This document shows, one piece after another, positions 1-64,000 of a DNA stretch of 64,000 bases. Below the pieces are notes generated by a model, which was not told the origin of the DNA, made no database searches, and saw only the letters and a list, made by a program, of their open reading frames with translations. Every line of letters begins with the position of its first letter. Within the stretch, counting starts at the first letter, position 1. This DNA comes from Alphaproteobacteria bacterium (GTDB lineage: Bacteria; Pseudomonadota; Alphaproteobacteria; Reyranellales; Reyranellaceae), in contig CANJHI010000005.1 in the NCBI GenBank assembly GCA_947474005.1, forward strand, positions 1 to 64,000, in the 5' to 3' direction. Position numbers and translations under genes: made by a program.

Positions 1-1086
1 CGGCATCGCGACACGGCCGACCGGCGGCATGGCCGGGCGGCTGAGCGCCGGCTGACCGGTCTGCATCGGGCGGCTCATGTCGAGCGACAGATAGTTCGGC
101 GCCGGCTGCTGTGCGGCCATGGCGGAGATCCCGGTCGAAACCACCGAGACACGCATGCGACCCTGCATCGTTGCGTCGAAGGTCGAGCCGAAGATGATGT
201 TGGCGTCGGCGTCCACTTCCTCGCGGATGCGGTTGGCCGCCTCGTCGACCTCGTGCAGCGTCATGTCGAGGCCGCCGGTGATGTTGATGAGAACGCCCTT
301 GGCGCCCTTCATCGAATGATCTTCCAGCAGCGGGTTGGAGATCGCCGATTCGGCGGCGACGCGGCTGCGGTCCGGCCCCTCGGCCTCACCGGTGCCCATC
401 ATCGCCTTGCCCATCTCGCCCATCACGGTGCGGATGTCGGCGAAGTCGAGGTTGATGAGGCCCGGCATGACCATGAGATCGGTGACGCCGCGCACGCCCA
501 TGTGCAGCACGTCGTCGGCCATCTTGAAGGCGTCGGCGAAGGTCGTCTTCTCGTTGGCGATCTTGAACAGGTTCTGGTTGGGAATGACGATCAGCGTGTC
601 GACCACCTTCTCCAGTTCCAGGATGCCCTGCTCGGCCGACTGCATGCGGCGGCGGCCCTCGAAATGGAACGGCTTGGTGACGACGCCGATGGTGAGGATG
701 CCCTGCTCGCGCGCCGCGGCGGCGATCACGGGAGCGGCGCCTGTGCCGGTACCGCCACCCATGCCGGCGGTGACGAACACCATGTTGGCGCCATCGAGAA
801 GCTGGAGGATCTCCGGCAAGGCTTCCTCGGCTGCCTGACGACCGACTTCCGGCCGGGCGCCCGCACCCAGGCCCTGGGTGATGGTGATGCCGAGCTGTAC
901 CCGCCGATCGGCGAGCGACTGACCGAGCGCCTGCGCATCGGTGTTGGCGACGATGAATTCCACGCCTTCGAGCGCGGCGCTGATCATGTTGTTGACGGCG
1001 TTTCCGCCTGCGCCGCCGACACCCACGACGGTGATACGCGGCTTAATCTCTGACTCCTTTTGGGGGAGGCTGAGGTTGATTGTCAT
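1..1086 (-). CDS. ftsZ: Cell division GTPase FtsZ (partial, C-terminal end outside window)
   Basis: Tubulin-like GTPase that polymerises into the cytokinetic Z-ring. Read on the minus strand from ATG at 1086, the protein begins [11 protein letters not shown] and soon reaches the nucleotide-binding stretch [17 protein letters not shown]. The tubulin signature [12 protein letters not shown] is encoded around 726-762 (about residue 112). The 362 codons present cover the whole GTPase domain and the start of a Pro/Gln-rich linker; the FtsA-binding C-terminal peptide lies beyond position 1, so the gene is cut by the window edge, not damaged. It is the last dcw gene here and is separated from ftsA by a 146-bp leader. 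That is far more than the other junctions, which suggests an additional promoter of its own. Identity is certain from the motifs and gene order. Confidence 0.98.
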
Positions 1087-1232
1087 TCGGCTTTCTCCAC
1101 GCAAACGAGGGGGGTATCTGCTCGGAGTAGCGACGCGGACCCTTTTGACTAAAGACCCTTCCTCGCCACCGGCTTTTTTCTTGTCGTTATCTACAGCCTG
1201 TAGGAACTTTTACGTCCCACACAACATATTGC
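1087..1232 (-). promoter_or_regulatory. ftsZ leader with 13-bp palindrome
   Basis: This 146-bp gap is the largest inside the dcw block, where other junctions overlap or are only a few to 43 bp apart. It is more AT-rich than its surroundings and contains a perfect palindrome, CTACAG-C-CTGTAG, at 1191-1203. A private ftsZ promoter here is common in alphaproteobacteria; the exact promoter and the role of the palindrome are inference. Confidence 0.4.
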
Positions 1233-2468
1233 CTAAAAGTTGTCTCTAATCCAACTGCCAATGCGGCCGATGCGACTCGCCTGAGCTTCCGTCGACGCCG
1301 GCTGGGCCTGCGCCGTGGCGTGATGGTGAAGAGCATACGACAGCAGGCCTGCGGCGGCAGAAAATGCCGGCCCGCCGGTGGAATCCGCCAGCCCGGCGAG
1401 GCGCAGCGGCGCCCCGGTGCGGACCTTCTTGTTGAGAATCGCCGCCGCGACCTCGGGAACGCCGTCGAGCTGGCAACCGCCGCCCACCAGAACAGCCCGT
1501 CCGCCGGCCAACTTATCCACACCGCTGGCCTCGAGTCGGCTGCGCACGAGTTCGAACGTCTCCTCGATACGCGGGCGAATGATGCCGACCAGGATCGACC
1601 GCGGAATGTGATTGGGCCGGGTGCGATCCTCCTCGCCGATCAGCGGCACGTCGATAATGTCGTACTCGTCGTTGGGCTTGGCGACGGCCCGGCCGATCTG
1701 GGTTTTCATCCGCTCGGCATGGGCGAGCGGCGTCGACAGGCCGCGGGCGATGTCGCGCGTCACATGCTCGCCGCCGACCGGAATCGAATCGACGTGAACG
1801 AGGTGGCCTTCGTAGAAGACGGCGATCGACGTGGTGCCGGCTCCCATGTCGATCAGCGTGACGCCGAGGTCGCGCTCGTCGGAGACCAGCGAGCTGAGCC
1901 CGGCCGCGTGGCTCGCCACGACCCGCTCGGCGATTTCGAGATGGGCGCGACGCACGCAGACCTGAAGATTGCGCATCGCGCCGCTTGCCGCCGTGACGAG
2001 ATGGACGTCGACGCCCAGCCGCTCGCCGAACATGCCACGCGCATCCCGGACGGGCGTGCCGTCGACCGAATAGCCGATGGCGGCGGAATGGATGATGTCG
2101 CGATCCCCCGTCTCGGCGGGAAGCTGGATGTGCTGCTGGACACGGCGGACATCACGCTCGCCGATCTCATGATGGCCGATGGCCACCTCCAGGCTCTGGT
2201 TGTGCGAGGCAGCCGATCCGCCGCTCACGCCCACGATCACCTCGCGGACGTGCTCGCCGCACATCTCCTCCGCGGTCGACACCGCCGAGGAGATCGCGCG
2301 GGTCGCTGCCTCCATGTCGACGATGTTGCCGGAGCGCATGCCCAGCGCCGGCTGATGGCCGATGCCGACCACCCGGAGCCCCTGTCCATCGACGCGTGCC
2401 ACGAAACAAACGACCTTGTTGGTTCCGATGTCGAGCGCCGCAATAACGCCGTTTCTTGCCTTGGCCAC
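1233..2468 (-). CDS. ftsA: Cell division protein FtsA (actin-like)
   Basis: Actin/Hsp70-fold ATPase that tethers FtsZ filaments to the inner membrane and recruits later divisome proteins. The 411-residue length fits the family. The N-terminus carries the phosphate-1 loop (AALDIGTNKVVCFVA, residues 10-24). A second phosphate loop (LIDMGAGTTSIAVF, near 205) and the adenosine motif (AVLVGGGCQLDGV, near 325) follow. The C-terminus ends in a short basic/aromatic segment (RIGRIGSWIRDNF), the expected amphipathic membrane-targeting helix. It lies 43 bp downstream of ftsQ and before ftsZ, the usual order. The ATG start at 2468 agrees with the family N-terminus. Identity is secure. Confidence 0.97.
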   Translation of the reverse strand: MAKARNGVIAALDIGTNKVVCFVARVDGQGLRVVGIGHQPALGMRSGNIVDMEAATRAISSAVSTAEEMCGEHVREVIVGVSGGSAASHNQSLEVAIGHHEIGERDVRRVQQHIQLPAETGDRDIIHSAAIGYSVDGTPVRDARGMFGERLGVDVHLVTAASGAMRNLQVCVRRAHLEIAERVVASHAAGLSSLVSDERDLGVTLIDMGAGTTSIAVFYEGHLVHVDSIPVGGEHVTRDIARGLSTPLAHAERMKTQIGRAVAKPNDEYDIIDVPLIGEEDRTRPNHIPRSILVGIIRPRIEETFELVRSRLEASGVDKLAGGRAVLVGGGCQLDGVPEVAAAILNKKVRTGAPLRLAGLADSTGGPAFSAAAGLLSYALHHHATAQAQPASTEAQASRIGRIGSWIRDNF

Positions 2469-2511
2469 GATGTCCCCCGTCTCTACGCGTACACTTTAGG
2501 TTTCATTCACT

Positions 2512-3393
2512 TCACACCGGACCCTGCAGCGTATCCGCACCCGGTCCGCGTTTCCTGAGATAGAGCTTGTCCGGCAACCTGAGATCGACGACGCCAAACT
2601 CGCGCGACAGCAACTTGTGTTGCCCGTCGAGCTTGGCGAGTTGCTGGAGGGCGGCAACCGCATCCTCCTCGGGCAGCCAGATCTCCACGCCATTGCTCAG
2701 AACCAGATTCCAGCGCCGCTGGCCGACCCACACGGCGGCGCGTAGCTGGCGGGCCACGGCCGGCTCGTAGGCGAGCAGCAGCAGCAGTTCGCCGACATGC
2801 TCGGGCGCGCCCGGCCCGCCCAGCAGCAGCAGCGACTCGGCACCGGGCGGCATGCGGCTCGCCTTCACGGTGCGGCCATTGCGGTCGATCAGGGTGTACT
2901 CCGTGCCGTTCTGCCAGAGGGCGACGGCGCGGCGCTCGCGCAGGACCACATAGAGCGTGTCCGGCAGGCGCCGCTCGACGGTGGCGCCCGCCACCCAGTC
3001 GATCGCCTCGAGGCGCTGGCGGGACGCCTGCAGGTCGACACCCAGCAGCGAATCGCCCGGCTTGACGTTGAGGGCAGCCAGAATGGCGCTGCGCTCGACA
3101 TAGTCGCGGCCCTCGACAGTGACGTCGGCCAGCTTGAACGGCGTGATCGCCCCCACGACGCTGCGCGAGACCGCATCGATCCGGGACTGGACCTCGACCA
3201 GCCAGCCCTCGCGCCAGGCCCACCAGCCACCGCCCCCGCCGCAGCCGAGGAGCAGGACGGCGATGCCGAGCAGGAGCGGCTGGCGCCACAGCGGCCGGCC
3301 GGTCTTGCGCATCGGCCCGCGCTTCTTGCGGCGATCGTAGTCGCGGCGATTGGCCGTGGGTTTGGTCGCCGTTTTCCTGGGGGCGGCGCTCAC
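2512..3393 (-). CDS. ftsQ: Cell division protein FtsQ
   Basis: Bitopic inner-membrane divisome protein that links FtsA/FtsZ to the periplasmic FtsBL-FtsWI complex. The 293-residue product has a basic cytoplasmic tail (RRKKRGPMRKTGR), one transmembrane helix around residues 40-60 with a glycine run, a POTRA domain (LADVTVEGRDYVERSAILAAL) and the FtsQ beta domain. The start chosen is GTG at 3393, which overlaps the ddl stop as GTGA. A longer frame opens upstream but lies wholly inside ddl and has no FtsQ character. Very low-complexity Gly/Trp residues in the membrane segment are unusual but in frame. Confidence 0.93.
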   Translation of the reverse strand: MSAAPRKTATKPTANRRDYDRRKKRGPMRKTGRPLWRQPLLLGIAVLLLGCGGGGGWWAWREGWLVEVQSRIDAVSRSVVGAITPFKLADVTVEGRDYVERSAILAALNVKPGDSLLGVDLQASRQRLEAIDWVAGATVERRLPDTLYVVLRERRAVALWQNGTEYTLIDRNGRTVKASRMPPGAESLLLLGGPGAPEHVGELLLLLAYEPAVARQLRAAVWVGQRRWNLVLSNGVEIWLPEEDAVAALQQLAKLDGQHKLLSREFGVVDLRLPDKLYLRKRGPGADTLQGPV

Positions 3394-4322
3394 GACGGAC
3401 GCCTCGCATGATCGATCATCCAGGTCATGAGTTCGGACCACGAGATGCCGGCCCATTTCGCCTGCTCCGGCGCCAGCGACAGCGGCGTCATGCCGGGCTG
3501 CGTATTGAGTTCGAGGATGACCAGCCCCGACGTGCCGGGCTTCGAATCGTCCCAGCGGAAGTCCGCGCGACTGAGGCCATTGCAGCCAAGCTCCTGATAC
3601 GCCGCGAGCGCCCACTGCTTTGCCGCCTCATAGACGTCGGCCGGTACCGGCGCCGGCACGAGATGCTCGGTAATGCCGTCGGTGTACTTGGCTTCGTAAT
3701 CGTAGAAGCGGGTGCGCGGCCGGAGTTCGGTCACCGCGATCGGCGTGTCGCCCATCACCGCGACCGTGAGCTCGCGGCCCGGCACGAACTTCTCGACCAG
3801 CACGCGCTCGCCGAACGCCGCCTCGGCGGCCTCGACCGCGGCGAGGTTGTCGCCATCGCGCACGATATGGACGCCGATGCTGGAGCCCTGGTCGATCGGC
3901 TTCACGACATACGGCCGCGGCATCGGATCGCCCGCGGCGAGCGACCGGCGCTCGATCACGCGGCCGTCGGCAACGCGCAAGCCAAGCGAGGCGAAGACGT
4001 GTCGTGCCAGTGGCTTGTCCATGGCGATCGCCGAGGCGAGCACGCCGGAATGCGTGTAGGGAATCGCCATGATCTCGAGCACGCCCTGGATGCAGCCATC
4101 CTCGCCATAGCGGCCGTGCAGGGCGTTGAACACGACGTCCGGGCCGCCGCCTGCAGCCGGCCGCAGGAATTCGACGAGTGCGCGCAGATCGCGCTTCACG
4201 TCGTATTCGATGACCTTGTGGCCGCCTTCGCGCAATCCCTCGGCGCAAGCCTTGCCACTCACCAGCGAGACCTCGCGCTCGGGCGACCAGCCGCCCATCA
4301 GGACTGCGACGGTGCGCGTCAT
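3390..4322 (-). CDS. ddl: D-alanine--D-alanine ligase
   Basis: ATP-grasp ligase that makes the D-Ala-D-Ala dipeptide added by MurF. The 310-residue protein starts [19 protein letters not shown], the standard Ddl N-terminus with the Glu that binds the first D-Ala. It contains the ATP-grasp stretch PYVVKPIDQGSSIGVHIV and the C-terminal Mg-binding motif with ELNTQPGMTPLSL. The ATG at 4322 overlaps the murB stop (ATGA), and its own stop overlaps the ftsQ GTG. A longer upstream frame would run through murB and is rejected. Its place between murB and ftsQ matches the alphaproteobacterial dcw order (ddlB type). Confidence 0.97.
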   Translation of the reverse strand: MTRTVAVLMGGWSPEREVSLVSGKACAEGLREGGHKVIEYDVKRDLRALVEFLRPAAGGGPDVVFNALHGRYGEDGCIQGVLEIMAIPYTHSGVLASAIAMDKPLARHVFASLGLRVADGRVIERRSLAAGDPMPRPYVVKPIDQGSSIGVHIVRDGDNLAAVEAAEAAFGERVLVEKFVPGRELTVAVMGDTPIAVTELRPRTRFYDYEAKYTDGITEHLVPAPVPADVYEAAKQWALAAYQELGCNGLSRADFRWDDSKPGTSGLVILELNTQPGMTPLSLAPEQAKWAGISWSELMTWMIDHARRPS

Positions 4323-5236
4323 GCGCCCTCCCCGATACGTCGAATTTCCCACTCCAGTTGCACGCCGCTTTGCGCAAGGACGCGGCGGCGGACTTCCTCG
4401 CCCAGCGCCTCGATGTCGGCCGCCGTCGCCGATCCGAGATTGATGAGGAAGTTGCAGTGTTTCTCGGAGACCTGGGCGTCGCCGAGGCGCAGGCCACGGC
4501 AGCCGGCGCCGTCGATCAGTTCCCACGCCTTGTGGCCGGGCGGATTGACGAAGGTGGAGCCACCGGTGCGGCTGCGCGGCTGGGACTCGGTGCGAGCGGC
4601 ATCGATCTCGGCGATGCGCCGCGCGATCGCGAGCTGGTCGCCTGGCGTGGCACGCAGCCGGGCCGAGGTGAAGATCCAATCGGCTGGCGCGGCGCTGTGG
4701 CGGTAGCTGAACCCCAGTTCGGCCGCGTCGACGCGATGGACCGCGCCGGCACGGTCGACGGCCTCGGCCGAGACGAGGACCTGCGAAAGCTCGCCGCCGT
4801 AGGCGCCGCCGTTCATGGCAACGGCACCGCCGATCGTGCCGGGAATGCCGCTCAGGAATTCTAGGCCCGCCAGGCTGTGCTCGCGCGCCGTCAGGGCGAC
4901 ATTGAGATCGAGCGCGCCCGCGCCGCTCACCACTTCATGACCTTCGACCGAGACAGCGGTGAAGCTGCGCATCAGCCGGATGACCACACCCTTCACACCG
5001 CCGTCGCGTACCAGCAGGTTCGAGCCGACGCCCAACACTGTGACCGCAACATCATTTGGCAACGACGCCAGGAACGACGACAGGTCCTCGACGTCGGCCG
5101 GCCGGAACAGCACCTCGGCCGGCCCGCCGGTGCGGAACCAGGTCTGCGGACCGAGCGGTGCGTCGGCCACGAGCCGGCCCCGCGGCTTGGACAGCCGATC
5201 GATCAAATGGGGGCGAGCGGTCGCGAGCGCCATCAT
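4319..5236 (-). CDS. murB: UDP-N-acetylenolpyruvoylglucosamine reductase MurB
   Basis: FAD-dependent cytoplasmic reductase that converts UDP-GlcNAc-enolpyruvate to UDP-MurNAc. The 305-residue protein shows the FAD-binding stretch [21 protein letters not shown] (residues about 64-84), the substrate motif [21 protein letters not shown] and the late SGGSTFVNP-like segment ([20 protein letters not shown]) that supplies the catalytic Ser. The ATG at 5236 overlaps the murC stop. A second in-frame ATG follows directly. It sits in the expected murC-murB-ddl series. Confidence 0.97.
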
Positions 5237-6702
5237 GCCGCCGATCCAGGATCGTTGGCGTTGGCGATGGGCCGAGGACCGGCCTGCTCGGCAGCGAGCT
5301 GCTGGATCTGCCCGGGCAAGGCGTGCGCCCAGGCCGTGATGTTGCCGGCGCCGAGACAGACCACGACGTCACCCGGCCGCGCGGCCTGCCAGATCAGTCC
5401 GGGCAGGTCGCCCGGCGCGCCGAGCGGCGTCACGTCCCTATGTCCGGCGCGCTGGGCCAGATTGACCAGCATGTCGCGGTTGACGCCCTCGATCGGCGCC
5501 TCGCCAGCGGCATAGACGTCGGCGATGATCACCGCGTCGGCATCCGAGAAGCAGGTCGCGAACTCGTTCTTGAGCGAGGCCAGCCGCGAATAGCGGTGCG
5601 GCTGCATGACGGCGATGACCCGGCCCGACCCGCCGTAGGCCTGACGCGCCGCGCGCAGGACGGCGGCGATCTCGACAGGATGATGGCCGTAATCGTCGAT
5701 CACCGTGATGCCGTGCGCCTCACCGGTCTTGGTGAAGCGCCGCTTGACGCCCGCGAACGATCCCAGCGCGCGGCGGATGATGTCGTCGGACAGCCCCATC
5801 TCCTGCGCCACGGCGATGGCTGCGAGCGCGTTCTGCACGTTGTGCTGGCCGAACATCGGCAGGCGCAGGCCACTGATGATGCGCGACTCGTTGGTCGTGC
5901 GGTGCTCGACCATGACATCGAAATCGGCACCGCTGCGGTCGAGCCGCAGGTTGATCGCCCGCACGTCGGCATTGGCGCCGATACCGTAGGTGACGATGCG
6001 CCGGTCGGCGACGCGTGGGATCAGCGCCTGGACCTCGGGATGATCGGAGCACAGGACCGCGAAACCGTAGAACGGGATGTTCTCGACGAAGCGCACGAAC
6101 GCCTCGCGCAGCGCATCGAAGGTGCCGTAGTGATCGAGATGCTCGGGATCGACGTTGGTCACGATGGCGATGGTGGCGGGCAGGCGCAGGAACGAGCCAT
6201 CGGACTCGTCGGACTCCACGACCATCCAGTCGCCGCCACCCAGCCGCGCATTGGTACCGTAGGCGTTGATGATGCCGCCGTTGATGACCGTCGGATCGAG
6301 CCCGCCGGTGTCGAGCATGGCGGCCACCAGCGACGTCGTCGTGGTCTTGCCGTGGGTGCCGCCGACGGCGATCGACCATTTCAGGCGCATCAGCTCGCCC
6401 AGCATCTCGGCGCGGCGCACGACCGGCAGCAGGCGCGCACGCGCCGCCATGACCTCGGGATTGTCCTTCTTCACAGCACTCGAGACGACGATGACCTGGG
6501 CGTTCGAGATGTTGTCGGCGCGGTGGCCGATCGCCACCTTGATGCCGAGATCGTTCAGCCGGCGCGTGTTCGCGCTCTCGGCAATGTCACTGCCCTGTAC
6601 CGGATAGCCGAGATTGTGCAGCACCTCGGCGATGCCGGACATGCCGATGCCGCCAATGCCGACGAAGTGGATGAGACCAATATCGAGCGGCAGCGCCCTC
6701 AT
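5233..6702 (-). CDS. murC: UDP-N-acetylmuramate--L-alanine ligase MurC
   Basis: Mur ligase that attaches L-Ala to UDP-MurNAc, the first residue of the stem peptide. The 489-residue protein starts with the Rossmann motif [18 protein letters not shown]. It carries the ATP-binding P-loop [16 protein letters not shown] and the central motif with [12 protein letters not shown], followed by the C-terminal domain with [10 protein letters not shown] and [11 protein letters not shown] at 6702 overlaps the murG stop as ATGA; an upstream extension of the frame lies inside murG and lacks Mur character. Length and motifs match the family. Confidence 0.97.
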
Positions 6703-7823
6703 GCGGCGACTCCTGACGGCGAAAGGGAGGGAGTGGCGATCAGCTCGCCGACGAGATCGGCCAGCCGCGCCGCGGCATCTGGCCGGCCGGCGGCGTGCGC
6801 CGCCGCGGCCATGTCGACCAGCCGCTGTGGCGCCTCGAACAGCGCGCGCAGATGGCCAGACAGCGTCTCGGCAGTGAAAGTCGCGTGATGCATCAGCACA
6901 GCAGCACCGGCCGCTTCGAGCGCCCGGGCGTTCACGACCTGATGCTGGTCGGTGTGGAAGGGATACGGCACGAGGATCGACGGCCGACCGACAGCGGCAA
7001 GCTCGGCCACCGTCGAGGCACCCGATCGCGCGATCACCAGATGCGCGCCCGCCAGCCGTTGTGGCATGTCGGCGAAGAAGGGCGCCAACTCGGCCACGAT
7101 GCCGCTCTGGGCATACATCGCACGCACGCGCTCGATATCCTCGGTCCGGCACTGCTGCACCAGACGCAGGCGGGCTCGCAACGCCGCTGGCAACGACAGG
7201 ATCGCCTGCGGAATGACTTGGCTGAACGACGCCGCGCCTTGGCTGCCGGCGAACACGAGAAGGTCGATGACGAGATCAGGGCCCGGCGCGCGATAAGGCG
7301 AGCCGCGCAACACGCGCACGGCGTCGCGCACCGGATTGCCGACCATTCGCGCACGCGGATCGCTTTCCAGGCCGCGGGTTACCGGGAAGGAGGTCGCCAC
7401 CTTGGAGACGCCGCCCAGCACCCAGCGGTTGGCCTTGCCGAGCACGGCGTTCTGTTCATGCACTATCGCCGGCGTGCGGCGCAGGCGGGCCGCGATCATC
7501 GTCGGCACCGAGGCATAGCCGCCGAACCCGACCACGGCGGCCGGACCGATGCGGCCGAGCGCGCGCCAGGCGTCGAACAGGCCAAGCCCGAGCGAAAACA
7601 GTGCCATCAACCGCCGCCGCAGCGAGCCGGTCGGGCTTGCCGAACGGATGTAGTGGATCGGCCGGCGTGACAGCGCGCCCTGCCACTGCCGGCCGCGCGC
7701 ATCGGTGACGAGCGTAAACGGCAGGCCGCGCGCCTCGAGCTCGCCGGCCAGCGCCTCGGCGGGGAACACATGCCCGCCGGTGCCGCCGGTCGCCAGGACC
7801 ACGGGGCGCAGCTCAGCCATCAC
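6699..7823 (-). CDS. murG: UDP-GlcNAc transferase MurG
   Basis: Peripheral membrane GT-B glycosyltransferase that adds GlcNAc to lipid I, giving lipid II. The 374-residue protein opens with the glycine-rich loop [19 protein letters not shown]. It has [18 protein letters not shown] (acceptor side) and the C-terminal UDP-GlcNAc site ([26 protein letters not shown]). The frame begins at GTG 7823, which overlaps the ftsW stop (GTGA); an ATG one codon later (7820) is equally possible. Neighbours ftsW upstream and murC downstream fit the conserved order. Confidence 0.97.
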
Positions 7824-8947
7824 ACGGCCTCCCGGAGGCCGGCATGCTCACGCGTCAGCGACAGCATCATCCCGACACAGATCGCCATGGCCAGCGCCGA
7901 GGAGCCGCCGTAGGAGATGAACGGCAGCGTCATGCCCTTGGCCGGAATGAGTTGGATGGTCGAGGCCATGTTGATGGCGGCCTGCAGACCGAACTGCACG
8001 GCGAGCCCGGTGGCGGCCAGCGTGATGAAGAGGCTGGTCTCCTTTGACGCGCGCGACATTGAGCGCAGCGTCACGAAGGCGAACAGGCCCAGGATCAACA
8101 GGCAGACCACCAGGCCGAATTCCTCGCCGGCGACAGCCATGACGAAATCGGTGTGGGCGTCCGGAAGCTGCGCCTTCACCGTGCCCTCGCCCGGACCGCG
8201 CCCGAACAGGGAGCCGTTCATGAAGGCCTCGAGCGATGTATTGACCTGATAGTTGTCACCCGACGAGGGATCGAGAAATCGGTCGAAGCGGCTGCGTACG
8301 TGGTTGAACATGAAGTAGGCGCCGACCAGCGCGCCGCCGGCGCCGATCGCACCGAAACCCGCAACCCACATCGGCAGGCCGACGACGAAGAGCTGGACGC
8401 CCCAGACCGCCGCCACGACGACGCTCATGCCGAGGTCTGGCTGCATGATGAGCAGCCCCAGCACCCCTCCCACCAGCAGGGTCGAGAGAAAGTAGCCCGG
8501 CGCACGCCGCTCGGTGCGGCTCTGCGCCAGCAGCCAGGCCGAGATCACGGCAAGGCTGGGCTTGGCGAATTCCGAGGGCTGCAGACTGGAAAGACCGGGC
8601 ACCGAGATCCAGCGGCGCGCGCCCTTGATTTCGACGCCGATGATGAAAGTGGCCGCCAGGAGCACGACGCTGCCGCAGAATACCAGCAGGGCGAGCCGTC
8701 GGATGTGTCGCGGCGAGGCCAGCGATATGGCCAGCATCACCATCAGCGCCATCGGCAGGAAGATGAACTGGCGCTTGGCGAACATGAAGGAGTCGGCGCC
8801 GATCCGTTCGGCCGCCGGCGGCGATGCCGCCAGCGTCAGCATCACGCCGAAGGCCATGATCGCGAGGATCGCGCCCAGCGACCAGCGATCGACGGTCCAC
8901 CACCATTGACCAATGACACTGCGGTCGTCGCGTGGAACCTGGATCAT
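7820..8947 (-). CDS. ftsW: Lipid II polymerase FtsW (SEDS family)
   Basis: Polytopic SEDS glycosyltransferase that polymerises lipid II at the septum together with FtsI. The 375-residue protein has about ten hydrophobic segments. Family stretches include RRWISVPGLSSLQPSEFAK (near 110-130) and the C-terminal motif GMTLPFISYGGSSALAM. ATG at 8947 overlaps the murD stop (ATGA), and its own stop overlaps the murG start. The position next to murD/murG argues for FtsW rather than RodA. Confidence 0.96.
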   Translation of the reverse strand: MIQVPRDDRSVIGQWWWTVDRWSLGAILAIMAFGVMLTLAASPPAAERIGADSFMFAKRQFIFLPMALMVMLAISLASPRHIRRLALLVFCGSVVLLAATFIIGVEIKGARRWISVPGLSSLQPSEFAKPSLAVISAWLLAQSRTERRAPGYFLSTLLVGGVLGLLIMQPDLGMSVVVAAVWGVQLFVVGLPMWVAGFGAIGAGGALVGAYFMFNHVRSRFDRFLDPSSGDNYQVNTSLEAFMNGSLFGRGPGEGTVKAQLPDAHTDFVMAVAGEEFGLVVCLLILGLFAFVTLRSMSRASKETSLFITLAATGLAVQFGLQAAINMASTIQLIPAKGMTLPFISYGGSSALAMAICVGMMLSLTREHAGLREAV

Positions 8948-10344
8948 GCCGCTTTCCCCAAACGCTGAGCGCCCGGCAGCGCCCGCGCCATGGCACGGAA
9001 CGCATCACCGCGATGCTCGTAACTCTTCCATTGATCCCACGATGCGCAGGCGGGCGAGAGCAGAACCACCGATGGTCCCCCACCTGGTCCAGTGGCTTCG
9101 CGCTGCGCGCGCGCGTGCGCCGCATCGAGCGCCGACTGAAGATCGCCGCAACGGCTATAGGGCAGCTTGCCTTCGAGCTGGCTGGCGAACAGGTCGCTCG
9201 CCTCGCCGATCAGGAAGGCATGGCGGATCCGGTCGAAGTAGGACACGAGCGGCGCCACGCCGCCCTCCTTCGCCTGACCACCGAGAATCCAGTAGATGTC
9301 GCGATAGCTCGACAGCGCGCGCGCGGTCGCATCGGCGTTGGTCGCCTTGCTGTCGTTGACGTAGACGACGTTGCCGGCCGAAGCTACGCGCTCCTGGCGG
9401 TGCGGTAGCCCGGGATAGCTGCGCAGCCCCGAGACGATCTTCTCGCGCGGGACGTCGAGCCAGCGGCACGCTGCCCAGGCGGCGGCCGCGTTCTGGGCAT
9501 TGTGGTCGCCCGGCAGCGTCGGCACGTCGGAAAAGTTGAAGGTGTAACCATCGGCGTCGATCAGCATGCCGGCTCGATACGAGATGCCACCGGCCACGGG
9601 CCTGTCGAGCGCTACGGGTACGCAGGCGATGCCGGACCGGGCGGCGATCTCGCGCTCGACCACACGGGAGGGCTCGTCATCTGTGCCAATCACGGCGCAG
9701 TCGCCAGGCTGCTGTCGGGCAAAGATGTTCTGCTTCGCCGCGACGTAGCCCGCCATGTCGCCGTGACGGTCGATGTGATCGGGCGTGACGTTGAGCCAGA
9801 TGGCGATGTTGGCGCGAAACGTCGCGAGCAATTCGAGCTGATAGGAGGAGAGTTCGAGGACATAGATGCCACCCGTGCCGAGCGGCGCCAGGTCGAGCGC
9901 GCCGCGGCCGATGTTGCCGCCAACCTCTGAGCGCATCCCCGCCTCCTCGAGGATGTGGCCGATCAGCGCCGTCGTCGTCGACTTGCCGTTGGTCCCGGTG
10001 ATGGCGACGAACTGCGCCTTGGGCTCGGCGCGGGCGAGCAGTTCGACGTCGCAGAGGATCGGCTTGCCCGCGGCGCGCGCAGCCACGGCGACCGGATGCG
10101 GCTCGGGCAGACGGCTCGGGATGCCCGGGCTGATGATCAACGCGTTGGCACGGGACCAATCAATGGCGGTCGGGTCGACGAGCGTTACGCCCATGCCCGC
10201 GGCCTGCTCGCGCGACGACGCATTGTCGTCCCAGGCGACACACTCGATCCCTGCCGCCGCGAAGGCGCGCACGGTCGCCAGGCCGGAGCGCGCGAGCCCC
10301 AGCACGACGAACGACGAACCCTTGAGGACGGCGAGATCGATCAT
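8944..10344 (-). CDS. murD: UDP-MurNAc-L-Ala--D-glutamate ligase MurD
   Basis: Mur ligase that adds D-Glu to UDP-MurNAc-L-Ala. The 466-residue protein shows the N-terminal Rossmann stretch FVVLGLARSGLATVRAFA, the ATP P-loop AITGTNGKSTTTALIGHIL (about residues 115-133), and the later motifs LNVTPDHIDRHG and VYVNDSKATNADATARAL in the C-terminal domain. The ATG at 10344 is 4 bp after the mraY stop, and the 3' end overlaps ftsW. All catalytic regions are intact and the length is typical. Confidence 0.97.
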   Translation of the reverse strand: MIDLAVLKGSSFVVLGLARSGLATVRAFAAAGIECVAWDDNASSREQAAGMGVTLVDPTAIDWSRANALIISPGIPSRLPEPHPVAVAARAAGKPILCDVELLARAEPKAQFVAITGTNGKSTTTALIGHILEEAGMRSEVGGNIGRGALDLAPLGTGGIYVLELSSYQLELLATFRANIAIWLNVTPDHIDRHGDMAGYVAAKQNIFARQQPGDCAVIGTDDEPSRVVEREIAARSGIACVPVALDRPVAGGISYRAGMLIDADGYTFNFSDVPTLPGDHNAQNAAAAWAACRWLDVPREKIVSGLRSYPGLPHRQERVASAGNVVYVNDSKATNADATARALSSYRDIYWILGGQAKEGGVAPLVSYFDRIRHAFLIGEASDLFASQLEGKLPYSRCGDLQSALDAAHARAQREATGPGGGPSVVLLSPACASWDQWKSYEHRGDAFRAMARALPGAQRLGKAA

Positions 10345-10348
10345 CCAC

Positions 10349-11440
10349 TCACCTCAGCTTCAACGTGGCGAGGCCGGCCATCGCCAGGATGGCGGCGATG
10401 ATCCAGAACCGGAAGACGATCGTGGGTTCGGCCCAGCCCTTCTGCTCGAAATGATGATGGAGCGGCGCCATGCGGAAGACCCGGCGGCCGGTCCATTTGA
10501 AGGACAGGACCTGGACGATCACCGAGATGGTTTCGAGCACGAAGAGGCCGCCCACGATGGCGAGCACGATCTCGTGCTTGGTGACCACGGCCACGGCGCC
10601 CAGCGCGCCGCCGATGGCGAGCGAGCCCGTGTCGCCCATGAAGACCATGGCAGGCGGCGCATTGAACCACAGGAAACCCAGGCCGGCCCCGACGAGCGCC
10701 GAGAGCAGAACCGCGAGTTCGCCGGAGCGCGGGATATGATGAAGAAAGAGGTAGTTCGTCAGGATGATGTTACCGACCACGTAGGCGATCAGGCCGAACA
10801 CCGCCGACGCCATGATCACGGGGCCGATCGCCAACCCGTCGAGGCCATCCGTCAGATTGACGGCGTTGGATGCCCCCACCATCACAAGGCCGCCGAACGC
10901 CACGAACCCCACGACGCCGAGAGGCAGCAGCACATCCTTCAAGAACGGAAATGCCAGCATGTAACGCAACGGAGTCGGCGAGGACTGCGCAATCAGGTAG
11001 GCCGCGATGCCAGCCACCACGATCGAAAAGGCGAGCTTCACCTTGCCCGGTACGCCCTTGGAATTGCGCTTGGTGACCTTGAGGAAGTCGTCCCACAGTC
11101 CGATCGCGCCGAACGCCAGCGTGACACCAAGCACGATCCAGACATATCGGTTGGCAAGATCGGCCCACAGCAGCGTGGCGGTGGTGAGCGTGATCAGGAT
11201 CAGCAGGCCGCCCATGGTGGGCGTGCCCTTCTTGGTCATGAGGTGGCTGGCGGGGCCGTCGTCCCGGATCGGCTGACCCTGGCGCTGCTTGCTGCGCAGC
11301 CAGCGGATCAAGGCGCCGCCGATCAGGAAACTCAACACCAGCGCCGTCAGGAATGCGCCAATCGAGCGGAACGTCAGGTAACGGAACAGGTTGAACGGCC
11401 CGAACACGTCCGCCAACGGATACAACAGATTGTAGAACAT
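10349..11440 (-). CDS. mraY: Phospho-MurNAc-pentapeptide translocase MraY
   Basis: Integral membrane enzyme that transfers phospho-MurNAc-pentapeptide to undecaprenyl phosphate, forming lipid I. The 363-residue protein has about ten membrane segments. The N-terminal part carries [28 protein letters not shown] (given here only as landmarks: QPIRDDGP and KGTPTMGG). Catalytic aspartates lie in GLWDDFLKV and [12 protein letters not shown], and the C-terminal HHHFE motif reads [15 protein letters not shown] at 11440 is 3 bp after the murF stop. Identity is unambiguous. Confidence 0.98.
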
Positions 11441-11443
11441 TCC

Positions 11444-12856
11444 CTAGTGTCCCGCCTCGCCGCCGCTTGTCGCCACGATGGCGTCCACGACGATCTTCAT
11501 TTTCGATCCCAGTGAACCCTTGACCGCGATCACGTCACCGGCCCGAAGTGCCGCGGCGACATCACCCGCGAGCGCTACCGAGTCGGGCCGATGCACACCA
11601 CGCTGTGCCGGCGCCAGGCGCCGCCACAAAGCCTGCATGTGCGGCCCGCACAGGAACACCTGTGCCGCTCCGCTCGTCGCCACGGCATCGGCCAGATCCG
11701 CGTGATAGGCATCGGCATCGGCGCCCTCACCCAGCTCACGCATGTCGCCCAGCGCCAGCATCCGCCGGCCTCCGGGCTTGGGCGCGGTACGCGACAACAC
11801 AGCGAGCATCGCGCGGACCGACACAGGGTTGGCATTGTAGCTCTCGTCGAGCAGTTCGACTGCACCTGACCCGAACTTCAGCATCCGGCGCGCGCCGCGT
11901 CCCGGCGATGCCTTGACACTCGCCAGCGTCGCCGACGCCATCGCCACGTTGGCGCCAAGCGCCTCGACGACGGCAAGCGCCGCCACGCTGTTCAGCGCCC
12001 AATGTTCGCCCGCCGCGCCCAGTCGATACTCGATCCGGCGGCCGTGGATCAAGGCTGTAACGTCGCTGCCAGAATCATGCAGGTCGCAGGCGAGAAGTCG
12101 AGCCTCGGCCTGCCCGCTGCGGCCGAAGCCGACAATGCGGGAAACACCGAAGCGCCGGGCGTGATCCGAAAGGCGGTTATAGTGGCGGCTATCGCGATTG
12201 AGCACGGCGACGGCGCCTTCGGCCATGCCGGCAAACACGCAGCCCTTCTCGTCGGCGATCGCCTCTTCGCTGCCCATGTGTCCGATATGGACTGCACCCA
12301 CGTTGGTGATCACGCCGACATGCGCCTCGACCTGGCGGGCCAGCGGCTCGATCTCGCCGGGGTGATTCATGCCAATCTCGAAGACACCGTAACGCGCCTC
12401 GCGCGGCAGCCGCGCCAGGCTGATCGGAACCCCGACATGGTTGTTGTAGCTTGCCACGCTGGCCGAGGTCGCCGCCTGGGCCGACAGCATGGCGCGCAAC
12501 GCATCCTTGGTGCTGGTCTTGCCGACCGAACCTGTGACGCTCGCGATGCGAGCCTTGCTGCGGCGGCGGCCGGCACGGCCAAGATCGACCAGCGCCTTCA
12601 TCGTGTCGGGAACGCGGATCAACGTGCCCCGAGCACCCTCGACCTCACGCGAGACGACAGCCGCGGCAGCACCGCGCGTCAACGCATCAGCCACGAAGCC
12701 GTGGCCGTCGCTGGTCTCTCCCGCAAGCGCAAAGAAGATGTCGCCCTTGCCGACGGCACGGCTGTCGAAGGTCACGCCGTCCGCCTCGAAGGGCGCGACG
12801 GCTGCGATCGGTGACAGCGCCGCGACGACTTCGTCGGAAGTCCAGAGGGCGCTCAT
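11444..12856 (-). CDS. murF: UDP-MurNAc-tripeptide--D-Ala-D-Ala ligase MurF
   Basis: Last cytoplasmic Mur ligase; it adds D-Ala-D-Ala made by Ddl to the tripeptide precursor. The 470-residue protein contains the N-terminal domain with VTFDSRAVGKGDIFFAL, the P-loop SVTGSVGKTSTKDALRAML (near 107-125), FEIGMNHPGEIEPLA and LLDESYNANPVSVRAML. ATG at 12856 overlaps the murE stop as ATGA. Order murE-murF-mraY is canonical. Confidence 0.97.
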   Translation of the reverse strand: MSALWTSDEVVAALSPIAAVAPFEADGVTFDSRAVGKGDIFFALAGETSDGHGFVADALTRGAAAAVVSREVEGARGTLIRVPDTMKALVDLGRAGRRRSKARIASVTGSVGKTSTKDALRAMLSAQAATSASVASYNNHVGVPISLARLPREARYGVFEIGMNHPGEIEPLARQVEAHVGVITNVGAVHIGHMGSEEAIADEKGCVFAGMAEGAVAVLNRDSRHYNRLSDHARRFGVSRIVGFGRSGQAEARLLACDLHDSGSDVTALIHGRRIEYRLGAAGEHWALNSVAALAVVEALGANVAMASATLASVKASPGRGARRMLKFGSGAVELLDESYNANPVSVRAMLAVLSRTAPKPGGRRMLALGDMRELGEGADADAYHADLADAVATSGAAQVFLCGPHMQALWRRLAPAQRGVHRPDSVALAGDVAAALRAGDVIAVKGSLGSKMKIVVDAIVATSGGEAGH

Positions 12857-14340
12857 GTCAGCGCCTTCCCTGGCGCGGAGAGTCCTGCAAGCTCGCGTGC
12901 GACTTCGGCGTCGTCGAAATGGTGCGTGACGCCCTTCATGGTCTGACCGGTCTCATGACCCTTGCCCGCGATCAGCAGCAGGTCGTCGGCACTGCGGAGG
13001 GCCGCCATGCCGGTTTCGATGGCGACATGCCGGCCGTCGGCGATCTCGGTCCAGTTCCTCCGGTCGGCTGCAATGCCGCGCAGGATCTCCGCCCGGATCG
13101 CTTCGGGCTCCTCGCTGCGCGGGTTGTCGTCGGTGACGATGGTGAGATCGGCGAGCCGGGTGGCGATCTCGCCCATGACCGGCCGCTTGCCGCGGTCGCG
13201 ATCGCCGCCGCAACCGAACACCACGACGAGCTTGCCGCGCGCGAAGGGACGGAGCGTGCGCAGCACGGTCTCCAGCGCCTCCGGCTTGTGGGCGTAGTCG
13301 ACGTAGACGGGCGCACCCGACCGATGACGGGCCACAAGCTGCAGGCGGCCCGGCGCGCCTGTCAGACTGCCGAGCCCGGCCACGGCCCGCGCCGGATCGC
13401 CGCCCGTCGCCACCACGAGGCCAAGAGCCGCGAGCGCATTGGATGCCTGGAAGCCACCGACCAACGGGAGGTCGATCTCATGGCGCGTGCCCAGCACTTC
13501 CATCGTCAGGTGCTGGCCGGTCGACGTCGGATCGTCGGCCAGCAACCGGATGTCGCGGCCCGTCGTGCCATAACTCCAGAAGCGGATGCCGCGCCGCACG
13601 CAGATCGTGGACAGTGCCTCGGCGCGATCGCTGTCGGCATTCACGATCGCCGTGCCGCCGGACGGCAACAGGCTGTCGAACAGTCTCGCCTTGGCGGTGA
13701 AGTAGGCATCCATCGACGAATGGTAGTCGAGGTGCTCGTGCGTGAGGTTGGTGAAGGCCGCCGCCGACAGCTGGACGCCATCGAGGCGATGCTGGTCGAG
13801 ACCGTGGCTCGACGCCTCGATCGCGAGATGGCCAACACCCTCGCTCGCAAGCGTGGCCAGGTCCTCGTGAAGCTGGACGGGATCGGGAGTCGTGAGGCCG
13901 GCCTCACGCGTCAATCCCGGCGAGACGATGCCGAGCGTTCCGACGCTTGCCGCTTTGAGACCAAGCGATGTCCAGAGCTGGCGCACGAAATGAACGGTCG
14001 AAGACTTGCCGTTGGTGCCGGTGACTGCGGCGATGGTTCCGGGCTGCAGGCCGGCGAACGCCGCCGCCATCAACGCCACGCGACGGCGCGGGTTGGCATC
14101 GCGTACGACGACGATGCCGGGATCGAGGGCCGGCAACGGCGCGCCGGAAGCGGCGAGGATCGCCACCGCGCCGCGCCCCACTGCATCAGCGACGAACGCC
14201 GCGCCGTCGTGATGCGCTCCCGGCAGCGCTGCGAAAAGGTAACCGGGCTGGACCTTTCGGGAATCGAGAGTCAGGCCGGCAAGAACGGGATCGCGCGGCG
14301 GCGCGGGAACGGTCGCGGTTTCATGTGCGCTGCGGCGCAT
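12853..14340 (-). CDS. murE: UDP-MurNAc-L-Ala-D-Glu--meso-diaminopimelate ligase MurE
   Basis: Mur ligase that adds the third stem-peptide residue. The 495-residue protein shows LTLDSRKVQPGYLFAALPG near the N-terminus, the P-loop AVTGTNGKSSTVHFVRQL, and EASSHGLDQHRL. The specificity motif DNPR (in VTDDNPRSEEP) indicates meso-diaminopimelate rather than lysine, as expected for a Gram-negative. The start chosen is ATG at 14340, 4 bp after the ftsI stop; an upstream frame runs back into ftsI and is discarded. The 3' end overlaps the murF ATG. Confidence 0.97.
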   Translation of the reverse strand: MRRSAHETATVPAPPRDPVLAGLTLDSRKVQPGYLFAALPGAHHDGAAFVADAVGRGAVAILAASGAPLPALDPGIVVVRDANPRRRVALMAAAFAGLQPGTIAAVTGTNGKSSTVHFVRQLWTSLGLKAASVGTLGIVSPGLTREAGLTTPDPVQLHEDLATLASEGVGHLAIEASSHGLDQHRLDGVQLSAAAFTNLTHEHLDYHSSMDAYFTAKARLFDSLLPSGGTAIVNADSDRAEALSTICVRRGIRFWSYGTTGRDIRLLADDPTSTGQHLTMEVLGTRHEIDLPLVGGFQASNALAALGLVVATGGDPARAVAGLGSLTGAPGRLQLVARHRSGAPVYVDYAHKPEALETVLRTLRPFARGKLVVVFGCGGDRDRGKRPVMGEIATRLADLTIVTDDNPRSEEPEAIRAEILRGIAADRRNWTEIADGRHVAIETGMAALRSADDLLLIAGKGHETGQTMKGVTHHFDDAEVARELAGLSAPGKALT

Positions 14341-14344
14341 GAGC

Positions 14345-16207
14345 TCACTCAGCCGCAACGCGACGCACTCCCACCGCGGGGGCGGACGCGGTCTGCGCTG
14401 GGCCGGGTCGCACGGGCAGAGCCTTGCGCTGCTCGGATCCGCGATGACGCGCGTTCGCGGGCGCGAACTGAGGCGGCACCACCGGCGCGGGCACCGGAGT
14501 CGAGGCGATCTCGAGAGGCGGCAAGCCTTCCTTGAGGTCTCCCGGCAGGATGCCGTACAGCGAGACGATACCTTCGATGATCGCCTTGACCGACGGCGCA
14601 GCCACCCAGCCGGCCGTGGCATAGCCGCCGGTCTCGGGAAGGCCCTTCGGCTCGTCGAGCGAGACGCAAATGACGAATTTCGGATCGTTCATGGGAAACA
14701 TGCCAACGAACGAGCTGATTAGGGCTTTTTGGCGGTAGCCTCCCCGCGACGGCTTTTCGGCCGTACCGGTCTTGCCACCGACCTCGTAGCCCGCGACGTT
14801 GGAATTCTTGCCCGTGCCCTCGACCACGTTCAGCCGCAGCAGTTGGCGCAGGCTCAGCGACGTCTTGGTCTGGATCACGCGCCGGCCCGGATCGCTGGCA
14901 GCGTTCCGCTTCACCAGGCTGGGCTGATAGAGGATGCCGCCGTTGACCACCGCCGCCGACCCCGTCACGAGGTGCAGCGGCGTCACCGAGATGCCGTGCC
15001 CGAAGGCGATGGTCATGGTGTTGATCTTCATCCAGTGGCGCGGGTAGAGCGGAGCCGCCAATTCGGGAAGCTGGGTCGTCAGCGCCTTCAGGAAGCCGAT
15101 CTTGTCGAAGAAGGCGCGCTGGGTCTCGGGACCCATCTCCACCGCCATCTTGGCCGAGGCGATGTTGGACGAATACTTGAAGATCTCCGGTACCGACAGC
15201 GGGCGACGCTGGGCATGGTCGTCGTTGATCGTGAAGCGGTCGATCTTGATGGGCGAGGTCGCGTCGAAGACGCTGGTCATCGTCACCCGGCCCGTGTCGA
15301 GCGCCATCGCCGTATTGAAGATCTTGAAGGTCGAGCCCTGCTCGTAGACGCCGAGCGTGGCGCGGTTGAACAGCGCCTCGTTGGTCAGCGTCTTGGTGCT
15401 GTTGGGATCGAATGTCGGCAGCGACGCCATGGCGAGGATCTCGCCGTTGGTCGCATCCATGACGATGGCGGTGGCACCGATCGCCGAGAATTTCTGGGCG
15501 GCGCGTGCGATCTCGCGCTCGACCATGCGCTGCAGCCTGAGGTCGATCGACAGCTGTACAGTCTCGCCACTCTGCAGCTGCTGGTCGAAGTAGCGCTCGA
15601 CTCCGGCCAGTCCTGCATTGTCGACGCTGGCGTAGCCCATGATGTGCGCTGCGGCCGACCCCTGCGGGTAGATGCGCCGCTCCTCGGCCTGGAATTCGAG
15701 GCCGGGAATACCGAGACGATTGACGAGGTTGTGCTCGCGCGGGCTGAGGCCGCGCTTGACCCAGACGAAGGTCTTGTCGCCCTCGAGCTTTTCCCTGACG
15801 TCGTCGTACTTCAGGTCCGGCAAGGCGGTGACGATCTTGCGTGCCGCATCCTGGGGATCGAGCAGCAGACGCGGATTTACGAAGGCCGACATCACCGGCA
15901 CCGACGTCGCGAGCACCGCGCCATTTCGATCGACGATGTCGGCGCGCTCCGACTGGATCGAACCACCGCGCGCCGCCACGCGCTGAGTCGGCTCGGCCCC
16001 GTCGCGCAGCAGCGAGACGTAGCCCATGCGCAAGCCGACCGCGACGAACGCGATCGCGAAGATCGCCGAAGCGATGACGAGCCTCTGCCGGGCCGTTTCC
16101 TGCGCATCGCCCTTGAGGCGATCCTGCGGCGACCCGTAACGCGCGCCGGCCGCCGCGTTTACCGCGGCGGCCGGGTCGGGCGAGCCAGACTTGCGCCACA
16201 GCCTCAC
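14345..16207 (-). CDS. ftsI: Septal peptidoglycan transpeptidase FtsI (PBP3)
   Basis: Class B penicillin-binding protein that cross-links septal peptidoglycan with FtsW. The 620-residue protein has a cytoplasmic tail, one transmembrane helix (about 44-66), a PBP dimerisation domain and a transpeptidase domain with all three motifs: SxxK as GSTFK, SxN as SSN (in FKYSSNIASAK) and KTG in VGGKTGTAEKPS. The C-terminus is extended by a Pro/Ala-rich tail after the catalytic domain. Translation starts at GTG 16207, which overlaps the ftsL stop (GTGA). Confidence 0.97.
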   Translation of the reverse strand: MRLWRKSGSPDPAAAVNAAAGARYGSPQDRLKGDAQETARQRLVIASAIFAIAFVAVGLRMGYVSLLRDGAEPTQRVAARGGSIQSERADIVDRNGAVLATSVPVMSAFVNPRLLLDPQDAARKIVTALPDLKYDDVREKLEGDKTFVWVKRGLSPREHNLVNRLGIPGLEFQAEERRIYPQGSAAAHIMGYASVDNAGLAGVERYFDQQLQSGETVQLSIDLRLQRMVEREIARAAQKFSAIGATAIVMDATNGEILAMASLPTFDPNSTKTLTNEALFNRATLGVYEQGSTFKIFNTAMALDTGRVTMTSVFDATSPIKIDRFTINDDHAQRRPLSVPEIFKYSSNIASAKMAVEMGPETQRAFFDKIGFLKALTTQLPELAAPLYPRHWMKINTMTIAFGHGISVTPLHLVTGSAAVVNGGILYQPSLVKRNAASDPGRRVIQTKTSLSLRQLLRLNVVEGTGKNSNVAGYEVGGKTGTAEKPSRGGYRQKALISSFVGMFPMNDPKFVICVSLDEPKGLPETGGYATAGWVAAPSVKAIIEGIVSLYGILPGDLKEGLPPLEIASTPVPAPVVPPQFAPANARHRGSEQRKALPVRPGPAQTASAPAVGVRRVAAE

Positions 16208-16755
16208 CGACGTCCTCCATCATTTCGCGAGAGGATTTCATCGATCGAAGCCGCGACGCTCTGGTTGTCGCCTACCGGACCCGATGTTGCCGGCTCTTGG
16301 ATTGAGGCCGGTCGAGGGGGCGTCGTGGGTCCGGTGGAACGCCCTGGAGGGGGTGCGGAGGCCGGCGAGGGGCTGCCGGCCTCCGCTGCGACGCGACCAC
16401 CACCGGGCAAAGTCGACGAGGGGACGTCGTTGCCCGTACGTGGGGGGGAAGGGAGTGGTGGATCGCGCCGCGGGGGGACAGATTCGGATTTGAGCGAGTC
16501 GAGCCGGATGACCTGCTTGATCGAGGCCTGCTCGAGCTTGAGATGTTTCAGGGCGAGCTTTTCGATGCGCTCGGCCTCGTTGAGGTGAGCCCATTCGACC
16601 CGCAGAATGTGCGTGGCCTGCTGGCTCTCGACGATCTTGTAGTTGGTGCGGTCGATCCGCTCCTCGAGGTCCTGCACCTTGTACTTGACGGTGAACAGGC
16701 CCACCGCCGTGGCAACGGCGGCGATCGACCAGAAGACGAGCCCGCGATGGATCAT
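16204..16755 (-). CDS. ftsL: Cell division protein FtsL (long form)
   Basis: Small bitopic divisome protein that pairs with FtsB and activates FtsWI. It starts with a membrane helix ([18 protein letters not shown], residues 5-22), then a heptad-like region ([20 protein letters not shown]) and the conserved segment [17 protein letters not shown]. At 183 residues it is clearly longer than the usual 100-120: after about residue 90 a Pro/Ser/Gly-rich, probably disordered, periplasmic tail is added. ATG at 16755 overlaps the rsmH stop, and its own stop overlaps the ftsI GTG. Identity rests on topology, the conserved segment and position. Confidence 0.92.
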
Positions 16756-17696
16756 GCGCGGCCTCCGGGAACGCCGAGCTTCTCGGCGACACGCAGACGG
16801 GCCGAGCGGGCGCGCGGATTGGCGGCCACTTCGGACTCCGTCGGCAGCACCGGCCTGCGCGTGAGGTCGCGCAGCGTGGCCTCGCGTTCGATGGCGCGCG
16901 GCGGCGCATGGCGCGACGGGCTGGGCGTGCGACCGGCGCGCGCGCGCACGAATTCCTTGACCGCGCGGTCTTCCAGCGAATGGAACGACACCACGGCGAG
17001 GCGGCCGCCCGGCGCCAGGACGGACTCGGCCGCGGCGAGGCCGCGTTCCAGTTCGCCCAGTTCGTCGTTCACGGCAATACGCAACGCCTGGAAGGCTCTT
17101 GTCGCGGGATCGCTCTCATCCTTCGCCGAGGGACCCACGGCGCGGCGCACGATCTCGGCCAATTCGCCGGTCGTCTCGATTCGCTTGATCTTGCGGGCCT
17201 CGACGATGGCGCGCGCGACCCGACGGCTGCGGCGCTCCTCGCCGTAACGCCAGAAGATGTCGGCGAGTTCCACCTCGTCCGCCTCGTTCACGAGGTCCGC
17301 CGCGGACGGGCCGCGCTTCTCCATGCGCATGTCGAGCGGGCCATTGCCGCGAAAGGAGAAGCCGCGTTCGGCGCGATCGAACTGCATCGACGAGACACCG
17401 AGATCGAGCGTCACGCCATCGACATCCTCGACGCCTTCGGCCGACAACAGTTCCGCCATATCGCCGAAGCGACCCTCGATCAGCCGCAGCCGCGGCGCGT
17501 AACGCTCGGCCAACGCCTGGCCGGCGGCAATCGCATCGGGATCGCGATCGATGGCGATTACCCGGCAGTCGGCGCGATCCAGCATCGCGGCGGTGTAACC
17601 GCCGCCGCCGAAGGTGCCGTCGACGTAGCGGCCGCCATCGCGCGGCTCGAGTGCATCGATCACTTCAAGGGCGAGCACGGGAACATGTCCGCTCAT
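16752..17696 (-). CDS. rsmH: 16S rRNA (cytosine-1402-N4)-methyltransferase RsmH
   Basis: SAM-dependent methyltransferase (formerly MraW) that modifies C1402 in the ribosomal P site. The 314-residue protein begins [16 protein letters not shown] and continues with the SAM-binding motif [16 protein letters not shown]. It has [19 protein letters not shown] and the C-terminal [16 protein letters not shown] stretch. The ATG at 17696 overlaps the mraZ stop (ATGA); upstream extension would run through mraZ. Its place directly after mraZ is standard for dcw clusters. Confidence 0.97.
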
Positions 17697-18172
17697 GCGT
17701 CGCTCCCGCCGAGGCTGCGCACGAAGGCCGCCATCTTGTCGCGGTCGCCGTCGCGGCGGGCCTGCCAGCGCATGGGATTCCACATCTGGAACTTGTCGCC
17801 CTTGCCGACCAGCATGACGCCCGCATCGGCTTCCAGCGCCTGCGCGAATTCCGCCGGCATGGAAAAGCGGCCGTCCGGCTCCATCGCGATGGTGCGGGCG
17901 CTGGCCGAGAGATAGCCGGCAGGGTCGAAGGCCTCGTCGTCGAGCGCCACCTTGAGCGACCCCTTGGGACCGAGCGCCTCGGCGCGCAGCCGCTCCAGCA
18001 TGGCGTCGAAGCCCGCGCGCGAGTTTCCGTTCACGACGCCCGGTACGTTGGGTGAGTGATAGAGGACGAAGGCACCGCGGTCGTCGGCCGGCAGCTCGTC
18101 GCGGAAGGCTGCGGGCAACAACACCCGGCCTTTTTTGTCGAGCTTGATCAGGATTTCGGACCGAAAGGCCAC
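17693..18172 (-). CDS. mraZ: Transcriptional regulator MraZ
   Basis: SpoVT/AbrB-fold, ring-forming DNA-binding protein that regulates the dcw operon by binding repeats upstream of itself. The 159-residue protein shows two MraZ half-domains: the first around [17 protein letters not shown] (residues 11-27), the second around [20 protein letters not shown] with [15 protein letters not shown]. The start is GTG at 18172, preceded by a G-rich ribosome-binding site (AGGGGG around 18181-18187). It is the first gene of the operon, and the candidate MraZ box lies 59-94 bp upstream. Confidence 0.95.
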
Positions 18173-18230
18173 GACCCCTGTCCCCCTAAATCCACGGCAG
18201 GTGCCCCACGCCCCTGCGTTTCCCTGCTTA

Positions 18231-18266
18231 CGGGATGATATGGGATATCATGGGATATTCAGGGAA
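18231..18266. promoter_or_regulatory. Candidate MraZ box: four GGGA repeats at 10-bp period
   Basis: On the plus strand GGGA(T/A) starts at 18232, 18242, 18252 and 18262, exactly 10 bp apart; the middle two units read TGGGATATCA and TGGGATATTC. MraZ is known to bind short TGGG-type direct repeats with 5-nt spacers (10-bp period) near its own promoter. Spacing, sequence and position upstream of mraZ all fit. The TGGG reading is on the strand opposite to mraZ, which is worth noting. Assignment is inference. Confidence 0.65.
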
Positions 18267-18312
18267 GCAATGTTGAAAAGCAGGATTCGGTGAGGAATCT
18301 GAAGACGTTAGC

Positions 18313-18328
18313 CACAATATGTATTGTG
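18313..18328. promoter_or_regulatory. 16-bp palindrome upstream of mraZ
   Basis: CACAATA-TG-TATTGTG is a perfect 7-bp inverted repeat. A further copy of the half-site CCACAATA lies at 18345-18352. It is AT-rich, has no poly-T tail, and sits between rnpB and the MraZ box, so an operator for an unknown regulator of the dcw operon is more likely than a terminator. Confidence 0.35.
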
Positions 18329-18384
18329 CACCATTGGCCGAAAACCACAATAGGTTGAGAATTTGCCCGATTCGAGCAACAAAG

Positions 18385-18803
18385 GCGGGTCAGACGGCCT
18401 GTAAGCCGGGTTCTGTCCACGCCCCCGGCAAGCCGGGGACGATGGATGGCCATTCCTCTGGGACGTCCGTTACCGAACGCCTCGCGCGACCGACCCGGAC
18501 GACGACGCGGAAACACCGCTGCCGGTTGCCCGGCATGTCGCCCCTATTTGGTCTTGCTCCCGGTGGGGTTTGCCATGCCGCTTCCGTTGCCGGTCGCGCG
18601 GTGGGCTCTTACCCCACCGTTTCACCCTTGCCTGGCTGGTTTACCGCTCGAAAGCGGGCCAACCCGGCGGTCTGTTTTCTGTGGCACTTTCCCTGGGGTC
18701 GCCCCCGCCGGACGTTATCCGGCACCGTGTCTCCGTGGAGCCCGGACTTTCCTCACCATCGCGGTTGCCCGCGACAGCGCAGCCATCCAGCCGTCTGACC
18801 CAC
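18385..18803 (-). ncRNA. rnpB: RNase P RNA (class A)
   Basis: Catalytic RNA that trims the 5' leader of pre-tRNAs. On the minus strand the 5' end GGGTCAGACGGC (18801-18790) pairs perfectly over 12 bp with the 3' end GCCGTCTGACCC (18398-18387), forming P1. The universally conserved GAGGAAAGTCCGGGCTCC is at 18754-18737, and the conserved 3' segment ACAGAACCCGGCTTACAGG ends at about 18398. The length of about 415 nt fits class A. Open frames across this stretch are non-coding. The exact ends are set by P1 and are approximate by a few bases. Confidence 0.96.
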
Positions 18804-18811
18804 GGCCCTAG

Positions 18812-19501
18812 CTAGGCGGCTCCCCCGACCTGGTCAAGCAGGCCGGCCAGCCGCGTCCGCGTCTCGGGGTCGGCCATGCCGTCGACTTGGGTCGGCCGGA
18901 AATGCCGCTGGAAAGCTTTCACGATGTCTTTGGGGGGCACTGCGATTGGCGGCGCATAGCCGAAGCGCTGGAGGGCCTTGTGGAAGTCGCCGTCGAGAGG
19001 CCGTCCCCCGGCTCTCGGCCAGAGCCCGACACCGGCGGCGGCCAGGTCCATCCACGGAAAGCGAAGGCCGGGATCGATCTTCCGCTTGGGTGCGATGTCG
19101 GAATGGCCCACGATATTGCGTGGTTCGATCGTCGGATGGCGCGCCATAATGCCCTTGCAGAGTTCAATCAACGCCGCGATCTGGCGCGGCGGATAGTCGT
19201 GGCGATCGCCGTGCAGGTTCACGATCTCGATACCAATCGACGTGGTGTTGAGCGCCTCGCGACCGCGCCAATGCGAACGGCCGGCGTGCCAGGCGGTGCG
19301 ATCCTCCGGCACCAGGCGATAGGCTGTGCCGTCCTCCGCCAGGACATAGTGTGAACTAACGCGATGCTCGCGCGCACCATCGCAAAGGATGTCGAGCGAC
19401 TCCTGCAGCGGCAGTTCGGTGTAGTGCAGGACCAGGATATCGACGACCACACCATCGGGCCGCGGCGCGTGATTGGGCGACGGCTGGTCGACGATGTTCA
19501 C
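18812..19501 (-). CDS. N-acetylmuramoyl-L-alanine amidase, AmpD/AmiD type
   Basis: Zinc amidase that cleaves the bond between MurNAc and L-Ala, acting on anhydro-muropeptides or on the wall. The 229-residue protein has an Amidase_2 domain with probable Zn ligands His26 (VLHYT), His133 (GHSDIAP) and Asp143 (KIDPG), and a catalytic Glu near 92 (GIEIVN). Residues about 165-229 form a C-terminal peptidoglycan-binding domain. No signal peptide is visible, which favours a cytoplasmic AmpD-like recycling role, although the binding domain is AmiD-like. Start is GTG at 19501; the upstream co-chaperone gene ends 2 bp before it. The 3' end lies about 9 bp from the 5' end of rnpB. Confidence 0.9.
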   Translation of the reverse strand: MNIVDQPSPNHAPRPDGVVVDILVLHYTELPLQESLDILCDGAREHRVSSHYVLAEDGTAYRLVPEDRTAWHAGRSHWRGREALNTTSIGIEIVNLHGDRHDYPPRQIAALIELCKGIMARHPTIEPRNIVGHSDIAPKRKIDPGLRFPWMDLAAAGVGLWPRAGGRPLDGDFHKALQRFGYAPPIAVPPKDIVKAFQRHFRPTQVDGMADPETRTRLAGLLDQVGGAA

Positions 19502-19503
19502 GG

Positions 19504-20217
19504 TCAGGCGGCAACGAGGCCGCGTTGGCGCCGCAGGCGGTCGTAGGCGTCGTTGATCAGCGCGAGCTTACGGGTCGCCATGGTGATCGCCTCCTCCGGC
19601 AGGCCCTGGGCGATCAGCCGGTCGGGATGATTGGCGCGGACCTGGCGCAGCCAGGCGTCGCGGATCTGCTCGTCGGTCGCGATCGGATCGATGCCCAGAA
19701 TGATGCAGGGCTCGCATTCGACGACGCCCGATGCCGCGGCCTTGGCGCGCTCGAAGCGGGCGCTGTCGAGGCCGAAGATGCGCGCCACCTTGGCGAGATA
19801 GTCGGCTTCCGCCACATCGACCTTGCCGTCCGCGCGCGCGATGCTGAAGAGGCCCTCGATCACCCCTTCGAGGATTTCGGGTGCGTCGGGGAAGAGATCG
19901 GCCACCTGACGCGCGTAGGTCTCGAAACCTGCGACATCGCGCTTGGCGAGATCGAAGAAGCGCTCAACGTTGCGCTCCTCGCCGGGCGGTATCTGGAAGA
20001 ATTCGCGGAAGGCCGCGACCTCCACGTCGGAAACCTCTCCGTCAGCCCGCGCCATCTTGGCGCCAAGTGCGATCACGCCGATGGTGAAGCCGATCTGGCG
20101 CAAGCCGGGATGCACGCTCTCATCCGTCTCGGGCGGCGCCATGCCAAGCAGCGCGCCGATCGGCCCGCCGATCCCGAGTTGTGCCGCCTTGTCCGCAATG
20201 ATGTCCCAGATCCTCAT
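19504..20217 (-). CDS. TerB-DnaJ domain protein (DjlA-like)
   Basis: The 237-residue protein has a TerB-like helical domain in the first 150 residues, with two acidic repeats (KMARADGEVSDVEV and IARADGKVDVAEADY). A C-terminal J domain follows, with the HPD motif at about residues 197-199 (ANHPDRL) and the helix IVECEPCIILGI-like before it. DjlA proteins stimulate DnaK ATPase. The usual N-terminal membrane anchor of DjlA is not obvious here, so a soluble form is likely. It is coupled to the amidase gene with a 2-bp gap, suggesting an operon, although the functional link is unknown. Confidence 0.85.
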   Translation of the reverse strand: MRIWDIIADKAAQLGIGGPIGALLGMAPPETDESVHPGLRQIGFTIGVIALGAKMARADGEVSDVEVAAFREFFQIPPGEERNVERFFDLAKRDVAGFETYARQVADLFPDAPEILEGVIEGLFSIARADGKVDVAEADYLAKVARIFGLDSARFERAKAAASGVVECEPCIILGIDPIATDEQIRDAWLRQVRANHPDRLIAQGLPEEAITMATRKLALINDAYDRLRRQRGLVAA

Positions 20218-20227
20218 GTCCGCTCGC

Positions 20228-20959
20228 TTACAACATCAGGGAACCGATCGCCACGCCGACCAGGAGACAGAGGGCGAGGCGCCGGTAGAAACGTTCGCTC
20301 GCCAATGGAAACAGCCGCCCACCAATGATACCGCCCAAAATGACCGCCGGCGCCAGAAAGAGGGCCTGCACGCCCGTATTCCAGCCGATCAGGCCGCGCG
20401 AAGCGAACATCGCCGTCGCCGCCAGGTCGACGAAGACGAAGTAAGTCGTGAGGTTGGCCCGCACGCGCGTCACCGTCTCCTGGCCGGCGAGATAGTAGAA
20501 AGCGATCGGCGGACCTGCCATGCCCGATAGGCCGTTGAGGAAGCCGCTGACGGCACCGGCAGCGAGTGTCGTGGCCGGGCGCGGCTGGCCAGGATAGCGC
20601 CAGCCACTCGCCAGCAACGCTACGGCCGTGAGCACGATGGCGGAAATCGCCCAGCGCATTGGCTCAGGATCGGCGAGCGTCAGCACGAAATTACCGGCCG
20701 GCACGAAGACCACAGCACCAACCATGAGCAACGCGATCCGGGGCCAATCGACATACCGCACCACGGACGGCAACAGCGGCAGGACGACTGCGATCTCGAG
20801 TATCAGGCAGAGCGCGATGCCGACCGCCGGCCCATAGAGGGCGGAAAACACCGGAGTCATCACCATCGCCGCGCCAAAACCGGCAAAGCCCCGCACTATG
20901 CCTGCAATGCAAGCAACGGCTGCGGAAACGAGGAAGGAAAGAGCCAACAGATCAGGCAT
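20228..20959 (-). CDS. TSUP family membrane transporter (TauE/SafE type)
   Basis: The 243-residue protein is almost wholly hydrophobic, with about seven to eight membrane segments and the two-fold glycine-rich pattern of the sulfite-exporter family ([18 protein letters not shown] at about 18-35; [23 protein letters not shown] at about 130-152). Family members move sulfite, sulfoacetate or other small anions across the inner membrane; the substrate cannot be predicted. I chose ATG at 20959 ([11 protein letters not shown]). An in-frame ATG at 21001 would overlap the uvrB promoter. The open frame runs on far upstream only as an antisense shadow of uvrB. Confidence 0.88.
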
Positions 20960-21007
20960 GCGGAGGGCCACGCTAGCATTGCCGGAACGCAGGCCGCGCA
21001 TCATATA

Positions 21008-23209
21008 ATGGAGGCCATGCCCCCAAAGAATCTCGCAGTCGCGACCGTGCCGCTCCTGATGCCGTACATCCAGCGGCGGCCGGAGCTCGAAAGCGACGCC
21101 CGGCCCTTCAAGCTGGTGTCCGACTACACGCCGGCGGGCGACCAGCCCGAGGCGATCAAGCAGCTGATCGCCGGCGTCGAGAGTGGTGAGCGTGACCAGG
21201 TGCTGCTGGGCGTCACCGGCTCGGGCAAGACCTTCACCATGGCCAATGTCATCGCCTCGCAGGGTCGGCCGGCGCTGGTAATGGCGCCGAACAAGACACT
21301 GGCGGCGCAGCTCTACAGCGAAATGAAGGGCTTCTTTCCGGACAACGCGGTCGAGTATTTCGTCTCCTACTACGACTACTACCAGCCCGAAGCCTACGTC
21401 GCGCGGACCGACACCTATATCGAGAAGGATTCGTCGATCAACGAGCAGATCGACCGGATGCGCCATTCCGCCACGCGTGCGCTGATGGAGCGCGACGACG
21501 TGATCATCGTGGCCTCTGTCTCCTGCATCTACGGCATCGGCCCGCTCGAGAACTATCAGAAGATGACCTTCCGCCTGCACAAGGGCCAGAAGATCGACCG
21601 CAACACATTGGTGCGCCGTTTCGTCGAACAGCAATACAAGCGCAATGACAACGCCTTCCAGCGCGGCACCTTCCGCGTACGCGGCGACACGGTCGACCTG
21701 TTCCCGGCCCATTATGAGGACAAGGCGTGGCGCTTCGAGATGTTCGGCGACGAGATCGAATCGATCACCGAGTTCGATCCGCTGACCGGCGACAAGACGA
21801 TCACCCTGTCCGACATCATCGTCTACGCCAACAGCCACTATGTGACACCCAAGCCGACGATGCAGAAGGCAATCGACCAGATAAAGGTCGATCTCAAGCA
21901 GCGGCTCGACGAGTTCAACCGCGCCGGCCGCTTGCTCGAGGCGCAGCGGCTCGAGCAGCGCACGAATTTCGACATCGAGATGATGGAGACGACCGGCGCC
22001 TGCGCCGGCATCGAGAACTACTCGCGCTATCTCACGGGCCGCAAGCCGGGCGAGCCCCCCCCTACCCTGTTCGAGTACTTCCCCGAGCACTCGCTGCTGA
22101 TCTGCGACGAGAGCCACGTCACCGTGCCGCAGATCGGCGGCATGTTCCGCGGCGACTTCAATCGCAAGAGCGTGCTGGCCGAGTTCGGCTTCCGCCTGCC
22201 CTCGGCGATCGACAACCGGCCGCTGAAGTTCGAGGAATGGGAGGCGCTCCGTCCGCAGACGACCTTCGTCAGCGCCACGCCCGGCCCGTGGGAGATGGAA
22301 CGCACGCAAGGCACCTTCATCGAACAGGTGATCCGCCCCACCGGCCTGATCGATCCGACGGTGATCATTCGCCCGGTCGAGAAGCAGGTCGACGACCTGA
22401 TCGCCGAGTGCAAGGACTGCGCGAAGAAGGCGCAGCGCGTCCTGGTGACGGTGCTGACCAAGCGCATGGCCGAGGATCTCGTCGAGTATCTGCACGAGGC
22501 CGGCATACGCTGCCGCTACCTGCATTCGGACATCGACACGCTGGAGCGCATCGAGATCATCCGCGATCTCCGGCTGGGCGCCTTTGACGTACTGGTCGGC
22601 ATCAACCTGCTGCGCGAGGGCCTCGACATCCCGGAATGCGCGCTGGTGGCCATCCTCGACGCCGACAAGGAGGGTTTCCTGCGCTCGCCGACGTCGCTGG
22701 TGCAGACGATCGGCCGCGCCGCGCGCAACATCGACGGTCGGGTCATCCTCTATGCCGACAGGATGACCGACTCGATCAAGTACGCGATCAGCGAGACCGA
22801 CCGCCGCCGCGCCAAGCAGACCGCGTACAACGAGGCCAACGGCATCACGCCGGCGTCGATCAAGAAGAACATCGGCGAGATCCTGCAGTCGACCGCCGAG
22901 CGCGACCACTACACGGTCGACACCGGCGTCTCGGGCGACGTCCATCTGGTCGGGCACAATCTGCGCACCCACATCGCCGACCTGGAAAAGCGCATGCGCG
23001 ACGCCGCGGCCAACCTCGAGTTCGAGGAAGCCGCCCGCATCCGCGACGAGATCCGCCGGCTCGAAGTCAACGAACTGGAACTGCCCGGGCAGGCTGCAGG
23101 CGCCAACGTCGGCGTTCACCTGGGCAAGATGCAGCATTCCCGGGTCTTCCGCGGCGTGCGCACCGGTTCCGGCGCCGGCGGCCGGCCCGGCCGCCGCAGC
23201 GGACGCTGA
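21008..23209 (+). CDS. uvrB: Excinuclease ABC subunit UvrB
   Basis: Damage-verifying helicase-like subunit of nucleotide excision repair; it is loaded by UvrA and recruits UvrC. The 733-residue protein carries Walker A ([16 protein letters not shown], about residues 66-81) and the beta-hairpin with [20 protein letters not shown]. The Walker B/DESH motif is in [13 protein letters not shown], helicase motif VI follows ([19 protein letters not shown]), and the C-terminal UVR domain ([22 protein letters not shown]) binds UvrC. ATG 21008 or 21017 may start translation; the conserved region begins near residue 30. It is divergent from the TSUP gene and followed 11 bp later by a hydrolase gene. Confidence 0.98.
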
Positions 23210-23220
23210 GCGGGAAAAAC

Positions 23221-24072
23221 ATGCGCATCTCGTTGAAGCCGCTGATCGCGGCCCTGTTCGCCTTCGCCGTCGCCACGCCGGGGTGGGCGCAAGGGTCGCC
23301 GCGCGAGGAGGTCATCCGCATCCCTGCCGCCAGCGGCGCAATGTTGGTCACCACCGTCTTGCGGCCAGCGGGCGAGGCCCGGCGGCCGCTGGTGGTCATG
23401 AACCATGGCTCACCGGCAGACAGCGCGCAGCGGCCCAAAATGGAGCGCGCGCGCTATTCAACGATTTCCTCGTGGTTCGTTTCACAAGGTTACGTCGTCG
23501 CCCTGCCGATGCGCCGGGGCTATGGCGAAACCGGCGGCGCCTGGGCCGAGAACTACGGCAAATGTGACAGTCCCGACTATTACGGCGCCGGCCTGCAGGG
23601 CGCAGCCGACATCAGGGCGACGATCGACTTCATGCGCGGCCAGCCGTTCGTTGCCCCCGACCGTACCATCGTCGTCGGCCAGTCGGCCGGCGGCTGGGCA
23701 ACGGTGGCGCTCTCCAGCCTGAACCCGCCGGGCGTGTCGGGCATGGTGAACTTCGCGGGCGGTCGCGGCGGCCACATGAAACTGCCAGGCGGCGGGCTCG
23801 GCAACTGTGCGCCCGACGCGCTCGTCCAGGCCGCGGCCAAGTACGGGGCCACGGCGCGCACGCCGATGCTTTGGATCTATACCGAGAACGACAGCTTCTT
23901 CGCGCCGGCCCTCGTTAAGCGGATGGTTGCCGCCTACGATGCGGCTGGCGGCCGAGCAACCTTCCGGCCGGTCGGCGCGTTCGGCCGCGACGGTCACCAA
24001 CTGGCGGGCAGCGAGAGCGGCGCGCCGATCTGGCAGCCGCTGGTCCAGAACTTTCTCGCGAACCTGAAGTAG
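23221..24072 (+). CDS. Secreted alpha/beta hydrolase (dienelactone hydrolase-like)
   Basis: The 283-residue protein starts with a Sec signal peptide (basic MRISLKP, hydrophobic core, likely cut after residue 23 in GWA-QG), so it acts in the periplasm. The fold is alpha/beta hydrolase. The oxyanion region is VVMNHGSPAD (about 58-67), the nucleophile elbow is GQSAGG with Ser155, an acidic residue in YTENDSFF is a candidate third member, and the catalytic His is in RDGHQL near 255. The substrate is unknown; esterases, peptidases and lactonases share this arrangement. It follows uvrB after 11 bp and may be cotranscribed, without an evident functional tie. Confidence 0.82.
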   Translation: MRISLKPLIAALFAFAVATPGWAQGSPREEVIRIPAASGAMLVTTVLRPAGEARRPLVVMNHGSPADSAQRPKMERARYSTISSWFVSQGYVVALPMRRGYGETGGAWAENYGKCDSPDYYGAGLQGAADIRATIDFMRGQPFVAPDRTIVVGQSAGGWATVALSSLNPPGVSGMVNFAGGRGGHMKLPGGGLGNCAPDALVQAAAKYGATARTPMLWIYTENDSFFAPALVKRMVAAYDAAGGRATFRPVGAFGRDGHQLAGSESGAPIWQPLVQNFLANLK

Positions 24073-24145
24073 GCGTGGACCCTTCCGTGCCTCGCCTGAA
24101 CGGGGTTTGTTTGTTCGGGATCGGTGTTCGGCTACGATCCTCAAG

Positions 24146-24643
24146 TCATTGACCCAGAACTAAAATCGCCGCGGCGCCTGGCACAGAATTCAGGCCTGTC
24201 GCTCTCGAAATGCGTGTGCCGCAACGAAGCGCCCGCGTGCTATGGCCCCAGGCCTTCTTGCTTGTGGACGCCTTTTTCTTCGCTTTGGCCTGATTGTAAT
24301 CGATCGCGGCACGGACGAGATTTTTCAGAGCCGGCCCATCGATCTTGTCGCCCTCGAAAACGTCGATCGCCCGCCACACCTTGCCGCCGAAGCCGGCGTT
24401 GAAGAGCTTGTCGGGATCCGGGAGGCTGGCGCCATGGGCGAAGGTCAGCTTCACCTTGTCCTTGTGGGCGTTGCCGACCGCGATGATGCCGCCACGCGAC
24501 CACACCGGGCTTCCCATCCACTTCCATTCCTCGATGATCTCCCGGTCGGCCGCCACGATGGCCTTGCGGAGGCCGGCGAGCGTCTTGCCCCGCCAGTCCG
24601 TGAGTTTTGCGATCAGCCGGTCGATGTTTTCCGATGGAGTCAT
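24146..24643 (-). CDS. DUF1801-type (YdhG-like) small protein with an unusual tail
   Basis: The 165-residue product shows the DUF1801 pattern: EIIEEWKWMGSPVWSRGGIIAVGNAHKD-type core (core landmarks EWKWMGSPVW and IIAVGNA), KVKLTFAHGASLPDP and a helix leading to a Lys-rich segment (AKAKKKASTSKKA, about 118-132). The family is often found beside AHSA1 and ArsR genes, as here, but its biochemical role is not established. Family members normally stop near the Lys-rich end; here about 33 further residues without recognisable similarity follow, possibly after loss of the ancestral stop. ATG at 24643 lies 14 bp after the AHSA1 stop. Confidence 0.75.
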   Translation of the reverse strand: MTPSENIDRLIAKLTDWRGKTLAGLRKAIVAADREIIEEWKWMGSPVWSRGGIIAVGNAHKDKVKLTFAHGASLPDPDKLFNAGFGGKVWRAIDVFEGDKIDGPALKNLVRAAIDYNQAKAKKKASTSKKAWGHSTRALRCGTRISRATGLNSVPGAAAILVLGQ

Positions 24644-24657
24644 TGGATGCCTCGCCT

Positions 24658-25068
24658 TCACTCTGCCCGCGCCAGGACCTGCTCCAGGGTCGCAAAGAAC
24701 TTCGGCCACCCGTACTTCGCACCCTGGTAGGCCTGCTGCTGATCCGGCCGGAAGCCCGTCTGCTCCATGCGCAGGTGGGTCCCCGTGCTCGAAGGGGTGA
24801 GAGTCCAAACGACGACACTCTCGAGACCATGGGCCTCCCACGTGTAGGACAGCGTCTTGTTCGGCTCGACGGCCCGGACCTGGCAGTCGACAGCGCCCCA
24901 GTCTGCGCGAAAATTGAAGCTGTGCCCGACGACAGGCTTGAAGTCGCTCTTCATGAGCCACTCCTCGATCAGGTGTGGTTGGGTGAGCGCGCGCCAGATC
25001 TTTTCCGGCGGATGAGGTATCTCCCGTTCGACAACGACGGAGAGCGTTTCGGTCGCGGCGTCACTCAT
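24658..25068 (-). CDS. SRPBCC/AHSA1-domain protein
   Basis: A 136-residue START-like fold protein of the activator-of-Hsp90-ATPase-homologue (AHSA1) group. Signature segments are EREIPHPPEKIWRALTQPH (about 14-32), EWLMKSDFKPVVGHSFNFR and the C-terminal helix with GWPKFFATLEQVLA. These proteins have a hydrophobic pocket; the ligand is usually unknown. ATG at 25068 overlaps the ArsR stop (ATGA), so both are translated together. ArsR-AHSA1-DUF1801 is a recurrent gene arrangement in bacteria. Confidence 0.88.
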   Translation of the reverse strand: MSDAATETLSVVVEREIPHPPEKIWRALTQPHLIEEWLMKSDFKPVVGHSFNFRADWGAVDCQVRAVEPNKTLSYTWEAHGLESVVVWTLTPSSTGTHLRMEQTGFRPDQQQAYQGAKYGWPKFFATLEQVLARAE

Positions 25069-25388
25069 TGGTCCATCCTTTTGAGCAGATCTTCGAGGTG
25101 GTCGAATCGGCTTTGCCAGAACCCGGCCATTTGGCTTGTCCAGTCCATCAGCGGGGCCAGGGCGCCGACTTGCGCGCTGTAGTGCGTCTGGCGGCCTGCG
25201 TGGCGGTCGCGCACCAGCCCGGCCTGCTTCAGGATGCCGAGATGCTTGGAAACGGCCGGTTGCGAGATCCCGGCCCGAGCCGTCAGAGCCCCGACCGTCG
25301 TCTCTCCTTCGCGGCACAGTCGTTCGAAAAGAGCCCGCCGGGTTGGGTCGGCGAGGGTTCGGAAGAGCACGTCATGAGCGCTTGGCAT
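25065..25388 (-). CDS. ArsR-family transcriptional regulator
   Basis: A 107-residue winged-helix protein. The HTH lies in TTVGALTARAGISQPAVSKHLGILKQAGLV (recognition helix SQPAVSKHLGIL, about 42-53), followed by the wing RDRHAGRQTHYSA. The metal-binding ELCVCDL motif of arsenic/cadmium sensors is absent, so this is the non-metal subgroup usually linked to AHSA1 genes. It probably represses its own operon. ATG 25388 is preceded by an AT-rich promoter-like stretch on the minus strand. It is the first gene of a three-gene operon. Confidence 0.9.
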   Translation of the reverse strand: MPSAHDVLFRTLADPTRRALFERLCREGETTVGALTARAGISQPAVSKHLGILKQAGLVRDRHAGRQTHYSAQVGALAPLMDWTSQMAGFWQSRFDHLEDLLKRMDQ

Positions 25389-25752
25389 TGGAGATCAATA
25401 ACCCATTGGATATATATAATCCTATAACCGCCGAGCTATGTATGAGTCAACCCGTAAGGCACTGACTCATCCCATGATCCCTATCTCTATAGCTTTGTCC
25501 GCCTTGTGCGCTTCAGCGCGAGTGGCGGCGCTCCCGGATCGGCATCCTTGAATACCATGCCCGTTGGTTATGCATTATGCGAATCTCAGCTCTCGCACAC
25601 CGAAGAGCCGGTGGCACAGTCCAAGCGCCATCCTACAGGAAACATAGCCTATTTCCTGCTTAATCTGCAATCTTACTTCTGCATGCCTGCCCCAACCTGA
25701 AGCGATCTCTCGCACTCGATCGGCACGCGCTGGGCATCCCTGACGGCGACCC
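25389..25752. promoter_or_regulatory. Intergenic region with ArsR-operon promoter and inverted repeat
   Basis: This 364-bp gap has no convincing gene; a 64-codon frame at 25506-25700 lacks a ribosome-binding site and any recognisable pattern. The first 80 bp are AT-rich. GGATATATATAATCC at 25408-25422 is a near-palindrome that overlaps a plausible -10 for arsR. A perfect 8-bp inverted repeat, ATGAGTCA (25442-25449) and TGACTCAT (25463-25470), lies behind it and could be an operator. Confidence 0.4.
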
Positions 25753-26529
25753 TCATCCCTCCGGGCTGATCGCGCTCTCATGCCAGCGGCGCAGCAGCAG
25801 GTATGACAGCAGCGACAGCAGCAGGTAGATCGCGATGCCGGCGGCCGAGATCAGCACCAGGGCGGCGAACATGCGCGGGATCCTGAGCTGGTAGCCTGCT
25901 TCGAGAATGCGATACGCAAGCCCCGATGCGCTGCCGCCGGTACCGGCCACGAACTCGGCCACCACAGCGCCGATCAGCGCCAGCCCGCCGGAGATGCGCA
26001 AGCCTCCCAGGAAGTACGGCAGCGCCGCCGGCAGCCGCAGATGGATCAGGGTCTTCCATCGGCCCGCGCTGTAGAGCTCAAAGAGCGCCAGCAGATTATG
26101 GTCGACCGAGCGCAGGCCGAGGATGGTGTTGGACAGGATGGGAAAGAACGCCACCAGCCAGGCGCAGATCAGCAGCGACAGATCGACGTTGTTGGCCCAG
26201 GCGATGATCAGCGGCGCGATGGCCACGATCGGCGTCACCTGCAGGATGATGGCGTAGGGAAAGAGCGACAGCTCGACCCAGCGCGACAGCGAGAACAGGA
26301 TCGCCAGCAGGCCGCCCACGATGACCGCGGCGGCGAGCGCCTCCAGCGTTATTTCGAGGGTGACGACGAGCGCCGGCGCGAGCATGCCCCAGTCGTCGAT
26401 CAATGTCCGTGCGACCAGGATCGGCCCCGGCAGGACATAAGGCGGGATTTTCGCCACCCGCACGACGGCCTCCCACAGCACGAGCATCACGATGCCCATG
26501 ACGACGGGTGCAGCGATGCGGGCGCTCAT
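25753..26529 (-). CDS. ABC transporter permease (SsuC/ThiX-like)
   Basis: Inner-membrane component of an importer of the nitrate/sulfonate/taurine/pyrimidine type. The 258-residue protein has about six membrane helices and the BPD_transp_1 cytoplasmic EAA loop (YSAGRWKTLIHLRLPAALPYFLGGLRI: landmarks AGRWKTL and LPAALPYFLGGLRI). The family signature GPILVARTLIDDWG is near residue 35. Its ATPase partner lies 67 bp upstream. No substrate-binding protein is encoded nearby, so the substrate stays open; the neighbouring dioxygenase hints at an aromatic or pyrimidine-like compound, which is inference. Confidence 0.88.
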   Translation of the reverse strand: MSARIAAPVVMGIVMLVLWEAVVRVAKIPPYVLPGPILVARTLIDDWGMLAPALVVTLEITLEALAAAVIVGGLLAILFSLSRWVELSLFPYAIILQVTPIVAIAPLIIAWANNVDLSLLICAWLVAFFPILSNTILGLRSVDHNLLALFELYSAGRWKTLIHLRLPAALPYFLGGLRISGGLALIGAVVAEFVAGTGGSASGLAYRILEAGYQLRIPRMFAALVLISAAGIAIYLLLSLLSYLLLRRWHESAISPEG

Positions 26530-26537
26530 GGAGCGCC

Positions 26538-26555
26538 CTCCCCCGTTAGGGGGAG
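26538..26555. repeat. Short intergenic palindrome (CTCCCCC-GTTA-GGGGGAG)
   Basis: A perfect 7-bp inverted repeat with a GTTA loop lies in the 67-bp gap between the ATPase and permease genes, followed by more G-rich sequence (GGTTGGGTGAGGGGG). Such G/C-run palindromes are often dispersed repeats in alphaproteobacteria; a hairpin in the mRNA could also uncouple expression of the two genes. Confidence 0.45.
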
Positions 26556-26596
26556 AGGTTGGGTGAGGGGGCCGCGCGAAGGTGCTCGCAGGCTAC

Positions 26597-27337
26597 TCAT
26601 GCCGCCATCGCCTCGGCGAGATGGCCCGAGACCAATCGGCAATGGGCGGCGTAGTCGGGCGAAGTGCGGAAGGCTTCGGTGCGCGGGTATGGGGCTGCGA
26701 CCGCGAGGTCGGAAACGATGCGGCCCGGCCGCGCCGCCATCACGGCGATGCGCTGCGACAGGAACACCGATTCGAACACCGAGTGCGTCACGAACACGAC
26801 CGTGAAGCGGCTCCGCTCCCACAACGCCAGCAGGTCGGCGTTCAGCCTGTGGCGCGTGATCTCGTCGAGGGCGGCGAAGGGCTCGTCCATCAGCAGCAGT
26901 CGCGGCGCCGTCACCAGGGCGCGCGCAATCGACACGCGCATTTTCATGCCGCCCGAGAGTTCGCGCGGCCAGGTCCTCTCGAAACCCGCGAGCCCGACAT
27001 GGCCCAGCGCCTCGGCCGACCGCGCGTCGCGCTCGCTCCGTCCCACGCCGCCGAGCTTGAGCGGCAGGGCGACATTGGCAAGTGCCGTCGCCCACGGCAT
27101 CAGCGTCGGCTCCTGGAAAACGAAGCCGATGTCGGGCTTGCCGGCGGGCCAGTCGATGGCGCCTGCGCTGGGCGGCGCGAGCCCGGCGATGAGGCGCAGC
27201 AAAGTGGACTTCCCGCAGCCGGACGGTCCCAGCACGCTCAGGAATTCGCCGGCCTCGATGTCGAGCGAGATGCCGTCCAGAGCCTGGACGCCGTTGGCGA
27301 AAGTCTTGGAGACGCCGCGGACCGAGACCAGCGGCAT
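26597..27337 (-). CDS. ABC transporter ATP-binding protein (SsuB/ThiZ-like)
   Basis: Energy-coupling subunit for the adjacent permease. The product (246 residues from ATG 27337) has Walker A VLGPSGCGKSTLLRLIAG, a Q-loop in GFVFQEPTLMPWAT, the ABC signature RELSGGMKMRVSIARAL, Walker B LLLMDEPFAALDE and the H-loop in VVFVTHSVFESVF. The Q-loop style and size match importers of nitrate, taurine and aliphatic sulfonates. ATG 27337 is 13 bp after the dioxygenase stop; a TTG at 27364, inside the dioxygenase gene, could add nine residues. Confidence 0.9.
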   Translation of the reverse strand: MPLVSVRGVSKTFANGVQALDGISLDIEAGEFLSVLGPSGCGKSTLLRLIAGLAPPSAGAIDWPAGKPDIGFVFQEPTLMPWATALANVALPLKLGGVGRSERDARSAEALGHVGLAGFERTWPRELSGGMKMRVSIARALVTAPRLLLMDEPFAALDEITRHRLNADLLALWERSRFTVVFVTHSVFESVFLSQRIAVMAARPGRIVSDLAVAAPYPRTEAFRTSPDYAAHCRLVSGHLAEAMAA

Positions 27338-27350
27338 CGAGCCAGCCGCA

Positions 27351-28220
27351 TCAGGCCGGAGCAAGGGTCAGGTCGAGCCTGGCGGTCCACACCGGCATCG
27401 GCAGAGTCTCGCGCGCCGCAAGATGGGCCGGCAGGTCGGACCGCTCCTTGGTCCGGACGAATGGCAGGACGAGACCGCCGCGCACGCCGAACACGGCGTC
27501 GCCGTCGAGATGCGCGTCGTCCTCGGGGAAGAACTCGGTGATCAGCGGCGGATGATTCGGCGCCTGGATGATCATGTGCAGATGCGCCGGCCGCCAGGCG
27601 TCGCGGCCCAGTACGCGCAGCATGTCGCCTGCGGGACCATCATCGGGCACCTTGTAGGAGACCGGGCGCACCGTCGTGAAGGCGAAGGTGCCGTCGTCGG
27701 CAACCTTGAGCCGGCCGTGATAGTTGGTCGGCGACTGGTCCTTGTCCTGCTGGGCATAGAGGCCGTTGCCGGCGTTTTGCCACAGCGCCAGAACCGTGCC
27801 CTTGGCCGGCGCGCCTTTCTCATCGCGTATCCGGCCGCTCACCACCAGCGGCTCACCCGTCTGCCCGCGCCACATGTCGCCGCCATTGGCCAGCTCCGGG
27901 GCGCCCTCGATGTGGAACGGCCCCAGCACCGACGACTGAGTGCCGGACGGCGCGGCATTGATCATGTCGATCAGGGACGACACGCCGAGCAGATCGGAGA
28001 ACAGGATGTACTCGTTGCGCTTGTCGTCGGTGAACTTGGTGGCGCGGGTGAGCGCGTCGATCGCCGCTCCCCACTCCGCCTGGGTCACCTTGTTCTCGCG
28101 CACGAAGCTATGGAGATGACCCGCCAGGCCGACCAGCAAGGTGCGCGCCCGTTCCGACGGCGCGTTGCGGCAATAGTCGGCGAAGGCCTGGGTGATGGTG
28201 GTCGGCGTCAGATTGCGCAT
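27351..28220 (-). CDS. Intradiol ring-cleavage dioxygenase (catechol/hydroxyquinol 1,2-dioxygenase type)
   Basis: Non-haem Fe(III) enzyme that opens catechol-type rings between the two hydroxyls. The 289-residue protein has the helical N-terminal dimerisation domain (residues 1-100) and the beta-sandwich catalytic domain. The four iron ligands are recognisable: Tyr155 (GNGLY), Tyr189 (VSYKVP), His213 and His215 (RPAHLH). The N-terminal domain places it with catechol and hydroxyquinol dioxygenases rather than protocatechuate ones; the exact substrate is not predictable. It heads a likely operon with the ABC ATPase and permease, and the acetyltransferase gene ends 18 bp upstream. Confidence 0.88.
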   Translation of the reverse strand: MRNLTPTTITQAFADYCRNAPSERARTLLVGLAGHLHSFVRENKVTQAEWGAAIDALTRATKFTDDKRNEYILFSDLLGVSSLIDMINAAPSGTQSSVLGPFHIEGAPELANGGDMWRGQTGEPLVVSGRIRDEKGAPAKGTVLALWQNAGNGLYAQQDKDQSPTNYHGRLKVADDGTFAFTTVRPVSYKVPDDGPAGDMLRVLGRDAWRPAHLHMIIQAPNHPPLITEFFPEDDAHLDGDAVFGVRGGLVLPFVRTKERSDLPAHLAARETLPMPVWTARLDLTLAPA

Positions 28221-28238
28221 GGGGTATCTCCCGCCCGG

Positions 28239-28847
28239 CTAGCGACTCGTTCTCAGGAGTTGATCGTAGTCGGCCCGCAACAGGGCGAACAGCAGGTGAT
28301 CGGCCCATTGCCCGTTGATGCGCAGATACTGGCGCGCCAGCCCCTCTTCGTGGAAGCCGACCTTGGCCAATACCCCCTTCGACGGTTCGTTGTGCGGCAG
28401 GCAGGCCGCCTCGAGGCGGTGCAGCCGGAGTTCGTCGAACACGAACGGCAGGGAGGCGCGGAGCGCGTCGGTCATCAGGCCCTGGCCGGCGTAGGGCTGG
28501 CCCATCCAGTAGCCGACCGCGGCAGCCTGGGCGACGCCGCGCCGCACGTTGCTGAGATTGATGCCTCCCACGAGCCGGCGGGTGTCATTGGTGAAGACGA
28601 ACAGCCCGAAGGCCTCGCCCGCCCGCCATTCGCGCACCTGCTGGCGCAGCCGTCGGCGGAAATGGTCGCGGCCGAGCGAATCCTCCGGCCAGGTGGGTTC
28701 CCAAGGTGTGAGAAAAGCCCGGCTGCGGGCCCGCAATTCGGCCCATTCCGCCCAGTCGTCCATGCTCGGCGCGCGCAGAAAGACCCGCCGGCCGGCGATC
28801 CGGGTCATCCCCGACAAGGATAAAGGGACATCGGCGAAACGGAACAT
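28239..28847 (-). CDS. GNAT acetyltransferase, RimJ/RimL-like
   Basis: A 202-residue Gcn5-related N-acetyltransferase. The N-terminal strand-helix (RRVFLRAPSMDDWAEWAEL) is typical of the RimJ group. The acetyl-CoA loop is in VGYWMGQPYAGQGLMTDAL (about 113-131), and LEAACLPHNEPSKGVLAKVGFHEEG is the classic C-terminal half (landmarks HNEPSKGVL and KVGF). RimJ homologues acetylate ribosomal protein or other N-termini. In many alphaproteobacteria a gene of this type follows the thrC-M16 pair; here the AspH-like gene on the other strand separates them. ATG 28847. Confidence 0.85.
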   Translation of the reverse strand: MFRFADVPLSLSGMTRIAGRRVFLRAPSMDDWAEWAELRARSRAFLTPWEPTWPEDSLGRDHFRRRLRQQVREWRAGEAFGLFVFTNDTRRLVGGINLSNVRRGVAQAAAVGYWMGQPYAGQGLMTDALRASLPFVFDELRLHRLEAACLPHNEPSKGVLAKVGFHEEGLARQYLRINGQWADHLLFALLRADYDQLLRTSR

Positions 28848-29013
28848 CTTGGCGCCATAGTAGCGTAGGTTTAGAATTGTTACATGTTTTCCGAGGCTTG
28901 ACGTAGGAAATTGAGACCGTCGGTCGCGGCTTCCGCGTCAATTGTCCCATCTGGCGGCGGCAAATCGGCGTATTAAATAGAAGGCTTGATTTCACGAGGT
29001 CAGGATCTCGACC

Positions 29014-29874
29014 ATGGCAAATGAGTCTCCCCGGGGCGTTGGACAAAAGGGTCGGTTCTACCTGACCAAGAACATCTGGCTGCCGCAGGAGCCGCTCGAG
29101 AACTTCAATCTCAGGCTCTCGGACATGATCGTGCGCCGCATGCCCAAGCTGCCGCTGAGCGGCGAGGACGCCATGCGTGCGTTCCCGATCCTGGGCGAAC
29201 TCAAGAAGAGCCACGACAAGATCAAGGCCGATCTCAGCTACCTGCTGAGCCACCACGAGGAAATCCCGGCCCTGCACGAGGTCCATCCTCGCGACCTCTA
29301 CGTCCCCGGCCGCGCCTGGCGGACCTTCCTGCTCAAGCTCTGGGGCCACGACGTCAAGGAAAACGCCGCCGCGGTGCCCGATACGCTCGAGGCGATCAAC
29401 CGGATCCCCGGCGTCCACACGGCGCTCTTCAGCATCCTGCACGGTTTCGCCGAAATCGAGCCCCACCGCGGGTCGGCCGCCGGCGTCGTCCGCTTCCACT
29501 ATCCGTTGATCGTGCCAACCGAGCCCGAGAAGTGCTGGATCGAGATCGGCGGCCACCACTTCTTCTGGAAGGAAGGCGAACCGCTGGTGTTCGACGACAC
29601 TCGCGAGCACTGGGTGAAGAACCAGACCGACCAGACCCGCGTCGTGCTGATCATCGACTTCAATGCCAACATGCCATTCCCGGTGAACCTCTACACCGGC
29701 CTGCGCTACAACCTCGTCCGCCGCAGCGCCGAAGTGAAGAAGGTCATCGAGCGCGCTTCGATCGGCGTGCCGCCGCGTAACCAAGCAGCAGCACAAACAG
29801 GCGGCGGCCTGATCAGCGGCGCCCGCAGCACAACGGCCGTCCCCGCCGGCGCCCGCAGCGACGAGCGGCATTAG
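29014..29874 (+). CDS. Aspartyl/asparaginyl beta-hydroxylase family protein (LpxO-like)
   Basis: Fe(II)/2-oxoglutarate-dependent hydroxylase. The 286-residue protein has the AspH core in ILHGFAEIEPHRGSAAGVVRFHYPL (landmark EPHRG), GHHFFWKEGEPLVFDDT and REHWVKNQTDQTRVVLIIDF. The two His in EPHRG and EHWVKN are the expected iron ligands, in a fold that lacks the usual third carboxylate. The bacterial relatives include LpxO, which hydroxylates lipid A acyl chains, but protein substrates are also possible. The last 30 residues are Gly/Ala/Ser/Arg-rich and probably disordered. It stands alone on the plus strand; ATG 29014. Confidence 0.82.
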   Translation: MANESPRGVGQKGRFYLTKNIWLPQEPLENFNLRLSDMIVRRMPKLPLSGEDAMRAFPILGELKKSHDKIKADLSYLLSHHEEIPALHEVHPRDLYVPGRAWRTFLLKLWGHDVKENAAAVPDTLEAINRIPGVHTALFSILHGFAEIEPHRGSAAGVVRFHYPLIVPTEPEKCWIEIGGHHFFWKEGEPLVFDDTREHWVKNQTDQTRVVLIIDFNANMPFPVNLYTGLRYNLVRRSAEVKKVIERASIGVPPRNQAAAQTGGGLISGARSTTAVPAGARSDERH

Positions 29875-29918
29875 TCTTTCCGACAAGCATCGAATCTTCC
29901 AAGCTGGCCGACAATATG

Positions 29919-30023
29919 ACCTCATGCTGAGGAGGCCACGGAGTGGCCGTCTCGAAGCATGGGCTACAGCGCGACTGATCCCTACCCTTCGAGACGGCGC
30001 TGCGCGCCTCCTCAGGGTGAGGT
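29919..30023. repeat. 105-bp intergenic palindromic repeat (REP-like)
   Basis: Nested inverted repeats fill the gap between two convergent genes. Outer arms 29919-29935 and 30007-30023 match at 15 of 17 bases (ACCTCA..CTGAGGAGG type). Inner arms CCGTCTCGAAG (29947-29957) and CTTCGAGACGG (29987-29997) are perfect. Size and symmetry suggest a dispersed repeat that may also end transcription from both sides. Confidence 0.7.
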
Positions 30024-30047
30024 GTGCTTGTGTCAGCCGGAAAGACG

Positions 30048-31316
30048 CTAAGCCGCTAGCCTTGCGGCGATGCGGTCGATCGTTTCCAGTCCGTCGATCG
30101 GGCCGAGGGCGGCCAGGGTCAGTTCGCCCTTCAGCAGGCGTCGGGCGACGCGGCGCACGGCGTCCTGGTCGACCGCCTCGATGCGGGCCACGATCTCGGC
30201 ATAGGGAATCGTCCGGCCATGCACGATCAGGTGGCGGGCCGCCTGCTCGCAACGCGCCCCGCTCGATTCGAGGGCCATCAGCGTGCCGGCCTTGATCTGG
30301 TTGCGCGCGCGGATCAGCTCCTGCTCGTTCAGCGTGTCGGCCACGCCGACGAATTCCTCGCACACCGCCGGCACCAGCTCGGCGAGGTCGTCCTCGCCCG
30401 TGCCGGCATAGATGCCGAACAGGCCGCCGTCGGCATAGGCCGTGTTGAAGCAGTGAATGCCGTAGACCAGGCCCCGCTCCTCGCGGATGCGCTGGAACAG
30501 GCGCGAGGACATGCCGCCGCCGAACAGGGTCGAATAGATGGCGAGCGCGAAATAGTCGGGATCGCGATAACCGATACCCTCGCAGCCCAGCACGAGGTGG
30601 GCCTGCTCGAGCACGCGGGTCTCGCGGCCGTCGCCGCCGACGTAGCGCAGTGGCGTGGGCGCAATGGCGTTGGCCGGCGTGCGCGGCACCGAGCCGAAAT
30701 ACTTCTCGGCAAGGTCGACGATGTGGTCGTGCTCGACCCGGCCCGCCGCCGACAGCACCATGTTGGAGGCGGTGTAGTGGCGGGCGAGATAGGCGAAGAG
30801 ATCGTCGCGGCCGATCGCCTCGACCGATTCGGCCGTGCCCAGCACCGGCCGACCGAGCGGCTGGCCGGGCAAGGCTGTCTCCTGGAACTGGTCGAAGATC
30901 AGGTCATCAGGCGTGTCGAGCGCCTGGCCGATCTCCTGCAGGATGACGCCGCGCTCACGCTGCAGCTCGTCCGGATCGAACACCGAATTTCGCAGGATGT
31001 CGGAGATCATCTCGACGCCCAGCGCCACGTCTTCCTTGAGGACCGAGGCGTGGTAGGCGGTCATCTCGCGGCCGGTATAGGCATTGAGACTGCCGCCGAC
31101 GTTCTCGATTTCCTCGGCGATGGCGCGGGCGCTGCGTGTCCTGGTGCCCTTGAAGGCCATGTGCTCGAGCATGTGCGCCATGCCGTTCAGCTCGGCGCTC
31201 TCGTGCCGCGTCCCGCAGGCGACCCAGATTCCGAGGGAGGCAGACTCGACCTCCGGCATCGCGTCGACGGCAATGCGCAGGCCGTTGCCGAGGGTGGTGA
31301 CCTTGACGTCGCTCAT
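30048..31316 (-). CDS. M16-family zinc peptidase (PqqL/mitochondrial processing peptidase-like)
   Basis: Zinc metallopeptidase of the pitrilysin group. The 422-residue protein has the inverted zinc motif HMLEH at residues 48-52 with the third ligand Glu in the helix VILQEIGQAL (about 126-135), and the C-terminal half with the R/Y pair region (RLFQRIREERGLVYGIHCF). It resembles the beta subunit of mitochondrial processing peptidase, a relationship typical of alphaproteobacterial homologues. Cytosolic location is suggested by lack of a signal peptide. ATG 31316 overlaps the thrC stop (ATGA); thrC-M16 is a conserved pair in alphaproteobacteria. Confidence 0.93.
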   Translation of the reverse strand: MSDVKVTTLGNGLRIAVDAMPEVESASLGIWVACGTRHESAELNGMAHMLEHMAFKGTRTRSARAIAEEIENVGGSLNAYTGREMTAYHASVLKEDVALGVEMISDILRNSVFDPDELQRERGVILQEIGQALDTPDDLIFDQFQETALPGQPLGRPVLGTAESVEAIGRDDLFAYLARHYTASNMVLSAAGRVEHDHIVDLAEKYFGSVPRTPANAIAPTPLRYVGGDGRETRVLEQAHLVLGCEGIGYRDPDYFALAIYSTLFGGGMSSRLFQRIREERGLVYGIHCFNTAYADGGLFGIYAGTGEDDLAELVPAVCEEFVGVADTLNEQELIRARNQIKAGTLMALESSGARCEQAARHLIVHGRTIPYAEIVARIEAVDQDAVRRVARRLLKGELTLAALGPIDGLETIDRIAARLAA

Positions 31317-32755
31317 GACCGCACCTTGGCGCGGACAGGAGCCTGTGACGTTGCTCGGCGTTCGTCGATCATCGCCTTGAGTGCCTCCACATCGTTGGGT
31401 AGTCCATCGAGACGCTCGGCTCGGTCCATGAGGTCGCCCAGCCTCGCCGGCAGCTTTGGCCGCTCGCCGGTGGCCTTCTCGACGGCGTCCGGGAATTTGG
31501 CGGGATGCGCGGTGGCCAGGACCACCATTGGAACCGAGGTATCGCGGCGGTGCTGCTGCGCCACGGCATAGCCCACCGCGGTGTGCGGATCGATGGTCTC
31601 GCCGAAGCACCTGTAGCAGTCGGCAATGGCGGCCAGCGTGGCGGGCTCGTCGACGCGGCCGGCATCGAACAGTTGGCGCACGCCAGCGAGCGCGTTGGCG
31701 CCGACTTTCAGCGTGCCGGTGCTGCGGAAAGCGGTCATGGCATCGGCCAGGGTCACACCGTTGCGGTCGTAGAGATCGAACAACAGGCGCTCGAAGTTGC
31801 TCGACACCTGGATGTCCATGCTGGGGCTGTAGGTCGGCACGACCTCCGACATGGTCATGACGCCCGTCTCGAAGAAGCGCGCCAGGATGTCGTTGCTGTT
31901 GGCGCCGACCACGAAGTGCGACACCGGAAGGCCCATCTGCTTGGCGGCGTAGCCCGCATAGACGTTGCCGAAGTTGCCGCTGGGCACCGTGAAGGCCACG
32001 GGCCGGTCGGGCGCGCCGAGTTTCAGGGCGGCCCAGAAGTAATAGACGATCTGCGCCATCACGCGGGCGAAGTTGATCGAGTTCACCGCCGTCAGCGCAT
32101 GACGGTCGCGGAAGGCGAGATCGTTGAAGCAGGCCTTGGCGAGATCCTGGCAATCGTCGAACGTGCCCTGGATGGCGATGTTGTGGACGTTGGGCGCCAA
32201 TACCGTCGTCATCTGCCGGCGCTGAACCTCGCTCACCCGGCCGTGCGGGAAGAGCATGAAGATGTCGATCGTCTTGCGATCGCGCACCGCCTCGATGGCG
32301 GCCGAGCCGGTGTCGCCCGAGGTGGCGCCGACGATGGTGGCGTGCCGGTTTCGGGCGGTGAGCGTGTGGTCGAGCATGCGGCCGAGGAGCTGCAGCGCCA
32401 CGTCCTTGAAGGCGAGCGTCGGGCCGTGGAACAGCTCCATCAGATGCAGCCCTGAATCGCCCAGCGGCTTCACCGGCGCCACATCAGGCGTCTCGAACGA
32501 CGCATAGGCTTCGGCGATCAGGCGGCGGAAGGTCGCCTCGTCGAACGTGTCGCCGACGAAGGGCCGCATGATGCGGAAGGCCAGCTCGGTGTAGCCGAGG
32601 CCCTTCATCGCGGCGATCTCGGCCTTGCTGAATTGCGGCCATTCGGCCGGCAGATAGAGGCCGCCGTCGCGGGCCAGACCCGCGAGCATGATGTCCTCGA
32701 AGCCGAGCGGCGCGGGTTCCCCCTGCGAGCCGTGGCGGGTGCTGATGTAACGCAA
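31313..32755 (-). CDS. thrC: Threonine synthase
   Basis: PLP enzyme that converts O-phospho-L-homoserine to L-threonine, the last step of threonine biosynthesis. The 480-residue length is that of the long (type II) proteobacterial form. The N-terminus MRYISTRHG is family-typical. The PLP lysine is Lys117 in HGPTLAFKDVALQLLG, and the phosphate-binding GATSGDTGSAAIEA follows. Translation appears to start at TTG (32755), supported by a GGAG ribosome-binding site a few bases upstream and by the family N-terminus; no suitable ATG exists nearby. It is translationally coupled to the M16 peptidase gene. Confidence 0.96.
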   Translation of the reverse strand: MRYISTRHGSQGEPAPLGFEDIMLAGLARDGGLYLPAEWPQFSKAEIAAMKGLGYTELAFRIMRPFVGDTFDEATFRRLIAEAYASFETPDVAPVKPLGDSGLHLMELFHGPTLAFKDVALQLLGRMLDHTLTARNRHATIVGATSGDTGSAAIEAVRDRKTIDIFMLFPHGRVSEVQRRQMTTVLAPNVHNIAIQGTFDDCQDLAKACFNDLAFRDRHALTAVNSINFARVMAQIVYYFWAALKLGAPDRPVAFTVPSGNFGNVYAGYAAKQMGLPVSHFVVGANSNDILARFFETGVMTMSEVVPTYSPSMDIQVSSNFERLLFDLYDRNGVTLADAMTAFRSTGTLKVGANALAGVRQLFDAGRVDEPATLAAIADCYRCFGETIDPHTAVGYAVAQQHRRDTSVPMVVLATAHPAKFPDAVEKATGERPKLPARLGDLMDRAERLDGLPNDVEALKAMIDERRATSQAPVRAKVRS

Positions 32756-32793
32756 AATGAAGCTCCGGTTACGCGGCCGTCATGCCAGGTGGG

Positions 32794-33045
32794 TTATGCC
32801 ACTTGGCGGCAGGCCTCGTGGTCCTTGCGGACACGCTTGGTGGAGGCTGGATTCTTGGCCAGCATCTTCTCGGGGCGGGTCGGGCGTTTGACCAGATCGC
32901 CGCCGCAGTTCGGGCAATGACCGCCCAGACGAGTTCGCGCGCAGTCCGTGCAGAATGTGCACTCGAAGGTGCAGATCAAGGCATCGGACGCGCCGTTGGG
33001 CAGGTCTTTGTCGCAGCATTCGCAGTTAGGGCGCAGGTCGAGCAT
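32794..33045 (-). CDS. DUF1272 zinc-finger-like small protein
   Basis: An 83-residue protein rich in cysteine pairs: CECC (residues 8-11), CTFECTFCTDC (25-35) and CPNC (44-47), arranged like a RING-type treble clef. The start MLDLRPNCECCDKDLP and the ICTFECTFC core are the DUF1272 signature. Function is unknown; metal binding is likely from the Cys pattern. It lies 9 bp downstream of the carboxypeptidase gene and 38 bp upstream of thrC, on the same strand, probably in the same transcript. Confidence 0.85.
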   Translation of the reverse strand: MLDLRPNCECCDKDLPNGASDALICTFECTFCTDCARTRLGGHCPNCGGDLVKRPTRPEKMLAKNPASTKRVRKDHEACRQVA

Positions 33046-33054
33046 GGCTCTCTC

Positions 33055-34557
33055 TTACGCCGAGAGGTAACGGCTTTCCAGATGCGCCTTGAAGGCAGCA
33101 ACGCCCAGGCCCGAGCCGGTGGCGGCCGTCAGGATCTCGTCGGTCCCGGCAATCGAGCCCTTGCTGTGAACATTGGCCCGCAACCAGCCCAGCAGGGGCG
33201 CGAAATCACCCCTTCCGATGGCTTCCAGCAGGCCCGGCACGGCCCGGCGGGCGGCGGCGAAAAGCTGAGCCGCCGCCAGGGCGCCCATCGTGTAGGTCGG
33301 GAAATAGCCCCAGCCGCCATCCGGCCAATGGATGTCCTGCAGGCAACCCAGCGCATCGTCGGGCGGCACCACGCCCAGCAATTCACGCATACCGTCGTTC
33401 CAGGCGCCCGGCAGGTCGGCCAGCGCCAGATCGCCCGCCAGCATCGCGCGCTCCAGCCGGTAGCGCAGCATGACGTGCAGCGGATAGGTCACCTCGTCGG
33501 CGTCGACGCGGATGAAGCCCGGCGCGACGCGCGTGTAGAGGCGATGGATGTTGTCTTCCGTCCAGGCCGGTCCATCCTTGCCGAAGGCCGCACGCATGCG
33601 GGGGGCGGCGAAGTCGATGAAGGACCGGCCGCGGCAGGCCTGCATCTCCATCAGCAGCGACTGGCTTTCGTGCAGCACCATGCCGCGCGCGTTGCCGACC
33701 GGCTGACGCCGCCAGTCGCGCGGCAGGCCGGCTTCGTAGAGGCCGTGCCCGGTCTCGTGCAGGGTGCCCATCAGGGCGCGGGCGAAATCGGCCTCGTCGT
33801 AACGCGTGGTGATGCGCACGTCGTCGGCGGTGCCGCCGGTGAAGGGATGGGCGGAGACGTCGAGCCGTCCATGATGAAAATCGAAGCCGATGATGCGGAT
33901 CAGCTCCTCGCCCAGCCTGCGCTGGGCATCGACCGGGAAAGGTCCGTCGAGGTCGAGCGGCGCTGGGGCACTGCGCTGGCGTTCGAGAACGCGGCCGAGC
34001 AGCTCCGGCAGGAAAGCGCGCAGTTCGCCGAACAGCACGTCAACGCGCGCTGCGCGCCCGCCGGGCTCGAATTCGTCGAGCAGCGCGTCGTAGAGCGACG
34101 TCCCGAGGGCGGCAGCCTTGGCCTCGCCGACCCGGCGCATGATCGTCAGCACTTCGGTGAGCGTGGGCAGCAGTGATTTGAAATCGGCGTTCGTCTTGGC
34201 CGTCCGCCAGGCATGCTCGCAGGCATTGCAGGCGCGTGAACGGGCCTCGACGAGATCGGCCGGCAGGGCGCTCTCGTGCACCCACGACCGGCGCATCTCG
34301 CGCAGGTTGGCCGCCCGCCAGGGATCCAGCGCGCCCTTGCCCTCTTCCGCCCGCGACAGCAGGTCGGGCATGTCGGCGGCGGAAATGATCTCGTGGGCGA
34401 TGACACCCAGGGTCGCGAGCTGATCGGCGCGGTCTTCGCTGGCGCCGTCGGGCATCATGGTCGAGCGATCCCAGTTCAGAATCGCGCCGGCGCGGTTGAC
34501 CGCGCTCATGCGCGCGAAGCGGCGCTCGAGTTCGGCATAAGGGTCATTGGTGATCAT
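33055..34557 (-). CDS. Carboxypeptidase M32 (carboxypeptidase Taq family)
   Basis: Zinc metallocarboxypeptidase that removes C-terminal residues from peptides, probably in the cytoplasm because no signal peptide is present. The 500-residue length fits M32. The HExxH motif is HETGH at 267-271 (MGTLHETGHGLYEAGL), followed by the family motif HESQS (VLHESQSLLMEMQ) that supplies the third ligand. The N-terminal AILNWDRSTMMPDGA is also typical. ATG 34557 overlaps the SURF1 stop (ATGA), so it is translated with the oxidase assembly genes although it has no known part in that process. Confidence 0.95.
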   Translation of the reverse strand: MITNDPYAELERRFARMSAVNRAGAILNWDRSTMMPDGASEDRADQLATLGVIAHEIISAADMPDLLSRAEEGKGALDPWRAANLREMRRSWVHESALPADLVEARSRACNACEHAWRTAKTNADFKSLLPTLTEVLTIMRRVGEAKAAALGTSLYDALLDEFEPGGRAARVDVLFGELRAFLPELLGRVLERQRSAPAPLDLDGPFPVDAQRRLGEELIRIIGFDFHHGRLDVSAHPFTGGTADDVRITTRYDEADFARALMGTLHETGHGLYEAGLPRDWRRQPVGNARGMVLHESQSLLMEMQACRGRSFIDFAAPRMRAAFGKDGPAWTEDNIHRLYTRVAPGFIRVDADEVTYPLHVMLRYRLERAMLAGDLALADLPGAWNDGMRELLGVVPPDDALGCLQDIHWPDGGWGYFPTYTMGALAAAQLFAAARRAVPGLLEAIGRGDFAPLLGWLRANVHSKGSIAGTDEILTAATGSGLGVAAFKAHLESRYLSA

Positions 34558-35297
34558 GGCTTCTTCGTCCGGCCGGCGATCGTGAGCCGGCCGTTCTCCC
34601 AGTGATAGGCCAGATAGACGCCGGCCATCGCCAGCGCGATCAGGAACCAGGTGATGGCGTACTGCAGGTGGTCGTTGGGAATGTCGAGGCGCGTCTGGCC
34701 GCCGATCGGCACGCCGCCCGGATTGGGCGCCGCATCGGCGTCGAGGAAGAAGGCGTCGAGCTTGGGATCGGACGGCGCGCCTGCCATCCGGCGCATCAGC
34801 GGCACGTCGACGTGAAACCAGACGTTCTTGTCCGGCGCGTTTTCAGGTGCGAACTGCCGGCGCTCCTGGTTGCGGCGCACGATGCCGGTGAGTTCGACGC
34901 GGCCGGGAACCTGGCCTTCGGCCCGCTTCGCCGGCTCCTTCTTCTCCGAGGGAATCCAGCCGCGATCGAACAGCACGATCTTGCCGTCGTCGGTCTTGAA
35001 GGCCGTCACGAGCTGGAGCCCGACCTTGTTCTTGAGGCTGCGCGCGGCGAGATGGAATTCCTTGTCGTGCAGGAACGATCCGGCGACCTTCACGCGGCCG
35101 TACTCATGGCGTAGCGGGTCACCCTTGAGCAGTTCGTCGAGCGGGAGCGGCGCCGCCGCCTGGTTCGCGGCCATGCGATCGAGGATATCGCGCTTCCACT
35201 CGCGGCGTTCCATCTGCCAGACGCCCAGCGTCAGCGACAGCACGAGGATCGGCAGCGAAATGAGCGTTGGCCACAGGGCCGGCCTCAAGCTGATCAT
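34554..35297 (-). CDS. Cytochrome oxidase assembly protein SURF1
   Basis: Inner-membrane assembly factor that helps insert haem a into subunit I of cytochrome c oxidase. The 247-residue protein has the expected two transmembrane helices at the ends (LISLPILVLSLTLGVWQMERREWK at the N-terminus, landmark LGVWQMERREWK; YAITWFLIALAMAGVYLAYHW near the C-terminus) and a large periplasmic domain with VLFDRGWIP. It lies between DUF983 (10 bp) and the M32 gene (overlap) within the oxidase cluster. Confidence 0.95.
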   Translation of the reverse strand: MISLRPALWPTLISLPILVLSLTLGVWQMERREWKRDILDRMAANQAAAPLPLDELLKGDPLRHEYGRVKVAGSFLHDKEFHLAARSLKNKVGLQLVTAFKTDDGKIVLFDRGWIPSEKKEPAKRAEGQVPGRVELTGIVRRNQERRQFAPENAPDKNVWFHVDVPLMRRMAGAPSDPKLDAFFLDADAAPNPGGVPIGGQTRLDIPNDHLQYAITWFLIALAMAGVYLAYHWENGRLTIAGRTKKP

Positions 35298-35307
35298 CCC
35301 GGTTTCC

Positions 35308-35670
35308 TTATTCGTCGAGCGCGGTCGAGCGGTGCGTGTATTGCTGGGCGACCAGCAGCGCCTTCAGGACGCGCAGAAACCACACCGCCAGGCCGAAGGT
35401 GAGCGGTCCCCAGATCAGGACGTGCAGCCACCACGGCGGCTCGTAGCGGAACTCGACCCAGAAGACGAGGATCATGATGATGGCGCCCAGCCCCAGGATC
35501 ACGAACACAGCCGGCCCGTCGCCGGCGTCGTTACCGCGCAGGTCGAGATCGCACACCGCGCAGCGGTCGACGATGGTCAGCAGGCCGCGGAACAGCCGGC
35601 CGCGGCCGCAGCGCGGGCAGGCACCGCGGAGCGCGACGTCGGGCGGCGATTGACGCGGCCACTCGGCCAT
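35308..35670 (-). CDS. DUF983 membrane protein
   Basis: A 120-residue protein with an N-terminal Cys4 motif (ACPRCGRGRLF and DRCAVCDLDL, about residues 17-45) and two membrane helices (VFVILGLGAIIMILVFWVEF; LIWGPLTFGLAVWFLRVL). DUF983 genes are consistently found between cox3 and SURF1 in alphaproteobacteria and are presumed to help oxidase assembly, perhaps in metal handling; this is not proven. ATG 35670 lies 69 bp after the ctaE stop. Confidence 0.9.
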   Translation of the reverse strand: MAEWPRQSPPDVALRGACPRCGRGRLFRGLLTIVDRCAVCDLDLRGNDAGDGPAVFVILGLGAIIMILVFWVEFRYEPPWWLHVLIWGPLTFGLAVWFLRVLKALLVAQQYTHRSTALDE

Positions 35671-35739
35671 CTCGGGCTCCCCAAAAGGCGAACCGCCGGG
35701 GAGCGCCCGGCGGTTCCAAGGATAGTCCGCTTCAAGCGG

Positions 35740-36618
35740 TCAGTGCAGCGCGATCGGCGCCTTGCCGGCGCCCCACCAGTAGATGCAGAAGAACAGGAAC
35801 AGCCACACCACGTCGACGAAGTGCCAATACCAGGCGGCGGCCTCGAAACCGAAATGCTGCTTGGGCTTGAACTGGCCGTCCATCGCCCGGAACAGGCAGA
35901 CGAGCAGGAACGTCGTGCCGACGAAGACATGGAAGCCATGGAAGCCGGTCGCCATGAAGAAGGTCGACGAATAGATGCCGTCGCGGAAGCCGAACGGGGC
36001 GTGCATGTATTCGTAGAGCTGGATGCTCGTGAAGCAGACGCCCAGTACGACCGTGAGGATCAGGCCGCGCACGGCATCGCGCTTGTTGCCTTCGACGATG
36101 GCGTGATGCGCCCACGTCACCGTGGTGCCCGAAAGCAGCAGGATCAGCGTGTTCATCAGCGGCAGATCGAACGGCGCGATGATGCTGATGCCCTTGGGCG
36201 GCCAGACACCTCCGGTCGCCTCGGCGCGGACCGGCATCTCGGGCGAATTGGGATAGAGCGACGCGTCGAAGAACGCCCAGAAGAAGGCGGCGAAGAACAG
36301 GATCTCGGAGGCGATGAAAAGGATCATGCCGTAGCGCAGGCCGAGCTGGACCACCGCGGTGTGATAGGTACGCGATTCGACGATGACGTCACGCCACCAC
36401 CACCACATGACGGCGAAGATGACGAGGAAGCCCGGCACCACGACCCACCACTGGACCACCTTGACGATGCTCTCGACGCCCTTGCCGAGCATGTCGGGAT
36501 GCATGCCCAAGGCAGCGCCCATCGCCAACATCAGCGCGCCGATCGCACCGATCGCCGGCCACGGGCTGGGGTCGACGAGATGATACGGATGCTTCGGTGT
36601 GCCTTCGGCCATATTCAT
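35740..36618 (-). CDS. ctaE: Cytochrome c oxidase subunit III
   Basis: Seven-helix subunit III of aa3-type cytochrome c oxidase; it stabilises the proton-uptake path of subunit I. The 292-residue protein includes the signatures HPYHLVDPSPWP at the N-terminus, LFIASEILFFAAFFWAFFDASL, and the C-terminal HVFVGTTFLLVCL and WYWHFVDVVWLFLFFCIYWWG stretches, all diagnostic. ATG 36618 overlaps the ctaG stop (ATGA); a second ATG two codons later is possible. Confidence 0.97.
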   Translation of the reverse strand: MNMAEGTPKHPYHLVDPSPWPAIGAIGALMLAMGAALGMHPDMLGKGVESIVKVVQWWVVVPGFLVIFAVMWWWWRDVIVESRTYHTAVVQLGLRYGMILFIASEILFFAAFFWAFFDASLYPNSPEMPVRAEATGGVWPPKGISIIAPFDLPLMNTLILLLSGTTVTWAHHAIVEGNKRDAVRGLILTVVLGVCFTSIQLYEYMHAPFGFRDGIYSSTFFMATGFHGFHVFVGTTFLLVCLFRAMDGQFKPKQHFGFEAAAWYWHFVDVVWLFLFFCIYWWGAGKAPIALH

Positions 36619-37208
36619 CCACCCTTTCCGGTTCCGTTGGCGGGGTTGCCGCCGAGCAATATCTTCGCCCGCTCCGTCTTCGCCTCATAGAAAGTGTAGG
36701 AGAGCGTGACGGTGCGGACGTTGTCGTAGCGCCGATCCTTGTCCATCTCGGGATCGACGAAAAATACCACCGGCATGTCGAGCGACTGGCCGGGCTTCAG
36801 CAACTGCTCGGTGAAGCAGAAGCATTGCAGCTTGTTGAACCACGGACCCGCGGGCTCGGGCGTCACGTTGTACACCGACGTGCCGACGATCGGCCGCTGC
36901 GAGACGTTGGTCACGCGATAATGGACCAGCCGCTCCTCGCCGAGGCGCACCTTGACCTCGCGCTCCAGCGGCTCGAAGCGCCAGGGCAGGTTGGGATCGA
37001 CGTTGGAATCGAAGCGGACCTTGACGGTGCGATCGAGCAGCGGTCGCTCGCCCTGCTGGGCCACGACCGGCGTGCCACCGAAGCCGGTGGTGCGGCAGAA
37101 CAGGTCGTAAAGCGGCGAGGAAGCATAGGCGAGACCGACCATGCCGACCGTGACGGCGATCAGCCACCCCGCGAGCCGGGCGTTCTTGCGGCCGGCGTCA
37201 GCGCTCAT
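36615..37208 (-). CDS. ctaG: Cytochrome c oxidase assembly protein CtaG/Cox11
   Basis: Membrane-anchored periplasmic copper chaperone that delivers Cu to the CuB site of subunit I. The 197-residue protein has one N-terminal helix (LAGWLIAVTVGMVGLAYA), then SSPLYDLFCRTTGFGGT and the copper-binding motif CFCF at 129-132 (LQCFCFTEQ), with the later VVFFVDPE segment. ATG 37208 overlaps the stop of the small CoxF-like gene, and its stop overlaps ctaE. A longer frame upstream runs through that gene and ctaB and is rejected. Confidence 0.96.
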   Translation of the reverse strand: MSADAGRKNARLAGWLIAVTVGMVGLAYASSPLYDLFCRTTGFGGTPVVAQQGERPLLDRTVKVRFDSNVDPNLPWRFEPLEREVKVRLGEERLVHYRVTNVSQRPIVGTSVYNVTPEPAGPWFNKLQCFCFTEQLLKPGQSLDMPVVFFVDPEMDKDRRYDNVRTVTLSYTFYEAKTERAKILLGGNPANGTGKGG

Positions 37209-37357
37209 GCCTTGTCTCCCATCCGCACGATGGTGAGGGCGAAGAACAGCACGACCATCACGATCAGGAATCCGGCCACGACCAGATTCTTGCCGCGCTG
37301 GCGGCGGTGCAGATCGGTGTCGCCGGGGCGGCGGTCTTCGACCATGGCCTCGCTCAT
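37205..37357 (-). CDS. CoxF-like 50-residue membrane protein
   Basis: A short gene between ctaB and ctaG that encodes 50 residues: a charged N-terminus (SEAMVEDRRPGDTDLHRRQR), one transmembrane helix (LVVAGFLIVMVVLFFALTIV) and the end RMGDKA. ATG 37357 overlaps the ctaB stop and its TGA overlaps the ctaG ATG, so both junctions are ATGA, strong evidence that it is translated. Single-helix proteins of this size at this site are known in alphaproteobacterial oxidase clusters (coxF); its role in assembly is presumed. It is easily missed because of its length. Confidence 0.85.
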   Translation of the reverse strand: MSEAMVEDRRPGDTDLHRRQRGKNLVVAGFLIVMVVLFFALTIVRMGDKA

Positions 37358-38298
37358 CCGACGAGATGCTCAAGGAGCCGCCCGACGAGCCGGTCGAGCG
37401 GCAGGGCCGCGAACAGGACCGCAAGATAGAGCAGCGAGAAGCGGAACATGCGGCGCGCCGCGCCGAAGGCCGTCACGTCGTCGGCGGTGCGCCAGACGGC
37501 AACGGCATGGCCGATGAACACCACGGACAACGTCAACGCAACGGCCGCGTACGCCCAGCCAACGGCACCCAGCAGCGTGGGCGCCAGCGCCACCGGCGTC
37601 AGGATCAGCGTATAAATCAGCATCTGCCGCTTGGTCTCGCGCGGACCGGCGACGACCGGCAGCATCGGCACGCCGGCGTTGCGGTAGTCGTCGCTGCGAT
37701 AGAGCGCCAGTGCCCAGAAGTGCGGCGGGGTCCACAGGAAGATCAGCAGGAAAAGCGCAATGCCCACCGCCGAGACGTCGCCGGTGGCGGCGGCCCAGCC
37801 GATCATCGGCGGGAAGGCGCCGGCAGCGCCGCCGATCACGATGTTCTGCGGCGTGCGGCGCTTCAGCCAGATCGTGTAGACGAAGACGTAGAACAGGATG
37901 GCCGCCGTCAGTAGTGCCGCAGCGACCAGATTGGTCGCCACCGCCATCAGCAGGACGGAGAAGATCGACAGCAGCACGCCCAGGCCCAGCGCATCGTCAG
38001 GCGCCACCCGGCCGGCCGGCAGCGGCCGGTTGCGCGTACGCGCCATCAGGGCGTCGAGGTCGCGCTCGTACCACATGTTTATGGCGCCGGCGGCGCCGGA
38101 CCCCAGCGCGATCGCCAGCACCGCGAGTGCGGCGGTAAAGGGATGGATATGGGTCGGCGCGATCAGCACGCCGACGAGGCCGGTGAAGACGACCAGCGAC
38201 ATCACGCGCGGCTTCAGCAGATCGACGTAGTCGCGCACGCGTGCGGGCGCGGCGACGCCATCGATGCTGCCTGTGAAAGTGTGTGCGGTGTCGCTCAT
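37354..38298 (-). CDS. ctaB: Protohaem IX farnesyltransferase
   Basis: UbiA-family prenyltransferase that converts haem b to haem o, precursor of haem a for the oxidase. The 314-residue protein has about nine membrane helices. The first Asp-rich motif is in NMWYERDLDALMARTRNRPLP (landmarks YERDLDALM and RTRNRPLP), and the second is in ALALYRSDDYRNAGVPMLPVV. ATG 38298. It follows ctaD after 60 bp and overlaps the CoxF-like gene. CtaA, which makes haem a from haem o, is not in this window. Confidence 0.96.
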   Translation of the reverse strand: MSDTAHTFTGSIDGVAAPARVRDYVDLLKPRVMSLVVFTGLVGVLIAPTHIHPFTAALAVLAIALGSGAAGAINMWYERDLDALMARTRNRPLPAGRVAPDDALGLGVLLSIFSVLLMAVATNLVAAALLTAAILFYVFVYTIWLKRRTPQNIVIGGAAGAFPPMIGWAAATGDVSAVGIALFLLIFLWTPPHFWALALYRSDDYRNAGVPMLPVVAGPRETKRQMLIYTLILTPVALAPTLLGAVGWAYAAVALTLSVVFIGHAVAVWRTADDVTAFGAARRMFRFSLLYLAVLFAALPLDRLVGRLLEHLVG

Positions 38299-38358
38299 GA
38301 GCCTTTCAAGGCGAAGGCGCCTCCCTCTGATTCTTTGGGGGGCGCCTCCGCTCCAGTC

Positions 38359-40002
38359 CTAGTGGTGTGCCGTCGGAGAGATGTGCGGCAGCTCCTCGAA
38401 CGTGTGGAACGGCGGCGGTGAATCCACCGTCCATTCCAGCGTCGTGGCGCCCTCACCCCAGTAGTTGGCGCCGACCTTGCGGCCGTACATCATTCCGCCG
38501 AACACCACGAAGACCAGCCAGAAGATCGTGGCGCCGAAGGAGAGGAATGCGCCCATCGACGAGACGTAATTCCAATGCGACATCGCGTCGGGATAGTCGA
38601 CGTAATGGCGCGGCATGCCGGCGAGGCCGGAGAAGTGCATCGGAAAGAACGTCAGGTTCACGCCGATGAAGGTGGCCCAGAAATGCACCTGGCCGGCCCA
38701 TTCCGGATACTGCCGGCCCGTCATCTTTCCGAACCAGTAGTAGAAGCCCGCGAACATGCCGAACACCGCGCCGAGCGACAGCACGTAATGGAAGTGCGCG
38801 ATCACGTAGTAGGTGTTGTGCAGCGCGTAGTCGACGCCGGCATTGGCCAGCACGACACCGGTGACGCCGCCCACGGTGAACAGGAAGATGAAGCCGATCG
38901 CCCACAGCATCGGCACTTCGAGCCTGATCGAGCCGCCCCACATGGTGGCGATCCAGCTGAAGATCTTCACGCCTGTCGGCACCGCGATCACCATTGTCGC
39001 CGCCACGAAGTAGGCGCGCGTGTCGACGTCCATGCCGACCGTGTACATGTGGTGCGCCCACACGACGAAGCCCACGACGCCGATCGCCACCATCGCATAG
39101 GCCATTCCGAGGTAGCCGAAGATCGGCTTCTTCGAGAAGGTCGAGATGATGTGGCTCACGATGCCGAAGGCCGGCAGGATCATGATGTAGACCTCGGGAT
39201 GGCCGAAGAACCAGAAGAGGTGCAGGAACAGCGTCGGGTCGCCGCCGCCGGCCGGATCGAAGAAGTGGGTGCCGAAATTGCGGTCGGTCAGCAGCATGGT
39301 GATGGCGCCGGCCAGCACCGGCAGGGCCAGCAGCAGCAGGAACGCCGTCACCAGGATAGACCAGGCGAACAGCGGCATGCGGTGCAGCGTCATGCCCGGC
39401 GCGCGCATGTTCAGGATCGTGGTGATGAAGTTGATGGCGCCCAGGATCGAGGACGCGCCGGCAATGTGCAGCGAGAAGATGGCGAGATCCATGCCCGCCC
39501 CCTGTTGCACGGAGAGCGGCACGTAGATCGTCCATCCGGTGCCGACACCGCCGCCGATCAGGGCCGAGAGCAGCAGCAGCAGGAAGGCCGGCGGCAGCAG
39601 CCAGAAGCTGATGTTGTTCATGCGCGGGAACGCCATGTCGGGCGCCCCGATCATCAGCGGCACGAACCAGTTGCCGAAGCCGCCGATCAGGCCGGGCATC
39701 ACGACGAAGAACACCATGATCAGGCCGTGGGCCGTGACGATCGTGTTCCAGAAATGACCGTCCGGCGTGCCGTCGGGGCCCTTGAAGAACTGCACGCCCG
39801 GCTGCAGCAACTCGAGCCGCATGTAGACCGAGAAGGACGCGCCGATCAGGGCGGCGAAGATCGAAAACACCAGGTACATCGTGCCGATGTCCTTGTGATT
39901 CGTGCTGTAGACGTAGCGACGCCAACCGGTCGGGGTGTGGTGGTCGTCGTGCCCATGCTGATGAGCGTCGTGGTCGTGAGAGGCGCCGTGCGCGGTGGCC
40001 AT
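38359..40002 (-). CDS. ctaD: Cytochrome c oxidase subunit I
   Basis: Catalytic subunit of aa3-type oxidase with haem a, haem a3 and CuB. The 547-residue protein has twelve membrane helices. Diagnostic stretches are [14 protein letters not shown] near the N-terminus, [21 protein letters not shown], the CuB/His-Tyr cross-link motif [37 protein letters not shown], and the double-His haem region [17 protein letters not shown] His-rich N-terminal tail ([18 protein letters not shown]) may bind metal. ATG 40002. It lies 24 bp downstream of ctaC. Confidence 0.98.
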
Positions 40003-40026
40003 TATCGAGTCTCCTGCGGAGAGCGC

Positions 40027-40890
40027 TTAGCGGTTGGCGGGAGCGGTGGCGGAAGCGACGTCGGTCGCGGGCAGCAGCCCCGCCGACTTCTTCTTCTGCT
40101 CAACCCACTTGTCGAAGTCGGGCTTGGAAACGGCGCGGACTGCAATCGGCATGTACGAGTGGTTGTTGCCGCAGATCTGCGAGCACTGGCCGAAGTAGTA
40201 GCCTTCCTTGGTGACGTTGATCCAACCCTCGTTGAGACGGCCGGGGATCACGGTCTTCTTGATGCCGAAGCCGGGAACGGTCCAGCCGTGCATGCTGTCG
40301 GCCGCCGTGCCGACGATCCGGATCACGGTGCCGACCGGAACCACCATCTCATCGTCCACCGCCATCATGCGGGGCTGGCTGGGCTTCAGCTTGACGCGAT
40401 CGGCCTCGCTCAGGATGCGACTTTCGACGACGATGCCGCCCTGGTCGGGATAGTCATAGGACCAGTACCACTGGTGGCCGGTCACCTTGATCGTCATGGC
40501 CGCGTCGACCGCCTTGTCGCCGTAATAGAGCAGGCGAAACGACGGGATGGCGATCACGACGAGAATGAGGATCGGAATGATCGTCCAGGCAATCTCGAGG
40601 AACGTGTTGTGCGTGGTGGCGGTCGGTGTCGGGTTGCGCGAGGCGTGGAAACGCCACATCGCGTAAAGCAGGAGAAACGCCACGAAAACGGAGATCACCG
40701 TGATGATCACCAGCAGGATGTCGTGCAGCTGCTCGACCTTGACCATCAACGGCGTATAGGGCGCCGGAAAATCCATCTGCCATTCGTGCGGCACGCCGAT
40801 AACCGGCTGTGCGCTGGCGCTACCCGCGACGCCAAGTCCCGCGATCGCCGACAGAACTCCAAGAATGCCCCACACGCGCTTGCCGATCAT
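40027..40890 (-). CDS. ctaC: Cytochrome c oxidase subunit II
   Basis: Electron-entry subunit with the binuclear CuA centre in a periplasmic cupredoxin domain. The 287-residue protein has a signal peptide (cut near ASA-QP, residue 27), two membrane helices and the CuA ligands His201 (DSMHGW), Cys236 and Cys240 (FGQCSQICG), His244 and Met247 (NNHSYMP). Gln238 stands where most aa3 oxidases have a Glu that links CuA to the Mg site (CSELCG); the codon is CAG. The aromatic patch GHQWYWSYDY is intact. It heads the oxidase operon; the leader holds a perfect palindrome. Confidence 0.97.
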   Translation of the reverse strand: MIGKRVWGILGVLSAIAGLGVAGSASAQPVIGVPHEWQMDFPAPYTPLMVKVEQLHDILLVIITVISVFVAFLLLYAMWRFHASRNPTPTATTHNTFLEIAWTIIPILILVVIAIPSFRLLYYGDKAVDAAMTIKVTGHQWYWSYDYPDQGGIVVESRILSEADRVKLKPSQPRMMAVDDEMVVPVGTVIRIVGTAADSMHGWTVPGFGIKKTVIPGRLNEGWINVTKEGYYFGQCSQICGNNHSYMPIAVRAVSKPDFDKWVEQKKKSAGLLPATDVASATAPANR

Positions 40891-41193
40891 GCATCCGTCC
40901 CCTCAGCGGTCCCGAATCTCGCGAGATTCCGAACCGCAAAATCCCCCGCAATTCACAGCGGTTAGTACCAGATATAGCTCTGGCAGGTAACGGGTTTTCA
41001 CCCCTACTCGGTATGTGGCGGCCGGTCGCAGTTGCCCGCCCGAAGCGGTGGATATCGCTTCGCGATGCGGCTGCTTGTGGACCGTCCCGGCCACCGTCCT
41101 GGCCACCATCCTGGCCCTTGTGTTTCGGATACCTGCCAGTAATGTCCGCGCGCCCGCCATATCAAGGGCGCGGCTCAACTCGAGGATTTCGTC
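40891..41193. promoter_or_regulatory. Divergent intergenic region with 16-bp palindrome 40914-40929
   Basis: This 303-bp gap separates ctaC (minus) from the cyclophilin gene (plus) and must hold both promoters. A perfect palindrome GAATCTCG-CGAGATTC spans 40914-40929, only 24 bp before the ctaC start, so it lies in the leader or overlaps the promoter. Near the other end, a short imperfect 12-bp tandem repeat (CTGGCCACCATC type) occurs at 41087-41117. No gene is visible. Confidence 0.45.
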
Positions 41194-41739
41194 ATGCGTT
41201 TGGCGCTGACGCCGATTTTTGTCGCTGTCTTTCTCATGTTCGCAGGAGCGAGCTTCGCCATGGACAAGGAAAACACCCTCTACATCGACCTCAAGGACGG
41301 CCGCGTCGTTATCGAGATGCGCCCCGACCTCGCGCCCAAGCATGTCGCGCAGATCAAGAAGCTGGCGCGCGAAGGCAAGTACGACGGCGTCGTCTTCCAT
41401 CGCGTCATCGAGGGCTTCATGGCCCAGACCGGCGACCCCCAGGGCACCGGCAGCGGCGGCATGGGCGAGCTGCTGCCCGCCGAGTTCTCCAAGGAGCCGC
41501 ATGTCCGCGGCACCGTCTCGATGGCCCGCACCAGCGACCCCAACAGCGCGCGCAGCCAGTTCTTCATCGTGTTCAAGGACTCGAACTTCCTCGACGGCCA
41601 GTACACCGTGTGGGGCAAGGTGACCTCGGGCATGGAGTTCGTCGACAAGATCAAGCGCGGCGCCGGCCAGGGCGGCACCGTCCCGGCCCCCGCCGACAAG
41701 ATGATCAAGGTCCAGGTCGCCGCCGACGCGAAGAGCTAG
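41194..41739 (+). CDS. Periplasmic cyclophilin-type peptidyl-prolyl isomerase
   Basis: Catalyses cis-trans isomerisation at proline in exported proteins. The 181-residue protein has a Sec signal peptide (MRLALTPIFVAVFLMFAGASFA, cut near residue 22) and a single cyclophilin domain. Active-site landmarks are YDGVVFHRVIEGFMAQTGDPQGTG (landmarks FHRVIEGFMAQTGD), the RGTVSMART segment and SQFFIVF. It resembles the PpiA/PpiB group. ATG 41194. It is a single-gene unit followed by a Rho-independent terminator. Confidence 0.94.
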   Translation: MRLALTPIFVAVFLMFAGASFAMDKENTLYIDLKDGRVVIEMRPDLAPKHVAQIKKLAREGKYDGVVFHRVIEGFMAQTGDPQGTGSGGMGELLPAEFSKEPHVRGTVSMARTSDPNSARSQFFIVFKDSNFLDGQYTVWGKVTSGMEFVDKIKRGAGQGGTVPAPADKMIKVQVAADAKS

Positions 41740-41813
41740 AGACCACCTTAGATTAGATGTCAGGATATGGTGTTAAGATACTGATATAACTGATAAATAT
41801 CTATAGACTTGAG

Positions 41814-41846
41814 ACGCCCGGTGAAGAAATCCACCGGGCGTTTGCT
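41814..41846 (+). terminator. Rho-independent terminator after the cyclophilin gene
   Basis: Perfect 10-bp stem ACGCCCGGTG (41814-41823) / CACCGGGCGT (41832-41841) with an 8-nt loop, followed by TTGCTT, 75 bp after the stop codon. The minus-strand side lacks a T-run, so it acts mainly on plus-strand transcripts. Confidence 0.75.
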
Positions 41847-41963
41847 TGAGGGCCGTACCACCCCAATGTAGGGAAAATCCTACCCTATTTCGGTTGAACC
41901 TGCAAATCTGTCTTCGCGACTCTGGACTGCCCACAGCGCATGGCTGTGACCAGCCGCTCCGGA

Positions 41964-42344
41964 TCAGGCCTCGCGCGTCACCGTGTGGTAGGCCTTCGAG
42001 ATGACCTGCCAGCGGCCGTCGACCTTGAGCAGGGTCAGGTAGTCGGTGAAGTAGCGCGGCGGGATCTGGCATTCGACCTTGGCGAAAGCCGTGGCCGGGC
42101 CGGAAAAGTCGATCGACACGATGCGATCGGCGCGCGGGCTGCCCTTGGATTTGGCCGACGGGCGGCTTTCCACCATCTTGAACCAGTCGGCGCGCGGCAT
42201 GTCGGCGGCCTTGCCGTCGCCGCCGGCGGCGTAGAGATGCGAGGCGGGGTGGAACGCCTCGCCCAGCTTCTTGGTGTCACCCTCGTGGAGCCCGTCGAAA
42301 TAGACTTGTAGGACCTTCTCGATCGCCGCGACGTCGGAACTCAT
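41964..42344 (-). CDS. NTF2-like (DUF4440/SnoaL-type) protein
   Basis: A 126-residue cone-shaped NTF2-fold protein. Features are an N-terminal helix (DVAAIEKVLQVYFDGLHEGDTKKLGEAFHP: landmarks VLQVYFDGLHEGD and LGEAFHP), a central strand IVSIDFSGPATAFAKVEC and the C-terminal YLTLLKVDGRWQVISKAYH. This is the form often called putative lumazine-binding or DUF4440; the ligand or activity is unknown. ATG 42344 is chosen because of AAGGAGAA seven bases upstream; a GTG at 42374 would add ten residues without support. The enoyl reductase gene ends 30 bp upstream on the same strand. Confidence 0.82.
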   Translation of the reverse strand: MSSDVAAIEKVLQVYFDGLHEGDTKKLGEAFHPASHLYAAGGDGKAADMPRADWFKMVESRPSAKSKGSPRADRIVSIDFSGPATAFAKVECQIPPRYFTDYLTLLKVDGRWQVISKAYHTVTREA

Positions 42345-42374
42345 CACTTCTTCTCCTTCGTTCAAATCGCCCAC

Positions 42375-43364
42375 TCAAATTGCCGAGTTGGGGCTCACCA
42401 GGATCTTGCCGTTGCGTCCGCCCTTGTCGGCGTGCGCCAGCGCCTCCTTGATCTTGTCGATTGGATAGACCGTGTCCACCGGTGCGCTGAGCTTGCCGGC
42501 CATGACCTGGCTCGCGAGATCGGCATAGATCGCACGGATCTTTTCAGGCGTGCGCTTGGCGAGGCCGCGCCCCAGCATGAAGCCTGTCAGGCGAACGCCG
42601 CGATAGATGAAGTTGGTGCGCCCGACCTTCGGGTCCTCGCCGCTCATCGAGCCGTAGTGGACGACCGTGCCGTCCGTGCCGACGCTCGCCACGATACGGC
42701 CAGTCGCGGCGCCGCCAATCGCCTCGACGCCGAGCTTGATGTTGGCGTCGCCGGTAGCCTTGGCGACCCGGGCCGGGAGGTCATCGCCATCGACGATCAC
42801 GACATCGGCGCCCAGCGCCTTCAGTTCATCGGCGAGATCGGCGCGGCGCACAACATTGACGGTGCGCAGGCCGCGTTGCTTGGCCAAAACGATGAGCAGT
42901 CGGCCGACGGCCGAATTGGCGACATTCTGGATCACCCAGTCGCCGGCCGCGAGGTCGACGAAGTCGGACAGCATGAGCTGCGCCGTCGGCGGATTGATCC
43001 GCACCATGGCGGCCTGCCGGAGATCGATGCCGGCCGGCAGCGGGATGGCATCGTCGCCCTTCACACGGCGGCGCTGGGTCCAGTTCTCGCGCTGCAGGTT
43101 GATGACCAGGTCGCCTTTTTTGACATGCGTCACTGCCGAGCCGACCGCCGTCACGCGACCGACACACTCCGCGCCCGGCGTCGCCGGCAGCGGCGGTTTT
43201 AGCCGGTAGCTTCCCCGGCAGAAGCCCATGTCGGCGGGGTTGATGGGAAAGGCCAACACATCGAAGACAACTTCGTCGGGGGCCGGGTCGCCGACGTCCG
43301 GCACCTCGGCGCAGCGTGCGACCTCCCAGGGCGTTCCGTAGCTGTCGAGCACCACCTGCTTCAC
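42375..43364 (-). CDS. MECR-like zinc-independent enoyl reductase (MDR superfamily)
   Basis: NADPH-dependent medium-chain dehydrogenase/reductase without structural zinc. The 329-residue product contains the stretch RINPPTAQLMLSDFVDLAAGDWVIQNVANSAVGRLLIVLAKQRGL-type pattern (landmarks NPPTAQLML, GDWVIQN, ANSAVG) that is characteristic of mitochondrial trans-2-enoyl-CoA/ACP reductase (MECR/Etr1). The cofactor pocket continues in RTVNVVRR. It may reduce 2-enoyl thioesters; related quinone reductases are an alternative. I chose GTG at 43364 with GGAGGAC upstream; an in-frame ATG at 43505 would add 47 residues of noise overlapping the divergent ATP-grasp start. Confidence 0.82.
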   Translation of the reverse strand: MKQVVLDSYGTPWEVARCAEVPDVGDPAPDEVVFDVLAFPINPADMGFCRGSYRLKPPLPATPGAECVGRVTAVGSAVTHVKKGDLVINLQRENWTQRRRVKGDDAIPLPAGIDLRQAAMVRINPPTAQLMLSDFVDLAAGDWVIQNVANSAVGRLLIVLAKQRGLRTVNVVRRADLADELKALGADVVIVDGDDLPARVAKATGDANIKLGVEAIGGAATGRIVASVGTDGTVVHYGSMSGEDPKVGRTNFIYRGVRLTGFMLGRGLAKRTPEKIRAIYADLASQVMAGKLSAPVDTVYPIDKIKEALAHADKGGRNGKILVSPNSAI

Positions 43365-43465
43365 GCCGTCCTCCGCGAGAATTTGCCCAGCCGCTTTGTT
43401 GGGGGGCCCACTTTGTTGGCCCGCCGATTGCTTATAAGGTGATTCGATAAGGGGTGAAATGCCGG

Positions 43466-44917
43466 ATGGCCGCCAAGGCATTTGACGAAATGAATTCCGG
43501 GACATCGGGCCCGGGAGGGACTGATTCGATCCGTGCGCCCTATCGCGGTGTCGCCAACTGGCTCGCGCGCACGTCGCCCGAGCGGGTGGCGGCGACGCGC
43601 CACGAAGTCGACCTGTTCTATCGCCGCCACGGCATCACCTTCGGCGCCTATGGCGCCGTCGACGGCCATGAGGCCACGATCCCCTTCGATATCATCCCGC
43701 GGGTCATGGCCTGGGACGAGTGGGAATACTTGCATAAAGGTCTGGTGCAGCGCGTGCAGGCGCTCAACGCCTTCCTCGCCGACGCCTACGGCGCACGGGA
43801 TATCTGCCGCGCCGGCGTGGTTCCCGAGAGCCAGATCCTGATGAACGGCGAGTTCGTGGCGATGGCGCAGGGCCTCGCCCTGCCCGGCGGCGTGCATGCC
43901 CACATCGCCGGCATCGATCTCGTGCGCGTCGGCGAAAAGGACTTTTACGTTCTCGAAGACAACGTCCGCACGCCCTCCGGCGTCTCCTACGTTCTGGAGA
44001 ATCGCGAAGTCATGATGCGGCTGGCACCCGAGCTGTTCTCGGCCATGCGGGTGTTGCCGGTCGCCAACTATTCCGAGGAACTCCTGGCGACACTGCGGTC
44101 GGTGTCGTTCAGCGACGATGCCGAGCCCAATGTGGTGCTGCTGACGCCGGGCCATTTCAACAGCGCCTATTTCGAGCATGCGTTCCTGGCCGACGAAATG
44201 GGCATCGAGCTGTGCGAGGGCGCCGACCTGTTCGTCGACGAGGGCCGCGTCTACATGCGCACCCCGCGCGGGCCGCAGCGAGTCGACGTCATCTACCGCC
44301 GCGTCGACGATGCCTTTCTCGATCCATTGGCGATGCGACCGGATTCCTTCCTCGGCGTCGCCGGCCTTTTGGGCGCGCTGCGCGCCGGCCGGGTCAACAT
44401 CGTGAACGCGCTCGGCAACGGCGTAGCCGACGACAAATCGACCTACACCTACGTTCCCGAGATGATCCGCTTCTATCTCGGCGAGGAGCCGATCCTCTCG
44501 AACGTGCCGACCTGGCGCTGCGACCGGCCCGATGATTTCAAGTATGTGCTCGAGCACCTGCCGGAGCTGGTCGTCAAGGAAGTGCATGGCTCCGGCGGCA
44601 AGGGCATGCTGGTCGGGCCGACCTCGAGCAAGGCCGAGATCGAATCCTTCGCCGACCTGGTGCGGGCGCGACCAGACAACTACATCGCCCAGCCGACCCT
44701 GGCGCTGTCCACCTGCCCGACCTTCGTCGGCCAGGGCGTGGCGCCGCGCCACGTCGATCTCCGCCCCTACGTGCTGTCGGGCCGCAAGGTGACCATCATC
44801 CCCGGCGGCCTCACGCGCGTGGCGCTGAAGGAAGGATCTCTGGTCGTCAATTCGAGCCAGGGCGGCGGCACCAAGGACACCTGGGTGCTCGCGCCTGAAG
44901 CCGGCTCGGGTGGTTAG
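43466..44917 (+). CDS. Circularly permuted ATP-grasp protein (COG2308 type)
   Basis: A 483-residue protein of the circularly permuted ATP-grasp amidoligase family, predicted to form amide bonds between small molecules or peptides. Landmarks are the N-terminal GITFGAYGAVDGHEATIPFDIIPRV (landmark PFDIIPRVM), NGEFVAMAQGLALPGGVH, VLEDNVRTPSGVSYVLENR, and the C-terminal half with VVKEVHGSGGKGMLVGP and SSQGGGTKDTWVL. Such proteins are typically encoded beside Alpha-E and transglutaminase-like genes, as here; no reaction has been established to my knowledge. The start is ATG 43466; a GTG at 43454 is possible. It is divergent from the enoyl reductase. Confidence 0.9.
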   Translation: MAAKAFDEMNSGTSGPGGTDSIRAPYRGVANWLARTSPERVAATRHEVDLFYRRHGITFGAYGAVDGHEATIPFDIIPRVMAWDEWEYLHKGLVQRVQALNAFLADAYGARDICRAGVVPESQILMNGEFVAMAQGLALPGGVHAHIAGIDLVRVGEKDFYVLEDNVRTPSGVSYVLENREVMMRLAPELFSAMRVLPVANYSEELLATLRSVSFSDDAEPNVVLLTPGHFNSAYFEHAFLADEMGIELCEGADLFVDEGRVYMRTPRGPQRVDVIYRRVDDAFLDPLAMRPDSFLGVAGLLGALRAGRVNIVNALGNGVADDKSTYTYVPEMIRFYLGEEPILSNVPTWRCDRPDDFKYVLEHLPELVVKEVHGSGGKGMLVGPTSSKAEIESFADLVRARPDNYIAQPTLALSTCPTFVGQGVAPRHVDLRPYVLSGRKVTIIPGGLTRVALKEGSLVVNSSQGGGTKDTWVLAPEAGSGG

Positions 44918-44935
44918 GTTCATGTGTCACTCGAC

Positions 44936-45008
44936 CATGAGCGCGCAGGATGCGCGCGGTCCGGAAGATCATGAGTCTTCTGGACCGCGAGCCTCCGGCT
45001 CGCTCATG
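44936..45008. repeat. 73-bp cruciform-like intergenic repeat
   Basis: Nested palindrome between the ATP-grasp and Alpha-E genes. Outer arms CATGAGCG (44936-44943) / CGCTCATG (45001-45008) are perfect. Inner arms GCGGTCCGGAAGA (44956-44968) / TCTTCTGGACCGC (44976-44988) match at 12 of 13. Small side hairpins lie between them. It looks like a mobile REP-type element inserted into an operon. Confidence 0.65.
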
Positions 45009-45028
45009 CACGAGTGGGCGGTGCAGCC

Positions 45029-45961
45029 ATGCTGAGCAGCACCGCCAAGAATCTCTACTGGATGGGCCGCTACCTGCAGCGCGCCAAGTCGACGGCACGG
45101 CTGATCGAGGCGACGCAGCGCATGGCGCTGCAGTCGCGCGGCGAGGAAGCCGCCGGGGTGGCCGCCATCTTCGGCATGGAAGACGAGTTCCGCCAGACCC
45201 AGGAACAGGGCGGCCGCCTGGCCAGCCTCATCGACTTCCTGGTGGTGGACGAAAGCAACCCCTCCTCGATCGTGAGTTCGATCGCCGCCGCCCGCAGCAA
45301 CGCCCGCGAGGAGCGCAACAACATCACCGTCGACGTGTGGGAGAGCCTTAACGCGCTGTGGCTGGAGCTCGGCTCGCGCCTGCGCAGCGACCGCGCGACG
45401 CTCGATCGCGGCGCGCTGATCGAATCGGTGAAGAAGCAGGCGGTGATGATCTTCGGCGCCGCGCAGGTGACGCTCCTGCGCGACGAGGCCTATCACTTCC
45501 TCCAACTCGGCGCTTTCCTCGAACGGGCCGACAATACCGCCCGCATCGTCGACGTGAAATTTCACCTGTTGCGGCCCGACGGCGATCCGCATGCCGACAA
45601 GCCCGACTACTTCGCCTGGTCGGAAGTGCTCGCCTGCATCGGCGCGGTCCGCACCTATCGCCGCATCTATCGCAGTGCGCTCGATCCGGCGAAGGTCGCC
45701 GAGCTGATGGTGCTGCGCCGCGACGTGCCGCGCTCGGTGCACCATTGCCTGTGGATGGTCGACCTCAACATGCGCGAACTCGCCGATGCCTACGGCACGC
45801 GCGGCGAGGCCGACCGGCTGGCCGGCGAACTGCACACACGCCTGCGCTATGCGCGCATCGACAAGATCTTCGAGATCGGCCTGGCCAAATTCCTGGGCGG
45901 GGTACGCGACGACATCGCCACGCTGTCCGACGAAATCGGCAGCCAGTTCCTGCTGGATTGA
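45029..45961 (+). CDS. Alpha-E domain protein (COG2307)
   Basis: A 310-residue, mainly alpha-helical protein starting MLSSTAKNLYWMGRYLQRAKSTARLIEAT, the hallmark of the Alpha-E family (landmarks LYWMGRYLQRA). Other conserved stretches are NARGAR-like SNAREERNNITVDVWESLN, HFLQLGAFLERADNTARIVDVK and RRDVPRSVHHCL. The family has no proven activity; it is nearly always linked to circularly permuted ATP-grasp and transglutaminase-like genes and is presumed to work with them on a peptide or small-molecule product. ATG 45029 is chosen over GTG 45014 because the conserved region starts there. The next gene begins 6 bp after its stop. Confidence 0.92.
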   Translation: MLSSTAKNLYWMGRYLQRAKSTARLIEATQRMALQSRGEEAAGVAAIFGMEDEFRQTQEQGGRLASLIDFLVVDESNPSSIVSSIAAARSNAREERNNITVDVWESLNALWLELGSRLRSDRATLDRGALIESVKKQAVMIFGAAQVTLLRDEAYHFLQLGAFLERADNTARIVDVKFHLLRPDGDPHADKPDYFAWSEVLACIGAVRTYRRIYRSALDPAKVAELMVLRRDVPRSVHHCLWMVDLNMRELADAYGTRGEADRLAGELHTRLRYARIDKIFEIGLAKFLGGVRDDIATLSDEIGSQFLLD

Positions 45962-45967
45962 ACGACC

Positions 45968-46786
45968 ATGCGGTTCGCCATCGAGCACACGACACGCTTC
46001 CAGTTCGACCAGCCGTCCGGCCATTCGATCCATGACGTGCGGCTCACGCCCAAGCCGGCGGCCGGCCAGCGCGTCGTCTCATGGCACATCGACGGGCCGG
46101 GCAAGCGCTCCGAATGGGTCGACGGCCACGGCAACCAGGTGACGACCTTCTCGGCGGCCTACCGGCACGACAGCGTCGAAATCACGGTGCGCGGCATCTA
46201 CGAATACAGCGGCGCCGACCAGTGGCTGCGCTATGTCGAGACGCCGACGCTTCCGGCGCCGTTCTGGCTGCGCAATTCAGGCCTCGCCCGCCACGATTCG
46301 AGCTTCGATCCGGTGATCGAGGGCCTCGCCGAGCGAGCAGCCGACCCCAGTCATCGGGTTGCGGTCCTGCACGAGGTGATGGACCGCATCGGGCGGCGCA
46401 TCGCCTACAAGACAGGCGTCTCCACCGTCGACACCACCGCCGCCGAGGCGCTGGCCCGTGGCGCCGGCGTGGCCCAGGACGATGCGCACGTCTTCATTGC
46501 CTGCTGTCGGCGGCTCGGCGTGCCGGCGCGTTATGTCAGCGGCTATCTGCGCAACGACGATCCCGAACTGCATGTCGGCCGCACCAGCCATTCCTGGGCC
46601 GAGGCCTGGGTTCCCGGACTCGAATGGGTCGGCTTCGATCCGGCCAACGCCATCAGCCCGCACGGCGACAGCCTCAGGGTGGCGGTCGGCCTCGACTATC
46701 ACGATGCCGCCCCGGTCAGCGGCCGGCGTGTCGGGTTCGGCGGCGCCAAGATGACCGTCGATGCGTCGGTTCGCGTCGTCGACTAA
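45968..46786 (+). CDS. Transglutaminase-like protein lacking the catalytic Cys
   Basis: A 272-residue protein with the N-terminal beta domain (VRLTPKPAAGQRV) and transglutaminase-like core of the COG1305 group that accompanies Alpha-E and ATP-grasp genes. The usual core reads GVCQDFAH; here it is GVAQDDAH, so Ala169 (codon GCC) replaces the nucleophilic Cys. The other two triad residues are present: His208 (SHSWAEAW) and Asp224 (GFDPAN). Two Cys at 179-180 lie one helix later but are part of the normal IACCRxLG pattern. It may be a non-catalytic or differently acting member. ATG 45968 follows the Alpha-E stop by 6 bp; clearly one operon. Confidence 0.88.
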   Translation: MRFAIEHTTRFQFDQPSGHSIHDVRLTPKPAAGQRVVSWHIDGPGKRSEWVDGHGNQVTTFSAAYRHDSVEITVRGIYEYSGADQWLRYVETPTLPAPFWLRNSGLARHDSSFDPVIEGLAERAADPSHRVAVLHEVMDRIGRRIAYKTGVSTVDTTAAEALARGAGVAQDDAHVFIACCRRLGVPARYVSGYLRNDDPELHVGRTSHSWAEAWVPGLEWVGFDPANAISPHGDSLRVAVGLDYHDAAPVSGRRVGFGGAKMTVDASVRVVD

Positions 46787-46838
46787 AGCGTGTCGACCGA
46801 GGCTTAACGCCGGTACGGCACGAACCTACGAGAAATAG

Positions 46839-48140
<1,302 letters not shown>

Positions 48141-48544
48141 AGTCGTCCTGCTGGGCCGTCACCGGTTCATGCACTCTGTCATCCCGAGCGCAGCGAGGGA
48201 TCTTTGAGGCCATGAGTAAAGGTCCCTCGCTTCGCTCGGGATGACAGCTTTTCCGTAACCAACATCGTGCGCCATCTTCCCCGGAGGGCTCTGCCGTCAG
48301 AGGGGGAGGAAAGTTGGTTCTGAGTCTTCCCCCACCGGCAGATTGACTCCCCCCGGCGGGGGTGAAACGATTTCCATCGACAAAGGGCTTCGCTCCGATC
48401 GCGGCGTCGCGGGTTAACCTCCGCGTTCGTCTGACGGCCGAGAGTTAGTGAGAGCGACCGTTCGCGGACGCTGGGGCTGCCCGTCCTTCCGGAGACGCCA
48501 TCCGGAGCTTCTACGCGCATTTTCGCGAGAGGGAGGACGTTGTC
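48141..48544. other. 404-bp intergenic region with two long inverted repeats
   Basis: No gene is visible between aatA and the EF-G-like gene. It contains the 70-bp hairpin described separately and a second inverted repeat at 48291-48341 (CTGCCG...GGGGGA and TCCCCC...CGGCAG arms), followed by CTCCCCCCGGCGGGGG at about 48347-48362. A GAGGGAGGA ribosome-binding site for the EF-G-like gene lies near 48529-48537. Promoters are not obvious. Confidence 0.5.
48177..48246. repeat. 70-bp hairpin repeat (24-bp arms)
   Basis: Arms 48177-48200 and 48223-48246 are inverted copies matching at 23 of 24 bases, beginning TGTCATCCCGAGCG; the loop is 22 nt. It lies 36 bp after the aatA stop. Sequences of this TCATCCCGAGCG..AGCGAGGGA type occur as dispersed elements in many bacterial genomes; it could also act as a factor-independent stop signal for aatA. 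Confidence 0.75.
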
Positions 48545-50620
48545 ATGGCTGACATCAAAACCGAGACCATCACCGGCGGCAGGCCAGGTAGCGGCGCGCA
48601 TCGCGTGGTGGCGCTGTGCGGGCCGTATCTTTCGGGCAAGACCAGCCTGCTCGAGAGCATTCTCTACGCCACGGGGGCCATCGGCCGGCGCGGTTCGACG
48701 CGCGCGGGCACCTCCATCGGCGATGCCGCGGCCGAGTCGCGCAAGCGCGGCATGGGCACCGAGATCAATGTCGCCTCGGTCGACTATCTCGGCGATCAAT
48801 GGACCTTCCTCGACGTTCCCGGCTCGATCGAGTTCCAGCACGACGCCTTCGCAGCCCTTGCGGTGTGCGACGTGGCGGTCGTGGTGTGCGAACCCTCGCC
48901 CGAGCGCGTCGTGTCCCTGGCGCCGCTGCTGAAATGCATCGAAGACCGCCACATCCCGCACATCATTTTCGTCAACAAGATCGACTCGGCGGAAGCCCGC
49001 GTGCGCGACATGCTGTCGGCGCTGCAGTCGGTGTCGACGCGCAAGCTGGTCCTGCGCCAGGTGCCGATCCGCCGGCCGACCGACAACGGCGGCGAGGAGA
49101 CGATGGGCTACGTCGATCTCGTGAGCGAGCGCGCCTATCGCTACAAGAGCAGCGGCGCTTCCGATCTGATCGAGATGCCGGCCGAGATCCTGCCGCGTGA
49201 ATCGGAGGCCCGCCGCGAACTCCTGGAAACGCTCTCCGAGTTCGACGACACGCTGCTGGAGCAGCTCATCGAAGACATCGCGCCGGAGAAATCCCTGATC
49301 TACCGCGATCTCCACGACGAATTCGGCGCCGACAAGATCGTGCCGGTGCTGCTGGGTGCCGGCGATCGCGAGAATGGCGTGCGCCGGCTCCTGAAAGCGT
49401 TGCGCCACGACACCCCGTTCGCCGCCGAAACCGCCAAACGCCGGTCGCTCCCAACCAATGGAACAGCGGTCGCGGAATGCTTCAAAGTCTTGCATCAGTC
49501 GCATGCCGGCAAGCTCTCGCTGTGCCGGGTGTGGTCAGGAACGCTCACCGAAGGCCAGTCGCTCGGCGGCCATCGCATCGGCACGATGCTGCGGCCGTTC
49601 GGCCAACGCCTCGACAAGATCGCCGAAGCACGCAGCGGCGAGCTCGTGGCGCTCGCCAAGCTCGATGTGCTCTCGGCGGGCCATGTGCTGGGCGCGACCG
49701 GGATCGCCCCGTCGGCCGATTTTCCGGCGCCCGCGCCTGCGGTGTTCGTCCTGTCGCTTGCCGCCAAGAACCGCAACGACGAGGTCAAGCTTTCGGGCGC
49801 CCTGCACAAGATCGTCGAGGAGGATCCGTCGCTTGCCTTCGAGGCGCGCGGCGAAACCCATGAGCTGCTGATCAAGGGCCAGGGCGAGATGCATCTCAAG
49901 GTCGCGGTCGACAAGCTCGCCGGCCGCTACAACGTGGCCGTCGAGACCGCGGGGCCGCGCGTGGCCTACCGCGAGACCATCCAGGCCGGCACCCAGCAAC
50001 ATGCACGCTACAAGCGCCAGACCGGCGGCCACGGTCAGTTCGCCGACATCAAGGTCGAGATCCGGCCGCTGCCGCGCGGTTCGGGTTTCCGCTTCGTCGA
50101 CAAGATCGTGGGCGGCGTGGTGCCGCGCAACTTCATTCCCGCGGTCGAGGAAGGCCTGATCGATTACCTGAAGGAGGGCCCGCTCGGCCAGCCGATCGTC
50201 GATATCGAGGTCACGCTGGTCGACGGCCAGTACCATGCGGTCGACAGTTCGGAGATGTCCTTCAAGATGGCGGCGCGCATCGCCATGAGCGAGGCGATGC
50301 CGAAATGCCGCCCTGTGCTGCTGGAGCCGATCCTCAAGGTGACCGTCGCGGGGCCCAGCGAATCGACACCACGACTGCAACGGCTGATCTCGGGCCGGCG
50401 CGGCCAGTTGCTGGGCTACGACGCCCGCCCGGGTTGGGACGGCTGGGACGAGGTCTCGGCGCTGATGCCGGAGGCCGAGATCGCCGACATGATCGTGGAG
50501 ATCCGCTCGGTGACGCAGGGTGTCGGCACGTTCCGCACCGAGTTCGACCATCTGCAGGAAATCGCCGGACGGACCGCCGAGCGCATCGTCGAGGAGACCA
50601 GGAAGCACCAGGCCGCATAG
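48545..50620 (+). CDS. EF-G-like translational GTPase paralogue lacking the catalytic His
   Basis: A 691-residue protein with EF-G domain order: G domain, domain II, III, IV and V. G1 is GPYLSGKT (26-33), G3 is DVPGS (90-94), G4 is NKID (144-147). Canonical EF-G has DTPGHVDF; here the His that positions the hydrolytic water is Ser94 (PGSIEF). Domain III/IV landmarks are GQGEMHLKVAVDKL and GGHGQFADIKVEIRPL. The protein is thus not the housekeeping FusA but an EF-G-like paralogue that may bind GTP and hydrolyse it slowly or otherwise. The true fusA, expected near str genes, is not in this window. ATG 48545; no operon partner upstream. Confidence 0.9.
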   Translation: MADIKTETITGGRPGSGAHRVVALCGPYLSGKTSLLESILYATGAIGRRGSTRAGTSIGDAAAESRKRGMGTEINVASVDYLGDQWTFLDVPGSIEFQHDAFAALAVCDVAVVVCEPSPERVVSLAPLLKCIEDRHIPHIIFVNKIDSAEARVRDMLSALQSVSTRKLVLRQVPIRRPTDNGGEETMGYVDLVSERAYRYKSSGASDLIEMPAEILPRESEARRELLETLSEFDDTLLEQLIEDIAPEKSLIYRDLHDEFGADKIVPVLLGAGDRENGVRRLLKALRHDTPFAAETAKRRSLPTNGTAVAECFKVLHQSHAGKLSLCRVWSGTLTEGQSLGGHRIGTMLRPFGQRLDKIAEARSGELVALAKLDVLSAGHVLGATGIAPSADFPAPAPAVFVLSLAAKNRNDEVKLSGALHKIVEEDPSLAFEARGETHELLIKGQGEMHLKVAVDKLAGRYNVAVETAGPRVAYRETIQAGTQQHARYKRQTGGHGQFADIKVEIRPLPRGSGFRFVDKIVGGVVPRNFIPAVEEGLIDYLKEGPLGQPIVDIEVTLVDGQYHAVDSSEMSFKMAARIAMSEAMPKCRPVLLEPILKVTVAGPSESTPRLQRLISGRRGQLLGYDARPGWDGWDEVSALMPEAEIADMIVEIRSVTQGVGTFRTEFDHLQEIAGRTAERIVEETRKHQAA

Positions 50621-50715
50621 CCTGGCCTTGGGCTTGGCCTGCCCGCGCCTTCTCCTCCGGACGGGCTTGCTTCATATTGGCCCCGTGGGAAGGATTCCAC
50701 GGGGAGAACAATCGT

Positions 50716-51153
50716 ATGCTCGATAGACGGTCTTTTGTGTTGGGTGGCGTGGCGCTGGCCGCAACCTCGTTCGTGGCCCGCATTGCCACAGCCCAGGCCG
50801 GCCGGCCAATGCTGGTGTTCGTCGGCGACCAGACGTCGGAGGACTGCAAGACCTGGCGGACGCAGTGGGAACCGATCTTGGTCGCCTCCCCGATGTTCAA
50901 GAAGATCGACTACCGGGTGATCTATCCCGAAAAATCGTCGATGCTGGCCAAGCAGCAGACCTGGCCGGCCGATCTGCGCTGGCTGCTCGACACCTTCCTG
51001 ATGAGCCAGGTCGGCGTCCAGGAAGGCTTCGAGGTTCCCCGCTTCTTCCTGGTGCAGAACGGGCAAGTCACCTTCTCCACCTCCGGCAACAGCGGCTGGC
51101 GGGAAGTGATGTGGCCCACCCTCCAGGACGTGACGAGCGGACAACCGGGATGA
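50716..51153 (+). CDS. Exported thioredoxin-fold-like protein
   Basis: A 145-residue protein with a signal peptide of twin-arginine style (LDRRSFVLGGVALAATSFVA; likely cut near residue 27, TAQA). The mature part GRPMLVFVGDQTSEDCKTWRTQWEPIL resembles the start of a thioredoxin fold (landmarks MLVFVGDQTSEDCKTW), with a single Cys instead of CxxC, and RFFLVQNGQVTF resembles the cis-Pro/strand region. It may be SoxS-like or a relic thioredoxin; redox activity is doubtful with one Cys. ATG 50716 has GGGGAGA upstream. The DUF962 gene starts 6 bp after its stop, suggesting an operon. Confidence 0.65.
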   Translation: MLDRRSFVLGGVALAATSFVARIATAQAGRPMLVFVGDQTSEDCKTWRTQWEPILVASPMFKKIDYRVIYPEKSSMLAKQQTWPADLRWLLDTFLMSQVGVQEGFEVPRFFLVQNGQVTFSTSGNSGWREVMWPTLQDVTSGQPG

Positions 51154-51159
51154 TGGACC

Positions 51160-51672
51160 ATGGCTAACGATCTGTTTCGCCGCCAACTGGGCAGCTACGC
51201 CTCGGTGCATCGCGACTCGCGCAACAAGGCGACGCACTTCGCCGGCATTCCCGTCATCGTCTTTTCGCTGTTGCTGCTGTTGTCGCTTTGGCGCTTCGAG
51301 CTCGGCGGCCGCGAATGGCCGGTGTCGCTGGCCGTGGCGATCGTGGCGCTGCTGGGCTGGATGGCGCTCGATCTCGGCATCGGCGTCATCATGGCGGTGC
51401 TGATGGCGCCGGCATGGTACGCAGCCGATACGCTTGCCGGCGCGCTGGGCGCGCCCTCCGCGGTCTGGACGGTCTTCCTCGTGCTGTTCGTCGGCGGCTG
51501 GGTGCTGCAGTTCCTCGGTCATCACTACGAGGGCAAGCGGCCGGCGCTCCTCGACAATATCTTCCAGGGCTTCATCGGCCCGATGTTCCTGGTGGCCGAG
51601 GCTCTGGTGGTGATGGGCTACCGCCACGATTTGGCCCAAGCCATGGGCGAGGGTGACGTCACGGTCCGGTGA
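51160..51672 (+). CDS. DUF962/Mpo1-like membrane protein
   Basis: A 170-residue protein with about four membrane helices. The motifs HRDSRNKATHFAGIP (residues 17-31) and FLGHHYEGKRPAL (about 121-133) supply the His residues conserved in the Mpo1 family. The yeast member is an Fe(II) dioxygenase that removes one carbon from 2-hydroxy fatty acids. The bacterial role is not established. ATG 51160, 6 bp after the preceding gene. Confidence 0.86.
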   Translation: MANDLFRRQLGSYASVHRDSRNKATHFAGIPVIVFSLLLLLSLWRFELGGREWPVSLAVAIVALLGWMALDLGIGVIMAVLMAPAWYAADTLAGALGAPSAVWTVFLVLFVGGWVLQFLGHHYEGKRPALLDNIFQGFIGPMFLVAEALVVMGYRHDLAQAMGEGDVTVR

Positions 51673-51739
51673 GCAAGGTTGATTTGCGGCATCCCCGAAG
51701 ACGCTGCATGACAGGCTGAGCGTAACAGGAGTTCGATGA

Positions 51740-52702
51740 ATGCTGATCAAGCGCACGCGCGGCTGGGAATTGCCGGAACGGCTGGCGACGCCGGAAAGCC
51801 ACTATTTGCAGCGCCGGACGCTGGTGCGCGCGATGGGTCTGGGTGCCGCATCGCTGGCGCTGCCCGCGGCATCATTCGCGCAGGACAAGTCCGCCGATCC
51901 GTCGGCCGGCCTCTATCCTGCCAAGCGCAACGACAAGTATGGCGTGCCGACACCGATGACTGCCGAGCGGCAGGCAACGACCTACAACAACTTCTATGAA
52001 TTCGGGACCGACAAGAGCATCTGGCGCGACGCCCAGAAGCTCGAGGTCCGGCCGTGGACGATCAAGGTCGGCGGCATGGTCGAGAAGCCGTTCGAGATCG
52101 GCATCGACGATCTGCTGGCCAAGATGACGCTCGAGGAGCGCGTCTATCGTCATCGCTGCGTCGAAACCTGGTCGATGATCGTCCCGTGGAGCGGCTTTCC
52201 GGTCCGTTCGCTGGTCGAGTTCTGCAAGCCCCTGGGCAGCGCCAAGTTCGTCGTCATGAAGACCCTGTCGAAGCCCGCGGTGATGCACGAGCAGCGCGAT
52301 CTTCTCTATCCCTGGCCCTACACCGAGGGCCTGGCGATGGACGAGGCCATGAACGATCTCGCCTTCATCGCCACCGGGCTCTATGGCAAGCCGATCCCCA
52401 AGCAGAACGGCGCGCCGCTCAGGCTCGTGGCGCCGTGGAAGTACGGATTCAAGAACGTGAAGTCGATCGTCAGCATCGATTTCACCGACAAGCGCCCGGT
52501 CACCTTCTGGGAGAAGCTGCAGTCCAGTGAATATGGTTTCTGGGCCAACGTGAACCCCGAGGTGCCGCATCCGCGCTGGAGCCAGGCGACCGAGAAGCCG
52601 CTGGGCAGCGACGCCCGCATCCCGACCCTGCTCTACAACGGCTACGCCGAGTTCGTGGCCGGCCTCTACACCGACCGCAAAGCGGAAAAGCTGTTCATAT
52701 AG
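51740..52702 (+). CDS. msrP: Methionine sulfoxide reductase catalytic subunit MsrP
   Basis: Periplasmic molybdopterin enzyme that repairs oxidised methionines in envelope proteins. The 320-residue protein has a Tat signal (QRRTLVRAMGLGAASLALPAA, Arg pair at 25-26). The Mo ligand Cys140 is in YRHRCVETWSM, and the C-terminal KYGFKNVKSIVSIDF and EVPHPRWSQATE stretches are typical. ATG 51740 is preceded by AGGAG. MsrQ, the haem membrane partner usually encoded next to it, is absent here; the next gene is a Bug receptor. Electrons may come from MsrQ encoded elsewhere. Confidence 0.94.
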   Translation: MLIKRTRGWELPERLATPESHYLQRRTLVRAMGLGAASLALPAASFAQDKSADPSAGLYPAKRNDKYGVPTPMTAERQATTYNNFYEFGTDKSIWRDAQKLEVRPWTIKVGGMVEKPFEIGIDDLLAKMTLEERVYRHRCVETWSMIVPWSGFPVRSLVEFCKPLGSAKFVVMKTLSKPAVMHEQRDLLYPWPYTEGLAMDEAMNDLAFIATGLYGKPIPKQNGAPLRLVAPWKYGFKNVKSIVSIDFTDKRPVTFWEKLQSSEYGFWANVNPEVPHPRWSQATEKPLGSDARIPTLLYNGYAEFVAGLYTDRKAEKLFI

Positions 52703-52774
52703 CCTGCCACCTTTGCCTCGCCGCGCCGGCCCGCTACAACGGGCACCGGCCGACGGGGCCAAGGGAGGTCGTGG

Positions 52775-53752
52775 GTGAAAATCAACCGGCGTAGGACGCT
52801 TGTGGGAGCCGTCGCGGTGTCGGCGGCAGGATTGCCCCTGTCCCGACTGGCATCGGCGCAGGATTTCCCCAACAAGCCGATCAAGATCGTCGTCCCGTTC
52901 GCCGCCGGCAGCGCCACCGACCTCACGGCACGCGGCCTTGGCGCCAAGCTGCAGGATATCCTCAAGCAGCCTGTGATCATCGAGAACAAGCCGGGCGCCT
53001 CGGGCCAGCTCGGCGCCCAGGCCGTCGCGACCGCACCGGCCGACGGCTACACGCTGTTGATGGGCACCAACACCACCAACTCCGCCAACGGCGCGCTGTT
53101 CAAGAAGCTGTCCTACGATCCCGACAAGGATTTCGCCCCGGTCATCCGCTGCGTCACCGGCGTCAACGCGCTGGTCGTGAACAACGATGTGCCGGTGAAG
53201 ACCGTGGCCGAGCTGATCGACTACGCCAAGAAGAACCCGGGCAAGCTCAACTATGCCGAGGCCAGCGCCTCGCAGCGCCTGTCCGGCGAGATGTTCAACC
53301 AGCTGGCCGGCGTGAAGATCGAGCGCGTGCCCTACAAGGCAAGCCCCCAGGCGCTGGGCGACGTGGCCTCAGGCCAGGTGCAGGTCATGTTTCCCGATCT
53401 GCCGCAGGCGCTGACCCAGATCGAGGCGGGCCGCGTCCGTGGCCTCGCCGTGACTGGATCCAAGCGCACCACCGTGGCGCCCGACCTGCCGGCGATCGCC
53501 GAGACCGTGACCGACTATGTGCTGGTCTATTGGCTCGCAGTGTTCGCGCCGGCGGCGACGCCCAAGCCGATCCTGAAAACCCTGCACGATGCCATCGCCG
53601 AGGCGCTCAAGGACCCGGCCACGGCCAAGGCCATGACGCAGGGCCGCATGGAGATCTCACCGCTCGGTCTCGACGCGTTCGATGCCTTCGTGAAGAGCGA
53701 GACCGTATGGTGGACCAAGTCCATCAAGGCGGCCGGAATTGAGCCGGAGTGA
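52775..53752 (+). CDS. Bug-family tripartite tricarboxylate transporter receptor
   Basis: Periplasmic solute-binding protein of the TctC/Bug type. The 325-residue protein has an export signal (KINRRRTLVGAVAVSAAGLPLSRLASA; Arg-rich, possibly Tat, cut near residue 28). The mature start DFPNKPIKIVVPFAAGSATDLTARGL contains the family hallmark (PIKIVVPFAAG). Further landmarks are ENKPGASGQLGAQAVA and GYTLLMGTN. Membrane partners TctA/TctB are not adjacent, a common situation. The ligand is probably a carboxylate linked to the downstream CoA genes (inference). Start is GTG 52775 with AAGGGAGG upstream. Confidence 0.9.
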   Translation: MKINRRRTLVGAVAVSAAGLPLSRLASAQDFPNKPIKIVVPFAAGSATDLTARGLGAKLQDILKQPVIIENKPGASGQLGAQAVATAPADGYTLLMGTNTTNSANGALFKKLSYDPDKDFAPVIRCVTGVNALVVNNDVPVKTVAELIDYAKKNPGKLNYAEASASQRLSGEMFNQLAGVKIERVPYKASPQALGDVASGQVQVMFPDLPQALTQIEAGRVRGLAVTGSKRTTVAPDLPAIAETVTDYVLVYWLAVFAPAATPKPILKTLHDAIAEALKDPATAKAMTQGRMEISPLGLDAFDAFVKSETVWWTKSIKAAGIEPE

Positions 53753-53759
53753 GCAGGTC

Positions 53760-54521
53760 ATGAGCAAAGTCATCGTCGAGAAGAACGGCCCGGTCAAAAC
53801 CGTCTGGATGAATCGGCCGGAGAAGAAGAACGCGCTCGACAGCGAGCTGTTGGGCAACATGATCGAGGCGCTGCAGGCGCCGGTCGCGGCAGAGGATCGC
53901 GTACTGGTGATCCGCGGCAAGGGCGACGTGTTCTGCGCCGGCCTCGACATGGCCGAGCGCAGCAAGAGCGCCGGCGACGGCAAGGCGAGCGGCATCGAGA
54001 TCATGCTGCGCGCCGTCGAACTCTGCCCGCTACCGGTCGTGGCCGTGGTGCACGGCGACGCCATCGCCGGCGGCAACGAGCTGGCGCTGCATTGCGACCT
54101 GGTGGTGGCGAGCCAGAAGGCGCGCTTCGGCATGTCGCTGGCCCAGGTCGGCCTGGCGCCCAACTGGTTCCTGGCCAAGAAGCTGATGGAAGTGCTGGGC
54201 CCGGTGACGACGCGCGAAATGCTGCTGCTGGGCGATCCCCTGCCCTCGGCCAAGCTCTTTGCCCTGGGTCTGATCGCGCGCTGCGTGCCGGCCGATCAGC
54301 TCGAGGCCGAGGCCGCGAAGGTGATCGATCGCCTGGCCGCCAACGCCCCGCTGTCGCTCAAGGCCATGAAGATGCTGACTGTGCGCCAGCTCGAGTTCCG
54401 CGATGCCATCCCGCACGACGACGTGGACGCGGCTGTCCGCGCCGCGATGCAGAGCCAGGATGCGCAGGAAGGCATGAAGGCGCGGCTGGAAAAGCGCACC
54501 GCCAAGTTCAGCGGAAAGTAG
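53760..54521 (+). CDS. Enoyl-CoA hydratase/isomerase family protein
   Basis: Crotonase-fold enzyme acting on acyl-CoA. The 253-residue product shows WMNRPEKKNALDSELL near the N-terminus, the first oxyanion region FCAGLDMAERS and the second in VHGDAIAGGNELALHCDLVVAS. A catalytic Glu expected in hydratases would fall in RFGMSLAQVGLAPNW, where the Glu positions are not obvious, so another crotonase reaction is possible. ATG 53760 is chosen; a TTG at 53739 would overlap the Bug gene. It is the second gene of the catabolic operon, 7 bp after the receptor gene. Confidence 0.88.
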   Translation: MSKVIVEKNGPVKTVWMNRPEKKNALDSELLGNMIEALQAPVAAEDRVLVIRGKGDVFCAGLDMAERSKSAGDGKASGIEIMLRAVELCPLPVVAVVHGDAIAGGNELALHCDLVVASQKARFGMSLAQVGLAPNWFLAKKLMEVLGPVTTREMLLLGDPLPSAKLFALGLIARCVPADQLEAEAAKVIDRLAANAPLSLKAMKMLTVRQLEFRDAIPHDDVDAAVRAAMQSQDAQEGMKARLEKRTAKFSGK

Positions 54522-54537
54522 GAGAGGTAAGTAGCAC

Positions 54538-54876
54538 ATGTCGGTCCGGCTCCGCCTCGACAAACCGTGGCGACCGCTGACGCCGGAAGAAGCCGCGCGG
54601 CTGCCGGGCCAGCTCGGCGTCTACCAGATCGCCGATGCCGTGGGCGCCATTCTCTATATCGGCCAGGCCGGCGGCCGCTCGCCGTTCGGCCTGCGCAGCG
54701 AACTCGCACGCGAGGCAGAGGAGCGCGGCCCGGGCCGGCAGTTCCGCGTCGAAGTGAACATGCAGTATCGCAGCCGCTGGTTCGAATTGCTGATGGTCCA
54801 CAAGGCCGACCACGGCGAGCTGCCGCCCGACAATGCCAAAAACCCGCCGCCGCTGGGACGCTTGAGCCCGGCCTGA
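54538..54876 (+). CDS. GIY-YIG-like small protein (DUF7508-like)
   Basis: A 112-residue protein with LGVYQIADAVGAILYIGQAGGRSPFGLRSEL (landmarks GVYQIAD and ILYIGQAGGRSPFGLR), resembling the core of GIY-YIG nuclease-like domains: the two short strands with Y...YIG and a following Arg. A full nuclease set (including a metal-binding Glu) is not clear, so nuclease activity is uncertain. The gene lies 16 bp after the enoyl-CoA hydratase stop and 9 bp before the acyl-CoA dehydrogenase start, so it is a regular member of this CoA operon; why is unknown. Confidence 0.72.
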   Translation: MSVRLRLDKPWRPLTPEEAARLPGQLGVYQIADAVGAILYIGQAGGRSPFGLRSELAREAEERGPGRQFRVEVNMQYRSRWFELLMVHKADHGELPPDNAKNPPPLGRLSPA

Positions 54877-54885
54877 GAGAGAGAC

Positions 54886-56052
54886 ATGGATTTCGAACCC
54901 AGCGAAGAACAGCAACTGCTGATCGACCAGGTCCGCCGCTTTGTGCGGGAAGAGATCATCCCGCTAGAAGCCAAGCTCGATCCGGACGCCGCCGAACTCG
55001 ACCCCGCCGATCATGCAAGGCTGGTCGAGAAGACCAAGGCGATGGGCCTGTTCGGCATCGACATCCCGAAGCAATACGGCGGTCCCGACATCGACATCGT
55101 GACCCGCGTGCTGCTGGCCATCGAGATGGCGCAGCATCGCGCCGGCCTCTACGTGCCCTGCTACGGCACCTTCGGCGGCGCGGGCCTCGCCCAGATCTTC
55201 GAGGCCAACGAGGACCAGAAGGAGCGCTACCTCTATCCGACGCTGCGCGGCGAGAAGAAGGCCTTCTTCGGCCTCACCGAGCCGTCGGGCGGCAGCGATC
55301 CGGCGCGCGCCATCCAGACCAGGGCCGAGCGCAAGGACAACGGCTGGGTGCTGAACGGCGCCAAGATCTTCATCTCCAATGCCGATCGCGCGCAGTACGG
55401 CATCGTCTTCGCCCGCACCGACGCCTCGAAGGGCCGCGCCGGCATCACCTGCTTCATCATCGATTCCGACACGCCGGGCTTCCATGTTCGCCGCGTCGTG
55501 CACACGCTGCGCTCGTCGCACTACGCGACCGAGCTCGAGTTCAAGGATTGCTGGGTCTCCGACCATCAGGTGCTGGGCGAAGTGAACAAGGGTTTCGCCG
55601 TCGCCAACGATCGCCTGACGCGCCAGCGTATCCCCTACGCCGCGGGCTGCATCGGGGTCGCCATCGCCGCCCATGAAATGGCGATCGAATGGGCCAAGAT
55701 GCGCTCGACCTTCGGCGAGAAGCTGGCCAACCGCCAGGCCGTGCAATGGATGCTGGTCGACAACGAGATCGACATCCGCACCGCCCGGCACTTCACGCTG
55801 GAAGCCGCCGAGAAGGCGCGGCGTGGACTGCCCTTCAAGATAGAGGCCTCGATCGCCAAGCTCACGGCCTCGGAAGGCGGTGGGCGCGTCGTCGACCGTT
55901 CTATGCAGATCCATGGCGGCATGGGCATGACCAAGGACCTGCCGCTCGAGCGCTGGTACCGTGAGATGCGCATCCGGCGCGTCGGCGAAGGCCCGAGCGA
56001 AGTGCAGCGCATGGTGATCGCGCGCGAGATCCTCGGCAGCAACCTGCGATGA
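54886..56052 (+). CDS. Acyl-CoA dehydrogenase
   Basis: FAD enzyme that introduces an alpha-beta double bond in an acyl-CoA. The 388-residue protein starts with the helical domain (FEPSEEQQLLIDQVRRFVREE). It has FFGLTEPSGGSDPARAIQT (FAD/substrate region), WVLNGAKIFISNADRA and QIHGGMGMTKDLPLERWYRE. The base is probably Glu368 in RVGEGPSEVQRMVIAREIL, equivalent to the YEGT Glu of MCAD-type enzymes. ATG 54886. Its stop overlaps the CoA-transferase start (ATGA), so the pair is coupled. Confidence 0.94.
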   Translation: MDFEPSEEQQLLIDQVRRFVREEIIPLEAKLDPDAAELDPADHARLVEKTKAMGLFGIDIPKQYGGPDIDIVTRVLLAIEMAQHRAGLYVPCYGTFGGAGLAQIFEANEDQKERYLYPTLRGEKKAFFGLTEPSGGSDPARAIQTRAERKDNGWVLNGAKIFISNADRAQYGIVFARTDASKGRAGITCFIIDSDTPGFHVRRVVHTLRSSHYATELEFKDCWVSDHQVLGEVNKGFAVANDRLTRQRIPYAAGCIGVAIAAHEMAIEWAKMRSTFGEKLANRQAVQWMLVDNEIDIRTARHFTLEAAEKARRGLPFKIEASIAKLTASEGGGRVVDRSMQIHGGMGMTKDLPLERWYREMRIRRVGEGPSEVQRMVIAREILGSNLR

Positions 56053-57170
56053 GCGCGGGACCTCTCGCCGGCATCAAGGTTGTCGAGTTCGGCCAGAATC
56101 TCGCCGGCCCCTACTGCGGCCAGATCCTGGCCTTCCTCGGCGCCGAAGTGATCAAGGTCGAGCGCCCCGAGGGCGACGATGCGCGCAAATGGGGACCGCC
56201 GTTCATCGAAGGCGATGCAACGGGCTTCATCGCCCTCAACCGTGGCAAGAAATCGATCACCTGCGATCTCGGTGACCCGGCGCAGCGCGAGGCCCTGATC
56301 GAGCGCATCGGAACAGCCGACATCTTCGTGCACAACCTGCGGGCCGACGTGCCGGGCAAGTTCGGCTTCGACGGCGCCACGCTCACCAAACGCTTCCCGC
56401 GCCTGATCTATGCCGACCTTGGTGCCTTTGGTCACCTCGGCCCCTGGAAGGAACGCCCCGGGTACGAGCCGATCATCCAGGCGGTCGCTGGCCTGATCTC
56501 GCTGAATGGTGATCCATCAGGGCCGGAGGCACGCATCGGCGTGTCGATCATCGATCTCTCGACCGGCATGTGGACGGCGATCGGCGTGCTGGCGGCCCTC
56601 GCCAAGCGCACAGCGACCGGCCACGGTAGCCTGGTCAACACTTCACTGTTCGAGAGTGGCCTGATGTGGACGTCGAACCACGTCGCCGGCTGGTCGGTGA
56701 CGGGCAAGATGCCGCCGCGGCAGGGCACGGGCCATCCCTCGCTCACGCCCTACCAGGCGTTCGAATGCAGCGACGGGCCGTTGATGATCTGCCCGGGCAA
56801 CGATCGCCTCTGGCGCAAGTTCGCCGAAGCGCTGGGCCATCCCGAGTGGCCGGACGAGGCGCGCTTCAAGACCAACGTGCAGCGCGCCGAGCGGCGCGAG
56901 ATGCTGCTGGGGATGATCTCCGAGATCATGAAGAAGGAAAGCCGGGCCCATTGGTCGGCCAAGCTCGACGCGCTGGGCGTGCCCAACGGGCCGCTGAACG
57001 CGGTGCCGCAGGTGATGGAGCTTGCACAGGTGGCGGCACTTGCCATGTTCAGTCAGCCCTATGCCGGCTCGAACGCCCTGTTCCATGGCTTGCCCCTCAG
57101 CATCGATGGAGAGCGCGCCGGAGCTGCCGAGAAGGCGCCGAAAATCGGCGAGCACGACGGCAAGGTCTGA
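56049..57170 (+). CDS. CaiB/BaiF class III CoA-transferase
   Basis: Moves CoA between carboxylic acids. The 373-residue protein has the family N-terminus LAGIKVVEFGQNLAGPYCGQILAFLGAEVIKVERP (landmarks VVEFGQNLAGPYCGQ and AEVIKVERP), SITCDLGDP, and the nucleophilic Asp169 in IGVSIIDLSTGMW. It ends close to a convergent gene (3 bp). With the Bug receptor, enoyl-CoA hydratase and acyl-CoA dehydrogenase it forms an uptake-activation-oxidation route for a carboxylic acid; the substrate is not predictable. Confidence 0.92.
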   Translation: MSAGPLAGIKVVEFGQNLAGPYCGQILAFLGAEVIKVERPEGDDARKWGPPFIEGDATGFIALNRGKKSITCDLGDPAQREALIERIGTADIFVHNLRADVPGKFGFDGATLTKRFPRLIYADLGAFGHLGPWKERPGYEPIIQAVAGLISLNGDPSGPEARIGVSIIDLSTGMWTAIGVLAALAKRTATGHGSLVNTSLFESGLMWTSNHVAGWSVTGKMPPRQGTGHPSLTPYQAFECSDGPLMICPGNDRLWRKFAEALGHPEWPDEARFKTNVQRAERREMLLGMISEIMKKESRAHWSAKLDALGVPNGPLNAVPQVMELAQVAALAMFSQPYAGSNALFHGLPLSIDGERAGAAEKAPKIGEHDGKV

Positions 57171-57173
57171 GCG

Positions 57174-58052
57174 TCAGCCCGCGAAGCTCAAACAGTACTC
57201 GCGGACGCGTTCAATGGGGATGCGGGCGTGGCTCTGGACGATGATGAACTTGCCGCCGGGATCCTTCCCATTGGGCAGCAATGCCTTTCGCTCGAAGTCC
57301 TCGGCAGCCCAGACGCAGGACTTTCGCGAAAACAGCTGCTCATCGGCGTAATAACAAGGGTCCCAGTGAGCATGATAGTCGAACAGGTTGCCCTTGAGTT
57401 CGGCCACGCTGGTGTAGAGCGAATATTCCGTCCACGGCACGGTGTTGATCTTGCGGCCGAGCCAGTAGCAAAGCGACGTGAGCCCATCGATGGGCCCGAG
57501 GCGGAAGTGCTGAAGGGTCTGCGCAGCCAGATCGCCATGGAGAATGTTCGGCGTAACCGACAGTCCGTGTGCCTCGGGGTCGAAGGGCACGCCCACGATC
57601 TTCGAGACATGGCGCCACCAGTCGTGATGCGCTTTCGGCTCCCAGCGCGACATCGCTACCCGGTCCTTGATGAAGGTCGTCTCATCGAAGTCGCCGACGC
57701 AGCAGACGTCGGAGTCCAGCGTCAGAAAGCCACCGAAACCCAGCATCGCCGGAACCTGGAGCTTCACGATCTGTTGGCGGTACCACCCCGTCATCAAATA
57801 GAAGCGGCTGCCGAAGGCAAAGAAATCGCCCTCGGAACGCACCGAGACGTCGAGATTGGGGAAACGCGGCAGGCTGCTGCGCAGTTCCTGGACGTCCGAG
57901 CGCGGTGCCACGATCAGGAGTTCGAAAGGCGACCGGCCGCGCCAATGGCGGGCCAGTGACTCGATCAGAAGTCCGGCCCGCCCAAGGTCATCGAGACGCT
58001 TCATACGTCGCAGAGCGAGAGGAAGGATGGCTTGGCGAACTTCGGTAAACAT
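57174..58052 (-). CDS. DUF6492-like protein, possible glycosyltransferase
   Basis: A 292-residue protein that I only partly recognise. It resembles the DUF6492 group: an N-terminal Rossmann-like half with FELLIVAPRSDVQEL and FPNLDVSVRSE, then YRQQIVKLQVPAMLGFGGFLTLDSDVCCV (landmark FLTLDSDVCCV), where DSD looks like a GT-A DxD metal site, and a C-terminal part with FDYHAHWDPCYYADEQLF. No membrane segments or signal peptide are seen. A glycosyltransferase-like fold is plausible from the DxD; the role is unknown. It converges with the CoA-transferase (3-bp gap). ATG 58052. Confidence 0.6.
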   Translation of the reverse strand: MFTEVRQAILPLALRRMKRLDDLGRAGLLIESLARHWRGRSPFELLIVAPRSDVQELRSSLPRFPNLDVSVRSEGDFFAFGSRFYLMTGWYRQQIVKLQVPAMLGFGGFLTLDSDVCCVGDFDETTFIKDRVAMSRWEPKAHHDWWRHVSKIVGVPFDPEAHGLSVTPNILHGDLAAQTLQHFRLGPIDGLTSLCYWLGRKINTVPWTEYSLYTSVAELKGNLFDYHAHWDPCYYADEQLFSRKSCVWAAEDFERKALLPNGKDPGGKFIIVQSHARIPIERVREYCLSFAG

Positions 58053-58172
58053 ATGCCCTGTCGGGGTGGAAGCTACAGAGGGCCCCTGCCCACATCCACA
58101 TCAATTGGTGTCGAGAGCCTCCATTTACCGCAATCAGCGGCATTTCGCCCTCGTTGCGGGGCCCGCCCAGGA

Positions 58173-58202
58173 CAAAAAAACGCCGGGCCAACGGGCCCGG
58201 CG
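58173..58202 (-). terminator. Rho-independent terminator (9-bp stem, 7 T)
   Basis: Minus-strand CGCCGGGCC (58202-58194) pairs with GGCCCGGCG (58189-58181) across a CGTT loop, followed directly by TTTTTTT (58180-58174). This is the strongest terminator in the window and ends the candidate sRNA or LysR transcript. In the 354-bp gap 58053-58406 nothing else stands out. Confidence 0.9.
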
Positions 58203-58300
58203 AGTTAAACAGGGAGGCTTCACGTCTGGGAGACGTGGGATCAAACGGATCCCGAGTTTCGATAACGATCAGAACAAACTTTTCGTATCGAAGACCTGAG
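58173..58300 (-). ncRNA. Candidate small RNA ending in a strong terminator
   Basis: Read on the minus strand, this 128-nt stretch folds into a row of hairpins: TTCGATA...TATCGAA arms (58292-58286 / 58264-58258), GGGATC-loop-GATCCC (58253-58237), CACGTCT-CCC-AGACGTG (58237-58221), then a single-stranded linker AAGCCTCCCTGTTTAACT and the terminator. The CUCCC loop and CCUCCC linker could pair with Shine-Dalgarno sites, as in several alphaproteobacterial trans-acting sRNAs (the mmgR/alpha-r8 or AbcR type are possible relatives, not confirmed). It could instead be the 3' UTR of the LysR gene, which ends at 58407. The 5' end is a guess. Confidence 0.5.
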
Positions 58301-58406
58301 GCAAACTTATTCCTCGCGAGGCGTATTGGTAGAGGCTAAGTGTGGAATACAGGGATGCGGGGAGCGCATGCCTTTCACTGCCTATGCAATCCTGCAGGTC
58401 TAAACA

Positions 58407-59297
58407 TCAGAATCGTGTCTCCGCGACCTTCCGCAGGAGGAAATCGCGGAATACGGCGATGCGTTTGGAGTGCCGCAGCTCCTCCGGGTAGGTGAAATAC
58501 ACATCGGTCGTACGGACATTGAGGTCCGGCAGGACATTCTCGAGCTTCGTCGACTCGCGGGCGAGGTAATCCGGCAGCGAGGCAATGCCGAGGCCCGATT
58601 CGACCGCCCGGAAGATGCCATAGACATTGTTGACACGCAGCACGACGACCCGGGCCGACGGGTCGACATTACCTTCGCGCAGGAGCCAATTGACGTCCTG
58701 GACCGGCGCCCGGGCATCCTCGCCGAAGATGATCAGGCGGTGCTGGTCGAGTTCCTCGACGGTCTTGGGCTTGCCGTACTTCTGGATATAGCCATGTGAG
58801 GCATAGACATGGCTGCGCACGGTCAGCAGGTGCCGCTGCACGAGCCCTGGCTGGCGCGGCATGACCATGCGGATCGCCACGTCGGCTTCGCGCATGCCGA
58901 GGTCGAGTTCGTTGTCGGAAAGCACGAGGCTGACGTCGATGTCGGGATACATCGCGATGAATTCGTGCATCTGGGCGGTGAGCCACGTCGAGCCGAAACC
59001 GACGGCGGCCGTCACCTTCAGGCGACCCGCCGGCTTGTCCTGGTTGGCGCGCAACAGCGCCTCGGCCGTATTCACCTTGCTCGCCATATCGCGCGCGGTG
59101 CGATAGAGCAGCTCACCCTGCTCGGTCAGGATGAGACCCCGCGCATGGCGGTGAAACAGCATGACGCCGAGCTGTTCCTCGAGCGCGCCGATCTGGCGCG
59201 AGATCGCCGACTGGCTGAGCTTCAGGGTTTCGCCGGCGTGCGTGAAGCTGCCGGCGTCGGCTACGGCCTGGAAGATCCGCAGCTTGTCCCAGTCCAT
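58407..59297 (-). CDS. LysR-family transcriptional regulator
   Basis: A 296-residue regulator with an N-terminal winged HTH (LRIFQAVADAGSFTHAGETL and LSQSAISRQIGALEEQLGVMLFHR: recognition helix SQSAISRQIGALE, about 27-39) and a C-terminal effector-binding domain of two Rossmann-like halves. It lies 60 bp downstream of trxB on the same strand, with a perfect hairpin between them. LysR next to thioredoxin reductase suggests possible redox or metabolic control, but no target is clear. ATG 59297 with GGGAGG upstream. Confidence 0.92.
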   Translation of the reverse strand: MDWDKLRIFQAVADAGSFTHAGETLKLSQSAISRQIGALEEQLGVMLFHRHARGLILTEQGELLYRTARDMASKVNTAEALLRANQDKPAGRLKVTAAVGFGSTWLTAQMHEFIAMYPDIDVSLVLSDNELDLGMREADVAIRMVMPRQPGLVQRHLLTVRSHVYASHGYIQKYGKPKTVEELDQHRLIIFGEDARAPVQDVNWLLREGNVDPSARVVVLRVNNVYGIFRAVESGLGIASLPDYLARESTKLENVLPDLNVRTTDVYFTYPEELRHSKRIAVFRDFLLRKVAETRF

Positions 59298-59313
59298 GAC
59301 ATCGCCTCCCTAA

Positions 59314-59340
59314 GGCGTTTGGCGTGGCGCGCCAAACGCC
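59314..59340. promoter_or_regulatory. Perfect 11-bp inverted repeat between trxB and lysR
   Basis: GGCGTTTGGCG (59314-59324) and CGCCAAACGCC (59330-59340) are exact inverted copies with a 5-nt loop. On the minus strand it follows trxB by 17 bp but has no T-run. It could be a weak terminator or attenuator between the two genes, or a binding site for the LysR protein. Confidence 0.5.
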
Positions 59341-59357
59341 GATCCCTCATCGCCAGC

Positions 59358-60329
59358 CTATTCGGCAGCCTGCGCGACACGCGCCTCCCGGCTCGCCAAC
59401 CACTTCTCCGCCTCGAGCGCAGCCATGCAGCCGGTGCCTGCCGCCGTGACGGCCTGGCGGAAAATCTTGTCCTGCACGTCGCCCGCGGCGTAGACGCCCT
59501 CGACGTCGGTCGCCGTCGAGTCCGGCTTGGTGATCAGGTAGCCTTCGCTGTCCATGGCCAGCTTGCCCTTGAACAGCTCGGTATTGGGCGAGTGGCCAAT
59601 GGCGATGAAGACGCCGTCGGTGGTGAGTTCCTGCTCGACGCCGGTCTTGACGTTGCGTGCCCGTACGCCCGTGACCAGCGGCGCCGGCGCCTTCTCTCCC
59701 AGGATTTCCTGCACCGCATGATCCCACAGCACGGTGACCTTGGGATTCTTGAACAGCCGTTCCTGCAGAATCTTCTCGGCACGGAACGAATCGCGGCGAT
59801 GGACCAGTGTTACCTTCGAGGCATGATGCGTGAGGTAGAGAGCCTCCTCGACGGCGGTATTGCCGCCACCGACGACGACCACTTCCTTGCCCCGGAAGAA
59901 AAACCCATCACAGGTCGCGCAGGCCGAGACACCGCCGCCGCGGAACGTTTCCTCGGTCGGCAGCCCAAGCCATTTCGCCGTGGCGCCGGTGGATATGATG
60001 AGCGTATCGGCCTCGTAGCGGTCGCCCGAGTCGCCGAGACAGACGAACGGCCGGCGGCCGAGATCGACCTCGACGATGGTGTCGAAGAAAAGCTCGGTGC
60101 CGACATGCTCGGCCTGCTTCTGCATCTGCTCCATCAGCCAGGGACCCTGGATGACGTCGGCGAAGCCCGGATAGTTTTCGACATCCGTTGTGATGGTGAG
60201 CTGGCCGCCCGGCTGAATGCCCTGCACCAGCATCGGCTTCAGACTGGCACGAGCGGCATAGATCGCCGCCGTGTAGCCCGCGGGGCCTGACCCCAGAATA
60301 AGCACTTTACCACGATGAGTTGCTGCCAT
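59358..60329 (-). CDS. trxB: Thioredoxin-disulfide reductase
   Basis: FAD/NADPH flavoenzyme that keeps thioredoxin reduced in the cytoplasm. The 323-residue protein has the FAD motif LILGSGPAGYTAAIYAARA (10-28), the redox-active CATC at 137-140 (VSACATCDGFFF), the NADPH motif VVVGGGNTAVEEAL and the C-terminal FAD motif GVYAAGDVQDKIFRQAV. ATG 60329 (MAATHRGK) matches the family start; a longer frame upstream lacks support. It is divergent from the Lrp-family gene (190-bp gap). Confidence 0.96.
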   Translation of the reverse strand: MAATHRGKVLILGSGPAGYTAAIYAARASLKPMLVQGIQPGGQLTITTDVENYPGFADVIQGPWLMEQMQKQAEHVGTELFFDTIVEVDLGRRPFVCLGDSGDRYEADTLIISTGATAKWLGLPTEETFRGGGVSACATCDGFFFRGKEVVVVGGGNTAVEEALYLTHHASKVTLVHRRDSFRAEKILQERLFKNPKVTVLWDHAVQEILGEKAPAPLVTGVRARNVKTGVEQELTTDGVFIAIGHSPNTELFKGKLAMDSEGYLITKPDSTATDVEGVYAAGDVQDKIFRQAVTAAGTGCMAALEAEKWLASREARVAQAAE

Positions 60330-60422
60330 GTGCGTCCCGCATCCCGCCATCCGCATATCTCTTACATATATGCAAACCTCGCCGCGGATGCACGACCTGA
60401 TGCACGTCCGAGTACGTTTTCC

Positions 60423-60489
60423 GCGCAATTGTTCACGAAGCATGCGCCAGTTCTCGCAACTTTATTGCGCAGATGGCATGGTTCTGGCA
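60423..60489 (+). promoter_or_regulatory. Inverted repeat and sigma-54-like element upstream of the Lrp gene
   Basis: GCGCAAT (60423-60429) and ATTGCGC (60464-60470) form an inverted repeat that could be an Lrp-type site. Next to it TGGCATG-GTTC-TGGCA (60474-60489) has GG and GC spaced as in -24/-12 sigma-54 promoters, with two deviations from consensus. The gene starts at 60520. Both assignments are inference. Confidence 0.3.
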
Positions 60490-60519
60490 TAGAGCGCGGC
60501 CAACGGAGGAACCTCGAAG

Positions 60520-60996
60520 ATGGCCCGCGCAAAGCTCGATCGAATCGACCGGCGCATTCTGAGTGATCTGCAGTCCAACGGTCGGATGACCAACGTCGAT
60601 CTGGCGGAGCGCGCCGGCATTTCCGCGCCACCGTGTCTGCGCCGGGTCCGCGCCCTCGAACGTGCCGGCATCATCAAAGGTTATCACGCTGAACTCAGCC
60701 CCGAGGCACTGGGCTACAGCGTCTCGGTCTTTGCCCTGGTCGGACTGAACAGCCAGGCTGAGGCCGACCTCAAGTCGTTCGAGGAGCTGATCGCCAGGTG
60801 GGACGAGGTCCGCGAGTGCCATATGCTCGCCGGCGAGGCCGACTTTCTGCTGAAGATCGTGGCAGAAACCTGGGACGAGTATCAGAAGTTCCTGACGACC
60901 CGGCTCACCTCGGCGCCCAACGTCAGCCACGTGAAATCGATGATGGTGTTTCGCACCGCCAAGCAGATGCCGGGGGTACCGATCCCCATCGAATGA
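60520..60996 (+). CDS. Lrp/AsnC-family transcriptional regulator
   Basis: A 158-residue regulator with an N-terminal HTH (LDRIDRRILSDLQSNGRMTNVDLAERAGISAPPCLRRVRALERAGII: recognition helix SAPPCLRRVRALE, about 36-48) and a C-terminal RAM/ligand-binding domain (YSVSVFALVGLNSQ, HMLAGEADFLLKI). Such proteins usually sense amino acids and form octamers. ATG 60520 is preceded by GGAGGA. It is divergent from trxB, and a SnoaL-like gene follows 29 bp later. Confidence 0.93.
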   Translation: MARAKLDRIDRRILSDLQSNGRMTNVDLAERAGISAPPCLRRVRALERAGIIKGYHAELSPEALGYSVSVFALVGLNSQAEADLKSFEELIARWDEVRECHMLAGEADFLLKIVAETWDEYQKFLTTRLTSAPNVSHVKSMMVFRTAKQMPGVPIPIE

Positions 60997-61025
60997 GGCC
61001 CCGTCGAATGAGAGAAGGACGGACC

Positions 61026-61412
61026 ATGGACGGAACTGCCGCGCCTGACGTGACTCTCGAACGCCTGCACGAGATCGCCGACGCTTTTGCCCGCCACGAC
61101 GTCGACGGAATTGTCGGCTTCTTTGCCGAGGACGGCGAATTCCGAAATGCCAAAGGGCCTCATCACTGGGGCCAGAGCTTCAAGGGCAAGGCCGCGATCC
61201 GCAGCTACTTCCAGCCCCTGTTCGCCGGCACCAGCGACGTCAAATGGCTGCACACCTGTGAATTCATCTGCGGCGACCGGGCGGTCACGGAGTGGCACCG
61301 CACCGCCACGCTCGCCAGTGGCGAGCGCCAGGAGTGGCTGGGCTGCGACCTCTACACCTTCCGCCGCGGCCTGATCGTGATGAAGGACACCTATATCAAA
61401 GTGGTCATCTGA
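61026..61412 (+). CDS. SnoaL/NTF2-like protein
   Basis: A 128-residue NTF2-fold protein: N-terminal helix LERLHEIADAFARHDVDGIVGFFAEDGEF (landmarks AFARHDVDGIVGFFAEDG), KAAIRSYFQPLFAG, EWHRTATLASGERQEWLGCDLYTF and the end DTYIKVVI. This is the SnoaL-like pattern found in isomerases, hydrolases and ligand binders; function unknown. ATG 61026 has AGAAGG upstream; an earlier ATG (61008) is less well placed. It follows the Lrp gene by 29 bp, likely the same transcript, and a 12-bp inverted repeat follows it. Confidence 0.82.
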   Translation: MDGTAAPDVTLERLHEIADAFARHDVDGIVGFFAEDGEFRNAKGPHHWGQSFKGKAAIRSYFQPLFAGTSDVKWLHTCEFICGDRAVTEWHRTATLASGERQEWLGCDLYTFRRGLIVMKDTYIKVVI

Positions 61413-61433
61413 CCCGGATTACCTCTTGCGGGG

Positions 61434-61473
61434 TACGCCGTGTATGGATAGGGTTCTATAAATACACGGCGTA
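61434..61473. promoter_or_regulatory. Perfect 12-bp inverted repeat upstream of the YciB/IspZ gene
   Basis: TACGCCGTGTAT (61434-61445) and ATACACGGCGTA (61462-61473) are exact inverted copies separated by 16 nt. It lies 21 bp after the SnoaL-like gene and 28 bp before the next. Without a T-run it may be an operator, an mRNA hairpin in the leader, or a weak terminator. Confidence 0.5.
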
Positions 61474-61500
61474 GTCATAAACGGAGGAAGGTCGCGAGCC

Positions 61501-62067
61501 ATGAAGAATCTCTTCCAGGCGTCCCGGGTCCTGCTGCTCGACATGGCGTCGACGCTCTTCTTCCTCGCGGTGTATCTGGCGACCGGCAGCATCTTGCTGG
61601 CGGTGGCACTCGGCATGGCGCTGGGGATCGGCCAGATCGCCTGGGAACTCGTGCGGAAACGGCCCGTCGAGGCCCTGCAGTGGCTCAGCCTGGTGATCAT
61701 CCTGGTGTCGGGCTCGGCGACGTTCGTCACCAACGATCCGGTCTTCGTGATGCTGAAGCCGACCGTGATCTACGTCGTCGTGGGCATCGTGATGCTGAAG
61801 CGTGGCTGGATGACCCGCTATCTGCCACCGATCGCGCAGGCCACCGTGCCGGACCTCGGCATCACCTTTGGCTATGTCTGGGCAGGCCTGATGTTCTTCT
61901 CGGCCGCCCTCAACATCGTGCTCGCCCTCACGCTCGAACCCGCGACCTGGGCAGCGGTGAAGTCGTTTTGGGCGATTGGCAGCAAGCTCGCGCTGTTCGG
62001 AATTCAATATGCCGTGATGAAGTCGACCGGCGTCCGCCGCGCACGAGCGATGATGGCAGCTACTTGA
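61501..62067 (+). CDS. YciB/IspZ-family inner-membrane protein (septation protein A)
   Basis: A 188-residue membrane protein with about five to six helices. The conserved stretches FVTNDPVFVMLKPTVIYVVVG and MFFSAALNIVLAL are the family signature (canonical members have a similar FTDPxFxKWKPT segment). It is linked to cell-envelope integrity and division in enterobacteria and Shigella; the mechanism is not known. Several canonical charged residues differ, so it is a divergent member. ATG 61501 with GGAGGAAGG upstream. It converges with greA. Confidence 0.85.
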   Translation: MKNLFQASRVLLLDMASTLFFLAVYLATGSILLAVALGMALGIGQIAWELVRKRPVEALQWLSLVIILVSGSATFVTNDPVFVMLKPTVIYVVVGIVMLKRGWMTRYLPPIAQATVPDLGITFGYVWAGLMFFSAALNIVLALTLEPATWAAVKSFWAIGSKLALFGIQYAVMKSTGVRRARAMMAAT

Positions 62068-62116
62068 ACCCAGACGCCCCAAGCGCGGGACACAAGTTCC
62101 GCGACCCAGGCGATGC

Positions 62117-62590
62117 CTATTTGAATTCGACGCTGACGATCTCGTAGGACTTCGCGCCGCGCGGTGTCTGGACCTCGACCTTGTCGCCGACGGTCTTGCC
62201 GATCAACGCCCGGCCGATCGGCGAGGTTACCGAGATGCTGCCCTTGTTGAGATCAGCCTCGTAGGGCCCGACGATCTGGTATTTCACCTTCTCCTCGGTG
62301 TCTTCGTCAGCCAATCGGACGGTGGCGCCAAACTTCACGATCTTGCCGGTGAGCTTGCTGAAGTCGATGACCTCGGCGCGCGAGATGATGCTCTCGACCT
62401 CGGCGATCCGGCCTTCGATGAAGCTCTGGCGTTCGCGGGCCGAGGTGTATTCGGCATTCTCCGAAAGATCGCCATGCTCGCGCGCCGCCGCGATCGCCTT
62501 GATGATCGACGGCCGCTCCACGCTCTTCAGGTGCTTTAGTTCATCCTCGAGGCTCTTCAGCCCTTCGGCCGTCGTCGGAACTCTTTCCAT
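62117..62590 (-). CDS. greA: Transcript cleavage factor GreA
   Basis: Rescues backtracked RNA polymerase by stimulating cleavage of the RNA 3' end. The 157-residue protein has the N-terminal coiled coil with the catalytic acidic tip ([19 protein letters not shown]: Asp and Glu of DLSENAEY) and the C-terminal FKBP-like domain ([30 protein letters not shown]: landmarks [14 protein letters not shown]). ATG 62590 ([18 protein letters not shown]) matches the family; an in-frame ATG at 62632 is not needed. It lies downstream of carB on the same strand, an arrangement common in alphaproteobacteria. Confidence 0.96.
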
Positions 62591-62703
62591 TGTCGGATCG
62601 TCCTCAATGAATCGCACGGCGTCAACGACCAACGAATCCCATCAAGGGACCGGCTGACCACAGATCAGCCGGAATCGCCCTCGCGGAAGGTCGGGAGTGA
62701 CGC

Positions 62704-64000
62704 CTAGAATGCGGTCTTGAAGTAGGATTGCAAGGGCGCGACGTCCAGAGGACCTGCGTGCAGCGCCGCGATGCCTTCAACCGACGCCTTGGCGCCGGCG
62801 ACCGTCGTATAATAGGCGATTTTGTGCATTAGCGCCGTACGCCGGAGCGTGAAGCTGTCGGTGAGCGCCGTCGCCCCGTCGACGGTATTGAAGACGAGCT
62901 GGATCTTGCCGTCCTTCATCAGGTCGACGATGTGCGGTCGTCCTTCGAGCACCTTGTTGACCCGCTCGGCCGCGATCCCGTGCTTGCGCAGGAAGTCGGC
63001 GGTGCCGCCAGTCGCCACCACGGTGAAGCCGAGATCGATCAACCGCTTGACCGGCTTCACCATAGCGGCCTTGTCCGGGTCCTTGACCGAGACGAAGACG
63101 AGGCCTTCGAGCGGGACCTTGCTGCCGGCCCCGAGCTGTGATTTGGCGAAGGCGCGGCCGAAATTCGTATCGAGGCCCATGACCTCACCCGTCGAGCGCA
63201 TCTCGGGGCCGAGGATGATATCGACCCCGGGAAAACGGGCGAACGGAAAGACCGCTTCCTTGACCGCAACGTGCTTGCCGCGCACCTTCTTGATCGCCAG
63301 GGACTTCAGCGACTCGCCGACCATGAGGCGGGCGGCGTACTTGGCGATGGGCTGGCCGGTCGCCTTAGCGACGAACGGCACGGTGCGGCTGGCACGCGGA
63401 TTGACCTCGAGGACGTAGACCTCGCCGTCCTTGACCGCATACTGCACGTTCATCAAGCCCACGACCTTGAGCGCCTTGGCCATCGCCTCGGTCTGACGCT
63501 CGATCTGGGTCAGGATCTTCGACGGCAGCGAATGTGGCGGCAGCGAGCAGGCCGAGTCGCCGGAATGGATCCCCGCTTCCTCGATATGCTCCATGATCCC
63601 CGCAACGAAGACGTTCTGGTCCTTGTCGGCAAGCGCATCGACGTCGACCTCGATGGCATCACGAAGATAGGAATCGATCAGCACTGGCGTATCGCCCGAG
63701 ACCTTCACGGCATCGCGCGTATAGCGCTCGAGCCCGGCCCGATCATAGACGATCTGCATGGCGCGGCCGCCCAGGACATACGACGGCCGAATGACGACCG
63801 GATAGCCGATCCTCTCGGCGACAGCGACAGCCTGCTCCTGCGATGTCGCCGTGCCGTTGTCGGGTTGGCGGAGTTTCAGTTCGTGGATCAGCTTCTGGAA
63901 GCGATCGCGATCCTCGGCCAGATCGATGGCGTCGGGCGACGTGCCGAGAATGGGAATGCCCACTGCTTCGAGAGGCTTGGCGAGCTTGAGCGGCGTCTGG
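62704..64000 (-). CDS. carB: Carbamoyl-phosphate synthase large subunit (partial, C-terminal part)
   Basis: Makes carbamoyl phosphate for pyrimidine and arginine synthesis. The window holds about 432 C-terminal residues of a protein normally near 1080; the 5' part lies beyond 64000. The first residues read [22 protein letters not shown], the hallmark of the second ATP-grasp half. Then come [40 protein letters not shown] and the MGS-like allosteric domain with [16 protein letters not shown] and [10 protein letters not shown]. Truncation is by the window edge. 113 bp separate its stop from greA. Confidence 0.97.

Follow-up and report, generated by a model that had tools for sequence, protein, structure and literature searches.

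A transglutaminase-fold protein without its catalytic cysteine is maintained in a remodelled Anbu operon of the Reyranellaceae

Introduction

Anbu operons are widespread among bacteria. Iyer et al. reportedly described the operon in 2009 as a set of genes for an ATP-grasp protein, an Alpha-E protein, a transglutaminase-like protein and Anbu. The first ER motif of Alpha-E proteins is family-defining, and it is established for the transglutaminase family that no thioacyl-enzyme can form without the catalytic cysteine. The Anbu operon is known from published work (PMC5666114, PMC6376114). In Yersinia, the ATP-grasp homologue released phosphate from ATP, and pull-downs did not show Anbu in a stable complex with the products of the other operon genes (PMC6376114). 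Among animals, the erythrocyte protein band 4.2 is an inactive transglutaminase (PMC6265872, PMC5417640).

The window analysed here is a 64,000-nucleotide stretch of DNA from a member of the Reyranellaceae. These are soil and water bacteria, and 76 genomes of their order were surveyed for the comparisons below.

Results

An Anbu operon without Anbu

Genes for an ATP-grasp, an Alpha-E and a transglutaminase-like (TG) protein lie in this order on a single strand (43454-46786), which is the arrangement of the Anbu operon. The features of the first two genes and of the downstream gap are as follows.

43454..44917, + strand: operon gene 1, circularly permuted ATP-grasp ligase (CP_ATPgrasp_2, Pfam 1.1e-158)
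45014..45961, + strand: operon gene 2, Alpha-E protein (Pfam Alpha-E, 1.1e-85)
45077..45082, + strand: first ER motif of Alpha-E, here Gln22-Arg23 (CAG CGC) and not Glu-Arg
45521..45526, + strand: second ER motif of Alpha-E, Glu170-Arg171, intact and invariant in all rows
46787..46937, no strand: usual place of anbu in related operons; only 151 bp here, followed by an aminotransferase gene

The Alpha-E gene has an alternative ATG start at 45029 and is separated from the TG gene by 6 bp. A promoter-like site was looked for and not found. Most outgroup operons carry Anbu directly downstream of the TG gene. A query with the Anbu protein found no Anbu in the source genome, in which the only proteasome-family gene is HslV, adjoining HslU. 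The absence of Anbu was called by this protein query; PF00227 is too weak for that purpose and misses clear Anbu proteins, such as that of G241. Anbu surveys that use Pfam only under-count.

In the ATP-grasp tree, the nearest rows (G241, G350, G292 and G152) all have Anbu, which indicates common descent with four-gene operons. The operon carrying the Ala-bearing TG is the known Anbu operon, remodelled. It shares the first three genes, their order and their strand with its nearest relatives G241, G350 and G292, which have all four genes, but its genome has no Anbu, its TG has alanine for the nucleophile and its first Alpha-E motif reads QR. The preliminary description of this locus was right about the ATP-grasp/Alpha-E context but missed the Anbu origin, the loss of Anbu and the change in the first Alpha-E motif.

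The TG nucleophile position is fixed as alanine

Both the domain architecture (PF08379 with PF01841) and the fold place the third gene product in the TG family. Pfam matched Transglut_core (3.4e-19) and Bact_transglu_N (7.8e-17), and NCBIfam gave no match. Its features are listed here; the Ala clade comprises the Reyranella/Enhydrobacter rows of the homologue alignment.

45968..46786, + strand: operon gene 3, TG-like pseudoenzyme of 272 aa (Pfam PF08379 and PF01841, AlphaFold, dN/dS)
46472..46474, + strand: Ala169 (codon GCC), at the catalytic-Cys position
46505..46507, + strand: Cys180, in 61/61 rows of the Ala clade, three helical turns beyond the nucleophile position
46589..46591, + strand: His208 (CAT), of the former triad, kept in 61/61 rows of the Ala clade
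46637..46639, + strand: Asp224 (GAT), of the former triad, kept in 61/61 rows of the Ala clade

The AlphaFold model of the protein is confident (mean pLDDT 91.2, pTM 0.90). Residue 169 is at the N-terminal start of helix 169-182, as expected for the catalytic Cys. The closest solved structure, PDB 3isr (TM 0.74 against the model), is a putative cysteine protease from Cytophaga hutchinsonii. The two proteins are alike in their full-length domain match, their fold and their triad His and Asp, but the column of residue 169 pairs with Cys in 3isr, and the Reyranella TG departs from this structure and from the PF08379/PF01841 family in having no catalytic Cys. Of the features of an active TG, the Cys at the helix N terminus is absent while the His and Asp are present.

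The preliminary description had read the core motif, GVAQDDAH, as showing alanine in place of the catalytic cysteine with the other two triad residues retained. The alignment of homologues bears this out. The residue-169 column is Ala in 61/61 Reyranella/Enhydrobacter rows (about 57 of them distinct, a few genomes being present in two collections) versus Cys in 63/63 canonical orthologues, so that Ala has become fixed in this clade. Scanning the genomes of individual species gave a consistent result: all 53 Reyranella/Enhydrobacter-type loci (77.9-97% identity) had Ala and all 26 more distant loci had Cys, with the His and Asp aligned in both groups. Ala-bearing isolates include R. massiliensis 521, R. 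soli, R. aquatilis and Enhydrobacter aerosaccus ATCC 27094. Sequencing error was excluded, since Ala is seen in dozens of independent assemblies.

Most of the remaining active-site signature is kept. Eighteen positions are 100% conserved in the 63 canonical TGs, and only Cys169 and Gly219 are altered in the Ala clade, the latter position being Glu in 77% of its rows. The protein retains its fold and the greater part of its cleft but has lost the nucleophile. His208 and Asp224 may have been retained for structural reasons, given that 107 of the 272 columns do not vary within the clade. About 28 residues are shared by all members of the Ala clade and rare in canonical TGs, among them Cys180, Arg182, Arg195, Asn196, Trp50 and Trp86. 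These clade-specific residues are candidates for a clade-specific interface.

The TG gene is under purifying selection

Pairwise dN/dS was estimated by the Nei-Gojobori method. Across 44 genomes of the Ala clade, medians of 0.174 (TG), 0.166 (Alpha-E) and 0.117 (ATP-grasp) place all three genes under purifying selection; canonical Cys-bearing TGs compared in pairs gave values mostly between 0.08 and 0.23. No internal stops were found among the TGs listed for the order in a search with the TG protein. A pseudogene was rejected on these two grounds, a dN/dS of about 0.17 and the lack of stops. A catalytic residue is gone and purifying selection is present, as in a pseudoenzyme. Because its dN/dS matches that of Cys-bearing orthologues, the TG is a maintained pseudoenzyme, and neither a pseudogene nor a sequencing error. 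The pseudoenzyme reading proposed in the preliminary description is strongly supported by the fixation of Ala, the differing lesions of sister genera (below), purifying selection and the retention of the rest of the active-site signature. Strong selection on the TG despite broken catalysis argues for some non-catalytic role.

Different triad lesions in the Reyranellaceae and in other Alphaproteobacteria

The triad is also broken in other genera of the family. An orthologue from the sister genus g4 (67% identity) likewise has Ala. Three genomes of g3 have Arg at the Cys position (GVRQD), and three of g5 keep the Cys with His208 changed to Pro and His174 to Gln. In the ATP-grasp tree, the Reyranellaceae rows with lesions form one clade (support 99), with subclades for Ala (98), Arg (100) and His-to-Pro (100), and their closest relatives have Cys/His/Asp TGs and Anbu. 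The trees were quick searches with SH-aLRT support, and the branching order of Ala, Arg and g5 is not settled by the ATP-grasp tree. Most simply read, three breaks of the TG triad took place within the Reyranellaceae.

In the sample of Alphaproteobacteria outside the family, about 60 orthologues had Cys/His/Asp and five did not. These five lost the catalytic Cys to Tyr (L169 in G106 and L229 in G364), Pro (L192 in G152), Ser (L176 in G110) or Gly (L184 in G085). All five are in other alphaproteobacterial ATP-grasp/Alpha-E operons. The Ser of G110 might still serve as a nucleophile. One 30-row ATP-grasp clade, with 29% of tree length, contains seven of the eight lesions (binomial p ~0.001, only indicative because the clade was chosen post hoc), and its 38-row sister clade contains none.

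Stepwise stripping of the operon

The first gene of the operon has changed little: of 115 ATP-grasp positions with conservation of at least 97% across 65 outgroup rows, 113 are the same here. Alpha-E matches its family (PF04168) over the whole domain and has an intact second ER motif beside the QR first motif. Within the Ala and Arg clades, position 22 is Gln in 60/60 rows; it is His in 3/3 of g5 and Glu in 56/56 other rows. A conserved Trp46 is also missing from Alpha-E in the Reyranellaceae. The three nearest relatives with a Cys-bearing TG, in which Anbu is still present, already have QR in the first motif. The first-motif Glu was thus lost in an ancestor shared with these relatives, and because of them the motif change is placed first.

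The Anbu protease was found in 4 of the 76 genomes of the order, namely one g5 genome (G073) and G034, G037 and G042, and was absent from all genomes with an Ala or Arg TG and from most of those in g5; many of these are drafts, and several of the Anbu-negative ones are single-contig or near-complete. Since G073 has a broken TG with Anbu present, the TG lesion can precede the loss of Anbu. As read from these sequence comparisons, remodelling affected the first ER motif of Alpha-E, then the TG triad, then Anbu. The Anbu operon of the Reyranellaceae has been stripped stepwise, and the TG fold outlives catalysis.

Strict coupling of the TG lesion with the loss of Anbu was only partly supported. 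Lesions coexist with an Anbu that has an N-terminal Thr in G106 and G364 (Tyr), in G152 (Pro) and in one g5 genome, and an independent-pairs test of lesion against loss gave p 0.5 with too few pairs.

G034 (L128), G037 (L126) and G042 (L127), of the same genus as Ala-bearing genomes, have no Ala operon; what they carry is a distant Cys operon of canonical type that includes Anbu. Such an operon is missing from all Ala genomes (Fisher p 0.0008, with relatedness ignored). The canonical Anbu operon has apparently replaced the Ala operon in these three genomes.

Discussion

A putative non-catalytic subunit

Taken together, the data make it probable that the 45968-46786 product is a maintained TG-fold pseudoenzyme in a remodelled Anbu operon and a putative non-catalytic subunit for the ATP-grasp/Alpha-E ligase. 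The ATP-grasp protein would still be an amide or peptide ligase that works with Alpha-E, in line with the phosphate release by its Yersinia homologue. The TG-fold protein would form no acyl-enzyme, and its otherwise intact cleft would be used non-catalytically, most likely to hold the peptide substrate or product of the ligase or to stabilise the ligase/Alpha-E assembly. The preliminary description had suggested a subunit that binds or scaffolds the ATP-grasp product; this is plausible and is the putative role that we favour. The negative pull-downs in Yersinia count against this best explanation.

Band 4.2 offers a likeness, since there too a TG fold was kept for a structural role after catalysis was lost. 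It also has Ala at the Cys position. It differs in its remote animal lineage, its membrane-skeleton function and its domain architecture.

The Reyranellaceae provide a natural dissection of the operon, in which ATP-grasp and the TG fold persist while Anbu, the catalytic function of the TG and one motif of Alpha-E can be lost. The function of the operon without hydrolysis becomes a directly testable question. The data also advise caution in annotation, as not every TG in an Anbu-type operon should be annotated as an enzyme.

Other explanations

The preliminary description had raised the question of a second, Cys-bearing copy, and one was found. Contig C85 carries a second ATP-grasp/Alpha-E operon (L003/L089) with the same three protein types, but its ATP-grasp and Alpha-E are fused in one protein and its TG, at about 30% identity, keeps Cys/His/Asp (GVCQDFAH). 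The Ala-bearing TG could then be a regulatory pseudoenzyme partner of a Cys-bearing paralogue, chiefly the C85 TG, with catalysis supplied in trans. The source genome has at least five Cys-bearing TG paralogues, one of them adjoining the second ATP-grasp/Alpha-E gene, and nearly all Reyranella genomes have both Alpha-E operons. However, G071 is a 100% complete genome in which the Ala operon occurs with a single Alpha-E gene, so that a partner from the second operon is not required. The other TG-fold proteins of G071 are distant, and identity between the paralogues is only about 25 to 31%. We regard a regulatory partnership as unlikely.

Continued catalysis by another nucleophile, or by none, is more doubtful still. 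The preliminary description had named Cys179/180 as a possible site of the nucleophile, and Cys180 is indeed present throughout the Ala clade; alternatively, the conserved His208 and Asp224 could activate water. Residue 180 nevertheless sits 11 residues down the same helix in the AlphaFold model, and is mostly Ala in canonical enzymes. Cys180 is also found in g5 and g3, including the proteins in which His208 has become Pro, and does not compensate for a lost Cys. Cys179/180 was therefore rejected as the nucleophile on its helix position and its presence in sister clades with other lesions, and a TG that remains an enzyme is improbable.

Decay of an operon that can do without catalysis and whose TG is heading for loss would account for the missing Anbu, for the several function-defining residues already gone and for the few genomes of the genus without the operon. 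It is very improbable given an Ala169 fixed with no stop or frameshift in dozens of species (lowest identity ~78%) as well as in a genus at 67% identity, the conserved synteny of the three remaining genes and, above all, a dN/dS equal to that of canonical orthologues, which largely refutes it.

A wider role for the TG fold

The preferred reading, a non-catalytic subunit for the ligase, may extend beyond the Reyranellaceae. Because catalytic residues were lost at least eight times in the Alphaproteobacteria, and a single ATP-grasp clade accounts for seven of these losses, the TG fold could have a second, non-catalytic function across that 30-row clade. Judged from sequence, it is conceivable, and no stronger than a tentative proposal, that this operon lineage shifted from make-and-process to make-only, with the TG as reader or holder of the product, the first Alpha-E motif altered and the Anbu hydrolase dispensable.

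Downstream of the operon, the gene at 48545-50620 encodes a full-length EF-G-like GTPase with all EF-G domains and a weak match to domain 2; the protein looks like an EF-G paralogue. Further on, 54538-54876 encodes a protein of 112 residues whose only match is DUF7508 (PF24348).
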